Shown here piece after piece: positions 1 to 64,000 of a DNA stretch of 64,000 nucleotides. This DNA is from Phaeocystidibacter luteus (GTDB taxonomy: Bacteria > Bacteroidota > Bacteroidia > Flavobacteriales > Schleiferiaceae). A model generated the notes under the pieces. The model ran no database searches, was not told the origin of the DNA, and saw nothing but the letters and a program-made list of their open reading frames with translations. The stretch spans positions 496,001 through 560,000 of the forward strand of contig NZ_WBVO01000001.1 of the NCBI RefSeq assembly GCF_008933115.1, given 5' to 3'. The position numbers and the translations under genes are program-made. Each line of letters starts with the position of its first letter. The first letter of the stretch is position 1.

Positions 1-317
1 ACGTCCACGGTTCGAATACGGTGATCGAGATTTTCCAAACGAATTAAACGACTCGGAGCCCGGTCGTTCTCTATATGCTGAATGATCTCTAAGGTGAAGT
101 TGCTGATTGCCTTAAACCAATACTTAGACTTTGGATTCTCTTCATCGTCTGTAGGCTCGTACTTCCCTTCTCTACCGTATATGACACCATGGGCCATGAA
201 AGCCTGGTACTTGAGTACATCCTCATATACAGCTTCCCATGCAACACCTTCAGGCATGGTGTACTTGTGATTCTCTGGAGCTTCTGCGTTCTCTAGATCT
301 GGACTAACTTTCCTCAT
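1..317 (-). CDS. Partial protein of a mobile element, possibly a primase/helicase-type replication protein
   Basis: The reading frame opens with ATG at 317 and stays open to the left edge (at least 105 residues), so the gene is truncated by the window. The visible part has an acidic N-terminus and then a segment around SKYWFKAISNFTLEI that faintly resembles N-terminal regions of primase-helicase proteins in Bacteroidota mobile elements. That resemblance is from memory and weak. The ATG overlaps the stop codon of the preceding gene (ATGA), so the two are probably translationally coupled. It belongs to the leftward operon that starts near 1342. Its function is otherwise unknown. Confidence 0.6.
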   Translation of the reverse strand, partial: MRKVSPDLENAEAPENHKYTMPEGVAWEAVYEDVLKYQAFMAHGVIYGREGKYEPTDDEENPKSKYWFKAISNFTLEIIQHIENDRAPSRLIRLENLDHRIRTVD

Positions 318-778
318 GGAAGTCTGATTTCTTCAATTTTCTTTCTTCTCTCTGTAGGTACATGAGAGGTTGAGTGGACTAAAAGCCCGAACCGATATGG
401 TGGGGCTATATAGGTGACCAGGTAGGTACCATCTTCGCGGATTTCGAGATCAGTGGTTTGCTGGTTCATGAAGTCCTGTATATAGACTTTGATGAATGCC
501 TCATCCCAATTCAAAAAACCGAGTGAGTTTATCTCGGTGGTGGTGATTCCGTAGGTGAGAGCAAAAGCTTCGATCCTTCTAATCCAGAGTTCATTTTGCC
601 TGCGCATTTGTACCGTGAGCAAATCGTTCAATTGAATCGTTGTTGCATGTGTTTCTGCGGCATCTATCAGAGTGTTGATAGCATTTGAAAGACGCTCAAC
701 CGCCCATTTATTGCGGCTTCGAGAGCGAAAATGCTGAAAATGCTCAGCGAGAACCTCCAGTGCCTTTTGCTCAGTCAT
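314..778 (-). CDS. Hypothetical protein of the leftward phage-like operon
   Basis: I do not recognise this 154-residue protein. The ATG at 778 (MTEQ) is preferred over a further-upstream codon at 805, because it overlaps the upstream frame's stop as ATGA, the same coupling used at the next junction (317/314). The first half is helical and charged. The second half contains a WDEAFIKVYIQDFM segment, and the C-terminus is basic. Position, size and tight overlaps are typical of early operons of temperate phages or integrative elements, where small accessory proteins precede replication genes. Confidence 0.6.
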   Translation of the reverse strand: MTEQKALEVLAEHFQHFRSRSRNKWAVERLSNAINTLIDAAETHATTIQLNDLLTVQMRRQNELWIRRIEAFALTYGITTTEINSLGFLNWDEAFIKVYIQDFMNQQTTDLEIREDGTYLVTYIAPPYRFGLLVHSTSHVPTERRKKIEEIRLP

Positions 779-1149
779 TTTGCATACGTTTCGCAGGGGT
801 TGCACAATCGTTTGGCTGGTCGTTTTGACTTAGCATTCTTCGATCGAGTTCTCTTTGAAACACCTCTTTGAGCTCTTCCCCAATACATAGGTTCTCGGCG
901 CTCAGTTTTGAGGTCTCTGGGCATTCCTGAATGTTGAACAACAATTTTTCCCTGTAATGGGAAATCGACTGTATCAAATATGTGAGCTGGTCGGTGCTTA
1001 ATGGAATCGCCATAGCCTATTACAGTTTGAGGGTGTTGAGTATGGTGCTGGGAACACCAGTGATCGTCGACAGAGGTAATCTGACCACATCCGGGACAGA
1101 CAATCATCCCAAATTCACGCAGCTTAGCTTGCTTTTGCTGCGGATTCAT
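775..1149 (-). CDS. Small zinc-finger-like basic protein
   Basis: This is a 124-residue frame. An N-terminal cysteine/histidine cluster (CPGCG, then C..HH, residues 18-35) suggests a zinc ribbon. A strongly basic C-terminal third contains a second CxxC (CNPC). Such a protein could bind nucleic acid; this is inferred from composition only. The start overlaps the end of the upstream 72-residue gene by 26 bases, and the stop overlaps the next start as ATGA. A second frame, 771-1013 on the same strand, encodes an 80-residue helical-looking peptide and competes for the second half, so the C-terminal portion of this call is uncertain. Confidence 0.5.
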   Translation of the reverse strand: MNPQQKQAKLREFGMIVCPGCGQITSVDDHWCSQHHTQHPQTVIGYGDSIKHRPAHIFDTVDFPLQGKIVVQHSGMPRDLKTERREPMYWGRAQRGVSKRTRSKNAKSKRPAKRLCNPCETYAK

Positions 1150-1342
1150 AGCGCTCGATTAAAGCCTGATGTGCTTCGTGTACAGGAACAATCCTACGTA
1201 TGTAGTCCAAGCTGTAATCATGCTTCTTTGCAAGCAGCTTGTACAATTCAGAACTCTTCTTTCCGTTTTCCAGCCCATCAACGAAGTCTTCGAATATTTG
1301 CTTGGCACGCTTTTGGACTCGCTTTGATTTAGGTTTGTACAT
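1124..1342 (-). CDS. Small HTH-like protein, first gene of the leftward phage-like operon
   Basis: This is a 72-residue basic protein starting MYKPKSKRVQKRAK. Its frame is open further upstream, to 1387, but that extension crosses the promoter-like sequence at 1365-1372 and the palindrome over it. The ATG at 1342 is therefore chosen. A central helical segment followed by DYSLDYIRRIVPVHEA resembles a helix-turn-helix with a recognition helix, as in small phage transcription activators. No specific family is recognised. It is divergent from the HTH protein at 1422, giving the classic repressor/early-operon arrangement. Confidence 0.6.
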   Translation of the reverse strand: MYKPKSKRVQKRAKQIFEDFVDGLENGKKSSELYKLLAKKHDYSLDYIRRIVPVHEAHQALIERYESAAKAS

Positions 1343-1358
1343 TTGACTAAACTTTGAA

Positions 1359-1380
1359 TTTTTCCAAAAGTATGGAAAAA
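1359..1380. promoter_or_regulatory. Palindromic operator over the leftward promoter
   Basis: There is a perfect inverted repeat, TTTTTCCA, six bases, TGGAAAAA. Its spacer lies inside a leftward -7 box, TACTTTTG (1372 to 1365), which matches the Bacteroidota consensus TAnnTTTG. A dimeric repressor bound here would block transcription of the leftward operon. The obvious candidate is the HTH protein encoded from 1422. Confidence 0.6.
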
Positions 1381-1421
1381 ATACCAACGAGTATCGTTTC
1401 GATGCTAAAACTTAACCAGAA

Positions 1422-1784
1422 ATGCGTTTCAACACACCTCTCTTTGCGGAGTTTGTAAAAGCTTCAGACTACACCCAGCGCGAGTTTGCGGAGAAATACG
1501 ACATGAGTTATATGCGTTTAAGACGCATACTCGAAGGTGAATCCCAACTCGATGCACAACAGCTGGCCAACATCAGCAGAGATTTTGGCCTATCGATGTA
1601 TCACTTTTTCCAGCAGGATCAGAATGAAATTCCTGTAGACGAAAGCAATCCCCTTTTGTATGGACAAAAAGTGCTTTTTGAGCGTATGAAAGTGTTCATT
1701 GAGAAGTATTGGGAACCTGAAAGTGACGGTGAGAAGAAAGCCAAAACCAAGATTATTGAAGACCTCGTTGGGTTTTCTACCTAA
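1422..1784 (+). CDS. XRE-like HTH repressor, divergent from the phage-like operon
   Basis: This is a 120-residue protein with an N-terminal helix-turn-helix of the lambda-repressor/XRE type (residues about 12-50; TQREFAEKYDMSYMRLRRIL, followed by QQLANISRDFGLS). The C-terminal half is charged and helical, suitable for dimerisation. It carries no peptidase domain, so it is not a LexA/CI self-cleaving repressor. It is divergent from the leftward operon, with a palindromic operator in between, so it probably keeps the element silent. The exact subfamily cannot be named from sequence alone. Confidence 0.75.
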   Translation: MRFNTPLFAEFVKASDYTQREFAEKYDMSYMRLRRILEGESQLDAQQLANISRDFGLSMYHFFQQDQNEIPVDESNPLLYGQKVLFERMKVFIEKYWEPESDGEKKAKTKIIEDLVGFST

Positions 1785-1889
1785 TTAGATATCGGCACCA
1801 AAATGGCACAGATTTTCAAATTTTGCCAAAAATTACACGACTGATTTTCAAGGGATTAGGGTTTAAAAAGCGTGGATTAACACTCCCGT

Positions 1890-2060
1890 CCTCGCTACTA
1901 GAAAAAGGTCTTCCAATACGGAGGGCCTTTTTTGGTTTATTGCGTAGCGTGGTTCGCGGTGTGGTGTGATTCGCGCAAAACCGCAATAGATAAAGGCGTG
2001 AGATGTGAGCCATCAGGCTTGAAACTCTCCAACAGTCGACTCTGGCTCTGCGTCTGACCA
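1890..2060 (+). repeat. First copy of an imperfect tandem duplication
   Basis: The stretch from CTCGCTACTAGAAAAAGG through the hairpin, GGTTTATTGCGTAGCGTGG and the GCAAAACCGCAATAG module is nearly identical to 2169-2360, about 277 bases downstream. The copies differ by point changes and by short insertions in GTGTG and AAAAGC tracts, which looks like slippage. Confidence 0.8.
1902..1933 (+). terminator. Intrinsic-terminator-like hairpin, copy 1
   Basis: AAAAAGGTCTTCC pairs with GGAGGGCCTTTTT around a five-base loop (13 pairs, three of them G-T), followed by a T run. It would end transcription from the HTH repressor gene. Leftward it would also work, because the A run gives a U run in the opposite transcript. 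Confidence 0.65.
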
Positions 2061-2168
2061 TCTAACCCTCTAACCCTCCAACCCTCAGCGCAGAATGATT
2101 TGCGCGAAATGAGCGCAGGATTCATATCCGCCGGCTGGCGGACACGGGTTCTGCGACGCCCGGCGCAC

Positions 2169-2360
2169 TCGCTACTAGAAAAAGGTTTTCCGATATGGAG
2201 GGCCTTTTTTGGTTTATTGCGTAGCGTGGTTCACGGTGTGGTGTGGTGTGGTTCACGCAAAACCGCAAAAAGCAAAACCGCAATAGATAAAGGCGTGAGA
2301 TGTGAGCCATCAGGCTTGAAACTCTCCAACAGACGACTTTGGCTCTGCGTCTGACCATCT
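2169..2360 (+). repeat. Second copy of the imperfect tandem duplication
   Basis: Same order of sub-elements as 1890-2060, with expanded GTGTG and GCAAAACCGC motifs. It is preceded by the CCGCC/GGCGG hairpin near 2130. Confidence 0.8.
2179..2210 (+). terminator. Intrinsic-terminator-like hairpin, copy 2
   Basis: AAAAAGGTTTTCC pairs with GGAGGGCCTTTTT around GATAT. Several changes relative to copy 1 fall in the left arm but keep pairing through G-T pairs, so the fold is preserved. Confidence 0.6.
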
Positions 2361-2847
2361 AACCCTCTCCCGAATCTGCTTAGCCTCTCGGGATTCCTCC
2401 TTGCAGTCGGAACCTCCAACCCTATCCCGAATAGGCTTCGCCTCTCAGGGCTTCCTCGCTGCAATCAGAACTTTCAGCCGGAACATCTGCCACGCAGTCC
2501 ATGAGTCCAACCCTCTAACCCTCTGACCATCTAACCCTCTCCCGAATCGGCTCCGCCTCTCGGGATTCCTCCCTGCAGTCGGAACCTACAACCCTCTCCC
2601 GAATAGGCTTCGCCTCTCAGGGCTTCCTCGTTGCAAGCAGAACTTTCAGCCGGAATATCTGCACCGCAGTCCATGAGTCTAAAAGTCCAAAAGTCCAACT
2701 CCCGAATCGGCTTCGCCTCTCGGGATTCCTCCCTGCAGTCGGAACTTCCAGTCGGAACCTCCCCCTATTTGTTTTCTCCCACCCTTTCCCTATTTTCGAT
2801 ACGCCTTTGGAGTTCCAGAGGTGAGAGACCTGAGACCTACCCTTTTT

Positions 2848-3234
2848 ATGAAGACCATTTTACTCGTGGATGACGATCCAATACACAACGTCATCCTAAA
2901 ACGGGCAATTAATAACGCATGTCCAGATGTGGACGTTATCGATTTTACCGAACCCATTCGCGCACTGGAATACCTCAGTACTGCGGAAGGATCTGATGCG
3001 CCATCAATCATCTTTTTAGATCTCGAAATGCCCATAATGAATGGGTTTGAATTCGCCGACACGCTTGGATCCAATCATACGAGACTGCTCTCTTCTACCC
3101 AAGTTCATATGGTTAGCAGTTCTGTTATAGAATCAGACATTCAAAAGGCGAAGGACCACCCTCATATTCAAGGGTTTATATCTAAACCGGTAGGACGAAA
3201 TATGCTGGAGGAGATTATTGGGTGTGGTTCCTAA
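2848..3234 (+). CDS. Single-domain response regulator
   Basis: This is a 128-residue receiver domain with no output domain. The expected residues are visible: acidic pair D9/D10 (LLVDDDP), phospho-acceptor D58 in FLDLEMPIMNG, a Ser in the Thr/Ser position (MVSSS, about residue 90), and K113 in FISKPV. Proteins of this Rcp1/CheY-like kind relay phosphate from hybrid or phytochrome-type histidine kinases, or control motility. No kinase gene is adjacent. The ATG at 2848 gives the normal domain start; a GTG at 2821 would add nine residues. The gene is an isolated unit with repeat blocks on both sides. Confidence 0.9.
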   Translation: MKTILLVDDDPIHNVILKRAINNACPDVDVIDFTEPIRALEYLSTAEGSDAPSIIFLDLEMPIMNGFEFADTLGSNHTRLLSSTQVHMVSSSVIESDIQKAKDHPHIQGFISKPVGRNMLEEIIGCGS

Positions 3235-3698
3235 TCTAACTCTAAGGATTAGATTGCTCGGTGTGGATCTTCCACCGGCTGGCGGGCAAGCAGAAAAATT
3301 GTGTTTCTCGCAAAATCGCAAAAAGCAAAACCGCAATAGATAAAGGCGTGAAACGTGAGCCTTAAGGCTTGACACTCCTCTAGAGTCGACTCAGTCCCTG
3401 CGTCTGACCATCTAACCCTCTAACCCTCTAACCATCTAAACATCTAACCCTCTCCCGAATCGGCTCCGCCTCTCGGGATTCCTCCTTACAGTCGGAACTT
3501 CCAGTCGGAACATCTGCCACGCAGTCCATGAGTCCAAAAGTCCAACCCTCTAACCCTCTGACCATCTAACCATCTAAACATCTAACCCTCTCCCGAATCG
3601 GCTTCGCCTCTCGGGATTCCTCCTTGCAGTCGGAACTTCCAGTCGGAACCTCCAACTCCCCCCAATTCCCTATCTTCCCCTTCATCAATCCAACATCA
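3235..3698. repeat. Gene-free composite repeat region (464 bp)
   Basis: In order, the region holds: the CCACCGGCTGGCGGGCAAGC hairpin; a CGCAAAATCGCAAAAAGC / GCAATAGATAAAGGCGTGA segment; an inverted repeat near 3388-3405; CTAACCCT octamers (3411-3450); two hairpins of the CCCGAATCGGC type (near 3451 and 3593), each followed by CAGTCGGAAC strings; more CTAACCCT and CCATCT units; and a pyrimidine-rich run just before the start codon at 3699. No gene is supported. Confidence 0.8.
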
Positions 3699-4289
3699 AT
3701 GAGACTCAAAACTGCTTTGCTCGCTATTTTCTTGCTGTCTTTGGCCGACCTAGTGCTGTATGGCTGCTATTGCGATTGCGATTTTGCCCCAACGGGTACA
3801 TTCGAAATTTGTAGTATCGACCTGCTCTCAATCGATAATGCCGGCGGATCTCCCGCCACCGCCAGCGATACCGTATTGGCCGATGCCTACGCTATTGAAA
3901 TCACATTGAACATCACTCAAGAGGATATTTGCTCTCATTCGTTTTTAATGAATTCGGCTTTCGCCGCCTCGTGTAATTGTCCAGATGCATTCTTCGAGAA
4001 TCGAAATCCGGTTACTGAAGTGCATATTTACACCGTGAATGATTTCTCTACCACATACGACGCCGGGGATGAAGTCACCTCACTTTTCTACCGTTATTTA
4101 GGTCATGAATACGAGCCCATTAATTCATTTTTACGCCCACAAAATGCTGCGTCAGTCACCCCAATTAAAGTACGAGCACTGTTGATGGAAGCCCCCGCCA
4201 TAAAGGGTAACCATAGCTTTGAAGTAGAACTGATTATGCAAGACAGTACCGTGGTCTCCGCAACAACTTCATCCATTTATTTGAAATGA
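3699..4289 (+). CDS. Secreted, cysteine-rich hypothetical protein
   Basis: This 196-residue protein starts MRLKTALLAIFLLSLADL, an N-terminal signal sequence. Just after it comes a cysteine cluster (GCYCDCDF) that may include a lipoprotein cysteine. Further cysteines occur at CSIDLL, DICSH and SCNCPD. The pattern of a short secreted domain with FEICSIDLLSIDNAGG resembles Bacteroidota DUF5034-type proteins, from memory and uncertain. The start at 3699 is chosen because it opens the signal sequence; the frame's upstream extension lies in repeat DNA. The stop overlaps the next gene's ATG (ATGA), so the two form an operon. Confidence 0.7.
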   Translation: MRLKTALLAIFLLSLADLVLYGCYCDCDFAPTGTFEICSIDLLSIDNAGGSPATASDTVLADAYAIEITLNITQEDICSHSFLMNSAFAASCNCPDAFFENRNPVTEVHIYTVNDFSTTYDAGDEVTSLFYRYLGHEYEPINSFLRPQNAASVTPIKVRALLMEAPAIKGNHSFEVELIMQDSTVVSATTSSIYLK

Positions 4290-5122
4290 AGAAACGCCTC
4301 TTTATCTCACTACTGCTGACATCTATAATTAGTCAAGCTCAGCTACCCGACATTTGGGGCGATGGTGATAGCGAATCTGACACAGAGCGAGAACACTACG
4401 TGTACTTTTCATCGGTTAGCTCATTGGATTTTGGATATGGATACACACAATCATTTCGCAGTTTTAAAAAGGGCGTCCCTTCGGATTATTTAGCTGGTTT
4501 TCAAGCCCCTTATCACACTCTTCATTTCAATTTTGAATACGGATTCAAGCATGGCTACAATTGGTTCATTTGGGCGGGTGGCAGTGTTTATATTCAAATA
4601 GCAGATAGAGAAGAACAACTGCGCGATGCAATTCCTGATTACTACCCGAACTTTGTGGTGAAACAAATGGACCAACTCTCTTCTGAAGATTCAGAGGGAA
4701 ACGAAATCAATGCCGATAGAAGCCCCGTAAATTGGTCATTCGGCGCTGGCTATCAAATCAATAAAAGAAGTTTCGCCATAAACATGAAAGCGGGGATGTC
4801 CATTACCGCTATTCCAAACTTGCAGACAAGAGCCACGCTCAAAGAACTCAACACCAACAATTATCACGAGCTTTCCTACTATGTACTCGACAATCCAATC
4901 TCGAATGGACTTGGAATAAATGCCGCGCTGTCGATTAGATATTTCTTCAATGATGAGTTTGGGGTATTCATCGCTGCCGATTTCAACCGAAACTGGTACG
5001 ACTGGGAATACGAGGAGGAGTTCTACAACCTCTTTACAGGCGAATCGTCGAGCACGTTTTACAATTACAATGGATTCCTAGACTTCTATCAGATTCGCGC
5101 CGGAGTATCCATTTACCTGTAA
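4286..5122 (+). CDS. Predicted outer-membrane beta-barrel protein
   Basis: This 278-residue protein has a clear signal peptide (MKKRLFISLLLTSIISQAQ). Alternating aromatic and polar strands follow, for example HFNFEYGFKHGYNWFIWAGG and a C-terminal GFLDFYQIRAGVSIYL, ending in the hydrophobic/aromatic pattern typical of outer-membrane barrels. No enzymatic motif was seen. It is translationally coupled to the upstream cysteine-rich secreted protein, suggesting the two act together at the cell surface. The specific family is not recognised. Confidence 0.7.
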   Translation: MKKRLFISLLLTSIISQAQLPDIWGDGDSESDTEREHYVYFSSVSSLDFGYGYTQSFRSFKKGVPSDYLAGFQAPYHTLHFNFEYGFKHGYNWFIWAGGSVYIQIADREEQLRDAIPDYYPNFVVKQMDQLSSEDSEGNEINADRSPVNWSFGAGYQINKRSFAINMKAGMSITAIPNLQTRATLKELNTNNYHELSYYVLDNPISNGLGINAALSIRYFFNDEFGVFIAADFNRNWYDWEYEEEFYNLFTGESSSTFYNYNGFLDFYQIRAGVSIYL

Positions 5123-5221
5123 AGCTAGTCGTTGGTGTATTGAGAAGGTCCACTTGTTCATTAAGGTTTTGGTTGTCAAGTTGTTTAGGGTACGTTTGAT
5201 TGAGACCTAACACCCAACAGT

Positions 5222-5683
5222 TTGACACTTCACAGAATAAATGTCATCGAGCTCATCTTATTAGCGAGTACCGCAGTGCTCTCGCTTCTGCTCGTGTTTG
5301 GAGTTCAGCTTCCTATTGGATACGTGAGCATGTCCCTCCTGCTTACTGCCGCCCTCTACTTTTACTTTGGAGCTATAGTATTTGCAGGTTCAAAATTCCG
5401 CAGCTTGATCAACGGATCGCTGCAAGAAGAAACGGGTATCGCTTATATTATTTATTCGCTCGTTGGCGGCATTGGCATCGGCCTCACCTTAGGGGTATAT
5501 GCATTGCACCTATACAGCATACCTATATCGTCGGAGCTCTTTCTGTTTAGCGCAATTATGCAGAGTGTTTCAAACTTCGGACTCAAATATGTGGAGAAGA
5601 AGGGACAGAGGACACATTGGTTGAGTCATTTGAGACTAACTGCCGGTACCATACTTGCCATTTCGTTATACCTCTGGATGTAA
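5222..5683 (+). CDS. Small integral membrane protein
   Basis: This 153-residue protein has four hydrophobic segments (residues about 8-28, 33-53, 74-98 and 136-152), compatible with four membrane passes. No ATG is available upstream before an in-frame stop, so the start is taken as TTG at 5222 (TTGACACTT). No family motif is recognised. The gene ends 14 bases before the next start and is likely cotranscribed with it. Confidence in the start is low. Confidence 0.55.
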   Translation: MTLHRINVIELILLASTAVLSLLLVFGVQLPIGYVSMSLLLTAALYFYFGAIVFAGSKFRSLINGSLQEETGIAYIIYSLVGGIGIGLTLGVYALHLYSIPISSELFLFSAIMQSVSNFGLKYVEKKGQRTHWLSHLRLTAGTILAISLYLWM

Positions 5684-5697
5684 CGTATCTTGTGGTC

Positions 5698-6609
5698 ATG
5701 AAATACCTGACCTCCCTCCTAGCACTTGTACTTGCCAGCACCCTATGCCACAGTCAACTCGTTGAGATCTCCAACGCCAATGGCACTTTCCACGGCGAAT
5801 GGCGAATAGCCAATGCTAAATCTGTCGTGATTGTGATTCCAGGCTCGGGAGCGATAGATAGAGACGGAAATTCTGGGAGTATGCAGGGAAATGACCTGGC
5901 GTACCTGGCGGATTCGTTGCATAAGCACGGTTTCAGCGTCCTCACAACTGACAAGATGAATGCGGCGGCCTCATCCGTATCTGAAACTGCTGATGTGAGG
6001 TTTGAAGATTTCATCAGCCTTGCCAGTGACTGGGTCATTGTAGCGGTGGATAGTGGTTATAGCGACATTACCGTGATTGGGCACTCACAAGGAGCATTGA
6101 CCGCATTAGAGCTTGCCAAGAACGTAAATGTCAAGCGTGTGATTAGCCTATGTGGGGCAGGCCGACCAATCAACGAAGTTTTAAAGGATCAATACGCTCA
6201 GCAAATCCCTGAGCCGTACATCAGTAAAATTGGCGTAGCACTCGATAGTCTTCATGACGGATACTTTCCTGAATCTCCGCATTTCGCAGTGAACTCTTTG
6301 TTCGCTCCAGGTAATAGGGAGTTCCTCGCATCGTGGATGTCATTCGACCCTTGTGAGTCGATTGCTGCTGCAAAGAAACCGGTGTTAATCATTGGCGGCT
6401 CCACGGATATTCAAGTCTTACAAGAAGAGGGTGATCGCCTCGCCGAATGTAACCCAGATGCTGAGTATGTAATCATTGAAGGCATGGGCCATATGCTCAG
6501 AAAAGCACCGGGCGCCCGAATGCTTGCTTTAAGCTATTACGGACGCCCAGATTTGCCTTTGCATTCAGAGCTCACAACTACGATAGTTGATTTTCTTCAG
6601 AAGAACTAG
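5698..6609 (+). CDS. Secreted alpha/beta hydrolase
   Basis: This 303-residue protein has an N-terminal signal peptide (MKYLTSLLALVLASTLCHSQ). The fold has an oxyanion-type PGSG segment near residue 50 and the nucleophile elbow GHSQG. A candidate acid lies in GGSTDIQ and the catalytic His in GMGHM, so the Ser-Asp-His triad is intact. Such proteins are esterases or peptidases of unknown substrate in the periplasm. The ATG at 5698 begins the signal peptide; an upstream extension to 5617 would overlap the preceding gene. The stop codon overlaps that of phoH on the other strand within a CTAG. Confidence 0.8.
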   Translation: MKYLTSLLALVLASTLCHSQLVEISNANGTFHGEWRIANAKSVVIVIPGSGAIDRDGNSGSMQGNDLAYLADSLHKHGFSVLTTDKMNAAASSVSETADVRFEDFISLASDWVIVAVDSGYSDITVIGHSQGALTALELAKNVNVKRVISLCGAGRPINEVLKDQYAQQIPEPYISKIGVALDSLHDGYFPESPHFAVNSLFAPGNREFLASWMSFDPCESIAAAKKPVLIIGGSTDIQVLQEEGDRLAECNPDAEYVIIEGMGHMLRKAPGARMLALSYYGRPDLPLHSELTTTIVDFLQKN

Positions 6610-7970
6610 AGGAGTTCGTTTGCCAAATTGGCCAATTCACTTCGCTCCCCTTTCTCCAGTGTGATATGGGCATATAGTGGTGTGCCTTTCAGCTTGTCTA
6701 CCAAATAGCTCAATCCGTTTGATTGTTCATCGAGATACGGCGTATCAATCTGATTGATATCTCCAGTAAAAATGAACTTTGAGTTTTCACCCGCACGTGT
6801 AATTATCGTCTTGATTTCGTGTGGTGTGAGGTTCTGCGCTTCATCCACAATGAAAATGACATTTGACAAGCTTCGACCGCGAATGTATGCGAGTGGAGTG
6901 ACGAGAATCTTCTCGCTGTTCACCATGTCTTCAATTTGTTTGTACTGGCGATCTCTTTCGGAGAACTGATTCTTGATGTATTTCAGATTATCCCAGAGCG
7001 GCTGCATGTATGGATTCACCTTCTGCTCTGCGTCTCCTGGCAGGAATCCAATATCTCTATTCGAAAGAGGAACAATCGGGCGGGCTAAGTAGATCTGTTT
7101 GAAGTTTCTCCGTTGCTCAAGGCTACCTGCAAGCGCCAATAGCGTCTTACCCGTACCCGCAACTCCAGTGAGCGTCACCAGCTTGATGTTGTCGTCTAGA
7201 ATAGCATGAAGTGCGAAGGTTTGTTCCGCATTCCGAGGTTTTACGCCATAGAAAGACTTCTTCTCAATATGTTCAAGAGATTCAGAATGCGCATTGAAAA
7301 AGGCTAGGCTGCTGCTTCTCGTTCCTTTGAGGATGTAGAACTTATTATCTACCGGCTTGATCTTCTTTGTCAGCTTCGTAAGACTATCTCTCTGAATATG
7401 TCCATCAGCGTAAAGCTTGTCAATCACCTTTTGCGGGAACGTATTGATTTGCTCTTTACCCGTGTAGATGTTCGAGATGTCCTCGATTTTACCCGTTTGA
7501 TAATCCTCCGCATTTAACCCTAAAGCTTTTGCCTTCAGACGTAGGTTTATGTCTTTCGTAACGAGGATCACGGAACGAGTCGGCTCATCGCTCTCTAGCT
7601 TCAGCGCAGCATTTAGGATGCGGTGATCCATCTTGTGCGAAGCGAACACCTTTTGAGCATCTACTTTGTCGCCGGTTACCGACATCACCACCTTGAACTT
7701 ACCTCGTTTCGGACCGTTCAGATTAATCCACTCGTTCACCTTCTCGGTTCCCGCTTTCTTATCTAGGAATCTGATAAATTCCCGAGCTTCATAATTCTTG
7801 GTATCATTCCCCTTCTTAAATTCGTCGAGCTCTTCCAAAACCGTAATCGGAATGGCAACGTCGTGTTCATCGAAGTTGAGAATGGCATTGTGATCAAAAA
7901 GGATCACAGATGTATCGAGCACAAAAATCTTCTTTGTTGATTTCTTCGCCCGTGTGGTTTTAGTCGGCAT
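6606..7970 (-). CDS. PhoH family protein with N-terminal PIN domain
   Basis: This 454-residue protein has the YlaK/PhoH2-like architecture. An N-terminal PIN nuclease domain (residues about 14-150) has conserved acidic residues in VLDTSVILFD and LEELDEFKK. A PhoH P-loop ATPase follows, with Walker A GVAGTGKT, Walker B FIVDEAQN and the later FTGDINQID. PIN-PhoH proteins are RNA-directed helicase/ribonucleases. The gene is a single transcription unit facing the hydrolase gene, with the two stop codons overlapping. A good promoter lies just upstream (7988-8019). Confidence 0.93.
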   Translation of the reverse strand: MPTKTTRAKKSTKKIFVLDTSVILFDHNAILNFDEHDVAIPITVLEELDEFKKGNDTKNYEAREFIRFLDKKAGTEKVNEWINLNGPKRGKFKVVMSVTGDKVDAQKVFASHKMDHRILNAALKLESDEPTRSVILVTKDINLRLKAKALGLNAEDYQTGKIEDISNIYTGKEQINTFPQKVIDKLYADGHIQRDSLTKLTKKIKPVDNKFYILKGTRSSSLAFFNAHSESLEHIEKKSFYGVKPRNAEQTFALHAILDDNIKLVTLTGVAGTGKTLLALAGSLEQRRNFKQIYLARPIVPLSNRDIGFLPGDAEQKVNPYMQPLWDNLKYIKNQFSERDRQYKQIEDMVNSEKILVTPLAYIRGRSLSNVIFIVDEAQNLTPHEIKTIITRAGENSKFIFTGDINQIDTPYLDEQSNGLSYLVDKLKGTPLYAHITLEKGERSELANLANELL

Positions 7971-7987
7971 AGATTTATTCGTTTGTC

Positions 7988-8019
7988 AAAAGATAAAGAA
8001 CCCCTATTCCGAATCACAA
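7988..8019 (-). promoter_or_regulatory. Predicted promoter of the PIN-PhoH gene
   Basis: Reading leftward there is TTG (8019-8017), a 21-base spacer and TATCTTTT (7995-7988), followed by G. This fits the Bacteroidota -33/-7 pattern, with one base shift in the -7 box. The start codon is 18 bases downstream. Confidence 0.5.
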
Positions 8020-8154
8020 TTTTTTGAAGGGTAAGTATCAACAAGATGAGGTCCAAATCTGTTGGTAACTTGTCGCTAATCGCCCATGCGATTTACGTAC
8101 ATTTAATGTTCGGCTCATCGCGAACCCCACAGAATCCAATAAACGTTTTCCAAC

Positions 8155-8802
8155 GTGATACAAGCAGATCCACAAACCATTTCCTCCATCTTTCCACTGT
8201 TTACCGACCAAAGACTTTTGAATGTGTTGGCCGACAGAGGAACCATCCGAACCTACGCTGCAGGCGACTATGTAATGGACCGAGGAATGCCCGTTGAGTT
8301 CATTCCACTTCTTCTCACCGGAAGTCTGCGTATTATGAGGAGAGATGATGAGGATAAGGAACTCCTACTCTACTATCTACGCGCTGGCGAAACCTGTGCT
8401 AGCAGCCTCACTTGCTGTATGGGGAAAACGAATAGCGAAGTGGAAGCTCTTGCTGAAGAAGACACCGAAGTTCTGGCTATCCCTTCAAACTTGGTGGACG
8501 AATGGATGGAAGAATTTCCGGAATGGAAGGCCTTCGTTATGCGCATTTACCACGACAGATTTCAAGAGTTGCTCGAAACGATCGACGCCATAGCCTTCCA
8601 GCAACTGGACGAGCGCTTGATGCGCTACTTTAACGAGCGTATCGACAATCAGGGTGGCGACAATGTCATTAAAGCGAGTCACCAAGAGATTGCCAACGAC
8701 CTACATTCTAGTCGTGAAGTAATCAGTCGTTTATTGAAGCAAATGGAGAAAAACGGCATGGTTACCCTTGGACGCAACCGTGTGGAGGTTCTAGAATCGT
8801 GA
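8155..8802 (+). CDS. Crp/Fnr family transcription regulator
   Basis: This 215-residue protein has an N-terminal cyclic-nucleotide-type sensor barrel (residues about 1-120), a dimerisation helix, and a C-terminal winged helix (HQEIANDLHSSREVISRLLK). A cysteine-rich stretch, TCASSLTCC, lies in the sensor domain where cAMP contacts would be in Crp. There is no N-terminal Fnr-type cluster. This subtype is often found beside sulfur-handling genes in Bacteroidota, and here it precedes a persulfide-dioxygenase/rhodanese gene. Sensing of persulfide or sulfide through those cysteines is an inference. The start codon is GTG. The stop codon lies inside the predicted operator 8798-8813. Confidence 0.88.
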   Translation: MIQADPQTISSIFPLFTDQRLLNVLADRGTIRTYAAGDYVMDRGMPVEFIPLLLTGSLRIMRRDDEDKELLLYYLRAGETCASSLTCCMGKTNSEVEALAEEDTEVLAIPSNLVDEWMEEFPEWKAFVMRIYHDRFQELLETIDAIAFQQLDERLMRYFNERIDNQGGDNVIKASHQEIANDLHSSREVISRLLKQMEKNGMVTLGRNRVEVLES

Positions 8803-8813
8803 TTTGAGTCACG
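8798..8813. promoter_or_regulatory. Crp/Fnr-type operator
   Basis: CGTGA, six bases, TCACG is a perfect palindrome with the spacing of the Crp consensus (TGTGA-N6-TCACA). It overlaps the end of the regulator gene. It is centred 41.5 bases upstream of the transcription start predicted from the -7 box at 8835-8842, the standard class II activator position. Confidence 0.65.
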
Positions 8814-8834
8814 TTTCATGAAAGCCAAGCTTCG

Positions 8835-8842
8835 CATCTTTG
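8835..8842 (+). promoter_or_regulatory. Predicted -7 box of the MBL-rhodanese gene
   Basis: CATCTTTG matches TAnnTTTG except for the first base. No good -33 TTG is present; the operator occupies that region, as expected for an activator-dependent promoter. An AGGAG ribosome-binding site follows at 8861-8865, unusually strong for this genome. Confidence 0.45.
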
Positions 8843-8870
8843 TCCTATCAAAATTGAAAAAGGAGTCTAT

Positions 8871-10283
8871 ATGAACGTAGAACAGATATATACTAATTGT
8901 CTCGCCGAAGCAGCATACTACATCACTTCTAACGGAGAAGCCGCTGTTATCGATCCGCTTCGCGAGAGCGAGCCATACCTTGAGCGACTCGAACGCGATG
9001 GCGTGAAACTCAAGTACATCTTCGAAACACACTACCACGCAGATTTCGTTTCAGGGCACCTTGACCTTGCTCGCAAGACCGGAGCCACCATTGTATACGG
9101 TCCAAAGGCAAATCCAACTTTTGAGGCTCACGAAGCCACAGACAACGAGGTTTTTAAGATTGGCGATGTTTCCCTGAAAGTCCTCCACACCCCAGGTCAT
9201 ACACAAGAGTCAACCACATTCCTTCTTATCGACGAAAACGATGAGGAACGTGCAATCTTTACTGGAGATACGCTTTTCTTAGGAGATGTAGGCCGCCCAG
9301 ACCTTGCGATCAAAACCGACTTAACCCAAGAAGATTTGGCGAGCATGTTGTTCGATTCACTTCGGAACAAGATTATGCCTTTGCCAGATTCTATTACGGT
9401 ATACCCGGGACATGGCGCGGGTTCTTCATGTGGAAAGAATCTTTCCTCAGACACGGTCGATACCTTGGGAAACCAGAAACGTACCAACTATGCGCTACGA
9501 GAAAACATGTCTCGTGAAGAGTTTGTAAAGGAAGTGACAGAAGGATTGGCGCCACCGCCGCAGTATTTCCCTGAGAACGCCCGCATGAACAAGTTTGGCT
9601 ACGACTCTATTGATGACATCATGAAGCGAGGAGTTCGTCCGCTATCTGCGAGTGATGTGCAATCAGATATGGAGGCTGGAGCACTTGTATTAGATACGCG
9701 AAGTGCTGCGAAATTCGTGGAGGCTCACATTCCAAACAGCATGTTTATTGGCATTGATGGTAACTTTGCCATGTGGGTTGGCGCTTTGATTACCGATTTA
9801 AAGCGCAGAATTGTTTTCTTGGCCGATGAAGGTCGCGAAGAAGAAGTAGTGAAGCGATTGGCCCGTGTGGGTTACGATCACGCTGTTGGGTACCTTGATG
9901 GAGGTATCGAATCTTGGAGTACTGCGGGCTTTGATACCAAGTCTTCAAAATCGATTTCTGCCGACGAGTTTAACAAGCGCTTCTCTGCCGGTGAAAAGAA
10001 TGTAGTAGATGTTCGCAAGCCAGGTGAATACAACCGTCGTCATGTGGAAAACGCCCTACTTTACCCCTTGGATGACATCCTAAGAGAAATGGGAACGTTA
10101 GACCGTGAAAACGACGCCTTCATTCACTGTGCAGGTGGATATCGATCGGTGATTGCATTATCCATGCTTGAAGCAGAAGGATACACCAACCTTACGAATG
10201 TTGAAGGAGGATTTAAAGCCATTGAAGGATTAAACGACGTCACGCTTACCAACGAGGTGACCTGTTCATCAACGGCTTCTTAA
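8871..10283 (+). CDS. Persulfide dioxygenase-like MBL-fold protein fused to two rhodanese domains
   Basis: This is a 470-residue cytosolic protein. The N-terminal metallo-beta-lactamase domain (1-240) has the metal-binding HYHADFVSGH, a second His in HTPGHT and Asp in FTGDTLF, as in ETHE1-type persulfide dioxygenases, which oxidise glutathione or other low-molecular-weight persulfides to sulfite. Two rhodanese domains follow. The first (about 260-350) has no cysteine at the active-site loop (FLADEGREEE), so it is probably inactive. The second (about 365-460) has the catalytic Cys in HCAGGYRS. It lies downstream of the Crp-like regulator and its predicted operator, so expression is probably induced by sulfur stress. 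Confidence 0.9.
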   Translation: MNVEQIYTNCLAEAAYYITSNGEAAVIDPLRESEPYLERLERDGVKLKYIFETHYHADFVSGHLDLARKTGATIVYGPKANPTFEAHEATDNEVFKIGDVSLKVLHTPGHTQESTTFLLIDENDEERAIFTGDTLFLGDVGRPDLAIKTDLTQEDLASMLFDSLRNKIMPLPDSITVYPGHGAGSSCGKNLSSDTVDTLGNQKRTNYALRENMSREEFVKEVTEGLAPPPQYFPENARMNKFGYDSIDDIMKRGVRPLSASDVQSDMEAGALVLDTRSAAKFVEAHIPNSMFIGIDGNFAMWVGALITDLKRRIVFLADEGREEEVVKRLARVGYDHAVGYLDGGIESWSTAGFDTKSSKSISADEFNKRFSAGEKNVVDVRKPGEYNRRHVENALLYPLDDILREMGTLDRENDAFIHCAGGYRSVIALSMLEAEGYTNLTNVEGGFKAIEGLNDVTLTNEVTCSSTAS

Positions 10284-10307
10284 TATCGAGTGAATTGATT
10301 TCATGGA

Positions 10308-10335
10308 GGCGGCAGAGAAATCTGTCGCCTTTTTT
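10308..10335. terminator. Bidirectional intrinsic terminator
   Basis: GGCGGCAGA, loop GAAA, TCTGTCGCC (one G-T pair), then six T. It ends the MBL-rhodanese transcript and overlaps the stop codon of the convergent nnr gene. Confidence 0.85.
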
Positions 10336-11818
10336 ATGATAAATAATCGATCAGATCCGATGCGACTACCGCGTGCTCTCCTCTATCAATGGCAACTTCT
10401 TCACCTGCTCTACCGTGAAGCCAAGCACCGAGAATCGCGGCCTTAAGTGGCGCAATGCCTTGTGCAAGAAGGCCGGTTATCAACCCCGACAATACATCTC
10501 CACTACCTCCTGCTGCCATGGCAGGGTGACCACTCCCGTTGAAGTAAACATTACCGCTCGAGTCGCAAATGGCGGAATAGGCACCTTTAAGTAGAACTAT
10601 GCAATGGTGATCTTTAGCCCATCTTCGCGCGGCTTCAAGTCGAGAAATTGAATCCCCAAACTCTACACCCGTCATCGTATGAAATTCGCCGGCATGGGGT
10701 GTTAATACTGAGTTGGCTGGCAACTTCGACCAAGAATCTGTAATGCTCATAAGGTGCAAGGCATCCGCATCAATGAGCAGAGGAACTTGAACATCTTCAA
10801 GCAGGGCTGTGAGTGCATTGAAACTGGACTTCTCCCTTCCTAAACCTGGTCCAATGCCGACTGCCGTTATCCTCTTGGGTATTGGAATGGACGTGATTGA
10901 CGTCTCGCTATGGTCGAGCTGCACCATTGCCTCCGGAGCGCTGATTTGCAGAACGTCACACCCCATGCTAGGAATATGGGTGGTGACCAATCCAGCGCCA
11001 CTTCTCAAACAAGCTTTGGTGGCTAGAACGGCTGCGCCTAACATTCCTTTATGTCCGGCTGCAATCAAGGCGTGACCGTAATCCCCTTTGTGGCTGAAGG
11101 CCTTTCTATCTTGTCGAATTCCAACAACGTCATACCCTGTAGTCAAGTGATATGGGGTGTCGATATCATGAATCTTTTCTTCGTCGAGGCCAATATCCAT
11201 CACGTGGACATCGCCTGTGTATTCACCCAATCCAGCCACCATGAAACTTAGCTTGGGAAACTGAAACGTGAGCGTGTGCGTCGCTTCGACACATTCGCTA
11301 AGTTTTATAGTTGAATCGAGATCGGAAGGTAAACCGGTGGGAACATCAATACTAATCACATGGTCGTATCCCTCTTGAATGGCTTGAACTACATCTTTTA
11401 AAATGCCGCGGAGCGGTTTGTCGAGGCCTATGCCCAATATGGCGTCAATGGCAACGGCGGTTTCGTCAACTTCGGGCATTTCCTTCTTGGCGTTGACGTA
11501 GTGAACATCAAGCTTAACTTCGGCTAAGCGCTCTATGTTTCTGGTGAAATTTGAAGTACCTGAACTCCTGTGCGCAATGGCGAAAACTTGTACGGAATAC
11601 CCTGCGAGCGCGAGGTGACGCGCGATGGCCAATCCATCTGCCCCGTTGTTTCCCATACCACAGAAAACGTGGAAGGAGACGGAGTGATCATACGCTTCAA
11701 TAATCCAATCTGAACATGTACTGGCAGCTCTTTCTACAAGATCGATTGACGAAATTGGCTCGTTTTCGATGGTTGCCTGATCAATCTCTCTAATTTGACT
11801 TGCGGAGAATAGCTTCAT
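10334..11818 (-). CDS. nnr: Bifunctional NAD(P)H-hydrate epimerase / ADP-dependent NAD(P)H-hydrate dehydratase
   Basis: This 494-residue protein has the usual two-domain form. The N-terminal YjeF_N epimerase domain (1-210) has CGMGNNGADGLAIARHL. The C-terminal YjeF_C/carbohydrate-kinase-like dehydratase (225-494) has GHKGMLGAAVLA, LTPHAGEF and the ADP-binding GSGDVLSGLI. The pair repairs hydrated NADH and NADPH. It is the last gene of the leftward ybbR-coaE-nnr operon. Its ATG lies 29 bases inside the end of coaE, implying translational coupling. Confidence 0.95.
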   Translation of the reverse strand: MKLFSASQIREIDQATIENEPISSIDLVERAASTCSDWIIEAYDHSVSFHVFCGMGNNGADGLAIARHLALAGYSVQVFAIAHRSSGTSNFTRNIERLAEVKLDVHYVNAKKEMPEVDETAVAIDAILGIGLDKPLRGILKDVVQAIQEGYDHVISIDVPTGLPSDLDSTIKLSECVEATHTLTFQFPKLSFMVAGLGEYTGDVHVMDIGLDEEKIHDIDTPYHLTTGYDVVGIRQDRKAFSHKGDYGHALIAAGHKGMLGAAVLATKACLRSGAGLVTTHIPSMGCDVLQISAPEAMVQLDHSETSITSIPIPKRITAVGIGPGLGREKSSFNALTALLEDVQVPLLIDADALHLMSITDSWSKLPANSVLTPHAGEFHTMTGVEFGDSISRLEAARRWAKDHHCIVLLKGAYSAICDSSGNVYFNGSGHPAMAAGGSGDVLSGLITGLLAQGIAPLKAAILGAWLHGRAGEEVAIDRGEHAVVASDLIDYLS

Positions 11819-12386
11819 GAATGTTCTTTACTTGAGGAATGAGCGGTTGCTTTTCATCATTCAATATAATGAAATCGGCAAGCTCCGCCTTTTTTTCGTC
11901 AGACCATTGTGCATCCATCCTAGACTTCACTTGTTCTGTGGTAGATCCATCTCGATCTTTCACGCGCTGAATACGCAGGTCCTCTGGTGCTGTAACTAGG
12001 ATATTGAAATCTGACAGGACATGTCCGCCCGTTTCGAACAGGATTGCCGCTTCCTTCAACACATAAGGTGAATCCTGTTCTGCGCTCCACTTGTCAAAAT
12101 CTCGCCCCACTGCAGGATGAACGAGGGCGTTGACGGTCTTTCTCTCTTCCGGATTATTGAAGATGCGTTCGGCTAACCACGGGCGATTCAAACGTCCTTC
12201 GGTATACAACTCTTCGCCAAATGCACCTTTTAGTTCTGAAACAAGCTCATCATCGTGTTCCATCAACCACTTGGCCCGATCATCGGCATAATAACAGGGA
12301 ATATTGAAAGCTTCGAAGATCTTTGCTACGGTACTCTTTCCGCTTCCGATACCTCCGGTCAATCCAACTTGTATCACTTTCGACAT
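11790..12386 (-). CDS. coaE: Dephospho-CoA kinase
   Basis: This 198-residue P-loop kinase catalyses the last step of coenzyme A synthesis (phosphorylation of the ribose 3'-hydroxyl of dephospho-CoA). Walker A is GLTGGIGSGKST near the N-terminus. YYADDRAK, VHPAV and the LILF-like DFNILVTAPEDLRIQR follow in the family order. Length is normal. The ATG shares one base with the ybbR stop codon (TAATG), and the 3' end overlaps nnr by 29 bases. Confidence 0.95.
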   Translation of the reverse strand: MSKVIQVGLTGGIGSGKSTVAKIFEAFNIPCYYADDRAKWLMEHDDELVSELKGAFGEELYTEGRLNRPWLAERIFNNPEERKTVNALVHPAVGRDFDKWSAEQDSPYVLKEAAILFETGGHVLSDFNILVTAPEDLRIQRVKDRDGSTTEQVKSRMDAQWSDEKKAELADFIILNDEKQPLIPQVKNIHEAILRKSN

Positions 12387-13318
12387 TATTCGACTTCGAT
12401 TATTTCGACATAGCGTGGGGCCCAGTCTACAATCTCGGCAAAGTCTGGATGGTGAACAAACTTCACGGGTACTTCGGCATCGCCGGATAAGATTCGTTCT
12501 ACTTCGGCTCGAATCATGCTTCCTTGAAGTCGACTATACTCATCGAGAGGCACTCTGCACTTCACTGAAACCTTGTTAGGAATAGGCTTCCATGAAAGTC
12601 TACTTCCCACTTTATTAAGCTCTACATCAACCCACTTCTCCGTATAAGGAGCCACTTTTTGAACGATTTCGAGTTCTTCAACCGGACTGAGCACACCTTC
12701 GGGAGCTACAATTTCCCAGGTAATATTTACGTCCTCCTCTACCCCAGTCATAGCAAAAACTGGGGTTTTGAAAACCGACATGGTATCGAGAACTTCAGGA
12801 GGTCCGAATAAGAATATGGTATCTGGATTGACTTCCGGAGCACCATGCTTGTAATAGGGATGCTCAAACTGAAGATCGAGCCGCGCTACTACTGGCAGGG
12901 CTTTGCGCTGGAGCGTGCTGGTATGAATCCACAAGGTATCAGATAATGTCCATTCGACATGTCCAGGCACATCGTCTGTGGTAGCCTCGGAAAAAGCTTC
13001 TGGCGACAAGTACAAGTCGGTGGTTCCTCCTCTTTCGAAGGCCTTAAAAGACAGTTCAATTTGATCTTGTGACTTCCACATTTCACGCAGGGCGTAAAGT
13101 CCACCGGATTTCGACACCACGGAAACTGTTTTTGGAGGATCCAAGATCATTCTATCGTGGGGTGTATCGATGAGAAGGATTGGCACTTCAACGGTTGTTC
13201 TGAACTTATTCTGACCAAGTTGGAGTAAGGACCACAGGAAAAACGACAGCACTAAAAAGCCGAATCGACTAAGCCACAGGGCTCTTTTAGACTTCCATTT
13301 TTTATTGGGTGCTGCCAT
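12386..13318 (-). CDS. YbbR-like domain protein
   Basis: This 310-residue membrane-anchored protein has a basic N-terminus and one transmembrane helix (about 18-36, LSRFGFLVLSFFLWSLLQL), then extracytoplasmic YbbR-type beta repeats. In Firmicutes the YbbR protein CdaR modulates c-di-AMP cyclase. In Bacteroidota it is regularly found in this yajC-ybbR-coaE neighbourhood, but its role there is not established. A pyrimidine-rich run with TTCCCTATTTTCCCACC lies directly before the ATG, similar to other genes that follow the composite repeat. Confidence 0.88.
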   Translation of the reverse strand: MAAPNKKWKSKRALWLSRFGFLVLSFFLWSLLQLGQNKFRTTVEVPILLIDTPHDRMILDPPKTVSVVSKSGGLYALREMWKSQDQIELSFKAFERGGTTDLYLSPEAFSEATTDDVPGHVEWTLSDTLWIHTSTLQRKALPVVARLDLQFEHPYYKHGAPEVNPDTIFLFGPPEVLDTMSVFKTPVFAMTGVEEDVNITWEIVAPEGVLSPVEELEIVQKVAPYTEKWVDVELNKVGSRLSWKPIPNKVSVKCRVPLDEYSRLQGSMIRAEVERILSGDAEVPVKFVHHPDFAEIVDWAPRYVEIIEVE

Positions 13319-13798
13319 GGTGGGAAAATAGGGAAGAATTTGGACTAATGGGCTATGGGAGGGTTAGAGGGTTAGAGGGTTAGAGGGTTAGAGGGTTAGA
13401 GGGTTAGACCTTTGGACTAAGAGACTCATGGACTGCGTGGATGATGTTCCGACTGGAAGTTCCGACTGGAAGTTCCGACTGCAAGTTCCGACTGCAAGTT
13501 CCGACTGCAAGGAGGAATCCCGAGAGGCGAAGCCGATTCGGGAGAGGGTCAGAGGGTTAGATGGTCAGACGCAGAGACTGCGTCGACTCTAGAGAGTGTC
13601 AAGCCTGATGGCTCACGTCTCACGCCTTTATCTATTGCGGTTTTGCTTTTTGCGATTTTGCGAGAAACACAATTTTGCAGCTTGCCCGCCAGCCGGCGGT
13701 AGAAATACATCTCGTTATAACCACATCCCACGAGCATCACCCACAAAAAAAATCCCCCACCAACCGGCAGAGGATTCTTCAAATCGCTTTGGTGAAGC
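13319..13798. repeat. Gene-free composite repeat region between yajC and ybbR (480 bp)
   Basis: The same modules as at 1785-3698 occur here in the opposite orientation, so that read leftward they come in the usual order. The CCGCCGGCTGGCGG hairpin and GCAAGCTGCAAAATTG (about 13670-13705) come first, then GCAAAACCGCAATAGATAAA (13630-13650) and a perfect inverted repeat GACGCAG-AGA-CTGCGTC (13568-13584). The CCCGAATCGGC hairpin (near 13520-13545) is followed by five GTCGGAACTT-like units (13447-13510), an octamer array, and the ybbR start. A T/A-rich stretch with CCCACAAAAAAAATCCCCC lies next to yajC. No gene is supported. Confidence 0.85.
13360..13407 (+). repeat. AGGGTTAG octamer tandem array (6 units)
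   Basis: Six exact AGGGTTAG units run head to tail, placing GGG every eight bases. The G-rich strand could form a G-quadruplex. It is the template strand for the leftward ybbR transcript. Confidence 0.9.
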
Positions 13799-14134
13799 TT
13801 ACTTCTTCTTGTCGCTCTTCTTGTCTTCTTTTGGAAGATACTGAGCGCTCAGTTCCTTAGAAATGGCAGACTTCTCGAGTTTCATACGGCCGCCATCAAC
13901 TTCAAGAATGATGTACGTGTCTCCTACTTCTTGGATCTTTCCGTGAATACCTGAAGTGGTCACGACTTTCATTCCCTTGTTGATTTGATCGCGGAATTTC
14001 GTCTCCTCCTTCTGCTTTCTTGCCTGTGGACGAAGGAAGAAGAGCCAAATGATTCCGATCATGAGGACCATCATCAAAATGGTTTGCATACCGCCGCCAC
14101 CTTGGGCTTGAAGGAACATAGCTGATAAATTCAT
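13799..14134 (-). CDS. yajC: Preprotein translocase subunit YajC
   Basis: This 111-residue protein has one N-terminal membrane helix (about 16-34, MQTILMMVLMIGIIWLFFL) followed by RPQARKQKE and a small cytoplasmic beta domain (KGMKVVTTSGIHGKIQEVGDTYIILEV), the standard YajC form. It associates with SecDF at the Sec translocon. A lysine-rich tail ends the protein. It is downstream of DUF1573 and nusB in the order usual for Bacteroidota, but separated from ybbR by the composite repeat. Confidence 0.95.
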   Translation of the reverse strand: MNLSAMFLQAQGGGGMQTILMMVLMIGIIWLFFLRPQARKQKEETKFRDQINKGMKVVTTSGIHGKIQEVGDTYIILEVDGGRMKLEKSAISKELSAQYLPKEDKKSDKKK

Positions 14135-14172
14135 TCTTTCTCTTTTCTTGAGATATTCTAGAGATTACTCTC

Positions 14173-14652
14173 TTATTGAGCGCCGTTAATTACGTTCGCC
14201 TTGATATTAAGTACGGTTGTTGGAGGCGTGGTGTTAGCCGTGATAGTCACGCGCTTTTGAGTCATACCACTCTTGTTTGAAGAGTTGAAGCTCACCTTCA
14301 TCTCCCCTGTTTCACCAGGCTGGATTGGAGTACGTGGCCATTCTGGCACTGTACATCCGCAGCTTCCTTTAGCGTTGCTGATAATCAATGGCGCATCACC
14401 TGTGTTTGTGAACGTGAACACGGTCTGAACCGTTCTGCCCTCTTCAACGTCGCCGAAATCATGCGTGGTTTCGTTGAATTCAAAAGCAGGAGATCCAGAA
14501 GCTGTTACGTCAGCCGCGCTAATGCCAGCCTCTTCCGAATCGTTGTAATTCACAGCAGCTGTGTTGTCATCCTTGATTTTGCTAGAAGCATTGTCGCATG
14601 ACGCCAACGCGAATACCGACAAAAGTGCCAATGTTCCGAAGCTATATTTCAT
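14173..14652 (-). CDS. DUF1573 lipoprotein
   Basis: This 159-residue protein has a lipoprotein signal (MKYSFGTLALLSVFALASC, lipidation at the Cys), an acidic linker, and one DUF1573 immunoglobulin-like domain (about 50-159; FEFNETTHDFGDVEEG, FTNTGDAPLIISNAKGSCGC). It is probably periplasmic or exported. Its molecular role is unknown, although the nusB-DUF1573-yajC order is conserved in Flavobacteriales. A strong promoter starts inside the end of nusB (14682-14712), so it can be expressed separately from nusB. Confidence 0.9.
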   Translation of the reverse strand: MKYSFGTLALLSVFALASCDNASSKIKDDNTAAVNYNDSEEAGISAADVTASGSPAFEFNETTHDFGDVEEGRTVQTVFTFTNTGDAPLIISNAKGSCGCTVPEWPRTPIQPGETGEMKVSFNSSNKSGMTQKRVTITANTTPPTTVLNIKANVINGAQ

Positions 14653-14681
14653 ATTAATTTCTGTTTTTATTGTTCCGACAT

Positions 14682-14712
14682 CAAATATACGGCTACATCA
14701 ATCCTCGACCAA
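14682..14712 (-). promoter_or_regulatory. Promoter of DUF1573-yajC nested at the nusB stop codon
   Basis: Reading leftward there is TTG (14712-14710), a 20-base spacer and TATATTTG (14689-14682), a full match to TAnnTTTG. The -33 element is inside the last codons of nusB, and the nusB stop codon lies in the spacer. Confidence 0.7.
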
Positions 14713-15715
14713 CTTTCACAATCTTCTTCTCATCCTTAAGCTGCAAAACGAGCTTGTCGAGAATACCATTGATAAACTGTCCAGACTTGGGTGTGCTGTA
14801 CTCTTTGCTCAAATCGATATACTCATTGAGCGTAACCTTAACCGGAATCTGGTCGAAATGCATCATCTCCGAAATCGCCATTTTCATGAGCAAAATGTCA
14901 ATGGCTGCAATACGATCGGTATCCCAGTTTCTAGTTTTCGACGAAATCAACTTCTCATTTTCGTCTCCCTCATTAACCGTATGACGCAATAAGAGTTCAC
15001 CGAACTCGGCATCGTCATCATCCTTAAACAAGCTTACCGTGAGCTTTGCAGATGATAAATCATAACCGTCAGGTAGATCGGCAGCAGATTTAGGATCGGC
15101 CTCAGAGTTCAACGAAATCTTAGAGAAAACTACCCCATCAACTTCCTGGAATGACTTGAACGTCTTCACCACAAACATTTGAGCGGCATCGAGATCGTCT
15201 GCCCAGTGCATCGAAATGTCTTCGTACAACTGGTGCATAGTTTCATTGTTCGTCAGGAACTCCGCATAAAAGATCTTGAGAAGTTGCTTGTCCTCCTTCA
15301 AAGAGTCCTTTCCGCTATTCATGTAACGTTCAAAGGTTTCGCTCTCTCTGAAATTGGTAAAAATCTTCTGCAAGATTTCGCGGTTTTCACCCCAATGAAC
15401 TTTGTGGTCTTCAAACTCTCTTTGAAGCGGAGCATTGTTCGCTAAAGCGCGCAAAACTCTGTTATTCACAAACTTCATGTTCGGCTTGAGGTCTTCTTCT
15501 GTCGGACGGAACTTATTGCGATTCTTCTCGATGCGCTCCTCCGCTAGGCGGTGCATTTCGATGAAGATTCTGAGCTCGTACAAGTAGAGCTCATAGATTC
15601 TATCCAAATTCTTATCGAGCTCCTTCAAAGCTAGGCGCAAGTCTGCGTCTGGCCCTTGAGAGAGACCGTAAAGCGATTGAAGAACTTTGATCCGAATATG
15701 TCGGCGCGTTAGCAT
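14693..15715 (-). CDS. nusB: Transcription antitermination factor NusB
   Basis: This 340-residue protein has the long Bacteroidota form. The conserved NusB fold is split between the N-terminal RRHIRIKVLQSLYGLS segment and the C-terminal part (about 240-330; RNWDTDRIAAIDILLMKMAISEM, NEYIDLSKEYSTPKSGQFINGILD). The extra helical region between them is normal for this phylum. NusB binds boxA RNA with NusE and supports rRNA antitermination. It is 22 bases downstream of the leucine-dehydrogenase-family gene, so probably in one operon. Confidence 0.92.
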   Translation of the reverse strand: MLTRRHIRIKVLQSLYGLSQGPDADLRLALKELDKNLDRIYELYLYELRIFIEMHRLAEERIEKNRNKFRPTEEDLKPNMKFVNNRVLRALANNAPLQREFEDHKVHWGENREILQKIFTNFRESETFERYMNSGKDSLKEDKQLLKIFYAEFLTNNETMHQLYEDISMHWADDLDAAQMFVVKTFKSFQEVDGVVFSKISLNSEADPKSAADLPDGYDLSSAKLTVSLFKDDDDAEFGELLLRHTVNEGDENEKLISSKTRNWDTDRIAAIDILLMKMAISEMMHFDQIPVKVTLNEYIDLSKEYSTPKSGQFINGILDKLVLQLKDEKKIVKVGRGLM

Positions 15716-15737
15716 GCTTGTTTGGTTTGGGGAGGAC

Positions 15738-16835
15738 TTAGCCTCTCATTTGTTTGCGTTTGGCCTCCACTCTTTCTTCTGCAAGCTTCAGTGCTGCAGC
15801 GTGGGTAGTGATTCCGTGTGTTTCAGCATCGGTGAGGATGCGAAGCGTTGTATTGTAGATATCTTCCGTTCTGCGAAGGGCTTCTGCGCGATCGTACTTG
15901 GCGATTTCAGAGTACACATTGATGAGTCCTCCTGCATTGATCAAGAAATCTGGAGCATAAACTACGCCTCTATCTTGAAGCAACTTACCGTGTCGTACTT
16001 CGTCAGCCAATTGGTTGTTGGCCGCTCCGGCAATAACCTCTGCTTTCAAGCGACCAATGGTGTCGTCATTTACCGTGGCACCGAGCGCACATGGAGCGTA
16101 GATGTCCATATCCAAATCGTAGATATTCTCTCTAACAATCTCAGCATTGTACGTATTGGCAATACGCTCCAAAGTATCTTCGTGGATGTCATTGATCATG
16201 ACTTTAGCGCCTGATTCGGTCAAATGCTTTACAAGGGTCTCTCCAACGTGTCCAACACCTTGCACAAGCACTTTCTTACCTCCCAAGTCATCGCTGCCCC
16301 AACGGTACTTTGCAGAAGCTTTCATTCCCATGAATACGCCGTAAGCCGTTACTGGAGATGGATCTCCACTTCCGCCCATCGACTCTGGAATACCTGTTAC
16401 GTGATCGGTTTTCATCTTCACCATCTCCATGTCGTGCGTATTGATACCCACGTCCTCTGCGGTGATGTAGTTTCCAGAAAGTCGGTTTACAAATTCACCG
16501 AATTTCTGCATCATTTCGTCGGTTTTATGCTGACGGCTATCGCCGATGATAACGGCTTTACCGCCACCGAGATTCAAACCAGAAATAGATGCTTTGTAGG
16601 TCATGCCTCGAGAAAGGCGTAGAACATCGCGTACAGCCTCTGCGTCGTTGGCGTAATTCCACATACGGGTTCCGCCTAGAGCTGGGCCGAGAACGGTGCT
16701 GTGTACTCCGATAATAGCTTTAAGTCCTGTCTCTTCATCGTTGCAAAAAACGAGCTGCTCGTGGCCGAGGAATGCGTCGTTTTCGAACACACTTTGCAGG
16801 TTCGCAGTTGATTTAGAAGGTTCCTGAACGATCAT
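15738..16835 (-). CDS. Leucine dehydrogenase family amino-acid dehydrogenase
   Basis: This 365-residue enzyme is of the Glu/Leu/Phe/Val dehydrogenase family, in the short Leu/Val/Phe subgroup. It has the substrate-binding GPALGGTRMW, the catalytic-lysine segment GLNLGGGKAVIIGD, and the NAD-binding VLVQGVGHVGE (about 175-185). It interconverts branched-chain amino acids and 2-oxo acids with NAD+ and ammonia. It is the first gene before nusB. Sequence alone cannot fix whether leucine or valine is preferred. No clear promoter of the TAnnTTTG type was seen directly upstream. Confidence 0.92.
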   Translation of the reverse strand: MIVQEPSKSTANLQSVFENDAFLGHEQLVFCNDEETGLKAIIGVHSTVLGPALGGTRMWNYANDAEAVRDVLRLSRGMTYKASISGLNLGGGKAVIIGDSRQHKTDEMMQKFGEFVNRLSGNYITAEDVGINTHDMEMVKMKTDHVTGIPESMGGSGDPSPVTAYGVFMGMKASAKYRWGSDDLGGKKVLVQGVGHVGETLVKHLTESGAKVMINDIHEDTLERIANTYNAEIVRENIYDLDMDIYAPCALGATVNDDTIGRLKAEVIAGAANNQLADEVRHGKLLQDRGVVYAPDFLINAGGLINVYSEIAKYDRAEALRRTEDIYNTTLRILTDAETHGITTHAAALKLAEERVEAKRKQMRG

Positions 16836-16918
16836 AACACGTGATATATAAGTTCGACTATGGGTTTCATCTGCCGTTCTTAACTCGGATTAGTCGTGTC
16901 TATCGACTTGCGATGTTG

Positions 16919-16926
16919 TAACTTTG
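16919..16926 (+). promoter_or_regulatory. Predicted -7 box of the ABC exporter gene
   Basis: TAACTTTG is a full match to TAnnTTTG. It would give a leader of about 77 bases before the ATG at 17008. No matching -33 TTG was seen at the usual distance. Confidence 0.45.
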
Positions 16927-17007
16927 AACCGAAGTGTAAAAGAACGGTTGTATCTGTTTTCACAATTAAGCGCTGCGAAGGTAGCAATTTTCACCACGAA
17001 CACATTC

Positions 17008-18783
17008 ATGAAATCATTAGCTGCACTCAATAAATATTTCCTCCGTTACTGGTGGTTGTTGGCACTCGGTGTTCTCTTCGTAATTGCATCTGTCCTCTTT
17101 CAAATTTATCCGGCCATTGCCATCCGCGAAGCGCTTGATAAGATTAATGAAACGGTAGAATCGGCTGGTAGTATGAGCGAAGCCGATTGGGACGGCGTTA
17201 CGAGTCAACTTGTCAACTTTGGTTTGCTCATCATTGGCTCTTCCCTTATCTCTGGTTTCTTCACCTTCCTCATGCGCCAAACCATCATTGTGATGTCACG
17301 TCACATTGAGTTTGACCTTAAGAATGATGTGTACAAGCACTACCAAGAGCTCAGTCTGGCTTTTTACAAGAGAAACAGCACGGGCGACCTTATGAACCGA
17401 ATTTCCGAAGACGTTAGTCGTGTTCGAATGTATATCGGTCCCGGCGTAATGTACACCGTGCGCACCGTACTCATGACGGTTATCGTCATCACCATCATGC
17501 TAGGCATCAATGTAAAACTCACCCTTCTTACTCTTGCACCTCTTCCCGTGCTAGTGTATGTGATATATAAGGTGAGCGACATGATCAATAAGCGAAGCTT
17601 AAAAGTACAGGCAAAGTTGAGCGACATAAGCACCTACGTTCAAGAGACATTCTCTGGGATTCGTGTCGTAAAAGCCTACGCTCAAGAGAAGAAACAGTAC
17701 GAAGATTTCAAGGTTGAAGCAGACGAATACCATCGTTTGAATGAACGTCTATATCGCATCAACGCCCTCTTCATGCCGGTTATGCTATTGTTGATAGGCA
17801 TGAGTACAGTAATCACTGTGTACGTCGGAGGTGTGCAAGCGATTGAGGGAACGATAACGGTTGGAAACATCGGAGAGTTCGTTTACTACGTATTCATGCT
17901 CACATGGCCCGTAGCTTCTATTGGTTGGGTAACGAGTATCGTACAAAGGGCGGCGGCCTCACAAGAGCGCATCAATGAGTTTTGGTCTACCCAGCCAGAA
18001 ATCGTCAATTCGAATCCTGAAGCCGCAGAATACACGGGCGAAATAGAGTTTAAGGATGTCAGCTTCGTTTATCCAGACAGCGGCATTCGCGCTTTGAACA
18101 AGGTAAACTTCAAAGTTAAAGCAGGAAACACCTTGGCGATTGTCGGCAAAACAGGCTCTGGTAAATCGACCATCGCTACACTCATAGGTCGACTATTTGA
18201 TCCAACCGAAGGTTCTGTAACGGTCGACGGGGTTGATCTGAAAGAAATCAACCTTGACGCTTTGAGAAATCAGTTGGGGTATGTTCCTCAGGAGGGCTTT
18301 CTCTTCTCTGAAACCATTGGGAACAATATTGGTTTTGGATTGGACAATGCCACGCAGGAAGATATTGAGGAGGCTGCCAAAAATGCGCATGTCCACCACA
18401 ACATCATCGATTTCCCTAACGGATACGAAACGAGAGTTGGCGAGCGTGGCATTACCCTTTCTGGAGGACAAAAGCAGCGTGTTTCGATTGCCCGAGCTAT
18501 CATTAAGAAACCTAGAATATTGATTTTCGACGACAGCTTGTCGGCTGTGGATACGGAGACTGAAGATATCATTCTAAATAGCTTGGCTAAAATGATTAAC
18601 CGCAGTACGACGGTAATCATTGCCCATAGAATATCGAGTGTTAAGCACGCAGATCAGATCCTTGTTCTAGACAATGGCGAGGTAGTTGAAAGCGGCAGCC
18701 ACACTGAACTCATGGAGCTTGAAGGAGCGTACAAGAAAATGTACGACCAACAGCTACAAACCGAAGCGGAGGAGCAGGTATAA
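17008..18783 (+). CDS. ABC transporter, exporter type (MsbA-like half transporter)
   Basis: This 591-residue protein has an N-terminal six-helix transmembrane domain (about 15-300) and a C-terminal ATPase (about 345-580). The ATPase has Walker A VGKTGSGKST, Q-loop YVPQEGFLF, signature LSGGQKQR, Walker B ILIFDDSLSAVD and switch His IIAHR. Half-size exporters of this type form homo- or heterodimers that export lipids or drugs from the inner membrane. The ATG at 17008 is chosen because it begins just before the first helix; the longer frame from 16924 overlaps the promoter. The substrate cannot be inferred. Confidence 0.92.
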   Translation: MKSLAALNKYFLRYWWLLALGVLFVIASVLFQIYPAIAIREALDKINETVESAGSMSEADWDGVTSQLVNFGLLIIGSSLISGFFTFLMRQTIIVMSRHIEFDLKNDVYKHYQELSLAFYKRNSTGDLMNRISEDVSRVRMYIGPGVMYTVRTVLMTVIVITIMLGINVKLTLLTLAPLPVLVYVIYKVSDMINKRSLKVQAKLSDISTYVQETFSGIRVVKAYAQEKKQYEDFKVEADEYHRLNERLYRINALFMPVMLLLIGMSTVITVYVGGVQAIEGTITVGNIGEFVYYVFMLTWPVASIGWVTSIVQRAAASQERINEFWSTQPEIVNSNPEAAEYTGEIEFKDVSFVYPDSGIRALNKVNFKVKAGNTLAIVGKTGSGKSTIATLIGRLFDPTEGSVTVDGVDLKEINLDALRNQLGYVPQEGFLFSETIGNNIGFGLDNATQEDIEEAAKNAHVHHNIIDFPNGYETRVGERGITLSGGQKQRVSIARAIIKKPRILIFDDSLSAVDTETEDIILNSLAKMINRSTTVIIAHRISSVKHADQILVLDNGEVVESGSHTELMELEGAYKKMYDQQLQTEAEEQV

Positions 18784-18802
18784 ATCACCTTTTTTGAGGT
18801 AT

Positions 18803-18829
18803 TATTTCAGCGCTTATTTGCCTGAAATA
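18803..18829. other. Inverted repeat downstream of the ABC exporter gene
   Basis: TATTTCAG, 11 bases, CTGAAATA is a perfect 8-bp inverted repeat. It has no T run after it, so it could be a weak hairpin or an operator for the DUF3276 gene. A full -7 match, TAGATTTG, lies further downstream at 18899-18906. Confidence 0.4.
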
Positions 18830-18934
18830 TAGGAGCAATAAGCCATGGCCAATCAGTTGACAGCTATTGGGGGTGTTAGATTATGTGAAATCTTTTTTTA
18901 GATTTGGTCAGATAACCTATGAAACACCCAACTG

Positions 18935-19321
18935 ATGATGGATCCCAAGAAAATGAACGGGAAAGAAGAAATATTCTCTAAAGTGATGCGCGCAGGTCGC
19001 CGCACTTATTTCTTCGATGTTCGTGCAACCAGAGCTGACGACTACTACCTCACCATCACTGAAAGCAAGAAGCAGGTTGGTCCTGACGGACAGGAACAAT
19101 ACAAGAAGCACAAGCTTTACCTCTACAAGGAAGATTTCGCGCAGTTTTGCGAAATTCTCGAAGAAGTCACCGACTACATTGTGAGCCGAAAAGGCACTGA
19201 AGTAATTTCAGACACACATGACCCGAATTATCACGTTGCTCAAGCTGAAGTTGTAGAAAACGACTCGGAAACTGAGGAAACGGTGAAGCAATTCAGTGAT
19301 GTAAAGTTCGAGGACATTTAA
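18935..19321 (+). CDS. DUF3276 (PUR-like) single-strand nucleic-acid-binding protein
   Basis: This 128-residue protein has a PUR-type domain (about 10-95; IFSKVMRAGRRTYFFDVR, DYYLTITESKK, FAQFCEILEEV) and an acidic tail. Bacterial members of this family bind single-stranded DNA or RNA and are nearly universal in Bacteroidota. The start is at the first of two tandem ATGs; the second, at 18938, is equally possible. The end overlaps the convergent flavin reductase gene by four bases. Confidence 0.9.
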   Translation: MMDPKKMNGKEEIFSKVMRAGRRTYFFDVRATRADDYYLTITESKKQVGPDGQEQYKKHKLYLYKEDFAQFCEILEEVTDYIVSRKGTEVISDTHDPNYHVAQAEVVENDSETEETVKQFSDVKFEDI

Positions 19322-19839
19322 AATTTGAGAAAACCCTTGAGCTGATTTCGCAGCACTTGGACCGTATCGGCATCGACGAATGAACCATCGTCATCCAGCA
19401 GATCATCAAGTTTCGAGATCGGAACCTTGGCTGAGTAGACCTCTACTTTGAGGTGGTGAAGAACATGTGTGAGGTGATCCATCCCTCTCAAGTTCCCTGC
19501 CCTTCCACTCGCTACGCCAACTAAAGCGGCTTTCTTCCCATGCCAGATACTGGGACTCACACCATCTAAGAAAGCTTTAAAAACCCCGGGGTAGCTTCCG
19601 TTATACTCGGGAGAAATGACCACGAGCTTGTCGGCTGGTACAATCTTATTTTGAATAAGCTCGGATACAATCTCGGTTCGGTTTCCGAAGGTATCGGTAA
19701 CGATAAAATCAGATGGAAGCTCGGCCATTTGGAAGACTGAAACCTCCTCACCTTGCTCCTCGATTAGAGATTTATATACTTCAACCACCTTAAGTGTTTG
19801 ATTCTTCGGACGGTTGGTTGCGCAGATTATAGTAATCAT
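19318..19839 (-). CDS. NADPH-dependent FMN reductase family protein
   Basis: This 173-residue flavodoxin-like protein starts at the ATG at 19839; the in-frame codon just before it is TTG. The N-terminal ICATNRPKNQT is the FMN phosphate loop. VVISPEYNGSYPGVFKAFLD is the characteristic second flavin-binding segment. Family members reduce FMN, quinones or azo compounds with NAD(P)H. It is convergent with and overlaps the DUF3276 gene end, with no terminator between. It is divergent from parA, separated by about 160 bases. Confidence 0.88.
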   Translation of the reverse strand: MITIICATNRPKNQTLKVVEVYKSLIEEQGEEVSVFQMAELPSDFIVTDTFGNRTEIVSELIQNKIVPADKLVVISPEYNGSYPGVFKAFLDGVSPSIWHGKKAALVGVASGRAGNLRGMDHLTHVLHHLKVEVYSAKVPISKLDDLLDDDGSFVDADTVQVLRNQLKGFLKF

Positions 19840-20001
19840 CAAAACTGTTCATAAAATTCGTCAACGTGAGGCTATTCTTACCCGAGGCTGACGAATGACT
19901 TTTGTACTTTTAACTCGTCTATAAAGACATTGCGATTCCTCCCCTCACACGCCTATTTCACAGGACGAAATCGGGGACAAAATTCAGAAACATAACCGAG
20001 A

Positions 20002-20793
20002 ATGGGTAAAATCGTTGCAATTGCCAATCAAAAAGGTGGCGTAGGAAAGACAACCACTGCTGTGAATCTCGCTGCAGCACTGGGTGTATTGGAAAAGAAG
20101 GTATTATTGATTGATGCAGATCCTCAGGCTAACGCAACTTCGGCCTTGGGCTTCGATCCCGACAATATTCAATTAGGAACATATCAAGCTATCGAGCACG
20201 AAGCCGATGTAAAGGATATTGTTCTCAAAACGGAGACCCCAAATGTAGACTTGGTACCAGCTCACCTCGACTTGGTAGCAGTTGAAATCGAATTGGTAGA
20301 TAAAGATCGCCGTGAGTACATGCTCAAGAGCGCGCTTAAAGGAGTGGCTGCCAACTACGACGTAGTGCTGATTGACTGTGCACCATCGCTAGGATTGATT
20401 ACCCTGAACGCGCTAACTGCTGCTGATTCGGTAATTGTTCCTATTCAGTGCGAGTACTTTGCACTTGAAGGCTTGGGCAAATTGTTGAATACAATCAAGA
20501 GCGTCCAACAGCTTCACAATCCGGATTTGGATATTGAGGGGCTGCTCCTCACCATGTTCGACCAGCGTTTGAGACTTTCAAATCAGGTGGTTGACGAAGT
20601 GAAGAATCACTTCCAGCAGATGGTTTTCGACACCATAATTCAGCGCAATGTGCGTTTGAGTGAGGCGCCGAGTTTCGGCGAATCTATTATCATGTACGAC
20701 GCAACAAGTAACGGTGCGGTGAATTATCTTAATTTAGCCCGCGAATTCCTGTCGCGAAACGGCAGCGCCCAAAAAGCAACCGCAGAAGCTTAA
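20002..20793 (+). CDS. parA: Chromosome partitioning ATPase ParA/Soj
   Basis: This 263-residue protein has the deviant Walker A KGGVGKTTTAVN at the N-terminus, DADPQANAT, DCAPSLG and ALEGLGKL, the usual chromosomal ParA features. It drives origin segregation together with ParB and regulates replication initiation. It starts the conserved Flavobacteriales cluster parA-parB-DUF5683-dapB-lepB-wbqC. A near-consensus -7 box, TACTTTTA, is at 19905-19912. Only one base separates it from parB. Confidence 0.96.
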   Translation: MGKIVAIANQKGGVGKTTTAVNLAAALGVLEKKVLLIDADPQANATSALGFDPDNIQLGTYQAIEHEADVKDIVLKTETPNVDLVPAHLDLVAVEIELVDKDRREYMLKSALKGVAANYDVVLIDCAPSLGLITLNALTAADSVIVPIQCEYFALEGLGKLLNTIKSVQQLHNPDLDIEGLLLTMFDQRLRLSNQVVDEVKNHFQQMVFDTIIQRNVRLSEAPSFGESIIMYDATSNGAVNYLNLAREFLSRNGSAQKATAEA

Positions 20794-20794
20794 G

Positions 20795-21685
20795 ATGACC
20801 GCAAAGAAGAAGCAAGCCCTCGGAAAAGGACTTTCCGCCCTCCTCAAAGACCCATCTACAAATGTGAGTTCAGCTAAAGATGAACGCGCACCCGAAGTTG
20901 TTGGTCACATTGCGGAGGTTGATATTGATAGCATTGAAGTCAATCCATTTCAACCTCGAACTCATTTCGACAAAGGTGCTTTGGAAGACCTTTCCAATTC
21001 CATCAAGGAACTTGGAATCGTTCAACCCATCACCGTACGAAAGGTTGGCTTTAACGAGTACCAGCTGATTTCAGGGGAACGTCGTTTTCGTGCATCGAAG
21101 ATGGCTGGACTCACCTCCATCCCAGCATATGTGCGCATCGCGGATGACCAGAGCATGCTCGAAATGGCGCTTGTCGAGAATATCCAACGCCAGGATCTCG
21201 ATGCCATCGAAATTGCTTTGAGCTATAAACGACTCATTGAAGAATGCGACCTCACCCAAGAGCAGATGTCGGATCGCGTTGGGAAAAAGCGCTCGACAGT
21301 TACCAATTATCTTCGCCTTCTCAAGCTTCAACCGTTGATTCAAGCCGGTATTCGCGATAGAATGCTGAGCATGGGACACGCCCGAGCGCTTGTGAATGTG
21401 GAAGACGAAAACGAACAACTTAAGATCTACCGCGATATCATCGCGAACGACCTAAGCGTTCGTCAAGTTGAAGATCGCGTACGTCAGCTTAAAGAACCAA
21501 CCAGAGCAAGTAATACTAGCGAGGTTGAGACGCCCGACGAGATTCTCGAGTTGAAGTCGCAGCTTGCAGGATACTTTAACGCTAAAGTTGACGTAAAGCG
21601 AAATGCTAAAGGAAAGGGAAGCCTCGTTATCAAGTTCGATTCAGATAGAGATCTGGAACGAATCATTGAATTAATCAACCGTTGA
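20795..21685 (+). CDS. parB: Chromosome partitioning protein ParB
   Basis: This 296-residue protein has the N-terminal CTPase/ParB domain (about 40-130; IEVNPFQPRTHFD, GERRFRASKMAG). The helix-turn-helix for parS binding (about 140-200; LTQEQMSDRVGKKRSTVTNY) and the C-terminal dimerisation segment follow. It spreads from parS sites and loads SMC. No parS site (TGTTTCACGTGAAACA type) was seen by eye in the window. The last bases overlap the TTG start of the next gene. Confidence 0.96.
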   Translation: MTAKKKQALGKGLSALLKDPSTNVSSAKDERAPEVVGHIAEVDIDSIEVNPFQPRTHFDKGALEDLSNSIKELGIVQPITVRKVGFNEYQLISGERRFRASKMAGLTSIPAYVRIADDQSMLEMALVENIQRQDLDAIEIALSYKRLIEECDLTQEQMSDRVGKKRSTVTNYLRLLKLQPLIQAGIRDRMLSMGHARALVNVEDENEQLKIYRDIIANDLSVRQVEDRVRQLKEPTRASNTSEVETPDEILELKSQLAGYFNAKVDVKRNAKGKGSLVIKFDSDRDLERIIELINR

Positions 21686-22326
21686 TAGCGAAAGCCAATC
21701 ATATTTTCATGCTAACAGCGGCCCTAGTGCTGCTGTTGTCATTTCAGGGCCACGCTCAGGTTACTGTTGAGCAAGACACTGTGAAGGAGTTCCCCAGCAT
21801 GGAAGCGAGTCAAGATTTATTTCGACTAGGCGATGACGAGTCGCTGAAGGACACCTCAGAATATGTTTCAAGAGATACTGGCCACTCCCCTGCCACAGCT
21901 ACATGGCTCAGCGTCGCTTTGCCCGGAGCTGGCCAGGTGTACAACGGTAGATGGTGGAAGGTGCCAATCATTTACACAGGATTTGCTGTCAGCGGGTATT
22001 ACATCTATGAGAACAACCGTCAGCTAAACATTTGGTCGGAGATTATCGATCAACGCCTGGACAGCACCCAAACGGACATTTACGAAGGTATCTATTCTGA
22101 TAATCAGCTCTTCACGATTCAAAATTCCTATCGGAGATACCGAGATTTGAGCATCATATTTACGGTGGCGATTTACGGACTGCAGATTCTTGACGCCAAT
22201 GTAGATGCTCACCTGTATAATTTTGATGTAACCGATGACATCTCTTTGAACTGGGAACCTACCTTAGCGGCAGACCCGCGGTTTAATGGGTTGATTTATG
22301 GAGCATCAGTAAGTATTAGATTTTAG
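21682..22326 (+). CDS. DUF5683 membrane/secreted protein
   Basis: This 214-residue protein has a signal sequence (MLTAALVLLLSFQGHAQ) and a DUF5683 core (TATWLSVALPGAGQVYNGRWWKVPIIY, then YRDLSIIF), with two or three membrane-like segments. The core motif resembles TM2-type short membrane proteins. The start is either TTG at 21682, which overlaps the parB stop and supplies a lysine to the signal peptide, or the ATG at 21709. The longer form is given. Conserved position between parB and dapB in Flavobacteriales supports the assignment. Function unknown. Confidence 0.85.
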   Translation: MIAKANHIFMLTAALVLLLSFQGHAQVTVEQDTVKEFPSMEASQDLFRLGDDESLKDTSEYVSRDTGHSPATATWLSVALPGAGQVYNGRWWKVPIIYTGFAVSGYYIYENNRQLNIWSEIIDQRLDSTQTDIYEGIYSDNQLFTIQNSYRRYRDLSIIFTVAIYGLQILDANVDAHLYNFDVTDDISLNWEPTLAADPRFNGLIYGASVSIRF

Positions 22327-22328
22327 CC

Positions 22329-23045
22329 ATGAACATCGCGATTCTGGGATACGGAAAGATGGGTAAGATCATCGAGAAAATGGCCACCGAACGAGGTCAT
22401 TCTGTACCATTAAAGGTTGGACGTGAAGGATTTGTCGCATCTGACCTAGACGACATTGACGTCGCCATTGATTTCTCACTTCCAAGCGTGGCCTTTGAAA
22501 ACATCACTGCTTGTTTAAAGGCTGGAGTACCGGTTGTTTCTGGGACTACGGGCTGGCTCGAAAAGAAACCCGAAGTAGAAGCGCTTTGCAAAGAGGTGAA
22601 CGGAAGCTTCCTTTACGCATCCAACTTCTCGTTAGGTGTGAACTTGTTCTTCGCTCTAAATAAGCATCTGGCGAACTTGATGAACCCGCATGACTATCGC
22701 GCATCGATGCTTGAGGTACATCACACACAAAAGCTCGATGCTCCTAGTGGTACGGCGATTACCTTAGCTGAAGACTTAATTGACAATAGCGATTCGCTCA
22801 GCTCTTGGAAACTCGTTGAGAAAAATGAGGATGCTGAAAAAGGTGAACTTCCAATCCGAGCGGAGCGAGTTGACCCTACACCTGGAACGCATGTCATCAA
22901 CTATTCATCGGAGATTGATGACATTGAAATAAAACACACGGCACACAATCGCAATGGATTTGCCCTTGGCGCCGTTATAGCTGCCGAATTCCTTTTTGAA
23001 AACCCGGGAATTCAAACGATGAATAACGTACTTGGACTGAACTAA
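22329..23045 (+). CDS. dapB: 4-hydroxy-tetrahydrodipicolinate reductase
   Basis: This 238-residue enzyme of the diaminopimelate/lysine pathway has the N-terminal nucleotide-binding GYGKMGKIIEKMA, VSGTTGW, and the substrate-binding/catalytic EVHHTQKLDAPSGTA. The first His of that motif is the expected catalytic residue, with its partner Lys two further on. Length is normal for the short Bacteroidota form. The ATG is two bases after the preceding stop, so it is cotranscribed with parAB. Confidence 0.95.
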   Translation: MNIAILGYGKMGKIIEKMATERGHSVPLKVGREGFVASDLDDIDVAIDFSLPSVAFENITACLKAGVPVVSGTTGWLEKKPEVEALCKEVNGSFLYASNFSLGVNLFFALNKHLANLMNPHDYRASMLEVHHTQKLDAPSGTAITLAEDLIDNSDSLSSWKLVEKNEDAEKGELPIRAERVDPTPGTHVINYSSEIDDIEIKHTAHNRNGFALGAVIAAEFLFENPGIQTMNNVLGLN

Positions 23046-23066
23046 CCCCTCTACGCATACACCGTT

Positions 23067-24668
23067 ATGATGTATTTGTACTTCTTCGTTGGGCTCGCCC
23101 TTTACCGCGGCCTAATCACATGGAAATTCTACACTGCCGCAGGTCGACAAGCCTGGGAAGCCTTTGTTCCTTTCTACAACACCTATGTGCTTCTTCAAAT
23201 CACGGAGCGTCCAAAATGGTGGATTTTCATCTACTATGTTCCTGTGGTAGACAACGTAATGGCCATCATTCTTACGTATGAGCTATTACACATGTTCAAC
23301 TTCAGAAAAATCACATTTGCGATTCTTTCTGTTGTCACTCTAGGTCTCTACCTCGGGTATTTGAACTATACCCAGCCGCTAAACTATGGTCAGCGTGACG
23401 ATTCTTGGATTAAGAAAAACCTCGGTACTACGGTCAACGCCATCCTCTTTGCGGTGGTCGCTGCTACCCTCATCCGATCTACAACTTTCGAATCGTATAC
23501 GATCCCGACTGGCTCTATGGAAGAGTCTCTCTACACAGGTGACTTCCTCTTTGTGAGCAAGATGCACTACGGGGTTCGACTTCCTATCACGCCATTCACC
23601 GTTCCACTACTTCACAACGAATTGCCGTTGATTGGAGGGAAATCGTATTCGGATCTCGTTCAACTCCCATACGTTCGTTTGCCAAAGTTCACTGAGGTAC
23701 AATTGAACGACCCCGTAGTTTTCAACTATCCGGCCGATTCAGATCACGATCCAATCGACAAAAAGATGAACTACGTAAAGCGATGCGTAGGCACTCCGGG
23801 AGATTCCATCAAAATTGTGGACGGCGTTCTATTCATTAATGGGGTTGAAAATCAGCTGCCAGACCGAGCCAAGCGCCAGATTAGCTATTATGTGCAGCTT
23901 GACCAGGGTTTCATTTTGAATGAAAACGGACTTGAATACCTACGTGAAAAATTTGAGGTTGACCCAAGTGATATTCAACCTGGACTAGGTACCGTTCAAC
24001 AATCGGCACAGGCGAGCAAATGGAGGTTCACAATGACAGAAGAGAACGCTCAAGCCATGCGCGAATCTGGTTTTGCAAAGCAGATGGAACCTGTGATTCT
24101 TGAATACGGAAATCCTTCGTCCTTCAATCCTGATGAAAGCCGAATCATGGAAGCATCTGCACGTCAGATGTTTATGAACAATAACATCCATGAACCGATT
24201 CAGTATAAATGGACCATTGATAACTACGGATCTGTTTGGATTCCTCAAGAGGGAGCTACGATTGAGCTCAATGAGAAGAATCTCGACTTTTACTACAAGG
24301 CTATTACAGTTCACGAGGGCAACACCCTCGAACAGATTGATGGTAAGTACGTGCTGAACGGTGAAGAGGCCTCTACTTACACCTTCAAACAAGACTATTT
24401 CTGGATGATGGGAGACAACCGTCACAATTCACTCGACAGCCGCTTTTGGGGATTCGTACCTGAAACTCATTTGGTAGGTAAGCCAGTGTTTATTTGGATG
24501 AGTTACGATAAATACGCTCCGGGTGCTAAGAAAATCAGAAATGAGCGCGTCTTCACCACTGTGAATGGTTCGGGTGAGAGATTCTCGTACTTGCTTCCAT
24601 TTGGTATAATCGTGGTTCTCTGGACCCTCATTGGACGTTACCGTCGCAAGAAGAAGGCTCAGGCCTAA
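23067..24668 (+). CDS. lepB: Signal peptidase I
   Basis: This 533-residue membrane enzyme has the long Bacteroidota form. N-terminal hydrophobic segments (about 1-20, 45-65, 80-95) and a further helix (about 120-140) lead into the catalytic domain. The nucleophile Ser is in IPTGSMEESL, the general-base Lys in NYVKRCVGTPGD, and the C-terminal box is MMGDNRHNSLDSR. A large insertion (about 270-400) separates these boxes, as usual in this phylum. A last helix near the C-terminus anchors it again. It removes signal peptides of exported proteins. Confidence 0.95.
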   Translation: MMYLYFFVGLALYRGLITWKFYTAAGRQAWEAFVPFYNTYVLLQITERPKWWIFIYYVPVVDNVMAIILTYELLHMFNFRKITFAILSVVTLGLYLGYLNYTQPLNYGQRDDSWIKKNLGTTVNAILFAVVAATLIRSTTFESYTIPTGSMEESLYTGDFLFVSKMHYGVRLPITPFTVPLLHNELPLIGGKSYSDLVQLPYVRLPKFTEVQLNDPVVFNYPADSDHDPIDKKMNYVKRCVGTPGDSIKIVDGVLFINGVENQLPDRAKRQISYYVQLDQGFILNENGLEYLREKFEVDPSDIQPGLGTVQQSAQASKWRFTMTEENAQAMRESGFAKQMEPVILEYGNPSSFNPDESRIMEASARQMFMNNNIHEPIQYKWTIDNYGSVWIPQEGATIELNEKNLDFYYKAITVHEGNTLEQIDGKYVLNGEEASTYTFKQDYFWMMGDNRHNSLDSRFWGFVPETHLVGKPVFIWMSYDKYAPGAKKIRNERVFTTVNGSGERFSYLLPFGIIVVLWTLIGRYRRKKKAQA

Positions 24669-24671
24669 CCC

Positions 24672-25274
24672 ATGAAGCCAGCCGTATTCTATCCCGCCCT
24701 CTTCCCTCCTACGTCGTACATGGCATGGTTGATTTCCGAAAAGGCGAGTTGGAATACGGCTGCCGCATTTCAAAAAGGTTCATGGCGTAATAGGTACCGA
24801 ATCTATGGTCCCAACGGAACAATGGACCTCTCCGCTCCCATAGATCACTCATCGGACAAATCGAGTTTGAGCAATATCAAGCTTGAACGTCGAAACAATT
24901 GGACCGAGAAAGAGTGGCGCGCCCTTCAAACTGCGTATCGGAATGCTTCTTTTTTTGAAGCAATTGAAGACGAGTTGTCGCGTATCATTTTGAAGGAACA
25001 TGATTTCCTACTTGATCGAATTGAAGAAGCGATGAATTGGATGTGTGGACAATTGCGTTGTGATGCGCCGGCTGACTCATCAGAACAACCTTTGGAGCTG
25101 ATGTCCATCAAGCCTTCAAAGGCAGTCGATGGAGTAGAATATCGACAAGTGTTTTCGCACAAACATGGGTTTCAATCGAATTTGAGCACGCTTGATTTAC
25201 TCATGAATGAAGGTCCTTTGGCCTATGACATTCTACAGCGACAAGCGAAGCTTTTTCCATTCTCTCAAGAATGA
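24672..25274 (+). CDS. WbqC family protein
   Basis: This 200-residue protein begins with the family's FYPALFPPTSYMAWL motif and contains WRNRYRIYGPNG and SLSNIKL-type segments. WbqC-like proteins are often associated with polysaccharide biosynthesis, but the reaction is not well established. It is the last gene of the parA-lepB cluster, three bases after lepB, as in other Flavobacteriales. Confidence 0.88.
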   Translation: MKPAVFYPALFPPTSYMAWLISEKASWNTAAAFQKGSWRNRYRIYGPNGTMDLSAPIDHSSDKSSLSNIKLERRNNWTEKEWRALQTAYRNASFFEAIEDELSRIILKEHDFLLDRIEEAMNWMCGQLRCDAPADSSEQPLELMSIKPSKAVDGVEYRQVFSHKHGFQSNLSTLDLLMNEGPLAYDILQRQAKLFPFSQE

Positions 25275-25323
25275 CCTCATCTCCCTTCCACTAACACTTG
25301 ATGATTGTTAACTTAGCGCACCA

Positions 25324-26694
25324 ATGAAACAGCTACTTACACTTCTCTTTCTTTCAATTTCTGTGCTTTCAGTTGCGCAGGTCGATTGTGAATACACTCG
25401 CACCTACATCATTGCTGCAGAATCGGGAATGAAGATGCGCTCACAGCCTCAAGCGGGCACGCCTGTGGTAACCTACGTCATGCACGACAGCGTGGTTACA
25501 GCCTGTGATGAAACCTTTGGTGCAGCCACATTCGAAGAGATAGATGGACATTGGCGAAGGGTGAACTACAAAGGCAATGAAGGTTACATGTTTGACGGAT
25601 TCCTTACCCGTGTGGACACACCTAGCACCCCAAAAGTAGATTCCACCGCCCTTGTTTCAACTCCGGACAGTACAATCTCAGATAGTGCACTAGCTGTTGT
25701 GCCGAAGCCTGACACCGTACCTCAAGTTCCCCCTTTTGTTTGGGAAAGAACCGAGCGAGACGAAATGCCCTCTGGTGGCCGCTTAGATCAAGGACAAATT
25801 AGAGGATTGGCCACGGCGCTGAGAAAGCACGATCTGCGCATGGATAGCCTCATTGGTTTCCTCCACAAGCTCCCCACTAAGGGAAGTCAAGATTCAGTTA
25901 TTGCCTGGATTGATGCAGGAATGCCAGGTGGAAAGCGAGTAGCTGCTCCCACTGTGGCAGTCACTACTCCTACAAGAACCACTCCTGCAGAAAAGCCAAA
26001 AGAACAAGGTCCGCCGCCTATCAAAATGCAAATGGTAACCGAGGCTTACAACTACTGCGGAGACATTGGCGCTCTGGACCCAAGCATGAATTGGTACGCC
26101 GTTTTGCCTAACGAACAAATGGGCAACTACAGAATTAAGCGAGTGAACTTGGAAATTCTGGTGAGCAGAAGCAGACTCGGCAGTGGCGGAATGGAATTTG
26201 ACATTCGCAACAGCTCGGAAGAAGTTTCACACTTCTTGTTTGGCATTAACCGAAGATTGGACACTACGAGACCCTACCAGCTCGCGCCCGATCGATTCTA
26301 CATTGCTCCTTCTAAACTGTACCCTGGACAGCAACTCCAAACCTACGCCTACTACAACCAGCCTAGCGCAGCTAACGTATTCGTTTCTGCCACTGGAAAA
26401 GTGATTGAAGTTGGTGCGTGCCCTGTCATTGAAGATTATACCCTTAAGATCAATACTCAAGGCCCTCGTGACGAAATCGTTCAAGATATTACCCCGCTGT
26501 TCCCTTCCATGGGTGAATGTGGTATGCCTGATATGTACTGGTTTGGCGATTTGAACGGCGACAACTACCCTGAGCTCATCTATGTTTCTCCTGAGGAGAA
26601 CAAGAACGTCTTCACGATGTTGATGAGTAACGTAAACCTTGAGACTGGTCTTTACGAACTCGCGTCTACCTGGACTATCGAAAAGTGTAAGTAG
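25324..26694 (+). CDS. Secreted SH3-domain protein
   Basis: This 456-residue protein has a signal peptide (MKQLLTLLFLSISVLSVAQ). An SH3-like domain (about 28-95; GMKMRSQPQAGTPVV, WRRVNYKGNEGYMFDGFL) of the kind that binds cell-wall or extracellular ligands comes next. A Pro/Thr/Ser-rich linker and a C-terminal domain with a calcium-loop-like LNGDNYPELIY (FG-GAP/VCBS style) follow. No catalytic motif was seen. It is probably periplasmic or surface exposed. The C-terminal family is not recognised. Confidence 0.8.
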   Translation: MKQLLTLLFLSISVLSVAQVDCEYTRTYIIAAESGMKMRSQPQAGTPVVTYVMHDSVVTACDETFGAATFEEIDGHWRRVNYKGNEGYMFDGFLTRVDTPSTPKVDSTALVSTPDSTISDSALAVVPKPDTVPQVPPFVWERTERDEMPSGGRLDQGQIRGLATALRKHDLRMDSLIGFLHKLPTKGSQDSVIAWIDAGMPGGKRVAAPTVAVTTPTRTTPAEKPKEQGPPPIKMQMVTEAYNYCGDIGALDPSMNWYAVLPNEQMGNYRIKRVNLEILVSRSRLGSGGMEFDIRNSSEEVSHFLFGINRRLDTTRPYQLAPDRFYIAPSKLYPGQQLQTYAYYNQPSAANVFVSATGKVIEVGACPVIEDYTLKINTQGPRDEIVQDITPLFPSMGECGMPDMYWFGDLNGDNYPELIYVSPEENKNVFTMLMSNVNLETGLYELASTWTIEKCK

Positions 26695-26724
26695 ACGAAG
26701 CAAAACCTAACAAAAGAAGAAACT

Positions 26725-28341
26725 GTGGACTTGGAATTCAACAAAAACGAAGACACGCTTAAGCTCTTAGTTTCCGACATGTATTCACGTTGGAAGAAAG
26801 TAGCGAAAGGCGGCGGAGAAAAGCGAATTGCAAAACAACACGCTCAGGGAAAACTCACGGCTCGCGAGCGCGTATCTCACCTCCTCGACGAGGATCGTCC
26901 ACAGATTGAGATTGGTGCTTTTGCTGGCGAAGGCATGTACGAGGAATACGGGGGCTGTCCGAGTGGTGGCGTAGTTGTAGTACTAGGCTACGTGAAGGGC
27001 AGAATGACCATCGTTGTAGCGAATGACGCTACTGTAAAAGCCGGAGCCTGGTTTCCTATTACCGGTAAGAAGAATCTCCGCGCTCAAGAGATTGCGATGG
27101 AGAATAGAATTCCTATTGTTTACTTGGTCGACAGCGCCGGTGTATTCCTTCCAATGCAGGATGAAATCTTCCCTGATAAAGAAAACTTTGGACGTATTTT
27201 CCGCAATAATGCGGTGATGAGTTCCATGGGCATAACACAAATTGCCGCTATCATGGGCTCTTGCGTTGCGGGTGGAGCCTACTTGCCAATCATGAGCGAT
27301 GAAGCCATGATTGTGGATAAAACAGGTAGCATATTCTTAGCCGGAAGCTATTTGGTTAAAGCTGCTATTGGTGAGGATATCGACAATGAGACGCTCGGTG
27401 GAGCGACTACCCATACTGAGATCAGTGGTGTGACGGATTACAAAATGCCGAATGACAAGGAAGCATTGAAATCCATTCGCAACATCATGGATAAAATGGG
27501 AACGCCGGCAGACGCAGGATTTAACCGAATTAAACCGAAGGCTCCTGCCGAAGACGAGCAAGAGATTTATGGATTGATTCCGCGCGATAGTAAGCCCTAC
27601 AAGACCATCGAAGTCATCAAAAGACTGGTTGATGCTGACTCTTGGGAAGAATACAAGAAAGGATATGGCCAAACCATCATTACGGGATATGCTCGTATGG
27701 ATGGATGGGCCGTTGGCATCGTAGCTAACAACCGCGAAATTGTAAAAAGCAAGAAGGGCGAAATGCAATTCGGTGGCGTAATCTACAGCGATTCAGCCGA
27801 CAAGGCTTCTCGCTTTGTGGCAAATTGTAACCAGAAGAAAATTCCGCTTGTTTTCCTTCAGGACGTAACTGGCTTCATGGTAGGTAGCCGTTCTGAACAC
27901 GGCGGAATTATCAAAGATGGAGCGAAGATGGTGAATACAGTAGCCAACAGTGTAGTTCCGAAGTTCACGGTAATCATTGGGAACAGCTTTGGCGCAGGTA
28001 ACTATGCCATGAATGGTAAGGCCTACGATCCACGTCTAATTGTTGCCTGGCCGAATGCAAAACTCGCCGTAATGGGCGGCGATCAAGCCGCTAAGGTTCT
28101 TCTATCCATCGAGAAGTCGCGCATGAGCGATGACTTTACAGAGGAAAAAGAGAAGGAACTTCTCGACAAGATCAAGTCGAAGTATGATGAGCAAATGTCT
28201 CCATACTATGCCGCATCTCGTTTGTGGGTAGATGCGATTATCGACCCGTTAGACACGAGAAAGTGGATTAGCATGGGGATTGAAGCGGCTAACCAAGCTC
28301 CGATCGAAAAACCGTACAACCCAGGAGTTATTCAGGCGTAA
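26725..28341 (+). CDS. Acyl-CoA carboxylase carboxyltransferase (beta) subunit
   Basis: This 538-residue protein has the length and order of methylcrotonyl-/propionyl-CoA carboxylase beta subunits. There are two crotonase-fold halves, with GKLTARERVSHLLDE at the N-terminus, the oxyanion-type GSCVAGGAYLPIMSDE in the first half and NSFGAGNYAMNGKAYDP in the second. It transfers CO2 from biotin to an acyl-CoA, probably in branched-chain amino acid or propionate metabolism. The biotin-carboxylase alpha subunit is not adjacent. The start is GTG at 26725. Confidence 0.92.
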   Translation: MDLEFNKNEDTLKLLVSDMYSRWKKVAKGGGEKRIAKQHAQGKLTARERVSHLLDEDRPQIEIGAFAGEGMYEEYGGCPSGGVVVVLGYVKGRMTIVVANDATVKAGAWFPITGKKNLRAQEIAMENRIPIVYLVDSAGVFLPMQDEIFPDKENFGRIFRNNAVMSSMGITQIAAIMGSCVAGGAYLPIMSDEAMIVDKTGSIFLAGSYLVKAAIGEDIDNETLGGATTHTEISGVTDYKMPNDKEALKSIRNIMDKMGTPADAGFNRIKPKAPAEDEQEIYGLIPRDSKPYKTIEVIKRLVDADSWEEYKKGYGQTIITGYARMDGWAVGIVANNREIVKSKKGEMQFGGVIYSDSADKASRFVANCNQKKIPLVFLQDVTGFMVGSRSEHGGIIKDGAKMVNTVANSVVPKFTVIIGNSFGAGNYAMNGKAYDPRLIVAWPNAKLAVMGGDQAAKVLLSIEKSRMSDDFTEEKEKELLDKIKSKYDEQMSPYYAASRLWVDAIIDPLDTRKWISMGIEAANQAPIEKPYNPGVIQA

Positions 28342-28959
28342 ATGAGTACCAAATCTCTCGCGCTCATCTTTCTAGCTATCATTCTGACTGGTATAGGGTA
28401 CATCGGCTGGAAGAACGGCTACTTCGAACCACAGCCTGATTGGATTAAAGCCAGGGGAATGGTTATCAACAGCTCCGTCAAACCCGGTAGCGGCAAGCTC
28501 GCCACGATCATGACGGAGTATTTCTACGAGGCTGAAGATTCGATGTACTTCGAAATGGCCGATTTGAATCTTGATAGGGAATCACCCGACCCAGGAATTC
28601 AGATTGAAATCGAATACAATTCAAACCATCCTGAGAAGAGTCGTTTCTTGAGGAAAATTGCACCAAAACACGACTATATGCGGAGGTACTATGGCTTTAA
28701 GGGGGATACCACTTTCGCAATCAGCTTGATAAACGACATTGCGTATTACGAAGAGCTTTACCTTGGTGAGCCTATTACGTACGACTACTTTTTCTACGAT
28801 GTTTCAGAAGGAAATCTCGAGTTGTATGAGCTTTTCACGGACGTTGAAAAATCGGCATCCTTTTACCAATTCGGGAATGTGAATACTACAGCCGGGTTGG
28901 GCGACACCATTTATCACAGCCTAGTAAACGTGAAAATGGCGGTGTTTGAAGATTATTGA
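28342..28959 (+). CDS. Membrane-anchored DUF3592-like protein
   Basis: This 205-residue protein has one N-terminal transmembrane helix (about 5-22) and an extracytoplasmic part starting ARGMVINSSVKPGSGK. That part includes a Y-E-Y/N-P-E-K-S-R segment reminiscent of DUF3592 domains (value, tail of a Tyr-rich strand, SNHPEKSR). Function unknown. It starts directly after the carboxylase stop, so probably cotranscribed. Its end overlaps the convergent T9SS gene by seven bases. Confidence 0.7.
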   Translation: MSTKSLALIFLAIILTGIGYIGWKNGYFEPQPDWIKARGMVINSSVKPGSGKLATIMTEYFYEAEDSMYFEMADLNLDRESPDPGIQIEIEYNSNHPEKSRFLRKIAPKHDYMRRYYGFKGDTTFAISLINDIAYYEELYLGEPITYDYFFYDVSEGNLELYELFTDVEKSASFYQFGNVNTTAGLGDTIYHSLVNVKMAVFEDY

Positions 28960-31466
28960 ACGGTGATTTTCCGCACCCATGCGTCCTCTCCTACCATAAA
29001 CTGAAGCACATACGCCCCATTCGCAAGGTTGGCTAAATTCAAGTCGAAATCGGCATTAGATGGGATATATGTCATCACTATCCTTCCGTCTATGTCTGAA
29101 ACAATCACTTCATCCACCAGAATGTCTGAATAGACGTGCAGAACGTCGGTTGTCGGAACCGGACCTACACGCAGCAATTCGCGGTCGCTGCCCGATTGCA
29201 CATTGAGGTGAACGGTCACTTTTTCGCTCATATCGCCCAAGGAGAATACGCTGTAGGTAAACATGTCGGCTCCCAGAAAATCGGGCTCTGGCTGATATTC
29301 AAAGCTACCATCGCTTCTGAGTTGAAGTAGACCATGAGCCGGTGCGTCTTTTAGCACAACCTCCATTTCTCCTCCATTCAGTTGTTCGTCATTGGCTAAA
29401 ACGCCTTCTGAAACGTCTACCACTAGACGTCCGTTCACATCGTACTCGTCCGTCCTTGCAAGCGAGAAGTCTACCATGGTAGGCATTTCTTGTTGCATGA
29501 TAGTATAGCTACGCTTTTCGATTTCCTCTACTTGGGTGACACGTACATAGGTTGGCCAAGTAATGCGATTGGAAGTGTTATGGATATCTCCATCGAAGCG
29601 AACTTCTAGGTGAATACCATCTGTAGTATCGTACTCCGTAACAGCGGTACTGCGATCGTCATCCATTACAATCCGCTGAGTAGGATTGGAAACTTGAAGG
29701 AGCGTCCATGGAATGCGAATGAAGATTTCGTTTGTGTCAATGATAACGGCATCCCTACTACTCTGCCCGCGGAAGCTATCCGTCATGTCGAGGTTTCCGA
29801 TGTACTGAATATCCTGATCGGGTTGGTTGTTTTTCCATCGCACGAGACGCCAGTCACCGGATTGACTAGGCACAGATCGGTACAACTGATCTGGATCTGA
29901 TATGCCATGCCAAATGCCGTAGAGGTCATATGAGCGCATGACGTACAGCTTGGCTGCACCGTCTATCACTTCGAGCAAGAACTCGGCATTGATATTCAGC
30001 GTGTCGCCGTTTGGAAGTACACTTTCCCCTTCGGCATCTCCATAAGTATCGAAAGCCACGTAGAGCGTGTCGCCTTCTGCCAACACTGGATTGGTTTCGA
30101 GGTACACTTCGAAGTCACCTATTGTTGGCTTGGCGTAAACCGTTGTAATCGGACACGCAGCGCAACTGTCAATAAACTCCCATTGTGCGGCAGTGTCGAG
30201 GTAACCAATTAGCCCGAAGTTTTGCTCAGCAGCGGTGTAGTTTGGCCACATGATTCGCGCGGAAGGTGTAGTCTCGTATGGATTCGTAATCCAGGTTTGT
30301 TTGAACCATTCGTCAATCCAGGCAAAATAGAATCCTCCACCGCAATTTGCTGAATAGATGTTCTTGAGCATGCGCATACCGAGTTCACCCTGTTCCCTTT
30401 CAGTATGTCCACCATGATTCATATCACTAGCCGAATAATGCGCCACTCCCCAACTTGAAGGAACACCAAACTCGGCTATAATCAGAGGCATATTCTGGTA
30501 GTGCGACTTGAGATCATGCAAATAGCCGAGGTAGCTGTTCTGACCGTATGCATCCGAATAAGCTCGGTAGGAAGCAGTTTTACTGATAAAATCGGGATAG
30601 TAAGGATAGGCGTGATAGCTGATATACAATCCCGCTGGCGCATTCGAGAAATCAACAATAGAGAAGTCTACCTGAGCGGTATCCTCGTTTCTAAATGTTT
30701 CTTCGGGATGAGGAATGGGATCGAGTGTTGGCCAACTGCTCACCGAAATAGGTCGCATGGTTTGGTATTCATCAAACTCAAATTGAATGAGAGAATCCAT
30801 GTGCGCCGTTAAGAAAACCTCCGCTGCAAACGTGTTTTGTATGCTCAAAAAGCGCCCATTGTATGACGTTGTTGAGGGTCTGCTATCGTTTGCGTTGAGT
30901 ACTTCTTCTGGATAGATCTCCCTCCCCATCAAATAGGCCATACACCATCTACTCGCATCTGTTGTGAAATCACCATACGCTTTCCCAAATCTTTGCGGAA
31001 TGGAAGTGTCGCCGTGAACAGCGCGAACATTAGCCATCATTTCTGCATGAAAGCTGGGGTTCAACGAGTAAAGGTTATGGTCGTAATTCGGAATTTCCTC
31101 TTCTAGCCAAACCCCTTGTATGAAGTACAATGGCTTATCTGGATGCTTCTCATTGTAAGCCGTAATTTCATCGTAAAATCGAGGATAATGCAGCGTGTAA
31201 ATTCGAATAACATTGAAACCGGCCGCTCGAATCATTTCAAACCAACGCTGATAGTCTTGCGTGGTGGCCGCTAACTCACCAGGAAACGTACCCGGCACAC
31301 TCACTCCCAGGTTAATACCTTTCAAAAACATGGGAACATATCGCTCGCCATTCCAAGCAGTTAATGAGGTTGAATCCGTACTAAAAGGGACGGTTAGCGA
31401 AATAGAATCCGTCTGCGCACTCGATAAAAATGAAGCGAACAAGAATGCGATAAAGTACTTGGCCAT
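28953..31466 (-). CDS. Secreted glycosidase-like protein with T9SS sorting domain
   Basis: This 837-residue protein has a signal peptide (MAKYFIAFLFASFLSSAQ). The N-terminal half (about 35-400) looks like a TIM-barrel glycoside hydrolase: MFLKGINLGVSVPG, RAAGFNVIRIYTLHYPRFYD, SYHAYPYYPDF and IIAEFGVPSSWG, whose Glu could be the nucleophile. A middle beta region follows. An Ig/cadherin-like domain (about 690-760; SEGVLANDEQLNGG, GSFEYQPEPDFLGADMFTY) comes next. The C-terminal T9SS type A domain (about 770-837) has LANGAYVLQF. It is likely a surface-attached polysaccharide-active enzyme of unknown specificity. The ATG at 31466 starts the signal peptide; the frame extends eight residues upstream. 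Confidence 0.82.
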   Translation of the reverse strand: MAKYFIAFLFASFLSSAQTDSISLTVPFSTDSTSLTAWNGERYVPMFLKGINLGVSVPGTFPGELAATTQDYQRWFEMIRAAGFNVIRIYTLHYPRFYDEITAYNEKHPDKPLYFIQGVWLEEEIPNYDHNLYSLNPSFHAEMMANVRAVHGDTSIPQRFGKAYGDFTTDASRWCMAYLMGREIYPEEVLNANDSRPSTTSYNGRFLSIQNTFAAEVFLTAHMDSLIQFEFDEYQTMRPISVSSWPTLDPIPHPEETFRNEDTAQVDFSIVDFSNAPAGLYISYHAYPYYPDFISKTASYRAYSDAYGQNSYLGYLHDLKSHYQNMPLIIAEFGVPSSWGVAHYSASDMNHGGHTEREQGELGMRMLKNIYSANCGGGFYFAWIDEWFKQTWITNPYETTPSARIMWPNYTAAEQNFGLIGYLDTAAQWEFIDSCAACPITTVYAKPTIGDFEVYLETNPVLAEGDTLYVAFDTYGDAEGESVLPNGDTLNINAEFLLEVIDGAAKLYVMRSYDLYGIWHGISDPDQLYRSVPSQSGDWRLVRWKNNQPDQDIQYIGNLDMTDSFRGQSSRDAVIIDTNEIFIRIPWTLLQVSNPTQRIVMDDDRSTAVTEYDTTDGIHLEVRFDGDIHNTSNRITWPTYVRVTQVEEIEKRSYTIMQQEMPTMVDFSLARTDEYDVNGRLVVDVSEGVLANDEQLNGGEMEVVLKDAPAHGLLQLRSDGSFEYQPEPDFLGADMFTYSVFSLGDMSEKVTVHLNVQSGSDRELLRVGPVPTTDVLHVYSDILVDEVIVSDIDGRIVMTYIPSNADFDLNLANLANGAYVLQFMVGEDAWVRKITVQ

Positions 31467-31556
31467 GGAGGGGGTTTTAGGTATGGTCATTACGAAGGTA
31501 ATAAGAGATTCGTTGTCTGCTCAATCATCCTTCCAAATTCACACGAGCCTATTTCC

Positions 31557-31564
31557 TATATTTG
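31557..31564 (+). promoter_or_regulatory. Predicted -7 box of the 702-residue T9SS protein gene
   Basis: TATATTTG is a full match to TAnnTTTG, with 18 bases to the ATG at 31583. On the opposite strand TACCTTCG (31500-31493) is a near match for the divergent glycosidase-like gene. Confidence 0.5.
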
Positions 31565-31582
31565 GCTAAAGGCTCACACGAA

Positions 31583-33670
31583 ATGAAAAAATTTTACGCA
31601 ACGCTTATTGGAACTTGTATCGGACTATCCCTCTTCGCACAGGTGTCTGTACAAAGTACAAGTTTCAACGTGCAGCGAACAGACGATTTCACTCCCCGCG
31701 AAATCGAACCAAGCTTCAACGCTAGGGTAACATCGCTGGAAGCACCAGACGCCATGCATTGGCGCTCTCAGCTCAATGAAATCAAGAAAGAAGCTGCACT
31801 TAGATTTACGGATGTAAACCCCCTTCCGGATTTTAAAAGAACCGCGCCACAGCCCATTTTAGGTTGGGGTACAGAGATGTACCGCGTGTTTACCACAATT
31901 GGCACAACCGGACCACTTTACGCCGGAATTCCAAACGATAATGCACTTGCCATCAGCAATGGTGGGATGATGCTCGGGGCCGTGAATTCATTCCTATGGG
32001 CTTATGACATTCCCAACGATACTGTACATATTGTAAATAGCTATGTCAATTTGGACAACGTTGGTCCAGATGCAGGAAACGATCGTGGATTCGATCCAAA
32101 GCTCATGTATGACGAGGATGCTGATAGATTCATTCTGGTTTTCCTAAAGAACAACCTTCCCTCAAACAGCAAGATTGCCGTTTGCTTCTCCTCTACCAAC
32201 GACCCAAATGATCCGTGGTACACCTATATACTTCCCGGCAATCCTTTGAACAATAACCGTTGGACAGATTTCCCTGCCATGAGCATTACGGAAGACCACC
32301 TATACATCACCGGTAACCTCATCATTCCAAATGTATCATGGCAAGTTGGATTCGATGGTTCTATTATTTGGCAATTGGACAAAAAAGCAGGTTTCGCGGG
32401 TGATACGGTTATGCCGAATAGACTTCATCACGACATAAAGTTTGGCAACCGATTCATCAGAAACCTACATTGCGTAAAGGGCTATGATGGTGAAATTGAT
32501 ACCGCCTACTTCCTGTCGAACCGGAACTTCGACATTCAAAACGATAGCATCTTTGTATTGTCACTACACAGTGATTTAAATGAACCCGAAGACCTTCGCA
32601 TTCGTGTTCGTCAGAGCGATACTCCATACGGCGTACCGCCAAATGGGCGTCAGCAAGACACGGATCCGAATGACCCTACCGATGGGCTTCAAACCAATGA
32701 TGGACGAGTTCTGGGAGCGATTCGTATGCCCAACGGCAACATCGAATTTGTCAGTACAACACGCAATTTCACAAACCAACGCGCTGCTATTTACCATGGC
32801 ACCATCCATCAGCCAGGATCAGCACAAAGCAGCATTACTGCCAATGTTATCGGCGATGCGGTGAGAGATTATGGGTATCCGAACCTTACGTGGACTGGTA
32901 ATGAGGAATGTGACGGTGAAATGATTATTGGTTTCAACCACACCTCTCCTACCCACTTCGCAGGAATGAGCGCCATTTACTACTCCAATGATGGCGACTA
33001 TTCAGATGTACTTCAGATCAAGGCGGGAGAGGGCTATGTCCAAAGACTAACCGGCGGAGATCGTTGGGGTGATTACTTTGGCATTCAAACTCAGTATAAC
33101 CGTCCCGGTAAGGTATACGTAGCCGGCTTTATGGGAACTAGCACGCGAAGCAATACCGCTTACTTTGCCGAGTTGACATCGCCAGATAGCACGAAGCTGG
33201 AGGTAGCGCTGGTGCACAATCCGAGTAACCGAAGATGCTCGCAAACGGTGGACATTACCCCTAGCGGAGGAGTTACACCCTACACGATTACGGTGAATGG
33301 TCAGACAAGCTCTGGAACTGAAACCGCATGCGGTGGAGATACATTGCTCGTAAATATTGTTGACGATCGCGGTTGTGAACTAGTTCGAGAATATGTTGTT
33401 CCATTTGAAGTACCGAATCAAGCCATGACTTACCCAAATCCAACTACTGGGTTTGTTGGTGTGGTGTTCGAAAGTCCAAGAGAAGGCAACATTCTAGCTA
33501 GAATTTCCGATATCAATGGCAAGGAGATGATATTAATCGAAGATTCTAGGATTACTAGTGGAAAACATTATCTTGAATTCGATTTAGCCACCTTATCCTC
33601 TGGGGTTTACATCTTAGAGGTTATCATGGACGAAGAGGCCATTTACACTGAGAGAATCGTTAAGAATTAG
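31583..33670 (+). CDS. Large secreted protein with T9SS sorting domain
   Basis: This 695-residue protein has a signal peptide (MKKFYATLIGTCIGLSLFAQ). A large N-terminal region (about 90-560) has beta-propeller-like features (YDEDADRFILVFLKN, GDRWGDYFGIQTQ). An Ig/SprB-like module (TPSGGVTPYTITVNGQ, about 575-615) follows. The C-terminal T9SS type A domain has YPNPTTGFVGV and LATLSSGVYILEV. It is exported to the outer surface by the type IX system. Function unknown. It is divergent from the glycosidase-like T9SS gene; whether they are co-regulated is unknown. Confidence 0.85.
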   Translation: MKKFYATLIGTCIGLSLFAQVSVQSTSFNVQRTDDFTPREIEPSFNARVTSLEAPDAMHWRSQLNEIKKEAALRFTDVNPLPDFKRTAPQPILGWGTEMYRVFTTIGTTGPLYAGIPNDNALAISNGGMMLGAVNSFLWAYDIPNDTVHIVNSYVNLDNVGPDAGNDRGFDPKLMYDEDADRFILVFLKNNLPSNSKIAVCFSSTNDPNDPWYTYILPGNPLNNNRWTDFPAMSITEDHLYITGNLIIPNVSWQVGFDGSIIWQLDKKAGFAGDTVMPNRLHHDIKFGNRFIRNLHCVKGYDGEIDTAYFLSNRNFDIQNDSIFVLSLHSDLNEPEDLRIRVRQSDTPYGVPPNGRQQDTDPNDPTDGLQTNDGRVLGAIRMPNGNIEFVSTTRNFTNQRAAIYHGTIHQPGSAQSSITANVIGDAVRDYGYPNLTWTGNEECDGEMIIGFNHTSPTHFAGMSAIYYSNDGDYSDVLQIKAGEGYVQRLTGGDRWGDYFGIQTQYNRPGKVYVAGFMGTSTRSNTAYFAELTSPDSTKLEVALVHNPSNRRCSQTVDITPSGGVTPYTITVNGQTSSGTETACGGDTLLVNIVDDRGCELVREYVVPFEVPNQAMTYPNPTTGFVGVVFESPREGNILARISDINGKEMILIEDSRITSGKHYLEFDLATLSSGVYILEVIMDEEAIYTERIVKN

Positions 33671-33674
33671 ACCT

Positions 33675-33872
33675 ATGAAGCGCTCGTACAGAATCTTACT
33701 CCTACTTACTTTATCGGGAACAGGTGAATTGATTCTGGGTGCGTGTATGCGATTCCTAGAAATGGCTGGAGCCAACATTCTAATGGTTGCTGGGCTAATC
33801 AGTCAGGTATCAGCCTTAGGATATGCCGGTTATCTAAGTCTACAACGAAGAACGCTGAAGGCGGAAGTCTAA
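33675..33872 (+). CDS. Small membrane protein
   Basis: This 65-residue protein has two hydrophobic segments (about 5-25 and 32-56) and a basic C-terminus (QRRTLKAEV). It begins four bases after the T9SS gene stop and may be cotranscribed. A two-helix protein of this size is plausible, but no family is recognised. Confidence 0.5.
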   Translation: MKRSYRILLLLTLSGTGELILGACMRFLEMAGANILMVAGLISQVSALGYAGYLSLQRRTLKAEV

Positions 33873-33879
33873 ACAATCC

Positions 33880-34365
33880 CTACAATTCGATTGCACTGAA
33901 TGCCTCAACGGCCTCCTCTTCAAGGGGTCCGCTAGAAGGGAGCTCCTTTTTCAATGCGTAATACTCCTGCATTTTTGTCGTAGTAACCTTCAGAATTACA
34001 TCGTGATCAAACGCCAACTCTGGAAGTTGATTCACTGGATGCCAAACGCTTTCTGCGGCGTCATCCCCTGCTTGAGTAGAAGCTATTCTATGGAGGACTG
34101 CGCAATACGTTACGCTCACTACTCTTTTACGAGGATCTCTTTTAGGCTGACCAAATGCTCCAATTTGATAAACGCCGCTAAGTTGAACACCAGTCTCCTC
34201 TTCTAGCTCTCGAAGGGCGGCATCAGACAAATCCTCATCATTCTCTACAAAACCGCCAGGAATTGCCCAGCGACCTTCGAAGGGTGGGTATTTCCTTTTG
34301 ACAAGCAGCACATTCCAACTTGCGTTATGCCAGGCAAACACTACCAAATCAACGGCTACGTCCAT
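33880..34365 (-). CDS. NUDIX hydrolase
   Basis: This 161-residue protein has a complete NUDIX box: GGFVENDEDLSDAALRELEE followed by ETGV. The preceding RWAIPGGF and the following strand order are typical of the NrtR/ADP-ribose-type NUDIX proteins (VLLVKRKYPPFEG). It hydrolyses a nucleoside diphosphate linked to another group; the substrate is not determined. The start at 34365 follows the DUF3667 stop by two bases. A longer frame from 34473 would overlap that gene and add a non-conserved extension. Confidence 0.88.
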   Translation of the reverse strand: MDVAVDLVVFAWHNASWNVLLVKRKYPPFEGRWAIPGGFVENDEDLSDAALRELEEETGVQLSGVYQIGAFGQPKRDPRKRVVSVTYCAVLHRIASTQAGDDAAESVWHPVNQLPELAFDHDVILKVTTTKMQEYYALKKELPSSGPLEEEAVEAFSAIEL

Positions 34366-34367
34366 AT

Positions 34368-35180
34368 CTAGAAAATCAAGGCAATGAGGAATCCGAATAC
34401 GATGAGTACAACGGTCATCAGAATCGCTGTGAGTATCATTAAGACAGGCGTAGTAATAATCGCCCTCCACCACGGAATCTTATAAATTGATTTGAGCATG
34501 TACATTCCATACACGGTACTCAATCCCAACGAGATGGCCGTATTCTCATATGGACCAAGAACATCGGCCAATGAAAGGAATGTGAGCGGTATGCCTAAAG
34601 CGGATGTCAGACCAATGTAATAACAGGCCGAAATAATATGTTCACCATAATACACTTCGGTATCCTTAAGTAATATCCAAAGAGCGGCCGCTGCAAACGG
34701 TGTCATAATCAACGAGAATAGATTCAAGTATTTTCGAATGTACCGTTGCGTAGCTTCCTGGATTTCTGCTTGTTGCGCAATTTCCTCTTCGGTCATTCCC
34801 TCGCGAACTTGCGGACTAAACATACCCGCGTTCATCTCCTTCATTTGCTCCATCTGCTTGTCGTAAACACCTGTACCAATGGTGGTCAACGTACTCAGCG
34901 TTACGGCTACGAATAGAAAGCGAAGTGGATTGGTGTAGGACCGAGTTTGGCCTCGCCAATAGCCACGAACGAGTTTGCCCGGATTCACGAAGAGATACTT
35001 CGTACTCGGTATAAGTCCGCGTTCAAGGTTCAGGAATACGGTAAAGGCGTCTTTAAAAATGTGACGTATACTAAAGCGACCGGTGGGCTGTTTTTGACCG
35101 CAATTAGAGCAATACGTTTCGCCGGGACCGTAGTCTTGTGTATGCCCGCAGGTCACACACTTCATCGTTGTAGCTGTCAT
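34368..35180 (-). CDS. DUF3667 membrane protein with zinc ribbon
   Basis: This 270-residue protein has an N-terminal zinc ribbon (CVTCGHTQDYGPGETYCSNCGQ), then RHIFKDAFTVFLNLERGLIPST, the hallmark of DUF3667. Five or so transmembrane helices make up the C-terminal two thirds. Function unknown. The start is MTATTMKC at 35180; the ATG at 35165 (MKCVTC) is also possible. It lies 49 bases downstream of metF and may be read through from the methionine operon. Confidence 0.85.
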   Translation of the reverse strand: MTATTMKCVTCGHTQDYGPGETYCSNCGQKQPTGRFSIRHIFKDAFTVFLNLERGLIPSTKYLFVNPGKLVRGYWRGQTRSYTNPLRFLFVAVTLSTLTTIGTGVYDKQMEQMKEMNAGMFSPQVREGMTEEEIAQQAEIQEATQRYIRKYLNLFSLIMTPFAAAALWILLKDTEVYYGEHIISACYYIGLTSALGIPLTFLSLADVLGPYENTAISLGLSTVYGMYMLKSIYKIPWWRAIITTPVLMILTAILMTVVLIVFGFLIALIF

Positions 35181-35229
35181 AGGAATGATTGGTTGCGTTG
35201 AAGATAGCAATTCCAACCATTTCAAGCTC

Positions 35230-36192
35230 CTAGAACAGCTCCTTTGCGATGGCGTAAATGTTGTCGCTCTTGCCCATGGAATAGAAATGGATGACTGGAA
35301 TTCCAGCTGCCTTCAGCTCTTTAGCTTGCTGGGTAGCCCACTCCACTCCAATTTGTCGAACCGTTGCATTGTCCTTTGCCTGCATAACCGCCATGGCCAA
35401 CTCATCTGGCAAGTCGACATGGAATCGATGTGGTAGCATACTCAAATGCTTCTTAGTGGCAATTGGCTTCAACCCTGGGATAATTGGAACATTGATACCT
35501 GCATTTCTACACTTATCGACAAATTCGAAGTACTTGGAATTGTCGAAGAAAAGCTGCGTAACAATATAGTCGGCTCCTGCGTCTACCTTTCGCTTGAGGT
35601 TACTGATATCAACGTTTAAACTCGGTGCTTCAAAGTGCTTTTCTGGATAGCCTGCAACGCCGATGCTAAAGTTGGTAGCTGCGTTATTAGCGAGTTCCTC
35701 GTCGAGGTACTCCCCTTTGTTCATCTTCACGATTTGGCCTACTAACTCGGAGGCATAGGTATGGCCATCTGCCTCAGGAACGAAGTACATTTGATCCTGC
35801 ATTCCATCGCCTCTGAGGGCGAGTACGTTCTCTACCCCTAAAAAGTGGAGGTCGATGAGCGCATTTTCTGTATCCTCCTTAGAAAAGCCACCGCACAACA
35901 AATGAGGTACAGGGTCAACTTGATAGCGGTTCATCAAAGCGGCACATATTCCTACCGTCCCCGGGCGCTTACGCACAACCTTCTGTTCTAGCAATCCGTT
36001 GGAAAGTCGCTTGTACACCACTTGTTCGCGGTGATACGTCACATTGATGAAAGGCGGTTTGAACTCCATCAACGGATCAATGTTCCCATAGATGTCATGG
36101 ATAGTCTGTCCTTTCAGCGGGGGAAGAATTTCAAAAGTGAATAGGGTTTTATCCTTCTTCTGAGCTTCTTCTATATGTTGATTAATTCTCAT
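35230..36192 (-). CDS. metF: Methylenetetrahydrofolate reductase
   Basis: This 320-residue flavoenzyme reduces 5,10-methylene- to 5,10-methyl-tetrahydrofolate, supplying methionine synthase. Visible features are the N-terminal FTFEILPPLKG, YHREQ, ALRGDG and DAGADYIVTQLFFDN, all in family order. The ATG at 36192 lies two bases beyond the metH stop and gives the usual N-terminus; the frame itself extends to 36222 inside metH. It is the last enzyme gene of the SAM-I-controlled operon. Confidence 0.95.
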   Translation of the reverse strand: MRINQHIEEAQKKDKTLFTFEILPPLKGQTIHDIYGNIDPLMEFKPPFINVTYHREQVVYKRLSNGLLEQKVVRKRPGTVGICAALMNRYQVDPVPHLLCGGFSKEDTENALIDLHFLGVENVLALRGDGMQDQMYFVPEADGHTYASELVGQIVKMNKGEYLDEELANNAATNFSIGVAGYPEKHFEAPSLNVDISNLKRKVDAGADYIVTQLFFDNSKYFEFVDKCRNAGINVPIIPGLKPIATKKHLSMLPHRFHVDLPDELAMAVMQAKDNATVRQIGVEWATQQAKELKAAGIPVIHFYSMGKSDNIYAIAKELF

Positions 36193-36194
36193 CT

Positions 36195-38837
36195 CTAATA
36201 ATTCAATGTTGGTCCCAACCAAGGTTCTGCCAGCTCTACAGCAATCCCTCTACGAGCTGCGTAATCTTCCACTTGATCTTTCCCGATTTTTCCCAATCCA
36301 AAGTATTTGGCATCGCGATGGCCGAAGTAATACCCTGAAACGGAGGCCGCAGGGTACATCGCTTTTTGTTCTGTAAGCGTAATTCCCGTCGATTCCTCTG
36401 CCTTTAACAGCTTGAAAATAGTATCCTTCTCAAGGTGATCCGGACAAGCCGGGTATCCAGGTGCGGGACGAATGCCGCGGTATTTCTCCGCAATCAAATC
36501 GGTGTTATCCAAGTTTTCGTCCGACGCATAACCCCAGTAATCTTTCCGTACGCGCTCGTGCAAGTATTCAGCGAAGGCCTCAGCAATTCTGTCTGCCAAT
36601 GCCTTTAGCATGATGCTGTTGTAATCATCACCCCTTGCCTCAAAATCGTCAGCACGTTTGGCCAATTCGATTCCTGCGGTTACGGCAAAGCAGCCAATAT
36701 AATCGTCTTGTGTATCGATAAAGTCAGCCAATGCGAAATTTGGAGCTCCTGCGGCTTTGGCATTTTGTTGACGAAGGCTAAGGAACGGAATCGCTTCACC
36801 ATTATGCTCTACCATAACGTCATCATCGATCCGATGCGCAGGGAACAAGCCAAATACGCCGCTTGGACTAGCCCATCGCTCGCGTTCCATTTGATCGAGC
36901 ATTTTGGTCGCATCTTCGTACAAGGCCGACGCCTGCTCACCTACCACCTCATCTTTCAATACACGAGGAAACTTGCCATGAAGGTCCCACGTTTGAAAGA
37001 AGGGAGTCCAATCAATATACTGACGAAGGGTGCGAACGTCCGTGGTAATGGAATGAACGCCTAGTTTGTTTGGCCTTGACGCCTTTCCGGTTCTATCGAG
37101 AATGAACGCATTTGCTCTGGCCTCCTCCAGTGAGAGGATGGGTTTACTCTGCTGTCGCTTTGAATATTGCTCGGCCAGTTTGATGTACTCCTCTCGAATG
37201 GCACCATGATAGTTTGATGATTCTGTGCTCAGAAGCTTCTGAGCTGTTGGAACACTGCGCGAGGCATCGTTCACATGAATTACAGGTCCAGAATATACTG
37301 GTGCAATCTTCACAGCGGTATGCGCCCTTGAAGTCGTTGCTCCACCAATGAGGAGTGGGAGATCTAGCTTCCTCGCTTCCATCTCTTTTGCGAGAAACAC
37401 CATCTCGTCGAGCGATGGAGTGATGAGTCCGCTCAATCCGATAATATCTACTTTTTCCTCTAGCGCTGTAGTGAGAATCTTTTCAGGAGGAACCATCACC
37501 CCGAGGTCGACCACTTCAAAGCCATTACATTGAAGAACAACGCTCACGATGTTCTTCCCGATATCATGAACATCCCCTTTGACCGTTGCAAGTAGAATCT
37601 TCGGTTTTGCCTTATTCGCTTGTCCACCTGCCTTCATGGATTCAAGTAGATACGGTTCAAGCCAAGCAACCGCTTTTTTCATTACCCGTGCACTCTTCAC
37701 AACCTGTGGCAGGAACATTTTCCCGGAGCCGAAGAGGTCGCCAACCACGTTCATCCCGTCCATAAGCGGACCTTCAATGACGCGCAAGGGCGAGTCAAGT
37801 TCGGCAAGCGCTTCACGTGTATCGATTTCGATGAATTCCCCTATTCCATTGACAAGGGCATGCTCCATTCGTTTCTCAACGGGGGCCTCTCGCCATGAGA
37901 GGTCGCGCTCCGACTTTTTCCGCTCACCGCTTACACTTTGAGCAAACTCCAATAACCGTTCGGCGGCATCTTCATCTTTGTCGAACAGCACATCCTCAAC
38001 GTGTTTGCGAAGATTTTCTTCAATTTCCTCGTAAACAATGAGCTGTGTAGGGTTTACAATCCCCATGTCCATTCCATAGCGAATGCCATGAAACAAGAAT
38101 GCGGAATGCATTGCTTCTCGCACTGCGTCGTTGCCCCGGAAAGAAAAGCTGACGTTACTAACTCCCCCACTCACCTTTGCGCCTGGTAGATTCTCCTTTA
38201 TCCATTGTGTGGCTTCGAAGAAATCCAAGGCATTGCGGCGATGCTCTTCCATTCCGGTAGCTACAGGGAAGATATTGGGATCGAATATGATATCCGAAGG
38301 ATTGAAGTTTACAACATCCACCAAGGTGCGGTAGGCACGCTCGCAAATTTCTATCCTGCGTTCGTATGTATCGGCTTGCCCTTTTTCATCAAAGGCCATA
38401 ATGATCACGGCCGCACCCATTCGCTGGATATAACGAGCCTGGCGAATGAACTCTTCTTCACCACCTTTAAGGCTAATGCTATTGACAATTGACTTTCCTT
38501 GAACGCATTTCAATCCGGCTACAATAATTTCCCATTTCGAGGAATCAATCATAATCGGAATTCGGGCAATGTCGGGTTCGGCAGCAAGCAAATTGAGGAA
38601 CTTGGTCATCGCTTCCGCGCCGTCGATCATGCCTTCGTCCATATTGACATCCAACACCTGGGCTCCACCCTCTACTTGATCTCGAGCCACCTCAACCGCT
38701 TCATCGAATCTATCTTCCTTGATGAGACGCAGGAATTTGCGCGAGCCTGTTACGTTGGTTCGTTCTCCAACATTCATAAAGTTGGACTCACGCGTAAGCT
38801 CGAGTGGATCTAAGCCTGATAGTCTGAGATTAGCCAT
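36195..38837 (-). CDS. metH: Methionine synthase, folate/cobalamin/activation part (split MetH)
   Basis: This 880-residue protein carries MetH without the homocysteine domain. It has a pterin-binding barrel (about 15-270; [31 protein letters not shown]) and the cobalamin cap and Rossmann domain with the base-off ligand motif [11 protein letters not shown] (about 420-545). The AdoMet reactivation domain (about 580-880; [28 protein letters not shown]) completes it. It transfers methyl from methyl-THF through cobalamin. The homocysteine domain is encoded by the preceding gene, three bases away, a split arrangement common in Flavobacteriales rather than a recent frameshift. Confidence 0.95.
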
Positions 38838-38839
38838 AC

Positions 38840-39853
38840 TTAGAGTGCTTCGGAGTTTTGAGGAAGAGCTCTTACCTCACCCTGTTGGGCAAGTCTTGCA
38901 ATGGTCGCTATATGCTCAGGTGTCGTACCACAACAGCCCCCAATAATGTTCACAGCATTGCGGTCGATAAACTCGCTAATTTGATTCCCCATCTTCTCTG
39001 GAGATTCATCGTACTCACCAAATGCATTGGGTAAGCCAGCGTTTGGATGAGCACTTACTAAGAACGGAGCCTTTTCCGCAAGTGTTTGAATATAAGGTCG
39101 TAACTGCTCGGCACCTAAAGCACAATTTAATCCAATAGAGAATAGTGGCACATGCTCCAAACTGATGAGGAAGGCCTCCACAGTTTGTCCGCTCAGCGTC
39201 CTCCCCGAAGCATCTGTGATGGTCCCCGAAACCATGATAGGAAGCTCAACACCCAGGCGATCATATACCGATTGAATGGCGAATAATGCAGCCTTTGCAT
39301 TGAGTGTATCGAAAACGGTTTCTACCATCAGCAAGTGCACTCCACCATCTATCAGTGCCTCCACCTGTTCGGAATAAACCTCCACAAGTTCATCGAAGGT
39401 AACAGCGCGAAAACCCGGATTGTTGACATCCGGTGAAAGGGATGCCGTACGGTTCGTTGGACCAATGGAACCAACCACGAATCTAGGCTTATCTGGCGTT
39501 GAATATTCTTTCGCCGCCTGAACGGCAAGCTTGGCTGATTCAACATTAATTTCAACAACGGCATCTTCCAATCCATAATCCGCTTGAGAGATGCGATTGG
39601 CATTGAAGGTGTTGGTTTCAATTAAATCTGCTCCTGCGGCAAGATACTTCCTATGAATATCGAGGATGATCTCTGGCTGAGTGATAGACAGCAGGTCGTT
39701 GTTCCCCATAAGCGGTTCCGAATAATCGGCGTACCGCTCTCCGCGGTATCCAGCTTCATCGAGTTTATGGCGTTGAATCATGGTGCCCATGGCACCGTCT
39801 AACACCAATATTCGCTCCTTCGCGATACGCGATAATTCAGAATTCAAACTCAT
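38840..39853 (-). CDS. Methionine synthase, homocysteine-binding part (split MetH)
   Basis: This 337-residue homocysteine S-methyltransferase domain has [24 protein letters not shown] and the zinc ligands, a Cys in GLNCALG and a Cys pair in [10 protein letters not shown]. It supplies the homocysteine-activating half of cobalamin-dependent methionine synthase, together with the 880-residue protein downstream. The ATG at 39853 overlaps the hom stop as ATGA; the codon before it is TTG. The complete zinc site argues that it is functional. Confidence 0.94.
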
Positions 39854-41076
39854 CAATTTGCTAATTCTAAGTTGTTTTGTTTTTCAAATTGAGAAACAGC
39901 CGCTGAAGATAATGCTACTGCAGACCAATTCCCTTCTTTACTGAGGTTTATCAGGTTGCGAAGCCCGATTCTTCCTTCAACGTACGAATGCTCAGGTGAG
40001 CGGAACGTATTCACCACCTCTTCAAAGGCGTAAAGTGGCAGAACATCCCTATTATTTCCGCTGACATGAACCCAAATACTGTGATCGTTGACGAATTCGA
40101 AGTCCTTTTCTCGATTCAGTTTTTTGTATTCGTAGCGATAATCATAGGTCAGTGCCGATATATCCGAAAGCACTGCTGCCGCAGTTGGAAAGCTACCTGC
40201 GCCTTTTCCTCTGAAAAATTGTCGCTGCGAAAATGCGCCTTCCACTACTACTCCATTCACTTCGTTCTCCACTTGGTTTAGCTCATCCTCTTGAGTCACA
40301 AACGTTGGAATGACGTGGGCGAAGACCTTCTTGTCTTCACGCCAACACTTACCCACCAACTTGACGCGTTCACGTCGTTCATTGGCTATACGTTGCACTT
40401 GGGGACTAATTCGTGTGATTCCAACATGTGGAATGTCAGAAGGTTCGACCACAATGCCGAAAGCATGCGCAAGCAGGATGGTGAGCTTAAACTTTGCGTC
40501 CCATCCGTCGACGTCTAACGTAGGATCGGACTCAGCGAAACCTAGCTTTTGGGCCAATTCTAGCGCTGCGTCAAACGTTCCCCCGTCTTCAATAGCTGAA
40601 AGAATGAAATTTGTACTCCCGTTTAGAATCCCTGAAACTTCACGAAGAAGGTCATTGTCGTAGTATTCCTCTAGATTCCGAATGATAGGAATGCTTGCCG
40701 CAGCTGCACCTTCGTATAGAATGGGCTGGCCGGTTTCATCTTGAAGCGCGATGAGCTCTTGGAGGTGTTCGGCTAACAGCTTTTTGTTGGCGGTAACCAC
40801 TGCTTTTCCGTTTCTCAAGGCCTTGGTGACAATCTGATAGGCTGCCTCCGAATTGTCGATCAGCTCAACAATCACGTCTATTTCAGGGTCATTCAGCAGC
40901 TCATCGGCCTCGGTAGTGAACAAGGCATTTGGAGCGCTACGTTCTTTATCTGGGTTAGCGATGCAGAACCGTTTGATATTGGCACCTTTAAAATTCGATT
41001 GGCGAAGTGTTTCATAGAGACCGCTACCTACACAACCGAATCCGAACACGCCGAGTGTTAGGCTTTTTCCAGACAT
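39853..41076 (-). CDS. hom: Homoserine dehydrogenase
   Basis: This 407-residue enzyme reduces aspartate semialdehyde to homoserine. It has an N-terminal NAD(P)-binding [24 protein letters not shown], and the catalytic segment [14 protein letters not shown] with [11 protein letters not shown]. It is a monofunctional form without a fused aspartokinase and with only a short C-terminal region. It overlaps the upstream PLP enzyme gene by 19 bases and supplies the carbon skeleton for methionine in this operon (and for threonine). Confidence 0.94.
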
Positions 41077-42230
41077 GGTTCAGATTTTTGGAGTGAAACA
41101 AAGGTGTTCTGTAAATCTTCTATGAGGTCTTCTGCCGCTTCAATACCAACACTCAATCGAACCGTACTTTCGTGAATACCCGCCTGAAGACGGTGTTCTC
41201 TTGGGGTCGATTTATGCGTCATCGTTGCGGGGTGGCAAAGCAAACTCTTAACGCCTCCAAGGCTTTCGGCAAGTTGGAACAGTTCGGTTTTGGTCACGAA
41301 CTCGATGGCCGCATCTTGAGTGTCGTCTACCAATGAGAACGAAATTACCCCTCCGAAAGCTTCTTGCTGTTTCTTGGCTACTTCGTGATTTGGATGGGTC
41401 ACGAGTCCGGGATAGTTTACGATATCGACTTCTGGTTGACTTTGCAGCCATCGTGCAATCTTGAGTGCCGATTCCGACTGCTTTCTCACGCGGAGATCGG
41501 CTGTTTCAATGCCTCGGATGGTAAGCCACGAATCAAAAGGACCTAGAATTCCGCCAGTGGCATTCTGTACAAATTTGATTTGCTCGCCAAGCTCGGGCGT
41601 CTTGGTAACAACCAAGCCAGCAATAACGTCGCTATGACCAGCGAGGTACTTTGTGGCGCTGTGAATGATGATGTCGGCACCGAACTCAATGGGTCGCTGT
41701 AAAATGGGCGATGCGAACGTATTATCGACTACTACGAGTGCATTTCTCCTGTGTGCAATCTCGCATATCGCGCTGATGTCCGACACCTTGAGCGTTGGAT
41801 TTGTGGGCGATTCAAGCCAAACTAACTTGGTGTTCTCACGGATGGCTTCTGCCACATTCACGGGGTCGCTAGTGTCAACGTAAGACACCTCAATACCAAG
41901 CTTTTCGTAGATATGGGTAAAACTTCGGTACGAGCCTCCGTAGATATCATCTACTGCAACAATGTGATCTCCGGCAGATAGAAGTTTGACCACCGCATCC
42001 ACAGCGGCGAGGCCACTTGCGAATGCATAGCCATTTGAACCTCCTTCGAGCTCGGCAATTAATGATTCCAGAGCCGCTCGCGTTGGGTTGTTAGATCGAG
42101 CATAATCGTACCCTCGGTTGACGCCAGGTGCGTCTTGCACGAAGGTGGAAGTTTGATAAATAGGGGTGCTGATGGCGCCAGTTTCGCCACACCCTGAGAT
42201 TTGATGAATAAGTTTCGTTTCTCTTCGCAT
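41058..42230 (-). CDS. Cystathionine gamma-synthase-like PLP enzyme
   Basis: This 390-residue Cys/Met-metabolism PLP enzyme has YDYARSNNPTRAALE, a pyridoxal-stacking region, and the Schiff-base Lys in HSATKYLAGHSDVIAG (about residue 200). The C-terminal SLGGVKSLLCHPATMTH also fits. Gamma-synthase and gamma-lyase cannot be separated reliably by eye. Its place behind a SAM-I riboswitch and before hom-metH-metF favours methionine synthesis (metB role). The start codon lies inside a perfect 11-bp inverted repeat (42224-42277), and the gene has a leader of about 310 bases. Confidence 0.9.
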   Translation of the reverse strand: MRRETKLIHQISGCGETGAISTPIYQTSTFVQDAPGVNRGYDYARSNNPTRAALESLIAELEGGSNGYAFASGLAAVDAVVKLLSAGDHIVAVDDIYGGSYRSFTHIYEKLGIEVSYVDTSDPVNVAEAIRENTKLVWLESPTNPTLKVSDISAICEIAHRRNALVVVDNTFASPILQRPIEFGADIIIHSATKYLAGHSDVIAGLVVTKTPELGEQIKFVQNATGGILGPFDSWLTIRGIETADLRVRKQSESALKIARWLQSQPEVDIVNYPGLVTHPNHEVAKKQQEAFGGVISFSLVDDTQDAAIEFVTKTELFQLAESLGGVKSLLCHPATMTHKSTPREHRLQAGIHESTVRLSVGIEAAEDLIEDLQNTFVSLQKSEPCLEKA

Positions 42231-42277
42231 TTCTAGTCATTTTTTTGAGTGAAGACAACGGCATCCAGAAATGCGAA
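42224..42277 (-). promoter_or_regulatory. Start-codon-sequestering stem in the met operon leader
   Basis: On the transcript strand TTCGCATTTCT (42277-42267) is perfectly complementary to AGAAATGCGAA (42234-42224), with a 32-base loop. The second arm contains the ATG of the PLP enzyme (42230-42228). This would hide the start codon unless an alternative upstream fold is made, so it is a plausible translational expression platform for the SAM-I riboswitch. Confidence 0.65.
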
Positions 42278-42414
42278 TCAAACGTGACGCCGGGAAACAC
42301 CAAAAGCCGTAGCTCATATCTGCCGGGGCAAATACAAGTACAGCTTATCAGTTCCTCCCGATGTGTCAGGAGAGAACTTCTCGAATTTCGAAATGTGCAC
42401 TGAAGTCTCCACTC

Positions 42415-42527
42415 ACTCATCTATTTCCCGCTTCTTTGTTGCGGGAACAGGAATTAGCACCTTAGTCGATAGACCAGGTTGCTAAGGTTTCATAGGGCCA
42501 TGTCCCTCCACCTTTCTGGATAAGCCA
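42415..42527 (-). ncRNA. SAM-I (S-box) riboswitch
   Basis: The transcript strand carries the conserved S-box string. CTTATC is the P1 strand, followed by AGAAAGGTGGAGGGA, GGCCC, TGAAACC, TTAGCAACC and then AAGGTGCTAATTCC. A P4 hairpin (CCCGC/GCGGG) follows. GATGAGT closes P1 with GCTTATC (7 pairs, two of them G-T). High SAM should repress the downstream methionine operon. No U-rich intrinsic terminator follows, which points to control of translation. The remaining leader (42231-42414) holds two further pairing elements described in the findings. Confidence 0.93.
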
Positions 42528-42548
42528 ATATGTCGTAGAACGATGCCA

Positions 42549-42581
42549 CAAAGTAAGTGACAAAAATTTGGAAGTTCCAAA
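42549..42581 (-). promoter_or_regulatory. Predicted promoter of the SAM-I leader, with a palindrome over the -33 element
   Basis: Reading leftward there is TTTG (42581-42578), a 21-base spacer and TTACTTTG (42556-42549), seven of eight matches to TAnnTTTG. The start would be near 42544, about 18 bases before the aptamer. The -33 element is part of a perfect 15-base palindrome, TTTGGAAgTTCCAAA (42567-42581), which may be an operator. Confidence 0.55.
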
Positions 42582-42628
42582 TGAGAACAAGAAAATAACT
42601 TTGAAGCCCGCGGATTCTATGAATACTC

Positions 42629-42844
42629 CTAGCGAGAAGAAACGTAGAACAATGAGGCATCTATCATCTCCTCTGATAGCTCAGGAAAATCCTCAAGAAT
42701 TTCGGATTTCGTCATACCGTTGGCAAGCCAATTCAGAATATCATTCACACCAATACGGGTCCCTTTTATAATAGGACGACCAAACCGCTTATTGGGATCG
42801 ATAGTGATGAATTCCTTGAAGTTCATAATGCGAATATCGTTCAT
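42629..42844 (-). CDS. DUF433 protein (antitoxin-like), apparently without toxin partner
   Basis: This 71-residue protein has the DUF433 signature (ITIDPNKRFGRPIIKGTRIGV, followed by LANGMTKSEILEDFPELSEE). DUF433 proteins are often antitoxins paired with a PIN-like DUF5615 toxin. No such gene follows here; the met operon promoter begins about 50 bases downstream. A full -7 match, TACCTTTG (42856-42849), lies four bases before the ATG, so the mRNA may be leaderless. If the inner ATG (MNFKEF, 42826) is used, there is a short leader. Confidence 0.85.
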   Translation of the reverse strand: MNDIRIMNFKEFITIDPNKRFGRPIIKGTRIGVNDILNWLANGMTKSEILEDFPELSEEMIDASLFYVSSR

Positions 42845-42848
42845 TTTT

Positions 42849-42856
42849 CAAAGGTA
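42849..42856 (-). promoter_or_regulatory. -7 box of the DUF433 gene
   Basis: TACCTTTG on the leftward strand is a full match to TAnnTTTG, with four bases to the first ATG. Confidence 0.5.
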
Positions 42857-42985
42857 TTTATGCGATTTTCAAGAATTCGAATCTCAGAACATCATTTTAG
42901 AGTTGATTTCATATCCCCTTCATTTCGAAGCGACTAATCTTCAGTTTGTAGAGAATTATTTGATCAACCTCCCTTAGTACTCGCC

Positions 42986-43016
42986 TTTGATTCTATAAAC
43001 CATCTAAGTAACTTTC
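42986..43016 (+). promoter_or_regulatory. Predicted promoter of the secreted TPR protein gene
   Basis: TTTG (42986-42989), 19 bases, TAACTTTC (43009-43016), seven of eight matches to the -7 consensus. The ATG is 19 bases further. Confidence 0.55.
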
Positions 43017-43035
43017 TCCCTTCATTTCGTTTCCT

Positions 43036-44172
43036 ATGAAGTATATCTCGACCCTACTCCTTCTCACCTTTTCCCTCACCGGCTTTTCCCAAGAGGACCT
43101 AATGAAAGAGGCACAAGCCTTTCATCAAATGGGTGATCTCAGCTCTGCAAAATCCTCCATAGACCAGGTGGTAACCAACGATGCGACGAAGAACAACGGG
43201 CAAGCGTGGTATTTCTACGGAGTAATCTATGGGGATATCTACACTTCCAATGATTCCGAAGCATTATCCAATCCGGATTCAGCCCTGCCTCTAGCTGTGG
43301 ATGCGCTGAACAAGGCGATCGAACTCGGACCTGCAAACTTTGGAGCTCTGGCAGAACTCGCACTCACCCAACTCGGAAACGGTGCTCTGACAAAAGGAGT
43401 TACGGCATACTCCTCCGGAAATTACGAGCTCGCCATCAAACGTTTCCGAGAAACCCAAATCATCAATCCAAAGGATACTACGGCATACATTTATGCCGGA
43501 ATTGCCGCGCAGGAAATGGGAAACTACGACGAGGTAATGCGAAGCTTCACAACGCTTACGGAATTGGATTATAACAATCCCGACATCTACTTGTCGCTTA
43601 TTTACTACTCCAAGAACATTTACAACGATCTGGATGCAAGCCTCGAATGGGCTCGCAAGGCCCGAAAACGCTTCCCAAATGAAACGGAGTTCATGAAACA
43701 CGAAGTGAACCTGCTCATTCAAACCGGTCAAGCTGAAACCGCCAAGGCAGGTCTGCTCGAGTTACTGGAAACCGAACCCGAAAACGCCAACCTGTGGTTC
43801 AATCTCGGCTACCTCAACGAGGATATGGGGAACATGGAAGAAGCGCTCAGAGCCTACAAGAAGTCCATTGAGGTAAATCCCGAGTATTTCGACGCTGTGT
43901 ACAACTTGGCCGTGTACTACTTCAACCAGGCGGCAGATATCTATGGGGAGCTCGATGATATGGACCAAGAAACCTACGAGGAGAACAAGGACGATTACGA
44001 GGAGCGAGCTGAATTCTTGCTCGAAAAGTCGCTCCCATACTTCCAACAGGCATCGGCACTTCGCCCTGAAGAAGCCATGATCTGGAACACGCTTTCGCTC
44101 ATCTACAATCGTCTTGACATGGAGGATGAAGCCGAAGAAGCTCATGAGAAATATATCGAGCTACGCGGGTGA
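43036..44172 (+). CDS. Secreted tetratricopeptide repeat protein
   Basis: This 378-residue protein has a signal peptide (MKYISTLLLLTFSLTGFSQ). At least six TPR-like helical pairs follow, clear ones being AYIYAGIAAQEMGNYDEVMR, LWFNLGYLNEDMGNMEEAL and the C-terminal MIWNTLSLIYNRLDMEDEA. It is likely a periplasmic scaffold. It stands alone between the DUF433 gene and metK and has its own promoter. Confidence 0.85.
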   Translation: MKYISTLLLLTFSLTGFSQEDLMKEAQAFHQMGDLSSAKSSIDQVVTNDATKNNGQAWYFYGVIYGDIYTSNDSEALSNPDSALPLAVDALNKAIELGPANFGALAELALTQLGNGALTKGVTAYSSGNYELAIKRFRETQIINPKDTTAYIYAGIAAQEMGNYDEVMRSFTTLTELDYNNPDIYLSLIYYSKNIYNDLDASLEWARKARKRFPNETEFMKHEVNLLIQTGQAETAKAGLLELLETEPENANLWFNLGYLNEDMGNMEEALRAYKKSIEVNPEYFDAVYNLAVYYFNQAADIYGELDDMDQETYEENKDDYEERAEFLLEKSLPYFQQASALRPEEAMIWNTLSLIYNRLDMEDEAEEAHEKYIELRG

Positions 44173-44217
44173 TAGGAGTTTTTTAAAAATCGACTTCCCA
44201 TATTCAAGCCTATCTGT

Positions 44218-44225
44218 TACATTTG
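44218..44225 (+). promoter_or_regulatory. -7 box of the metK transcript
   Basis: TACATTTG is a full match to TAnnTTTG. The predicted start falls at about 44230, exactly at the first stem of the SAM-II riboswitch. Confidence 0.6.
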
Positions 44226-44230
44226 TCGTC

Positions 44231-44290
44231 CGCGTGGAGAGATTTGACTGATTGCAACCACTTTAAAAAATGCTAAAGCAGCGCCCTTAG
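44231..44290 (+). ncRNA. SAM-II riboswitch upstream of metK
   Basis: GTGG / CCAC form stem P1. The loop contains GATTTGACTGATTGCAA, and the 3' part TTTAAAAAATGCTAAAGC would fold back into the loop as the pseudoknot. This matches the conserved layout of SAM-II (metA motif) RNAs, known from Bacteroidota and alphaproteobacteria. It lies about 60 bases upstream of the metK ATG. SAM binding is expected to reduce translation of metK, giving product feedback. Confidence 0.85.
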
Positions 44291-44350
44291 CGGCTCTTTG
44301 CTCACTCGAATCTCACCACAGAATACAATTGCAAAAATTGATTGAGAAAG

Positions 44351-45601
44351 ATGAGCTATCTCTTTACATCAGAGTCCGTTTCAGAAGGACACCCAGATAA
44401 AATTGCCGATCAAATTAGTGACGCCATCCTTGATAATTTCTTGGCGTTCGACCCACATTCAAAGGTAGCATGCGAGACCCTCGTAACCACGGGTCAAGTT
44501 GTGCTCGCCGGCGAAATCAAAAGCGATACGTACATCGACGTTCAAAAAGTTGTTCGTGAAGTAATCACAAAGATTGGATACACGAAGAGCGAGTATATGT
44601 TTGAGGCGAACAGTTGTGGTGTGCTCTCTGCCCTTCACGAGCAATCTAGCGACATCAATCAAGGTGTAGATCGCGGAGCTCTTGAAGAACAAGGCGCAGG
44701 CGACCAAGGTATGATGTTCGGTTATGCTACAAACGAAACCGACAATTACATGCCACTTGCGCTCGACATAAGTCACCGCCTACTTCGCGAATTGGCAAAC
44801 ATTCGCAGAGAAAACAAAGAAGTGACATGGCTTCGTCCAGATGCGAAAGCACAGGTAACTCTAGAGTATTCTGACGATCACACCCCACAGCGAATCGTGA
44901 CCATCGTTGTAAGTACGCAACATGATGAGGACGTGACGAACGACGACATTAAGCGTGCTATCAAGGAAGTTCTCATTCCTCGAGTGAAAGCCCAACTTCC
45001 TTCTCACGTTCAAGAGCTTTTCAATGACGACATTCAGTACCACATCAACCCTACTGGCAAGTTCGTGATTGGTGGTCCACACGGCGACGCTGGTCTGACG
45101 GGACGTAAGATTATCGTCGACACTTACGGGGGTAAAGGCGCCCACGGTGGCGGAGCCTTCAGCGGTAAGGATCCATCTAAAGTTGACCGTTCTGCGGCTT
45201 ATGCTGCGCGCCACATCGCCCGCAACATGGTGGCAGCTGGAGTAGCTGATCAAATGCTTGTACAGGTATCTTACGCCATTGGTGTAGTTGAACCTACAGG
45301 AGTATTTGTCGACACCTACGGTTCTGCAAAGGTGAACATGACCGATGGTGAAATCGCAAAGAAAGTAACAGAGCTCTTCGACCTTCGTCCAGGTTTGATT
45401 GAAAAGAACCTAAAGCTTCGTCAGCCTATCTACAGTGAGACAGCAGCATACGGACACATGGGACGAGCTGCGCAGGTTATCAAGAAGAAGTTTGAAAGAC
45501 CAGATAGTGGTCAGACCGAAGTGAAAGAACTCGAAGTTGAGTTGTTCACGTGGGAAAAAGAAGACCGCGTTGACGACATCAAGTCGGCTTTCAACTTATA
45601 A
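44351..45601 (+). CDS. metK: S-adenosylmethionine synthetase
   Basis: This 416-residue enzyme makes SAM from methionine and ATP. Canonical motifs are [13 protein letters not shown] at the N-terminus, [16 protein letters not shown], and the phosphate-binding [16 protein letters not shown]. The ATG at 44351 gives the normal start; TTG at 44342 would add three residues. It is preceded by a SAM-II riboswitch. The stop codon directly abuts the stop of the convergent kdsB gene. Confidence 0.97.
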
Positions 45602-46351
45602 TTAGCTTTCCAAAAGTGCACGAACGACGTCGGCGTCTTCCGGAGTGTCGACGCTGACGGATGTTTCGTTCACGATTCCACAGAAGATATTTCTCCCACC
45701 TTCGAGCCAGCGCAATTGCTCGAGAGATTCTGCGCGCTCCAAGTCTCCCATAGCCATTGAAGCAAACGAGCGCAAGGCTTGTGGTCGAAAGGCGTATAAC
45801 CCAATGTGTTGGTAGAAATCGGCTTTGTTTAGCCACTCCTCCATTTCGGCCCCGCGTACATATGGAATGGGGTGTCGACTGAAATACAACGCCCTTCCAT
45901 TTTGGTCTAAGGTTACGAATACATTATTGGGATTGGAAAGGGTCTCGGTGTTTGTAACTGGACGAACGAGTGTAGACATCTCGCATTCCGGATTGTTGAA
46001 TGGATGAATAAGCGTTCTCAACGAAGCGGGATTGAGCATAGGCTCATCTCCTTGTACATTGATTACGATTTCAGCAGTCTCCCCAGATTCCCTTGAATAC
46101 TTCTCATAAGCCTCCAAACAACGGTTTGTGCCGGTTGTGTGATGCGAGGCCGTCATAATCACGTTTCCATTGAAGCTCTTCACTTCCTCGATGATGCGCT
46201 CGTCGTCTGTAGCTACCAGAACGTGATCCGCTCCCATTGAAGCTCGTTCGTACACTCTACGAATCATTGATTTTCCAACGAGATCGATGAGCGGCTTGCC
46301 GGGAAAACGAGTTGAGGCATATCGAGCGGGAATGATTGCGAGGGTTTTCAT
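45602..46351 (-). CDS. kdsB: 3-deoxy-manno-octulosonate cytidylyltransferase
   Basis: This 249-residue enzyme activates KDO as CMP-KDO for lipopolysaccharide. Motifs are IIPARYASTRFPGKPL at the N-terminus, VATDDERI, VQGDEPMLNP and YFSRHPIPYVRG. The ATG at 46351 (MKTLAIIPAR) gives the usual start; eight more in-frame residues lie upstream to 46375. It is a single gene, convergent with metK with no space between the stops. Confidence 0.95.
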   Translation of the reverse strand: MKTLAIIPARYASTRFPGKPLIDLVGKSMIRRVYERASMGADHVLVATDDERIIEEVKSFNGNVIMTASHHTTGTNRCLEAYEKYSRESGETAEIVINVQGDEPMLNPASLRTLIHPFNNPECEMSTLVRPVTNTETLSNPNNVFVTLDQNGRALYFSRHPIPYVRGAEMEEWLNKADFYQHIGLYAFRPQALRSFASMAMGDLERAESLEQLRWLEGGRNIFCGIVNETSVSVDTPEDADVVRALLES

Positions 46352-46513
46352 AGCGGGAGCTGTTAATCCGTGCAAAGCTACATTTCATTGTTCAGTCTAA
46401 TCGCAGGATGTGGACTACAATTAAATGAGCCAAGATTCTGTTAAAGGTAGAGCTTCAAAATGTTAAAAATGAATCCACTGCGTTAAATCCGCGAACTTAA
46501 CACTACACGAACT

Positions 46514-47836
46514 ATGTCAGAATCAAGTCCAGCTTCAACCTTTTCAAAGTGGATTCGCGAATCCATTTCGGCGCGTGTGCTCTTTGTAGGCGTGCTCATC
46601 CTACTACTCCTCATTCCTCTCGCCATGGTGCAAGATGTCATTCGCGAACGTGAAAGTCGTTCCAACGAAGCCATACGGGAAGTCAGTTATAAATGGGGTA
46701 ATGCGCAGACCATCGGTGGCCCAGCGCTCATTATCCCAGTGCAACTGGAGAAATCCAATCCCGATGAAAACGAGAGCAAATACTACATCAACAACATTGT
46801 AGTCTTACCAAATCAACTGGATTATAAGGCTGACGTAAAAGCTGAAGAACGCAAGCGCGGGATCTACAGTATTCCGCTCTATCAAGCCGACATCGCCTTC
46901 CGCGGACACATCGAAACGGATGACATATTAAAGGCTATCGGCAAAGACAACGGTGTGATACTTTGGGACCGTGCAAGGGTTCTGTTAAAGGTAAGTGACG
47001 TTAAGGGCTTACGAACCACACCAAAACTCCTCTTCAACGGTGAGTCACTCGAATTCAATCCGCGAAGCGAGGGTAAATTCATTGGCGGAGAAGCGCTTGT
47101 AGCTAATATTGAAAACTTCGAAGGAGGTCGAATCAACTTTCAAGGATCCATTTCTATCAATGGAACAAACTCACTGGGGCTACTTCCACTTGGCTCCATT
47201 ACAAACGGTGAAATCCGCTCAAACTGGAGTCATCCAAAGTTCATCGGCGATTACATAACCTCAGAAACACCACAAGTAGGTGAAGGTCAATCTGCCGGAT
47301 CTTGGCAGGTATTAGAAATGAACAGAGGCTATGCCCGAATCTTCCACGATTACGACAATTCGATTCTGTACAACAACTTCGGTGTGGAGCTTATGAAACC
47401 GGTAGACCACTACACGATGTCGGAGCGTTCAGCCAAATATGGAATCTTGATTATCAGCTTGACTTTCATCGCGTTCTTGCTGATTCAACTTGTAGTGAAT
47501 TTGAAAGTTCACACGATTCAATATTTGATGGTTGGATTTGGGCTTGTACTCTTCTATCTCTTACTCGTTGCATTCTCGGAGCGTATCGGCTTCTCTCCTG
47601 CTTACTTGATTGCTTCGATCATGACTACTGCACTGATTACTTGGTATGCGCACAGTATATATAAGAAGAGGAATCCAACTATTGCCTTAGGTTCAACTTT
47701 GGTACTTACCTATGGATTCCTATTTGTGGTAATGCAACTAGAAGACGTCGCACTACTGATTGGAGCACTGATACTCTTCATCGCGCTGGGCGTACTGATG
47801 TACTTCACACGAAAGATTCCGTCAGCACAAGCGTAG
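46514..47836 (+). CDS. creD: CreD-like inner membrane protein
   Basis: This 440-residue protein has the CreD layout. One N-terminal helix (about 22-42) is followed by a long periplasmic domain that includes RESRSNEAIREVSYKWGNAQ and GGPALIIPV. A C-terminal bundle of five or six helices (about 305-435) follows. E. coli CreD belongs to the CreBC regulon and affects envelope properties. In Bacteroidota the role is not well defined. It is a single gene with a strong terminator. Confidence 0.9.
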   Translation: MSESSPASTFSKWIRESISARVLFVGVLILLLLIPLAMVQDVIRERESRSNEAIREVSYKWGNAQTIGGPALIIPVQLEKSNPDENESKYYINNIVVLPNQLDYKADVKAEERKRGIYSIPLYQADIAFRGHIETDDILKAIGKDNGVILWDRARVLLKVSDVKGLRTTPKLLFNGESLEFNPRSEGKFIGGEALVANIENFEGGRINFQGSISINGTNSLGLLPLGSITNGEIRSNWSHPKFIGDYITSETPQVGEGQSAGSWQVLEMNRGYARIFHDYDNSILYNNFGVELMKPVDHYTMSERSAKYGILIISLTFIAFLLIQLVVNLKVHTIQYLMVGFGLVLFYLLLVAFSERIGFSPAYLIASIMTTALITWYAHSIYKKRNPTIALGSTLVLTYGFLFVVMQLEDVALLIGALILFIALGVLMYFTRKIPSAQA

Positions 47837-47853
47837 AAATGTCCTAAATAAAG

Positions 47854-47887
47854 AAACCCCATCTACCTCGCGGTGGATGGGGTTTTT
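47854..47887. terminator. Intrinsic terminator between creD and the universal stress gene
   Basis: AAACCCCATCTACC, loop TCGC, GGTGGATGGGGTTT (one G-T pair), then T run. A run before the stem makes it work in both directions for the convergent pair. Confidence 0.9.
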
Positions 47888-47905
47888 CATTTATTCGAAA
47901 CTCCT

Positions 47906-48784
47906 TTAGAAGTTCGAGAACTGTGCTTCGTAAGCTACTTTAGATGGCGTAATGCTCATTACAGGCATTGAAGCTGCGTAGAGGATTTTTTCTACATCGC
48001 TGCTTCTCAAACGCAGGTTACGTCCTTGATCGCCTTCTTCCATAATGATGATCAAATCGCCTTTTTCTTTAGACGCATATTCGAGAGTGGCTTCGGCAAC
48101 ACCTTTGCCCTCTTCACGAATGATTTCGCCTTCAACCTTTACTCCTGCATCTTTAATGAATGCTATGGTTTGCTTGAGGTTGGCAGAAAGCTTTTGAGCT
48201 TCCTCCTTATTCTTGGATACACCAACAATGCGAATTTCGCTTCCGAAAATGCGCGAGTAGTGAAGTGCTGGCCCCACCTTTTCGCGAGATCTTCTATCCA
48301 AAACAAGAGGGAAGATGATACGCTCAATAGGCTTAGGTGAGATACCTCCGTTGATTGTCAATACCGGTGGCTTAACATTGTTCACAACGCGGTAGGCGTT
48401 AGAACCTAGAACCGCTTTACGAGCGTTTGAAGGCTTACCGTTCGTACCCATTACTACGAGGTCTACGTCCAACATCTTTGCTACCTCAGCAATTTCCTCG
48501 TATACAGTTCCTTGAGCGGTCATGTGTGTCATTCGCACACCTGAACCAGCGTGCTTTTCGATGAGTTCCTCAAGTTTGGTTACTACTTGAGACTTCATTC
48601 TTTCGTTCTGCTTTTCTACTTCGCTGTCGAACAAACGCGCAAAAAGGCCGGCGTCTTCTAGGACTGAGAGCAAAGTAATTTCAGAGTTGGTTTTTTTTGC
48701 GATAGATACCGCGTGATCAAGTGCCTGAATAGATTGCTCTGAGAAGCCAATTGGCACCAAGATTCTATTGGTGTTAGTACTCAT
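47906..48784 (-). CDS. Universal stress protein with two Usp domains
   Basis: This 292-residue protein consists of two UspA-like halves. The first (about 5-150) has RILVPIGFSEQS and the nucleotide-binding loop VVMGTNGKPSNARKAVLGSNA. The second half (about 155-280) is more diverged and has LIIIMEEGDQG without a full ATP-binding GxxG...GS motif. The ATG at 48784 starts the first domain; the frame continues to 48952 only through the promoter region. A full -7 match, TACATTTG, lies upstream at 48821-48814. Confidence 0.9.
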   Translation of the reverse strand: MSTNTNRILVPIGFSEQSIQALDHAVSIAKKTNSEITLLSVLEDAGLFARLFDSEVEKQNERMKSQVVTKLEELIEKHAGSGVRMTHMTAQGTVYEEIAEVAKMLDVDLVVMGTNGKPSNARKAVLGSNAYRVVNNVKPPVLTINGGISPKPIERIIFPLVLDRRSREKVGPALHYSRIFGSEIRIVGVSKNKEEAQKLSANLKQTIAFIKDAGVKVEGEIIREEGKGVAEATLEYASKEKGDLIIIMEEGDQGRNLRLRSSDVEKILYAASMPVMSITPSKVAYEAQFSNF

Positions 48785-48813
48785 GGTCAATTTTTGCTGA
48801 GTTGAACATTCAC

Positions 48814-48856
48814 CAAATGTAGAACTTTTCGCGTAGCCTACGAATACGTATTTTCG
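48814..48856. promoter_or_regulatory. Divergent promoter region with central palindrome
   Basis: The leftward -7 box TACATTTG (48821-48814) serves the universal stress gene. The rightward TATTTTCG (48849-48856, seven of eight) serves the nucleoside phosphorylase and ends five bases before its GTG. Between them lies the perfect palindrome CGTAG-C-CTACG (48832-48842), a possible shared operator. Confidence 0.5.
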
Positions 48857-48861
48857 GACGT

Positions 48862-49737
48862 GTGAAACGAAACGAATTAGGCCCCTCAGAATTGATATTG
48901 AACCCAGATGGTTCAGTCTATCACCTACATCTTCTACCGGAAGATATTGCACCTATCATTATTACCGTGGGCGATCCAGACCGCGTAAAGCAGGTTAGTG
49001 ACCATTTTGACTCCATCGAGCTCGTCAGACAACACCGAGAGTTCGTCACCCACACAGGTTACTTCAAGGGAAAGCGGATAACCGTTATATCGACCGGCAT
49101 TGGAACGGACAATGTCGATATCGTTCTCAACGAGTTGGATGCGCTGGTCAATATCGACTTGAAAACTCGCTTGGTAAAAGAAGAGCACACCTCACTCACT
49201 TTTGTCCGTCTCGGTACGTCAGGTGCTTTGCAACGAGACATCCCATTGGGTACTTGGCTCCTTTCTGAATCGGCCTTTGGGTATGATGATTTACTCCATT
49301 TTTACGGAGGTCTACCGAATGACCAATCGGAATGTGAGCTGCTTCAACACTATTTAGAGGGCTTACCTCTTCCCTATCGAGCGATTTACTCTGAAAGAGC
49401 TGCGGCACACTTCCCAGAGAATAAGTACAAGCGCGGGCATACACTCACTATGCCGGGGTTTTATGCGCCACAGGGGCGAGCACTTAGACTTTCAAATCCA
49501 ACGGCTACGAGGTTTTCAAGATTCGCAGACTTTATTTTTCGGGATGGAGGCCGGCTTACAAATCTAGAGATGGAAACGGCAGGACTTTATGGTCTCTCAC
49601 AAATCTTGGGTCACGATGCGGTAAGCATCTCAGCACTTTTGGCCAATAGAATGAATGGCGAATTCCATCCAGACCCTAGTGGTGTTGTTAATGAGATGAT
49701 TGAAGATGCGTTGAACATCATTCACGATTGGGATTAA
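48862..49737 (+). CDS. Nucleoside phosphorylase
   Basis: This 291-residue protein is of the PNP/UDP phosphorylase (NP-I) family. It has the phosphate-binding IITVGDPDRVKQVSDHF and IGTDNVDIVLNELDAL, the central FVRLGTSGALQ, and the C-terminal NLEMETAGLYGLSQILGH with the conserved ME pair. It cleaves uridine or purine nucleosides with phosphate; the substrate is not fixed by sequence. The start codon is GTG; no in-frame ATG lies close upstream. The -7 box is only five bases before the GTG, so a leaderless transcript is likely. Confidence 0.9.
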   Translation: MKRNELGPSELILNPDGSVYHLHLLPEDIAPIIITVGDPDRVKQVSDHFDSIELVRQHREFVTHTGYFKGKRITVISTGIGTDNVDIVLNELDALVNIDLKTRLVKEEHTSLTFVRLGTSGALQRDIPLGTWLLSESAFGYDDLLHFYGGLPNDQSECELLQHYLEGLPLPYRAIYSERAAAHFPENKYKRGHTLTMPGFYAPQGRALRLSNPTATRFSRFADFIFRDGGRLTNLEMETAGLYGLSQILGHDAVSISALLANRMNGEFHPDPSGVVNEMIEDALNIIHDWD

Positions 49738-49783
49738 TGTTGATTCCTTAACACTTTCACGTGTGAGATTCGTTGTAATTGCC

Positions 49784-49791
49784 TAATTTCG
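49784..49791 (+). promoter_or_regulatory. Predicted -7 box of ndk
   Basis: TAATTTCG matches TAnnTTTG at seven of eight positions, 33 bases before the ndk ATG. Confidence 0.4.
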
Positions 49792-49824
49792 CGGCCGAAT
49801 TACGATTTAATCGACACAAGTACT

Positions 49825-50244
49825 ATGGCTGGTAACAGAACCTTCACCATGATTAAGCCTGATGCTGTTGAAAACGGACACATCGGTGCTATTTTGGCAA
49901 AGATCAACGAAGCGGGATTCCGCATCGTTTCAATGAAAATGACTCAATTGAGCCGTCGTGACGCGGGTAACTTCTACGCAGTGCACAAAGAGCGTCCGTT
50001 CTTCGGTGAATTGGTAGAATACATGACAAGCGGTCACATCGTAGCTGCAATCCTTGAAAAGGACAACGCAGTTGCTGATTTCCGAACTTTGATTGGTAAC
50101 ACTGACCCAGCTAAGGCTGACGAAGGAACCATCCGTAAGATGTTCGCAACTAGCATCGCAGCTAATGCGGTTCACGGATCTGACAGTGACGAAAACGCTG
50201 AGATTGAAGGAAACTTCTTCTTCTCTGCTCGCGAGCGTTACTAA
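49825..50244 (+). CDS. ndk: Nucleoside-diphosphate kinase
   Basis: This 139-residue enzyme balances nucleoside triphosphate pools. It starts [17 protein letters not shown], has the [13 protein letters not shown] strand, and carries the catalytic His in NAVHGSDS (about residue 117). Length and order are normal. It is a single gene with an intrinsic terminator 24 bases downstream. Confidence 0.97.
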
Positions 50245-50267
50245 GCGAATTCGCATCATAAACATAG

Positions 50268-50296
50268 AACTCCGGCTAGATGGTCGGAGTTTTTTG
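50268..50296 (+). terminator. Intrinsic terminator of ndk
   Basis: AACTCCG, ten-base loop, CGGAGTT, then T run. Confidence 0.85.
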
Positions 50297-50364
50297 TTTC
50301 TATACAGCCCAGTATTGCTGGGATTCCTTACATTCACGGAGTCAATTCCAATTAACTATTCAAG

Positions 50365-51015
50365 ATGTTGAGAAAATTACTCTCCGGATTGAGCGTCGCC
50401 TCAATTCTCATCCTCACGAGTTGCTATCCAGGCGGAGCAGAGAACACGCGAGATTTAGACATCGTTATGACCCACTTCGAACCTAGTTTCGAATTCGCGG
50501 GTAAAACGACCTATGCACTTATCGATTCAGTTGTACACATCGGCGATGATGATGAAGCACTCAGCCGTGCTCTGGATGATGATATCCTCGCACGTGTAAA
50601 CTCAAACTTACTCGATAGAAATTACGAGAAGTACGACACCACGAACACGCCTTCCACTACTCCTCCAAACTTCTTGGTAAGAGTATCCTTACTGAAGGTA
50701 ACAGCTTCAGGTACATATTGCTCTTATTACCCAGGCTACGGCTGGGGCTGGTGGGGCGGCTGGGGCTACTGGTACGGCGGGTACCCTGGATATGGCTGGG
50801 GTTACGGCTGGTGTGGCGGTTCATATAGCTACGACATCGGTACACTGGTAATTGAAATGGTTGACCTAGAAGATGCTGATTCGGCTGACGAACTCGACGT
50901 AGTTTGGATGGGCCTTGCCAACGGAATCGCTTCTGGTAACCCACTTTCGAACAGAGATCGCATCTTGGGTGCAATCGACCAAGCATTTGATCAATCACCT
51001 TACCTAATGCCGTAA
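50365..51015 (+). CDS. DUF4136 lipoprotein with Gly/Trp/Tyr-rich insert
   Basis: This 216-residue protein has a lipoprotein signal (LSVASILILTSCYPGG, lipidation Cys about residue 20). It has a DUF4136 domain: TRDLDIVMTHFEPSFEFAGKTTYAL at the start, VVWMGLANGI at the end. In the middle (about residues 115-155) is a low-complexity run built from Gly, Trp and Tyr. DUF4136 proteins are probably outer-membrane lipoproteins of unknown function. It is followed three bases later by a beta-barrel protein gene. Confidence 0.87.
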   Translation: MLRKLLSGLSVASILILTSCYPGGAENTRDLDIVMTHFEPSFEFAGKTTYALIDSVVHIGDDDEALSRALDDDILARVNSNLLDRNYEKYDTTNTPSTTPPNFLVRVSLLKVTASGTYCSYYPGYGWGWWGGWGYWYGGYPGYGWGYGWCGGSYSYDIGTLVIEMVDLEDADSADELDVVWMGLANGIASGNPLSNRDRILGAIDQAFDQSPYLMP

Positions 51016-51018
51016 ATC

Positions 51019-51603
51019 ATGAAAGCAAGATATTTCACCTTCGCACTTCTCCTTTTCGGCTGTATGCTCAATGCTCAGACGTACACGAGAATGTCATACC
51101 CAATAAGCTGGGGCGCTGGCGCCAATACCGGCGAGCGTATTAATAACACTAGCTGGATCGGATATCACCTAGAATTCGGTCACGATGTTCACTCTAACTC
51201 GTTTGTAGGAATTGAAACGGGCTGGGTAACACTGTATGACGAAGTAAATAATGTTACCGAAACCATTGGTTCTACAACAGTTACAGGGAATCAATACCGC
51301 TACCTCAATGTTATTCCGATTCTCTTGAAGTACACTTACCTCTTTGAGAATTCTAGCGAGTACGTTCCTTTCGTAGCAGCTGCCGGCGGAATTAGTTGGG
51401 CCAAGTCAACTACTGACGTTGGTATTTTCAGATTCAACAATGAAGAGTGGCCGTTTACGGTAGGTACTGAAGTGGGTATCAATTTCGATATGGACTACAG
51501 CACGAAGTTCCAGTTGTCTGGATACTATAACTTCCTCGCTAAGCGCGATAACTTGAATTCACAAGCCTATTGGGGCATCCGAATTGGATTTATGTGGATG
51601 TAA
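51019..51603 (+). CDS. Outer-membrane beta-barrel protein
   Basis: This 194-residue protein has a signal peptide (MKARYFTFALLLFGCMLNAQ). Porin-like strands follow, for example WIGYHLEFGHDVHSNSFVGIETGW and LLKYTYLFENS, ending AYWGIRIGFMWM with an aromatic/hydrophobic C-terminus. It is the size of an eight-stranded OmpA/OmpW-like barrel. It is cotranscribed with the DUF4136 lipoprotein. Function unknown. Confidence 0.8.
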   Translation: MKARYFTFALLLFGCMLNAQTYTRMSYPISWGAGANTGERINNTSWIGYHLEFGHDVHSNSFVGIETGWVTLYDEVNNVTETIGSTTVTGNQYRYLNVIPILLKYTYLFENSSEYVPFVAAAGGISWAKSTTDVGIFRFNNEEWPFTVGTEVGINFDMDYSTKFQLSGYYNFLAKRDNLNSQAYWGIRIGFMWM

Positions 51604-51623
51604 AATCGAACAGAGTATTTAGC

Positions 51624-51651
51624 AGAAACCCCGGCGATTCGTCGGGGTTTC
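51624..51651. terminator. Intrinsic-terminator-like hairpin between convergent genes
   Basis: GAAACCCCG, loop GCGATTCGT (some inner pairing possible), CGGGGTTTC. It lies between the barrel gene and the convergent DUF2490 gene. The downstream T run is short. Confidence 0.75.
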
Positions 51652-51657
51652 TTCGTT

Positions 51658-52359
51658 TTAAAGGAAATAACTCACCGCCATCCTTCCCATTGAGCGATCA
51701 GCACCACCATCCAGACTTTGCTCCAAGGTGTAGGTCGCTTCCAATTGCCACTTCGGGGAAATCCTGAAGTTCAATCCTGCTCGATAGCGATTCACCAAAT
51801 CATACTCCCACAGCAATTGAGGGTGATACACCAAGGTTCCGAGAAACTCGACATCAAATGAAGCGCCCAAAACCCGTTCGCCTGATCTAGAACGCCAAAT
51901 GGTGTAACCTAACTCTGGTCGAACCCTTATTCTATCGGCAATGGAAAATCCGTCATATTCTCCTGACTCCCATTCAAAGAAGCCCCGAACTTCATTTCTG
52001 AGATAGAGATGTATATCCATGTTAGAAGCATTCGCAACTCGGAATCGCCATCCATCGAAGTACCGAAGCTCCACAAGGTCAAACTCCAATTGATAATTGA
52101 CGGAAGCTGGAACGATAGCACCTCCCCTATCTCTTCTATACGTATCACTAATCGTGTGCTGATAGGAATACCTGAACAGCTGCTGGGTAAAATCGATATA
52201 CTTCCACCTATGGCGGATACTCATTTCCGCCACTTGCTGAACCTCATCATCACCCCAGTGTAATTGAACGTCTGCCCACGAATCATAATTGATTTGTCCA
52301 CGAACTGTCCACGTGGACAAAAGGAGGACAACCAACAGAAATGTGCGCCAGAACTTCAT
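51658..52359 (-). CDS. DUF2490 outer-membrane protein
   Basis: This 233-residue protein has a signal peptide (MKFWRTFLLVVLLLSTWTVRGQ) and the DUF2490 beta-strand pattern (YSYQHTISDTYRRDRGG, NYQLEFDLVELRYFDGWRFR, LEATYTLEQSLDGG). It ends in hydrophobic MAVSYFL, as expected for an outer-membrane barrel. It starts immediately after the stop of the DUF481 gene, so the two are cotranscribed. Function unknown. Confidence 0.85.
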   Translation of the reverse strand: MKFWRTFLLVVLLLSTWTVRGQINYDSWADVQLHWGDDEVQQVAEMSIRHRWKYIDFTQQLFRYSYQHTISDTYRRDRGGAIVPASVNYQLEFDLVELRYFDGWRFRVANASNMDIHLYLRNEVRGFFEWESGEYDGFSIADRIRVRPELGYTIWRSRSGERVLGASFDVEFLGTLVYHPQLLWEYDLVNRYRAGLNFRISPKWQLEATYTLEQSLDGGADRSMGRMAVSYFL

Positions 52360-53373
52360 TTACAAGGAGTATGAAATGCCTGAAACAATGCCGTAGTCAA
52401 GCGCGGCTTGCCCGGTAGAAGGCGACTGGCTATCGTAGTTGTCATAAACTTTGATATCAATCGAAAGGTCGTCAATGATTTCCCATCTCAGGCGTAGCTC
52501 GCCATCGTGACGAATACGTCCAATTTCAGTGAGCCCCACATACACGGATTGTTCAAAAATCAGGCTGATATTCGGGTCACGATACTTGAAGAAGCGAAAG
52601 TTGGTGAAAATGGGTAATTCCCAGGATTGTAGATCTACACCTTCGAAGTTCTCTTCCGTGTTGTAAACCACACCCGCACCAAGCGCAAGTCGCATTTGGT
52701 TGGTGATGTATTGGGAATAGGTCATACCCGAACCCGACTGATATCGATAGAGCAATCCGAGTTGCTCATTCCGTTGATAGGTGACGAGTCCAAAGACCGA
52801 CCATTTTTGAGAGACATAGCGATTGACTACGAAGCTCGCTTCCTCCCTTTCCCTGAGGAAGATCCCATCTTCACTCGTGAAAATGGCGCTGCCAGTAAAA
52901 TCTAAATCTGTCGTTTCCCCTTTGTAATGGATGTTTAAGTCAAAGTTGAATCGACCAATATCACTGCTTCGTGTATAGGAATACCCCGCGCCAATGAGGC
53001 CGCTCCATCTTTCCAAAAAATCTTCCTCATACCCCGTTAAGTAAGCCAACTCGCGCAATGGAATTTCAAGGGAATCAATGAGATCATAGATGACCACTTC
53101 TCCAGTGTCTCCCGGAAGAACCCACCCAAAATGCTCCCCTCCTTGCAGGGTGCGCATTCGATAAAAGTTGGATGTAGCCTTGAAGGTTGCAACCTCGTAG
53201 TGTTTTACCTCCACATCGTCAATAACCTCGGCGTCGAAGGTCATTATTCCAATATCAATCGATTTGAATTCACCGTAGAGCATTTGTCCATTCTTCAACC
53301 ACAGCGTATCGAATTGTGCCGATGCGGATATTGAGAAGATGGACAGTAGAGCTATGGTGAAACGTAGAATCAA
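52360..53373 (-). CDS. DUF481 outer-membrane protein
   Basis: This 337-residue protein has a signal peptide (MILRFTIALLSIFSISASAQ). A short N-terminal domain follows, with LWLKNGQMLYGEFKSIDIG (an LSm-like strand pattern often seen before DUF481). The DUF481 barrel comes last (about 125-337; GAGYSYTRSSDIGRFNFDL, LRLRWEIIDDLSIDIKVYDN). The start is TTG; no ATG is available nearby in frame. Such proteins are salt-induced or outer-membrane proteins of unknown role. It lies upstream of the DUF2490 gene. Confidence 0.85.
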   Translation of the reverse strand: MILRFTIALLSIFSISASAQFDTLWLKNGQMLYGEFKSIDIGIMTFDAEVIDDVEVKHYEVATFKATSNFYRMRTLQGGEHFGWVLPGDTGEVVIYDLIDSLEIPLRELAYLTGYEEDFLERWSGLIGAGYSYTRSSDIGRFNFDLNIHYKGETTDLDFTGSAIFTSEDGIFLREREEASFVVNRYVSQKWSVFGLVTYQRNEQLGLLYRYQSGSGMTYSQYITNQMRLALGAGVVYNTEENFEGVDLQSWELPIFTNFRFFKYRDPNISLIFEQSVYVGLTEIGRIRHDGELRLRWEIIDDLSIDIKVYDNYDSQSPSTGQAALDYGIVSGISYSL

Positions 53374-53391
53374 CGCAATGAGATTTCAGAA

Positions 53392-53685
53392 TTATGAAAA
53401 GACGATGTCCTTTACCAACTCCTTGCCGATGGATTCGTTCAGCGCGGCGGCAAGTTTTGTGCGATTCATTGAAAGCTCCTGCCTGAGTGATGATGAATCC
53501 AACTTCACGCGGACCAAGCCATTCGCCTCCAAACGAATCTGGGTTGTTCTTCGGTCGATTGCAGGGCCAAGCACCTTCGACCAAGCCGCAACTATCTCTG
53601 CTTCAGCCAGCTTGCCTGAAAGTTCATGCTTCTTTACAAAGGCCTTGATGGCCTCACCTAAACTCTGTTCGTTTGATCTCTTCAT
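53392..53685 (-). CDS. DUF721 (DciA-like) protein
   Basis: This 97-residue protein has the DUF721 pattern (SLGEAIKAFVKKHELSGKLAEAEIVAAWSKVLGPAI; LRQELSMNRTKL). DciA, the founding relative, loads the replicative helicase in bacteria lacking DnaC. The short Bacteroidota form is assumed but not proven to do the same. It overlaps the end of recF as ATGA, and recF-DUF721 pairing is widespread. Confidence 0.88.
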   Translation of the reverse strand: MKRSNEQSLGEAIKAFVKKHELSGKLAEAEIVAAWSKVLGPAIDRRTTQIRLEANGLVRVKLDSSSLRQELSMNRTKLAAALNESIGKELVKDIVFS

Positions 53686-54803
53686 TCCTCCAAAGGTGCG
53701 ATTTCTCCGTTCGATGTCACATTAAAGACTCTGCTTTCCTCGGCAATTCTCTTCACAATCCCCCCAGTACGCTCGGCGTGGGTGTCGGTAATGAAAATCT
53801 GACCGAAACGATGGTCGTTCACCATACTAATGATGGATTCCACCCTTTTCTCGTCTAATTTATCAAAGATATCATCTAGTAGAAGGATTGGCTTTCTCCC
53901 AGTAATCTCCTTTAGAAAGTCAAACTGGGCGAGCTTCAATGCAATGGTAAAAGTCTTCTGTTGTCCTTGAGACCCCGTTTTCTTGAGCGGATAAGATCTA
54001 AGTGAAAAAGCGAGATCGTCTTTGTGAATCCCTACAGATGTATACTGAAGAACTCTGTCTTTTTGAAGTGAAGCTTTCAAAGCTTCGTCCATGTTCATCT
54101 CATTCAACTTTGATGAATATGTGATGCTGACGTCTTCTTGTTCACCAGCAATGGTTGCGTATGCCTCCAACATGATTGGCTTCATCTGCTCCATGAATGC
54201 GCTTCTACGCTGGTGAATTCGATGTCCACGCTCGATCAGTTGCTCATCGTATATCTCTAGCTGTGCAGGGTCGAATACACCGTTCTTTGCAAAATATTTA
54301 AGGAGACTATTTCTCTGAGTCAGTGCCTTATTATAGGATAACAGATCGTCGAGATAATGCTTGTCGCTCTGTGAAATCACTCCATCCATGAACTTGCGCC
54401 GAACTTCTGAACCGTCAAGGATTAGATCTCTGTCGGCCGGAGAAATCATCACGAGTGGAATTTCCCCAATGTGATCGGCGAGTCTTTCGTAGTCCTTCTT
54501 ATTCTTCTTGAATGTCTTCTTTTGACCGCGTTTAACCCCGCAGTAGATGTGATCTTTCCCTTGATCTGATTCAAAATCCCCCTCGATAACCATAAAAGGT
54601 TGATCATGTCGAATATTCTGAGAATCAACCGGATTGAAGTAGCTTTTGGTGACGGCGAGGTAGTGAATGGCATCGAGGACATTGGTTTTACCCACACCGT
54701 TATCGCCAACAAAAACATTCACTTTGGGAGAGAACACGAGGTTCGCTTCCGGATAGTTCTTAAAATCAAGCAGATGGAGATTTGATATGACGGCCGTATT
54801 CAT
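53682..54803 (-). CDS. recF: DNA replication and repair protein RecF
   Basis: This 373-residue SMC-like ATPase loads RecA at single-strand gaps. It has HLLDFKNYPEANL, Walker A VGDNGVGKTNVLDAI, signature TGSQGQQKTFTIALKLAQ, Walker B PILLLDDIFDKLD and the D-loop region. Length is normal. A full -7 box lies only five bases before the ATG, so the mRNA may be leaderless. It is divergent from the TPR-ribH pair and followed by DUF721. Confidence 0.96.
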   Translation of the reverse strand: MNTAVISNLHLLDFKNYPEANLVFSPKVNVFVGDNGVGKTNVLDAIHYLAVTKSYFNPVDSQNIRHDQPFMVIEGDFESDQGKDHIYCGVKRGQKKTFKKNKKDYERLADHIGEIPLVMISPADRDLILDGSEVRRKFMDGVISQSDKHYLDDLLSYNKALTQRNSLLKYFAKNGVFDPAQLEIYDEQLIERGHRIHQRRSAFMEQMKPIMLEAYATIAGEQEDVSITYSSKLNEMNMDEALKASLQKDRVLQYTSVGIHKDDLAFSLRSYPLKKTGSQGQQKTFTIALKLAQFDFLKEITGRKPILLLDDIFDKLDEKRVESIISMVNDHRFGQIFITDTHAERTGGIVKRIAEESRVFNVTSNGEIAPLEE

Positions 54804-54808
54804 GGACT

Positions 54809-54871
54809 CAAAAGTACGAGAAAGACTGGGTTCACAAGAACTTGGACGGTATCATAAAAATGGTATTTTTG
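54809..54871. promoter_or_regulatory. Back-to-back promoters of recF and the TPR-ribH operon
   Basis: Leftward: TTG (54837-54835), 18 bases, TACTTTTG (54816-54809). Rightward: TTG (54842-54844), 19 bases, TATTTTTG (54864-54871). Both -7 boxes are full matches. The two -33 elements are four bases apart, inside CAAGAACTTG. Confidence 0.75.
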
Positions 54872-54893
54872 CGGTCTGTCAATTAGACTATAC

Positions 54894-55592
54894 ATGGCAA
54901 AGAAGAAACAAAACCAAGAAGTACACAGCCCAATTGAAGGTGTTGAAGAGAGCATCTCAAGAGCTGAACAGTTTATCGAGAACAACCTGCGCTCCGTAGG
55001 TATCGCTATCGGCGCGGTAATCGCTGTTATCCTCCTCTATTTCGGATATCAGTCATACATCGTTGAACCAGCTGAACTCGAAGCACAGCAAGCAATATTC
55101 CCTGCACAAGAATATTTTGAGGCTGACTCATTGAATAAAGCGTTGAACGGTTATGCCGGTAACATGGGATTTGTTCAGGTAGCTGACGAATTCAGTGGCA
55201 CAAAGGCAGGTAACCTTGCAAACTACTATGCGGGTGTTTGTTACTTGAATACTGGAGATTACAAGAATGCTATCGCTTACTTGGAAGACTTCTCTAGCAA
55301 TGACGGAACAATGAACGTTATCGCGACAGGAGCTATTGGCGATGCTTTCCACGAGCTGAACCAGCCAGAAGAAGCCCTAGAATACTACGAGAAGGCTGCT
55401 GGTCTTTCTGGAAATGAATTCACTACCCCAATCTATCTTCAAAAGGCAGCAAAAACTGCTGAAATGTTGAAAGACTGGAAGACTGCTCTCAAGTACTACA
55501 ACCGCATGAGAGAAGAATTCCCTAACGCAGATCAGTCGAGAGACGTTGAAAAGTTCATTTCTTACTGTGAAGCCAAAGTAGCACAGAGCTAA
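54894..55592 (+). CDS. Membrane-anchored TPR protein (YfgM-like)
   Basis: This 232-residue protein has a basic/charged N-terminus and one transmembrane helix (about 38-57, VGIAIGAVIAVILLYFGYQ). Three TPR-like repeats (ANYYAGVCYLNTGDYKNAI, GAIGDAFHELNQPEEAL, DWKTALKYYNRMREEFP) follow. This is the YfgM arrangement, a periplasmic chaperone partner at the Sec translocon in E. coli; its role here is inferred. Its stop overlaps the ribH start (TAATG). The recF-TPR-ribH neighbourhood is conserved in Bacteroidota. Confidence 0.88.
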   Translation: MAKKKQNQEVHSPIEGVEESISRAEQFIENNLRSVGIAIGAVIAVILLYFGYQSYIVEPAELEAQQAIFPAQEYFEADSLNKALNGYAGNMGFVQVADEFSGTKAGNLANYYAGVCYLNTGDYKNAIAYLEDFSSNDGTMNVIATGAIGDAFHELNQPEEALEYYEKAAGLSGNEFTTPIYLQKAAKTAEMLKDWKTALKYYNRMREEFPNADQSRDVEKFISYCEAKVAQS

Positions 55593-56086
55593 TGGCAACA
55601 GCGAATAAGAACTTATCGAACTACGATAAAAACACAATGCCGAACGCGTCTCAGATGCGCTTCGGCATTGTTGTTTCTGAATGGAACGAAGAGATCACCG
55701 AAGGACTCTACAACGGGGCATACGAAACACTTGTTGACCTAGGGGTTCTTCCAGATAACATCGTTCGAGAAAACGTTCCAGGGTCTTTCGAATTGCCATT
55801 CGGCGCAAAGCTCATTCTGGAAAACGACAAGGTCGATGCAGTGATCGCCATTGGTGTAGTCATTCAAGGCGAGACCAAGCACTTCGATTTCGTTTGTCAT
55901 GGCGTAACACAAGGCATTGTTGAGCTCAACCATCACTACTCTGCCCCAACCATTTTCTGCGTACTCACCGATATGAATATCGAACAGAGCCGTGCGCGCT
56001 CGGGTGGAGAACATGGAAACAAAGGCGTAGAAGCCGCCGTTGCCGCCGTGAAAATGGTGGATTTGTGCAAGAGAAAGGCTCGATAA
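55592..56086 (+). CDS. ribH: 6,7-dimethyl-8-ribityllumazine synthase
   Basis: This 164-residue enzyme catalyses the penultimate step of riboflavin synthesis. Motifs are FGIVVSEWNEEITEGLYNGA, the NVPGSFELPFGAK loop, IAIGVVIQGETKHFDFVC with the catalytic His, and GHG-equivalent GEHGNKGVEAA near the C-terminus. An N-terminal extension of about 20 residues is usual in this phylum. It is coupled to the upstream TPR gene by a one-base overlap. Confidence 0.96.
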   Translation: MATANKNLSNYDKNTMPNASQMRFGIVVSEWNEEITEGLYNGAYETLVDLGVLPDNIVRENVPGSFELPFGAKLILENDKVDAVIAIGVVIQGETKHFDFVCHGVTQGIVELNHHYSAPTIFCVLTDMNIEQSRARSGGEHGNKGVEAAVAAVKMVDLCKRKAR

Positions 56087-56142
56087 CGCGCGTTTTGAAA
56101 TGTAGTTCCGTAAATTAGTCCATCAACAAAAATGGACTAACC

Positions 56143-56823
56143 ATGAGACATTTTTTCACCCTAGCCTTTGCCGTTCTCCTCACCACCTTGGGGATGGCTC
56201 AAGAAAGACGAACGCTCACTACTGAGGAGTTCACCAAAATTGAAATTTCTGGAAGTTATACCGTATTCCTTCGCCAAGGCCCTTCTTGCGAAGTAATCGC
56301 CATGTCCGAGAACTTCGACGATATTGAAGTTGAAGTTGAAGACGGCACCTTGAGTATCGCTCACGACAACGACATGTGGGAATGGTCGAGTGACGACGAT
56401 GAAACTCGCATCTACATAACCGTTCAGAACTTGTCGGACATTGAAATTTCAGGTGCAGTTACGCTTGAATCAAAAAACACGATTGACGCCACCAACCTCA
56501 CCGTTTCTACCAGTGGAGCAAGCGAAATCTATCTTTCCATCGATGTTTCTAGTCTCGATTTAGAATCTGCCGGAGCAAGCGAAATCACCCTGCGCGGTAA
56601 AGCGAGATCTGCCGAGTTTGAACTTATGGGCGCTTCCGAAATCGAGGCGTTTGAACTCATCGTGAACCGCATGGAAATTGAAACGATGGGCGCTAGTTCG
56701 GCTCGTGTTCATGTGCTCGACACGCTTGAAGTAGAAGCTATGGGGGCATCAGACATTGAGTATAAGGGCGACCCACAAATCGAATCAGAGCTCTCCTACG
56801 CTTCTTCTCTTACCAAACGATAA
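56143..56823 (+). CDS. DUF2807 (head GIN) secreted protein
   Basis: This 226-residue protein has a signal peptide (MRHFFTLAFAVLLTTLGMAQ) and a DUF2807 beta-helix domain. The domain opens FTKIEISGSYTVFLRQG, and repeating rungs carry GASEI-type turns (SGASEIYL, AGASEITL, MGASEIEA, MGASSARV, MGASDIEY). Family members are surface or periplasmic proteins of unknown function. It lies 57 bases after ribH and 15 bases before the phosphomutase gene. Confidence 0.88.
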   Translation: MRHFFTLAFAVLLTTLGMAQERRTLTTEEFTKIEISGSYTVFLRQGPSCEVIAMSENFDDIEVEVEDGTLSIAHDNDMWEWSSDDDETRIYITVQNLSDIEISGAVTLESKNTIDATNLTVSTSGASEIYLSIDVSSLDLESAGASEITLRGKARSAEFELMGASEIEAFELIVNRMEIETMGASSARVHVLDTLEVEAMGASDIEYKGDPQIESELSYASSLTKR

Positions 56824-56838
56824 AATCCAACACACCCT

Positions 56839-58554
56839 ATGACCTTGGATCCGAACATCCTCAAGAAAGCTGAATCTTGGCTGCGCGAACCCATTGATGG
56901 CAAAGCTCAAGCCGAGGTTAGACGTATGATTGACACCGACCACGACGCGCTGGTTGAATGCTTTTATAAAGACCTCGACTTTGGAACCGGCGGAATGCGC
57001 GGAATCATGGGTGTAGGTTCAAACCGCATTAATCGTTACACCCTCGGGCAAGCAACACAGGGATTGTCGAACTACCTCAGAAAACAGTTCCCAAACGAGA
57101 CTATTTCGGTAGCTATCGCTTTTGATTCAAGGAATAATTCCGACACCCTTGCACTCGATGTGGCAAAGGTGTTTGCGGCCAATGGTATTTCTGTTCGACT
57201 CTTCGAGAGCCTTCGTCCGACTCCCGAGCTCTCGTTCACCATCAGACATCTGAATTGCCACGCTGGAATCGTTCTCACCGCCTCGCACAACCCCAAGGAA
57301 TACAACGGCTATAAGGTCTATTGGAATGATGGAGGTCAGCTCGTACCTCCGCATGACAAGGCCATCATTGAAGAAGTGAGAAACGTAGAACTATCTCAAG
57401 TTCAGTTCTCGAATGATGACGCAATGATTAAGCGCATCGGCGAATCTGTTGACCGCGCCTACCTAGAGCAAGTACAGCAATTATCCATTGGCAATGCCGG
57501 GAAAGATGAACTCAAGATTGTTTTCACCCCGCTCCACGGCACCAGTGTAGTTCTGATGGAACAAGCACTAAAACTCACTGGATTCAAGAATGTTAGTCTC
57601 GTTGTAGATCAATCCGAACCTGATGGAAATTTCCCAACAGTTGATTCCCCAAACCCCGAAGAAGCCGCTGCGCTCGACATGGCCGTAAAACAAGCCGACC
57701 GTGAAGGAGCCGACTTGGTGATTGGGTGCGATCCCGACACGGACCGCGTTGGTATTGCTGTTCGTGACCACGCGGGAAATATGAAACTCCTAAACGGTAA
57801 CCAAACGGGTGCCGTTCTGATGGACTATATTCTTGGTCAACTTCACGCTAAGGGCAAACTTCCTAGCAACGCGTTCTCTGCAACGACCATTGTAACGAGT
57901 AACTTGATGGAGGATATCGCATTGGGTTACGGAGTTGAATCTATGCGCTGCCTTACAGGATTTAAGTGGATTGCCGATTTGATTCGTGAGAATGAAGGCG
58001 CTAAGAAGTTCATTGTGGGCGGCGAAGAGAGTTATGGCTATATGGTTGGTGACTTCGTCAGAGACAAAGACGCCATATCTGCGGCTGTAATGATTGCCGA
58101 AGCTGCAGCCTATGCAAAGTCCATTGGTTCGAGCTACCTAGGTCTACTCGATGAAATTCACAAGAAGCATGGATTCTATCTGGAGCGATTGATTTCAATC
58201 AAAAAAGAAGGAAAGGCTGGTGCCGAAGCCATCGCGAAGATGATGGAAGACCTACGCGCAAATCCACCAAAAGAGCTTGCCGAAAGAAAAGTAGTAGAAC
58301 TAAAAGACTATCAGCAAGGCATCATTCGCAACTTGGTGGATGGAACGGAAAAACCAACCGGCTTACCGAAGAGCAATGTGATCCAAGTTGTTAATGAGAA
58401 TGGCGATATCGCGACAGCTCGTCCTTCGGGAACTGAGCCGAAGATTAAGTTTTATTTCTCCGTAAAACGCGATTGGACCGGTGGTTCTTCGACCGAAATG
58501 GAGACGAAACTGAACGGCATCATCGACCGTATGCTGAAGGATTTGTCGATATAA
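56839..58554 (+). CDS. Phospho-sugar mutase (phosphoglucomutase/phosphomannomutase family)
   Basis: This 571-residue alpha-D-phosphohexomutase has GTGGMRGIMGVG at the N-terminus and the phosphoserine loop TASHNPKEYNGYKVYW. The metal-binding loop is GCDPDTDRVGI, the sugar-binding loop GGEESYGYMVG, and the C-terminal phosphate site ARPSGTEPKIKFY. The long form (about 570 residues) is usual for this Bacteroidota/Firmicutes subgroup. It interconverts hexose 1- and 6-phosphates; glucose versus mannose cannot be settled by eye. Confidence 0.95.
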   Translation: MTLDPNILKKAESWLREPIDGKAQAEVRRMIDTDHDALVECFYKDLDFGTGGMRGIMGVGSNRINRYTLGQATQGLSNYLRKQFPNETISVAIAFDSRNNSDTLALDVAKVFAANGISVRLFESLRPTPELSFTIRHLNCHAGIVLTASHNPKEYNGYKVYWNDGGQLVPPHDKAIIEEVRNVELSQVQFSNDDAMIKRIGESVDRAYLEQVQQLSIGNAGKDELKIVFTPLHGTSVVLMEQALKLTGFKNVSLVVDQSEPDGNFPTVDSPNPEEAAALDMAVKQADREGADLVIGCDPDTDRVGIAVRDHAGNMKLLNGNQTGAVLMDYILGQLHAKGKLPSNAFSATTIVTSNLMEDIALGYGVESMRCLTGFKWIADLIRENEGAKKFIVGGEESYGYMVGDFVRDKDAISAAVMIAEAAAYAKSIGSSYLGLLDEIHKKHGFYLERLISIKKEGKAGAEAIAKMMEDLRANPPKELAERKVVELKDYQQGIIRNLVDGTEKPTGLPKSNVIQVVNENGDIATARPSGTEPKIKFYFSVKRDWTGGSSTEMETKLNGIIDRMLKDLSI

Positions 58555-58581
58555 CCTGACTTCAAACCTCACCTTTATCCT

Positions 58582-60276
58582 ATGGGATTATTTAAAAGAT
58601 GGGCTGTAAACCTCATCTTCATCCTAACCGGACTAGTCTATCTTCTCGGGTTGTTTGTCGAAATTCTCGAGATTGATTCAGCCCAATACGCCGCTCTCAG
58701 TCGAGAGATGGTGGAAGGCGGTTCTTTTCTGGAAGTATATCAACAAGGGCGAGATTACCTTGACAAGCCTCCCTTTCTTTTCTGGTTGAACTCAGCTAGT
58801 TTCTACTTGTTCGGCTATGCCGCGTGGAGTTTCAAATTAGGCAGTGTACTCTTTAGCGCGGTTGGAGTAATCGCCACCTATAAGCTAGGTAACCTGCTGT
58901 ATAACAAGCGTATTGGCTTTGTAGCCGCACTTATGCTGATGAGTAGTTTGGCTTTCGTCCTCATGAACAATGACGTACGAACCGACACTATTCTCACCTC
59001 AGCAGTAGTAATCGCCGTTTGGAAACTCACCGCTTACTTGTACTACAAGCGAAAGCGGGATTTGATTTGGGGATTCATAGCCATTGCCATAGCCATGATG
59101 ACAAAAGGTCCGCTAGGACTTCTCATCCCGCTTATGGCACTTGGAAGCTATACCATCGGACGACAGAAATACAAGGATTTGTTCCGATACCAGTGGGTAC
59201 TTGGAATTTTGCTTGTAGCCGTTTTACTCATCCCAATGAGTTACGGATTGTATACGCAGTTCGACGCTCACCCGGAGAAGGTCGTATACATGCCGACACC
59301 CGATGGATTGGTACCGCAGGATAGCCTGAGCGGACTCAAGTTCTTTTATTGGGATCAGAGTTTCGGAAGAATTACTGGGGATAACCCTTGGCACAACAAT
59401 GCCGGACCGTTCTTCTTTGTGCACACCTTCTTATGGAGCTTTTTCCCTTGGTCCCTTTTGGCAGTTTGGGCCTTCTTCTGGAGGGTTGTAGGTGCCATCA
59501 ACAGTGTACTGAGGAGAGAAAAGAAGCAAGAATGGCTCACCCTCGGAGGATTCATCTTGCCCATAATAGCTCTGAGTCTCTCGCAGTACAAGCTGCCGCA
59601 TTACATCTATGTCGTACTTCCTTTTGCGGCCATCTTCACCTCTGAATTCACCCTAAGAATTGCCTACGAGAAATCGAAAGGCTGGTACAACACCGCGCTC
59701 GTTCTTCAAGGACTGAGTATCACCGTGGTAACAATTATCGGCTTGTTGATTGGATTCTACGTCTTCCCCGATGTGCCTTGGTCGTTATGGCTTGTATTTG
59801 GAACAGGAATGGTTGTGGCACTCTACTTCTTCTTCAAAGGATTAAACCTGGATAGACTCGTTCTTTCGAGCTCTATTGCCGCGTTAACAGGATATGCGTT
59901 CATCAATGGGCATTACTTCCCAAATTTGACCGACTATCAGCCTACAGATGAAGTAGCGAAGACGTTGAAAGGATACGATGTTTCAGAAGACGAGTTCTTC
60001 ATTGATTCCAAGCGTGGCCGATTTAGCATGGCATACTTCACAGGATTCATACTCAACAGCGCACAGGAACATGTGGCTGAAGAAGGAGGATTCAAAAGCG
60101 GAGTTTATATCTACGTAGATGAACGCGGTAAGCGTCGATTAGACGAGAGTGGCGTTGAGTATACGATTCTTCAAATGTACCCTTCTTACCCCGTGACCAT
60201 GCCAACACCTGAGTTCCTGAATAATGAGACCCGTAAGGATGCCGTGGAGGAAACGTATTTGTTGTTGACGGAATAA
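58582..60276 (+). CDS. ArnT/PMT-type membrane glycosyltransferase (GT39/GT83-like)
   Basis: This 564-residue polytopic protein has about eleven or twelve hydrophobic helices and a soluble C-terminal domain. The first extracytoplasmic loop carries the catalytic-type Asp in IDSAQYAALSREM. YLDKPPFLFWL follows, the Lys-Pro-Pro motif shared by polyprenyl-phosphate-dependent glycosyltransferases such as ArnT. It probably moves a sugar from a lipid-phosphate donor to lipid A, a glycan or a protein; acceptor unknown. It is 27 bases downstream of the hexomutase. Confidence 0.88.
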   Translation: MGLFKRWAVNLIFILTGLVYLLGLFVEILEIDSAQYAALSREMVEGGSFLEVYQQGRDYLDKPPFLFWLNSASFYLFGYAAWSFKLGSVLFSAVGVIATYKLGNLLYNKRIGFVAALMLMSSLAFVLMNNDVRTDTILTSAVVIAVWKLTAYLYYKRKRDLIWGFIAIAIAMMTKGPLGLLIPLMALGSYTIGRQKYKDLFRYQWVLGILLVAVLLIPMSYGLYTQFDAHPEKVVYMPTPDGLVPQDSLSGLKFFYWDQSFGRITGDNPWHNNAGPFFFVHTFLWSFFPWSLLAVWAFFWRVVGAINSVLRREKKQEWLTLGGFILPIIALSLSQYKLPHYIYVVLPFAAIFTSEFTLRIAYEKSKGWYNTALVLQGLSITVVTIIGLLIGFYVFPDVPWSLWLVFGTGMVVALYFFFKGLNLDRLVLSSSIAALTGYAFINGHYFPNLTDYQPTDEVAKTLKGYDVSEDEFFIDSKRGRFSMAYFTGFILNSAQEHVAEEGGFKSGVYIYVDERGKRRLDESGVEYTILQMYPSYPVTMPTPEFLNNETRKDAVEETYLLLTE

Positions 60277-60284
60277 AAAGCAAA

Positions 60285-61517
60285 ATGATGAAATCAGCAC
60301 TAACCATACTCTTCGCCTCTGCACTTGTACTGAGCTGCTCAAATAACTCGGACTCATCAAAAGCGCCCATTCAAGAGGCGAATAACACGGCCGTAACTTG
60401 GCGTGGAGTGCTTCAAATGAATGACAGCACCGAATTACCGTTCAATTTCGTTGTAGAAGATGATCTGGTGACTATTACTAATGGCGAGGAAAAGGTGATT
60501 ATCGATTCAATAGTTGAGGTTGGTGATACTACGGAACTGTATCTACCTGTATTCCAAACTGTTTTCAAAGTGCACCGCGATACTAAAACGTGGAATGGAT
60601 ACTGGCAAAAGTTAGACGCGGATGATTACCGCATGCCTTTCACGGCAAGTAAAGGAGTCGAATATCGATTCAATAACGTGGTTTGGAAAAGTGAAATAAG
60701 TCTCCCCGCTAAATGGGAAGTCACCTTGCGTTCAGGGACCGATAATGAAAAACCGGCCATCGGTGAATTTCACGTGAAGCCGAACGGAGCTGCAACAGGC
60801 ACATTTCTAACTGAAACCGGAGATTACCGTTTTCTACAAGGCATGTTTGACGGCAGAAATCTTAAACTATCTGGTTTTGATGGAACTCATGCCTACTTCT
60901 TCGACGCCGTATATGACGGTCAACAGCTAAGCGGAACACACTACAGTGGTAAAACCTATGCTCAGCCTTGGACCGCTATTCCTAATGATGACTTTGAACT
61001 TCGAGATCCTACGCAGCTAACATTCATTAAAGACGGTTACGAAGGCATTTCGTTCAGTCTTCCTACTGTAAATGGGGAGGACTTCACATTTGATGGTAAG
61101 AGTACAAATGGACCAACCATTATTCAAATTATGGGATCTTGGTGCCCTAACTGTATGGATGAAACTCGCTACTTCAAACAACTTCACGAAAAGTATGCTG
61201 AACGAGGCTTGACAATCATCGGTATCACATACGAGTACAAACCTGAATTGGAAGAGGCAAAACCTGCGATTCAAAAAATGATTCGAGACCTCGACATCCC
61301 GTACACCATTGTTTATGGAGGTTTGGCTAATCCAGAAAGCATCGCCACTACCCTGCCCATGATTGAAAACTTCATGTCTTATCCAACATCAATTTTCATA
61401 GATTCTGAAGGTAATGTTCGACGAATTCATACCGGGTTCAGCGGACCAGGAACGAGCGAATTTGAGCCTTACTCTGTGGAAACAGAAGCTTTGATTGAAG
61501 AAATGCTCGGCGAATAG
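60285..61517 (+). CDS. TlpA-type thioredoxin-like lipoprotein
   Basis: This 410-residue protein has a lipoprotein signal (ALTILFASALVLSCSNN, lipidation Cys). A long N-terminal beta domain (about 35-255) precedes a thioredoxin fold (about 260-405) with the redox-active GSWCPNCMDE and the cis-Pro segment YPTSIFID. It is probably a periplasmic thiol-disulfide oxidoreductase, tethered to a membrane. The N-terminal domain resembles that of other Bacteroidota TlpA-like proteins, but its ligand is unknown. Confidence 0.88.
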   Translation: MMKSALTILFASALVLSCSNNSDSSKAPIQEANNTAVTWRGVLQMNDSTELPFNFVVEDDLVTITNGEEKVIIDSIVEVGDTTELYLPVFQTVFKVHRDTKTWNGYWQKLDADDYRMPFTASKGVEYRFNNVVWKSEISLPAKWEVTLRSGTDNEKPAIGEFHVKPNGAATGTFLTETGDYRFLQGMFDGRNLKLSGFDGTHAYFFDAVYDGQQLSGTHYSGKTYAQPWTAIPNDDFELRDPTQLTFIKDGYEGISFSLPTVNGEDFTFDGKSTNGPTIIQIMGSWCPNCMDETRYFKQLHEKYAERGLTIIGITYEYKPELEEAKPAIQKMIRDLDIPYTIVYGGLANPESIATTLPMIENFMSYPTSIFIDSEGNVRRIHTGFSGPGTSEFEPYSVETEALIEEMLGE

Positions 61518-61518
61518 T

Positions 61519-62010
61519 ATGTCACACGAACTTCTTCCCGACTTGAGACAATTGGCAAGTGCCAAGCGGAAACCGCATCAGAAATTGATGCGCCGACTTG
61601 CCAAGGCTGACGGGAAAAAGGTCGACAAGGCAATTCATGAGCTTCACGACGAGGTGTTCGCATGCACCGATTGCCTCCAATGTGCGAACTGTTGCAAAAC
61701 CACAGGACCTCTTTTCACGCGAAAGGACATAGATCGAATCAGCAAGCATTTACGAATGAAGCCTGCGGAGTTCGAGTCGGAGTACTTGAGGGTAGATGAG
61801 GACAATGATTTTGTTCTTCAGCAGGTTCCATGCAGGTTCTTGGAAGATGACAATAAGTGCAGCATCTATGAAGTACGTCCGAAAGCCTGCAGAGAATATC
61901 CACATACGGACAGAATCAAGCAGCAGCAGATTTTGAATCTTACACGGAGAAATGCATCGGTTTGTCCGGCCGTTTACACCATCCTTGAAAAGCTCAATGA
62001 ACAATTCTGA
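61519..62010 (+). CDS. YkgJ family cysteine-cluster protein
   Basis: This 163-residue protein has the family's metal-binding cysteines: CTDCLQCANCCKTTGPLF in the first half, then CRFLEDDNKCSIYEVRPKAC in the second. These may hold zinc or an iron-sulfur cluster. The ATG at 61519 is one base after the preceding stop; the in-frame TTG extension overlaps the thioredoxin-like gene. The stop overlaps the next ATG (TGATG). Function unknown. Confidence 0.9.
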   Translation: MSHELLPDLRQLASAKRKPHQKLMRRLAKADGKKVDKAIHELHDEVFACTDCLQCANCCKTTGPLFTRKDIDRISKHLRMKPAEFESEYLRVDEDNDFVLQQVPCRFLEDDNKCSIYEVRPKACREYPHTDRIKQQQILNLTRRNASVCPAVYTILEKLNEQF

Positions 62011-62354
62011 TGGGCACCACAGATATTCATAATTTCTTCGAATCAGAACTACATGTGGGAACGATTACTCAAGTTGAGCCGTTGCCAAAAGCGCATGTTC
62101 CGGCTTGGGTACTCACCATTGACTTTGGCCCTTTGGGAATCAAGAAAAGCTCTGCACGAATCACGCGATTGTACAATGCGGAAGACCTTATTGGACAGCA
62201 GATTATAGCCGTGACAAACCTACCTCCACGACAGGTGGGCAAGGTAATATCGGAATGCCTGGTACTTGGCCTACCCTCGTCAGACGACGCCGATACAGAA
62301 GTCGTACTTCTCCAACCAGAGCGCCCGGTTGATAACGGAACACGGGTATCTTAA
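62010..62354 (+). CDS. csaA: tRNA-binding domain protein, CsaA-like
   Basis: This 114-residue protein is a stand-alone OB-fold tRNA-binding domain (about 12-112; [56 protein letters not shown]). CsaA proteins bind tRNA and have been described as export-related chaperones. It is coupled to the YkgJ gene by a one-base overlap and ends four bases into the convergent YbjQ gene. Confidence 0.92.
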
Positions 62355-62674
62355 AACTCGAGTTTTACTGCTGTTCCAGAGGCGCTGACCATCAACATAC
62401 TTCCATTCGCTCCGATTACTTCATAGTCGATATCTACGCCTACGACCGCATCTGCTCCAAGTTGCGCCGCTCGCTGTTCCAACTCCCTAAGTGCTGTAGT
62501 TCGAGCTTCGAGAAGTACTTTTTCATAGGAACCAGATCGGCCGCCTACGAAATCGCGAATACCTGCGAAAATGTCTTTGAAGAAGTTGGCGCCGATGATG
62601 GTTTCACCTGCTACAACGCCTCTGTATTCCGAAATCTTCCGGCCTTCTACTGAGTTTGTTGTGGTTACAATCAT
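62351..62674 (-). CDS. YbjQ family protein
   Basis: This 107-residue protein has the YbjQ/UPF0145 signature: [30 protein letters not shown], then [29 protein letters not shown]. The fold forms pentamers and is labelled heavy-metal-binding in databases, with no firm function. The ATG at 62674 overlaps the stop of the channel gene as ATGA, so the two are coupled; longer in-frame starts lie inside the channel gene. Confidence 0.92.
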
Positions 62675-63501
62675 GAGTCTTTGGTTGATTCTATTTTGAG
62701 GCTTGCTCCGCAATTGAAGCAATGATTTGCATCTTCAACGTGCCCTTCGGCCCCACAATTGGAACAAATGGGCCCCTTGAGGTCTTTCTTTTCGTCTCGC
62801 CTAGCATAGACGAACTCAGAGGTTACAATGCCAGTTGGAACGGCAATGATTCCATATCCCAAAAGCATGATGACAGAGGCGAGCATTTTACCCAGTGGAG
62901 TTTCAGGTGAGATATCGCCATACCCCACAGTTGAAAGGGTTACGATTGCCCAGTAAATAGAATTGGGGATATCCTGAAATCCACTTTCCTCCCCTTCTAT
63001 CACATACATCAGGGAACCAAGAATGGTCACTAGAATGAGAATGCTCAGAATAAACACGCTAATCTTACGGCTGCTGGAAATGAGTGCGCGCATCATTAGC
63101 ATGCCATCGCGACTGTAATGGTACAGCTTCATGACACGGAAGACGCGTAAAATTCGCAGACCACGAATCACGATCAAATACTGTGGTCCTGCTACGAGCA
63201 ACGATAAATACGTTGGAAGAACCGAAATCAAATCAATTACACCGAGAAAGGAAAAGACATAACCTTTGGGTTTCTCTGAAATGGCCACGCGCAGAATATA
63301 TTCAATGGTGAAGAGCGCTGTGAACACCCATTCCAGAATTAGGAAGAGGTCGTGATACTTTTCGTTCAGACTTTGAACGCTATCGAGCAGTACGACTAGG
63401 ATACTGGCCACAATGGCCCAAATGAGGATTACGTCAAATGCTTTTCCAGAGGGAGTATCGGACTCGAAAATTATCCGTTCCAGTTTAGCTTTCATGGTCA
63501 T
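62671..63501 (-). CDS. Voltage-gated-type potassium channel with C-terminal zinc ribbon
   Basis: This 276-residue six-helix cation channel has S1-S4 (about 20-130). The S4 is arginine-rich ([19 protein letters not shown]). A pore with the potassium selectivity filter TLSTVGYGD (about 200-208) and an S6 helix (about 220-240) follow. A small zinc ribbon with two CxxC pairs (CSNCG, CFNCG) ends the protein, a fusion often seen in bacterial channels. It conducts K+ across the inner membrane. Two ATGs (63501 and 63495) are possible starts. It is coupled to YbjQ. Confidence 0.92.
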
Positions 63502-63631
63502 AGAACGAATATAGTGAAATAGCGGTGAGAGAATTAGTGGCTGAGGGTGGTGTTTCTACTGGCGGATGGCTGGCAAGCTGCATAATCGCAAAACGCAAAT
63601 TGGAAATTAATGCGTGATTTATCGTGGCGGG

Positions 63632-63729
63632 AGGCTACAGGCGTCAGGCTTGAGGCGTCAGGCGTCAGGCTTCAGGCTTCAGGCTTCAGGCGTCAGGCTT
63701 CAGGCTTCAGGCTTGAGGCTTGAGGCTGG
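63632..63729 (+). repeat. 7-bp tandem array (14 units of AGGCTTC type)
   Basis: Fourteen contiguous heptamers run from AGGCTAC to AGGCTGG, mostly AGGCTTC, AGGCGTC and AGGCTTG. This array is not seen in the other composite repeats, where only a single CATCAGGCTTGA-like unit occurs at the same relative place, so it may be an expansion of that unit. Confidence 0.9.
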
Positions 63730-63769
63730 CTTAGCGTCACTCTATTTCAGGAAAGGTCAAGCTCTGCGT

Positions 63770-63825
63770 CCAACCCTCTAACCCTCTAACCCTCTAACCC
63801 TCCAACCCTCCAACCCTCTAACCTT
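63770..63825 (+). repeat. 8-bp tandem array (7 units of CTAACCCT/CCAACCCT)
   Basis: Seven contiguous octamers: CCAACCCT, three CTAACCCT, two CCAACCCT, and CTAACCTT. This is the reverse complement of the AGGGTTAG array at 13360-13407. Confidence 0.9.
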
Positions 63826-63859
63826 CCATACGCCTCTCCAAATTCCCTACTTTTACCCC

Positions 63860-64000
63860 ATGAACCTCAACGCTTCCCTTCCACGCTACGCCGTGATCAT
63901 AGAAACCATCGTTAACCTTGAGTTTGCGACTGGCATTCAAATAAGTCGGAAACTGGTTGACCGTGGATTTGAGGCCACGGTGAAGTCGCTTCAAAAGGAT
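63860..64000 (+). CDS. Start of a probable WYL-domain transcription regulator (partial)
   Basis: The frame starts ATG at 63860 and is open to the right edge (47 residues visible). The start MNLNASLPRYAVIIETI, then a helix-turn-helix-like GIQISRKLVDRGFEATVKSLQKD, resembles the N-terminus of WYL-domain regulators, where RY..I...L and S..T..RD are conserved. This is tentative because the WYL domain is outside the window. A -7-like TACTTTTA lies four bases before the ATG. Confidence 0.5.
   Translation, partial: MNLNASLPRYAVIIETIVNLEFATGIQISRKLVDRGFEATVKSLQKD

Follow-up and report, generated by a model that had tools for sequence, protein, structure and literature searches.

Polar tandem repeats in intergenic DNA

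Dispersed, mostly intergenic tandem arrays with a G-rich and a C-rich strand have been described by Rehm et al. (2015), who reported the heptamers GGGAATC in Xanthomonas and GGGGA(C/T)T in Nostoc, found with all classes of genes (PMC4692102). In these arrays, the 5' end of the G-rich strand, which is the 3' end of the C-rich strand, lies closest to the ORF border, whatever the direction of the ORF. The word Rho is absent from the paper (PMC4692102). TAACTGA arrays, described by MacGregor (2015), are direct repeats in intergenic DNA that stand mostly forward before start codons, with Bacteroidetes among the hosts and some close relatives that are repeat-less (PMC4679880); one unit is reported across distant groups and proposed to provide post-transcriptional sites a few nucleotides from the start. 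Two further elements are used below for comparison: the sigma-A -7 consensus TAnnTTTG, reported for Flavobacterium psychrophilum (PMC9723704), and the Rho-utilisation (rut) site, for which the first step of RhoTermPredict evaluates 78 nt by the C/G ratio and a C every 11-13 nt (PMC6407284).

The arrays reported here share with the Xanthomonas and Nostoc heptamers their dispersal, their mostly intergenic position, their occurrence with all gene classes and their polarity, which is the one already in print (PMC4692102); the kind of element is therefore already known. New are other unit lengths (8 nt, TTAGAGGG, here and a different 9-mer in another species of the genus), a Bacteroidota host, the recurrence of the polarity with unrelated units in other species of the genus, its independence from canonical G-quadruplex motifs, and borders resolved to -7 boxes and terminators. 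In addition, two Xanthomonas keep most repeats between the same genes, whereas the repeats are missing here at the compared orthologues, and the orientation in tandem gene pairs is biased here but hardly so in the species of Rehm et al. (30 and 35% in one, 35% each in the other; PMC4692102). TAACTGA arrays are likewise direct intergenic repeats, mostly forward before start codons; in contrast to them (PMC4679880), the unit here is species-specific and found upstream of the -7 box and also at gene ends. A rule that survives replacement of the unit within a genus points to a mechanism or to selection acting on strand composition at transcription borders. What was a decade-old descriptive note on the Xanthomonas and Nostoc heptamers thereby becomes a question open to testing, namely unit insulation or transcription-driven repeat growth, and a natural misreading of such repeats as promoter carriers is corrected.

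The repeat in the window and in the genome

The window is a stretch of 64,000 nt and forms part of a 3.2-Mb genome in 27 contigs. The host is a member of the Bacteroidota, and two array-adjacent proteins carry T9SS sorting domains over the cut-off, a domain typical of this phylum. The interval 13319-13798 separates yajC from a YbbR-like gene that starts at 13318 on the minus strand. In gene direction, the interval contains a GCAAAACCGCAA stretch, a long module and the hairpin module B (CTCCCGAATCGGCTTCGCCTCTCGGGATTCCTCC...GTCGGAAC), followed by a perfect octamer array (CTAACCCT)n and then by TTCCCTATTTTCCCACC-ATG. The parts of this locus and of the three other repeat-bearing genes in the window are listed in Table 1. 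As the first-pass annotation had noted, the octamer strand is constant: each of the four genes (2848, plus; 3699, plus; 13318, minus; 63860, plus) is preceded by the C-rich octamer (CTAACCCT) on its coding strand. The same module order, which the annotation had also claimed for the four, does not extend to the right-end site, where the octamers are present and module B is missing. No Rfam family matched window positions 1800-14200 at the gathering score, and a known RNA family was rejected as the identity of the repeat in that span. Within window positions 1900-2400, a terminator-like hairpin and the repeat modules that follow it are duplicated in tandem (at about 1898 and about 2181, judged by eye).

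Table 1. Features of the four repeat-bearing genes in the window
Feature	Position	Strand	Remark
Octamer and module B cluster 5' of response-regulator gene	2064..2732	+	3 octamer-pair and 3 module B matches, co-oriented; start 115 bp away
Candidate -7 box TATTTTCG, 5/6 matches	2791..2798	+	49 nt before start of 2848
Response regulator receiver gene	2848..3234	+	Pfam PF00072, E 3.8e-14
Octamer and module B cluster 5' of DUF5034 gene	3414..3623	+	3 octamer-pair and 2 module B matches; start 75 bp away
Weak candidate -7 box TATCTTCC, 4/6 matches	3671..3678	+	20 nt before start of 3699
DUF5034 protein (the secreted protein of the first-pass annotation)	3699..4289	+	Pfam PF16437, E 5.2e-17
YbbR-like gene	12386..13318	-	Pfam PF07949, 20.9 bits, under the cut-off of 22.3
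Weak candidate -7 box TATTTTCC, 4/6 matches	13323..13330	-	4 nt before YbbR-like start
Perfect octamer array (CTAACCCT)n	13359..13407	-	RNA predicted to be unstructured
Module B, two-hairpin element and part of the following GTCGGAAC repeat	13491..13544	-	
Intrinsic-terminator-like hairpin and T run after yajC	13745..13777	-	By eye
yajC, same-strand gene upstream of the repeat	13799..14119	-	Pfam PF02699, E 1.4e-24
Octamer array before WYL-domain regulator, without module B	63772..63826	+	Site scan
Candidate -7 box TACTTTTA, 5/6 matches	63848..63855	+	4 nt before start 63860

A pair of octamers has 216 matches in the genome at up to one mismatch, and the reversed-pattern control has none, so the pair is not due to chance. 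A 99-nt query containing module B gave at least 86 matches, a few of them to the query tail only (40 of 56 candidate regions were scored), and 90 copies of module B were found at up to eight mismatches in the DNA stretches examined. The long window-type module (A/D) has 16 matches, and the four full-length ones are all inside the window. Clustering of the hits in the flanks of the sites among the matches listed gives at least 57 sites; the 57 that were placed comprise 34 with both modules, 16 with octamers only and 7 with module B only. Genes at the sites were called with our own codon-usage ORF caller trained on the window, and their start codons are predicted ones. The sites lie in 28 tandem, 17 divergent and 11 convergent gene arrangements; in the comparison stretches, gaps of 100 bp or more number 70, 29 and 12, respectively. 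No common function was evident among the 23 of 38 array-adjacent co-oriented genes that were scanned (dnaG, dnaX, a class II tRNA synthetase, thiolase and others). Among the matches listed for 60 genomes, own genome included, the octamer pattern occurs in the own genome only. The best literature matches listed, from a search whose coverage mostly leaves out subscription journals, included no paper that describes this octamer or connects such repeats with Rho.

Orientation and polarity at gene edges

The first-pass annotation had the repeat always upstream of a start codon and in the orientation of the gene. Across the genome, the array is co-oriented with the next gene at 38 of 57 sites; the other 19 comprise 7 tandem sites, 11 convergent sites and one at the edge of a stretch, with only the facing gene end visible. 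The four of four in the window are a small sample of this two-in-three tendency. Tandem gene pairs allow both orientations, and there 21 of 28 sites are co-oriented (p 0.0125), which is a bias and no rule. The genome-wide bias that the first-pass annotation proposed to look for is thus present in tandem pairs, though not strictly. As to the outcome that it named as a refutation, namely that the opposite orientation is equally frequent, the opposite orientation does occur, at a third of the sites, but not equally often.

A much stronger regularity, absent from that annotation, is polarity. At 53 of the 56 sites with both flanks, the C-rich strand has its 3' end closer than its 5' end to a gene boundary, be it a start or an end (p 8e-13). 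The median distance to the boundary is 84 bp from the 3' end of the C-strand and 406 bp from its 5' end, the latter distances being lengthened by further modules that lie 5' of the arrays and do not count towards the spans. This polarity is found in every arrangement (19/21 tandem co-oriented, 7/7 tandem anti-oriented, 17/17 divergent and 10/11 convergent sites), as well as at 15 of the 16 octamer-only sites. The array points into the nearest gene edge, at starts and ends alike. With another unit, a median border distance of 84 bp and 19 of 57 sites not before a co-oriented start, these arrays are distinct from TAACTGA arrays.

Promoters and terminators at the borders

Of the 31 co-oriented sites tested, 21 have a -7 box with five or six matches out of six in the sequence from array to start codon (6.1 expected by shuffling), and 9 have a perfect one (0.4 expected); the test covered distances of 12-170 nt, with 7 of the 38 co-oriented sites falling outside (more than 170 or less than 12 nt from the start). 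The resemblance of the run after the repeat to TAnnTTTG, which the first-pass annotation had pointed out, is borne out by these counts, two of the four candidates in the window reaching just 4/6. A TTCCCTA-like run does follow the repeat before all four window genes; that it always stands near or at the ATG is not correct for the first, the -7 candidates ending 49, 20, 4 and 4 nt before the start codons at 2848, 3699, 13318 and 63860. This run is the -7 region and is outside the repeat. As a repeat module it was rejected: AATTCCCTAYTTT has 15 genome matches at up to one mismatch and 5 when reversed; it is the context of the -7 box, and similar runs also precede repeat-less orthologues (by eye). 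Neither strand of 10,916 nt of repeat contains a TAnnTTTG, and a promoter inside the repeat was rejected. A fixed-spacing operator was likewise dismissed, as the distance from the array end to the best -7 candidate varies from 0 to 118 nt.

Several of the arrays at gene ends extend into the A-rich flank of a converging terminator (by eye). With a simple detector, intrinsic terminators were found at 10 of 18 array-facing gene ends and at 19 of the 79 others (p 0.02). Genes upstream of tandem co-oriented arrays have one in 5 of 21 cases versus 10 of 37 elsewhere, and the idea that the array replaces the intrinsic terminator is thus unsupported.

The best -7 candidate is located 4-5 nt before the start codon at 8 of the 31 co-oriented sites (window 13323-13330 and 63848-63855; L080, L068, L095, two in L097, and L073), a gap that would predict leaderless or nearly leaderless mRNAs. 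In comparison samples of perfect boxes, gaps of 3-5 nt were found in 4 of 36 cases in the own genome, 3 of 29 in G001 and 7 of 45 in G002, the latter two being the genomes of two same-genus species that were used for comparison.

Orthologous genes in two same-genus species

Eighteen array-adjacent protein fragments (14 N-terminal, 4 C-terminal) were searched against G001 and G002; of the 14 genes represented by N-terminal fragments, 12 have at least one orthologue there. In 16 of 23 orthologue upstream regions, a -7 box is shared at an equal gap, compared with 78 of 299 non-orthologous pairs (Fisher p 4e-5). Octamers or module B occur within 170 nt upstream in none of the 23 orthologue regions, compared with 12 of 14 own regions; among the orthologues compared, there is no conservation of the arrays. 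By eye, the box and part of the leader agree across the three species for dnaG, thiolase and a glutamate dehydrogenase-type gene, the thiolase of G001 having been missed by the formal count, and for dnaX the box alone agrees, whereas the DNA upstream does not agree for any of these four genes. For the YbbR-like gene, both same-genus orthologues score as having the shared box. These comparisons show the predicted promoter to be older than the repeat at most of the orthologous genes compared.

Unrelated arrays with the same polarity

In G001, 9-mer arrays (AAACCCCTY)n are present, with 160 matches at up to two mismatches and 2 for the reversed control. The stretches around the first 100 listed places, with three mismatches allowed, yielded 36 sites, of which 29 are polar (p 3e-4); for some of the seven exceptions, the caller has likely missed a start codon (by eye), and the count was left as it is. 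Co-orientation in tandem pairs is seen at 17 of 24 sites in G001 and, pooled with the own genome, at 38 of 52 (p 0.0012). In G002, a scan of 173 intergenic regions for skewed arrays of period 6-10 identified 18 arrays of 7- and 8-mers, with 16 polar (p 0.0013), or 15 of 17 (p 0.0023) without the dnaG array, which was known when its stretch was chosen. The orientation of these arrays is co-directional in 8 cases and other in 10.

The same scan found 13 arrays in G001, of which 8 are 7-mers and 8 are polar (not significant), and none in 111 own regions, in stretches chosen away from the listed sites. A cruder scan, using the best 48-nt window with no skew filter or extension, gave 6/10 polar in G001, 6/9 in G002 and 1/2 in the own genome. 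The mean inbound C/G skew over all intergenic edges is significant in G002 only. The polarity is therefore firm for the own octamers and the 9-mers of G001, well supported by one scan for G002, and not proven for the 7-mers of G001. Strand composition is what the arrays have in common, with 52% C and 3% G in octamer-only arrays and 38% C and 13% G in those of G002.

Module B

A gapless alignment of 72 module B copies was made, with 8 of the 80 distinct copies (shifted or divergent) left out. In the three-helix structure, 90.6% of the cells are paired and 14 cells are changed on both sides, compared with 2.8 in shuffles. One pair occurs as UA, GC and AU; further pair types are not unusually numerous, since 77 of 500 shuffles reach the same number. 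For three single copies, the predicted folding barely beats that of shuffled sequence (z -0.42 to -1.18). Correction of palindromes by template switching could yield the same covariation signal. Because of this, and because the copies are related, the covariation shows a maintained palindrome and not a functional RNA. A fixed order of octamers and module B was not found (19 versus 15). Octamer identity declines with distance from the 3' end of the array, but the measurement took octamers as its anchor, and the trend is given no weight here.

In a scan of named genomes, which may omit the own genome and very near ones, the core hairpin of module B has one isolated copy, in Flavobacteriaceae bacterium 14752 (L105 5948-5974), with no octamers in the 2.4 kb examined there.

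Possible causes of the polarity

The species-specific tandem repeats have been shown to be polar edge arrays that fill intergenic DNA up to near a transcription-unit border. The border faced by the 3' end of the C-rich, G-poor strand is shown to be the -7 box of a promoter or a gene end, often with an intrinsic terminator. What seems to matter for the pattern is where the array stands and how its strands are composed, not whether it carries a promoter. One tentative, weakly favoured explanation is that the arrays work like rut-type insulators, with selection for C-rich, G-poor inbound RNA. RNA entering the unit, by read-through from upstream or as antisense from the opposite side, would be C-rich, G-poor, unstructured and dense in YC steps, like a Rho-utilisation site, and Rho would end such stray transcription before it enters the unit. 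The maintained property would be the strand composition of the RNA across the array, not its sequence, and the repeated unit would be arbitrary because slippage can supply any C-rich unit.

The predicted inbound RNA resembles rut sites as defined in RhoTermPredict, with C exceeding G over 78 nt, regularly spaced C and little structure (PMC6407284). A rut-like 78-nt window (C/G above 2, C every 11-13 nt) is found inbound at 49 of 57 sites and outbound at none, a contrast partly due to the fact that the C-rich strand defines the array; elsewhere, 21 of 106 intergenic edges have such a window. Octamer-only arrays hold 3.94 YC steps per 10 nt inbound and 0.18 outbound, and a 50-nt octamer array has a predicted RNA folding of 0 kcal/mol. 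Rut sites are not usually perfect tandem repeats. Rho is encoded in the genome (TIGR00767, E 9.1e-191, over the cut-off), with Rho_N and Rho_RNA_bind domains that are about 140 residues apart. The preference in tandem pairs for the orientation facing sense read-through (38/52) counts for an insulator, and this excess at starts is the main datum that leans to selection. Several observations count against it: the 17 divergent sites face little read-through; arrays are not conserved at the compared orthologues; module B is structured and lies among the octamers in no fixed order; intrinsic terminators are in no shortage upstream of arrays (5/21 versus 10/37); and G002 has 8 co-oriented arrays and 10 others, the general scan of G001 gives 8/13 polar and the cruder scan is weaker. 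Furthermore, the Nostoc heptamers show the same polarity, and cyanobacteria are named as lacking Rho (PMC4692102, PMC10284900), so that Rho cannot be the general cause if all of this is one phenomenon. One Synechococcus was among 12 control genomes matching the Rho model, its cut-off status not being given. More doubtful is the wider proposition that this genus, together with Xanthomonas and Nostoc by their published heptamers, repeatedly builds unrelated C-rich arrays of one polarity, in which any unit giving C-rich inbound and G-rich outbound RNA might serve as a sequence-independent border element limiting stray transcription.

Non-adaptive growth of oriented repeats explains most of the facts equally well and is nearly as likely as insulation. 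Slippage arrays would expand in the spacer up to the point at which selection acting on the promoter or terminator halts further growth, and R-loops would set the polarity. R-loops have been linked to repeat expansion; transcription leaving the unit would place G-rich RNA on a C-rich template, and R-loops formed in that direction would favour expansion. Such growth accommodates a polarity at starts and ends that survives a change of unit, the fast turnover of arrays between same-genus species with -7 boxes kept, and the lack of a common function among the 23 adjacent genes; it needs neither GGG tracts nor Rho (PMC10284900, PMC4692102). On this account, however, read-through of terminators should exceed upstream antisense transcription and arrays at gene ends should dominate in tandem pairs, and the reverse is seen (38 of 52 co-oriented). 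The spread of a mobile composite is an unlikely cause. Here, the palindromic module B would be moved by a Y1 (REP-associated) transposase with fixed polarity at unit borders, dragging the octamers along, in the manner of REP/BIME palindromes with RAYT transposases. Module B is indeed a short, dispersed palindrome of two hairpins with 90 copies and covariation (14 versus 2.8 in shuffles), and three Y1 genes are present in the genome (L102, L103 and L104). Yet no module B-like hairpin at up to seven mismatches was found in the 3.3 kb around each of these genes, module B is embedded in octamer arrays, 16 of 57 sites have octamers without it, 15 of them polar, and the stretches examined in G001 and G002 hold no module B at up to eight mismatches, although the 9-mers of G001 and the arrays of G002 are polar.

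Regulation by G-quadruplexes, in which the G-rich strand would fold at gene edges and act on transcription, is improbable. The canonical four-tract motif is carried by 29 of the 57 own sites, and similar heptamers were folded into G-quadruplexes in vitro by Rehm et al. (PMC4692102); 28 own sites are without the motif. It is not required for polarity, because 0 of 18 arrays in G002 carry it, yet 16 of 18 are polar. The proposal of the first-pass annotation, that the repeat brings a promoter or a 5' leader to the following genes, now has very little probability left, for all that -7 boxes after the arrays are far above chance. The box is outside the repeat (none in 10,916 nt) and common to repeat-less orthologues, and the repeat therefore does not bring the promoter; where the -7 box is real, transcription starts downstream of the array, which is thus no leader. 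In addition, 19 of the 57 sites are not upstream of a co-oriented gene at all.

Other repeats near the arrays

In two divergent gene pairs (L080 4046-4750 and L097 5868-6198), there is one array per promoter, and the two have opposite orientations, each aimed at its own gene. Another dispersed palindrome, present as variants of CCACGGGGCTTTAGCCCGTGG, was seen by eye on the 5' side of arrays (L087, L088, L089, L094, L068 and L093), and a GCCTCGTTCCTCGGCAAGG-like repeat is located near some of these variants (by eye). A second tandem family consists of 7-mer arrays, CAAGCCT / CAGGCTT (L097 8370-8480, L218 17197-17886 and window 63640-63730), which are partly found on the 5' side of octamer arrays.
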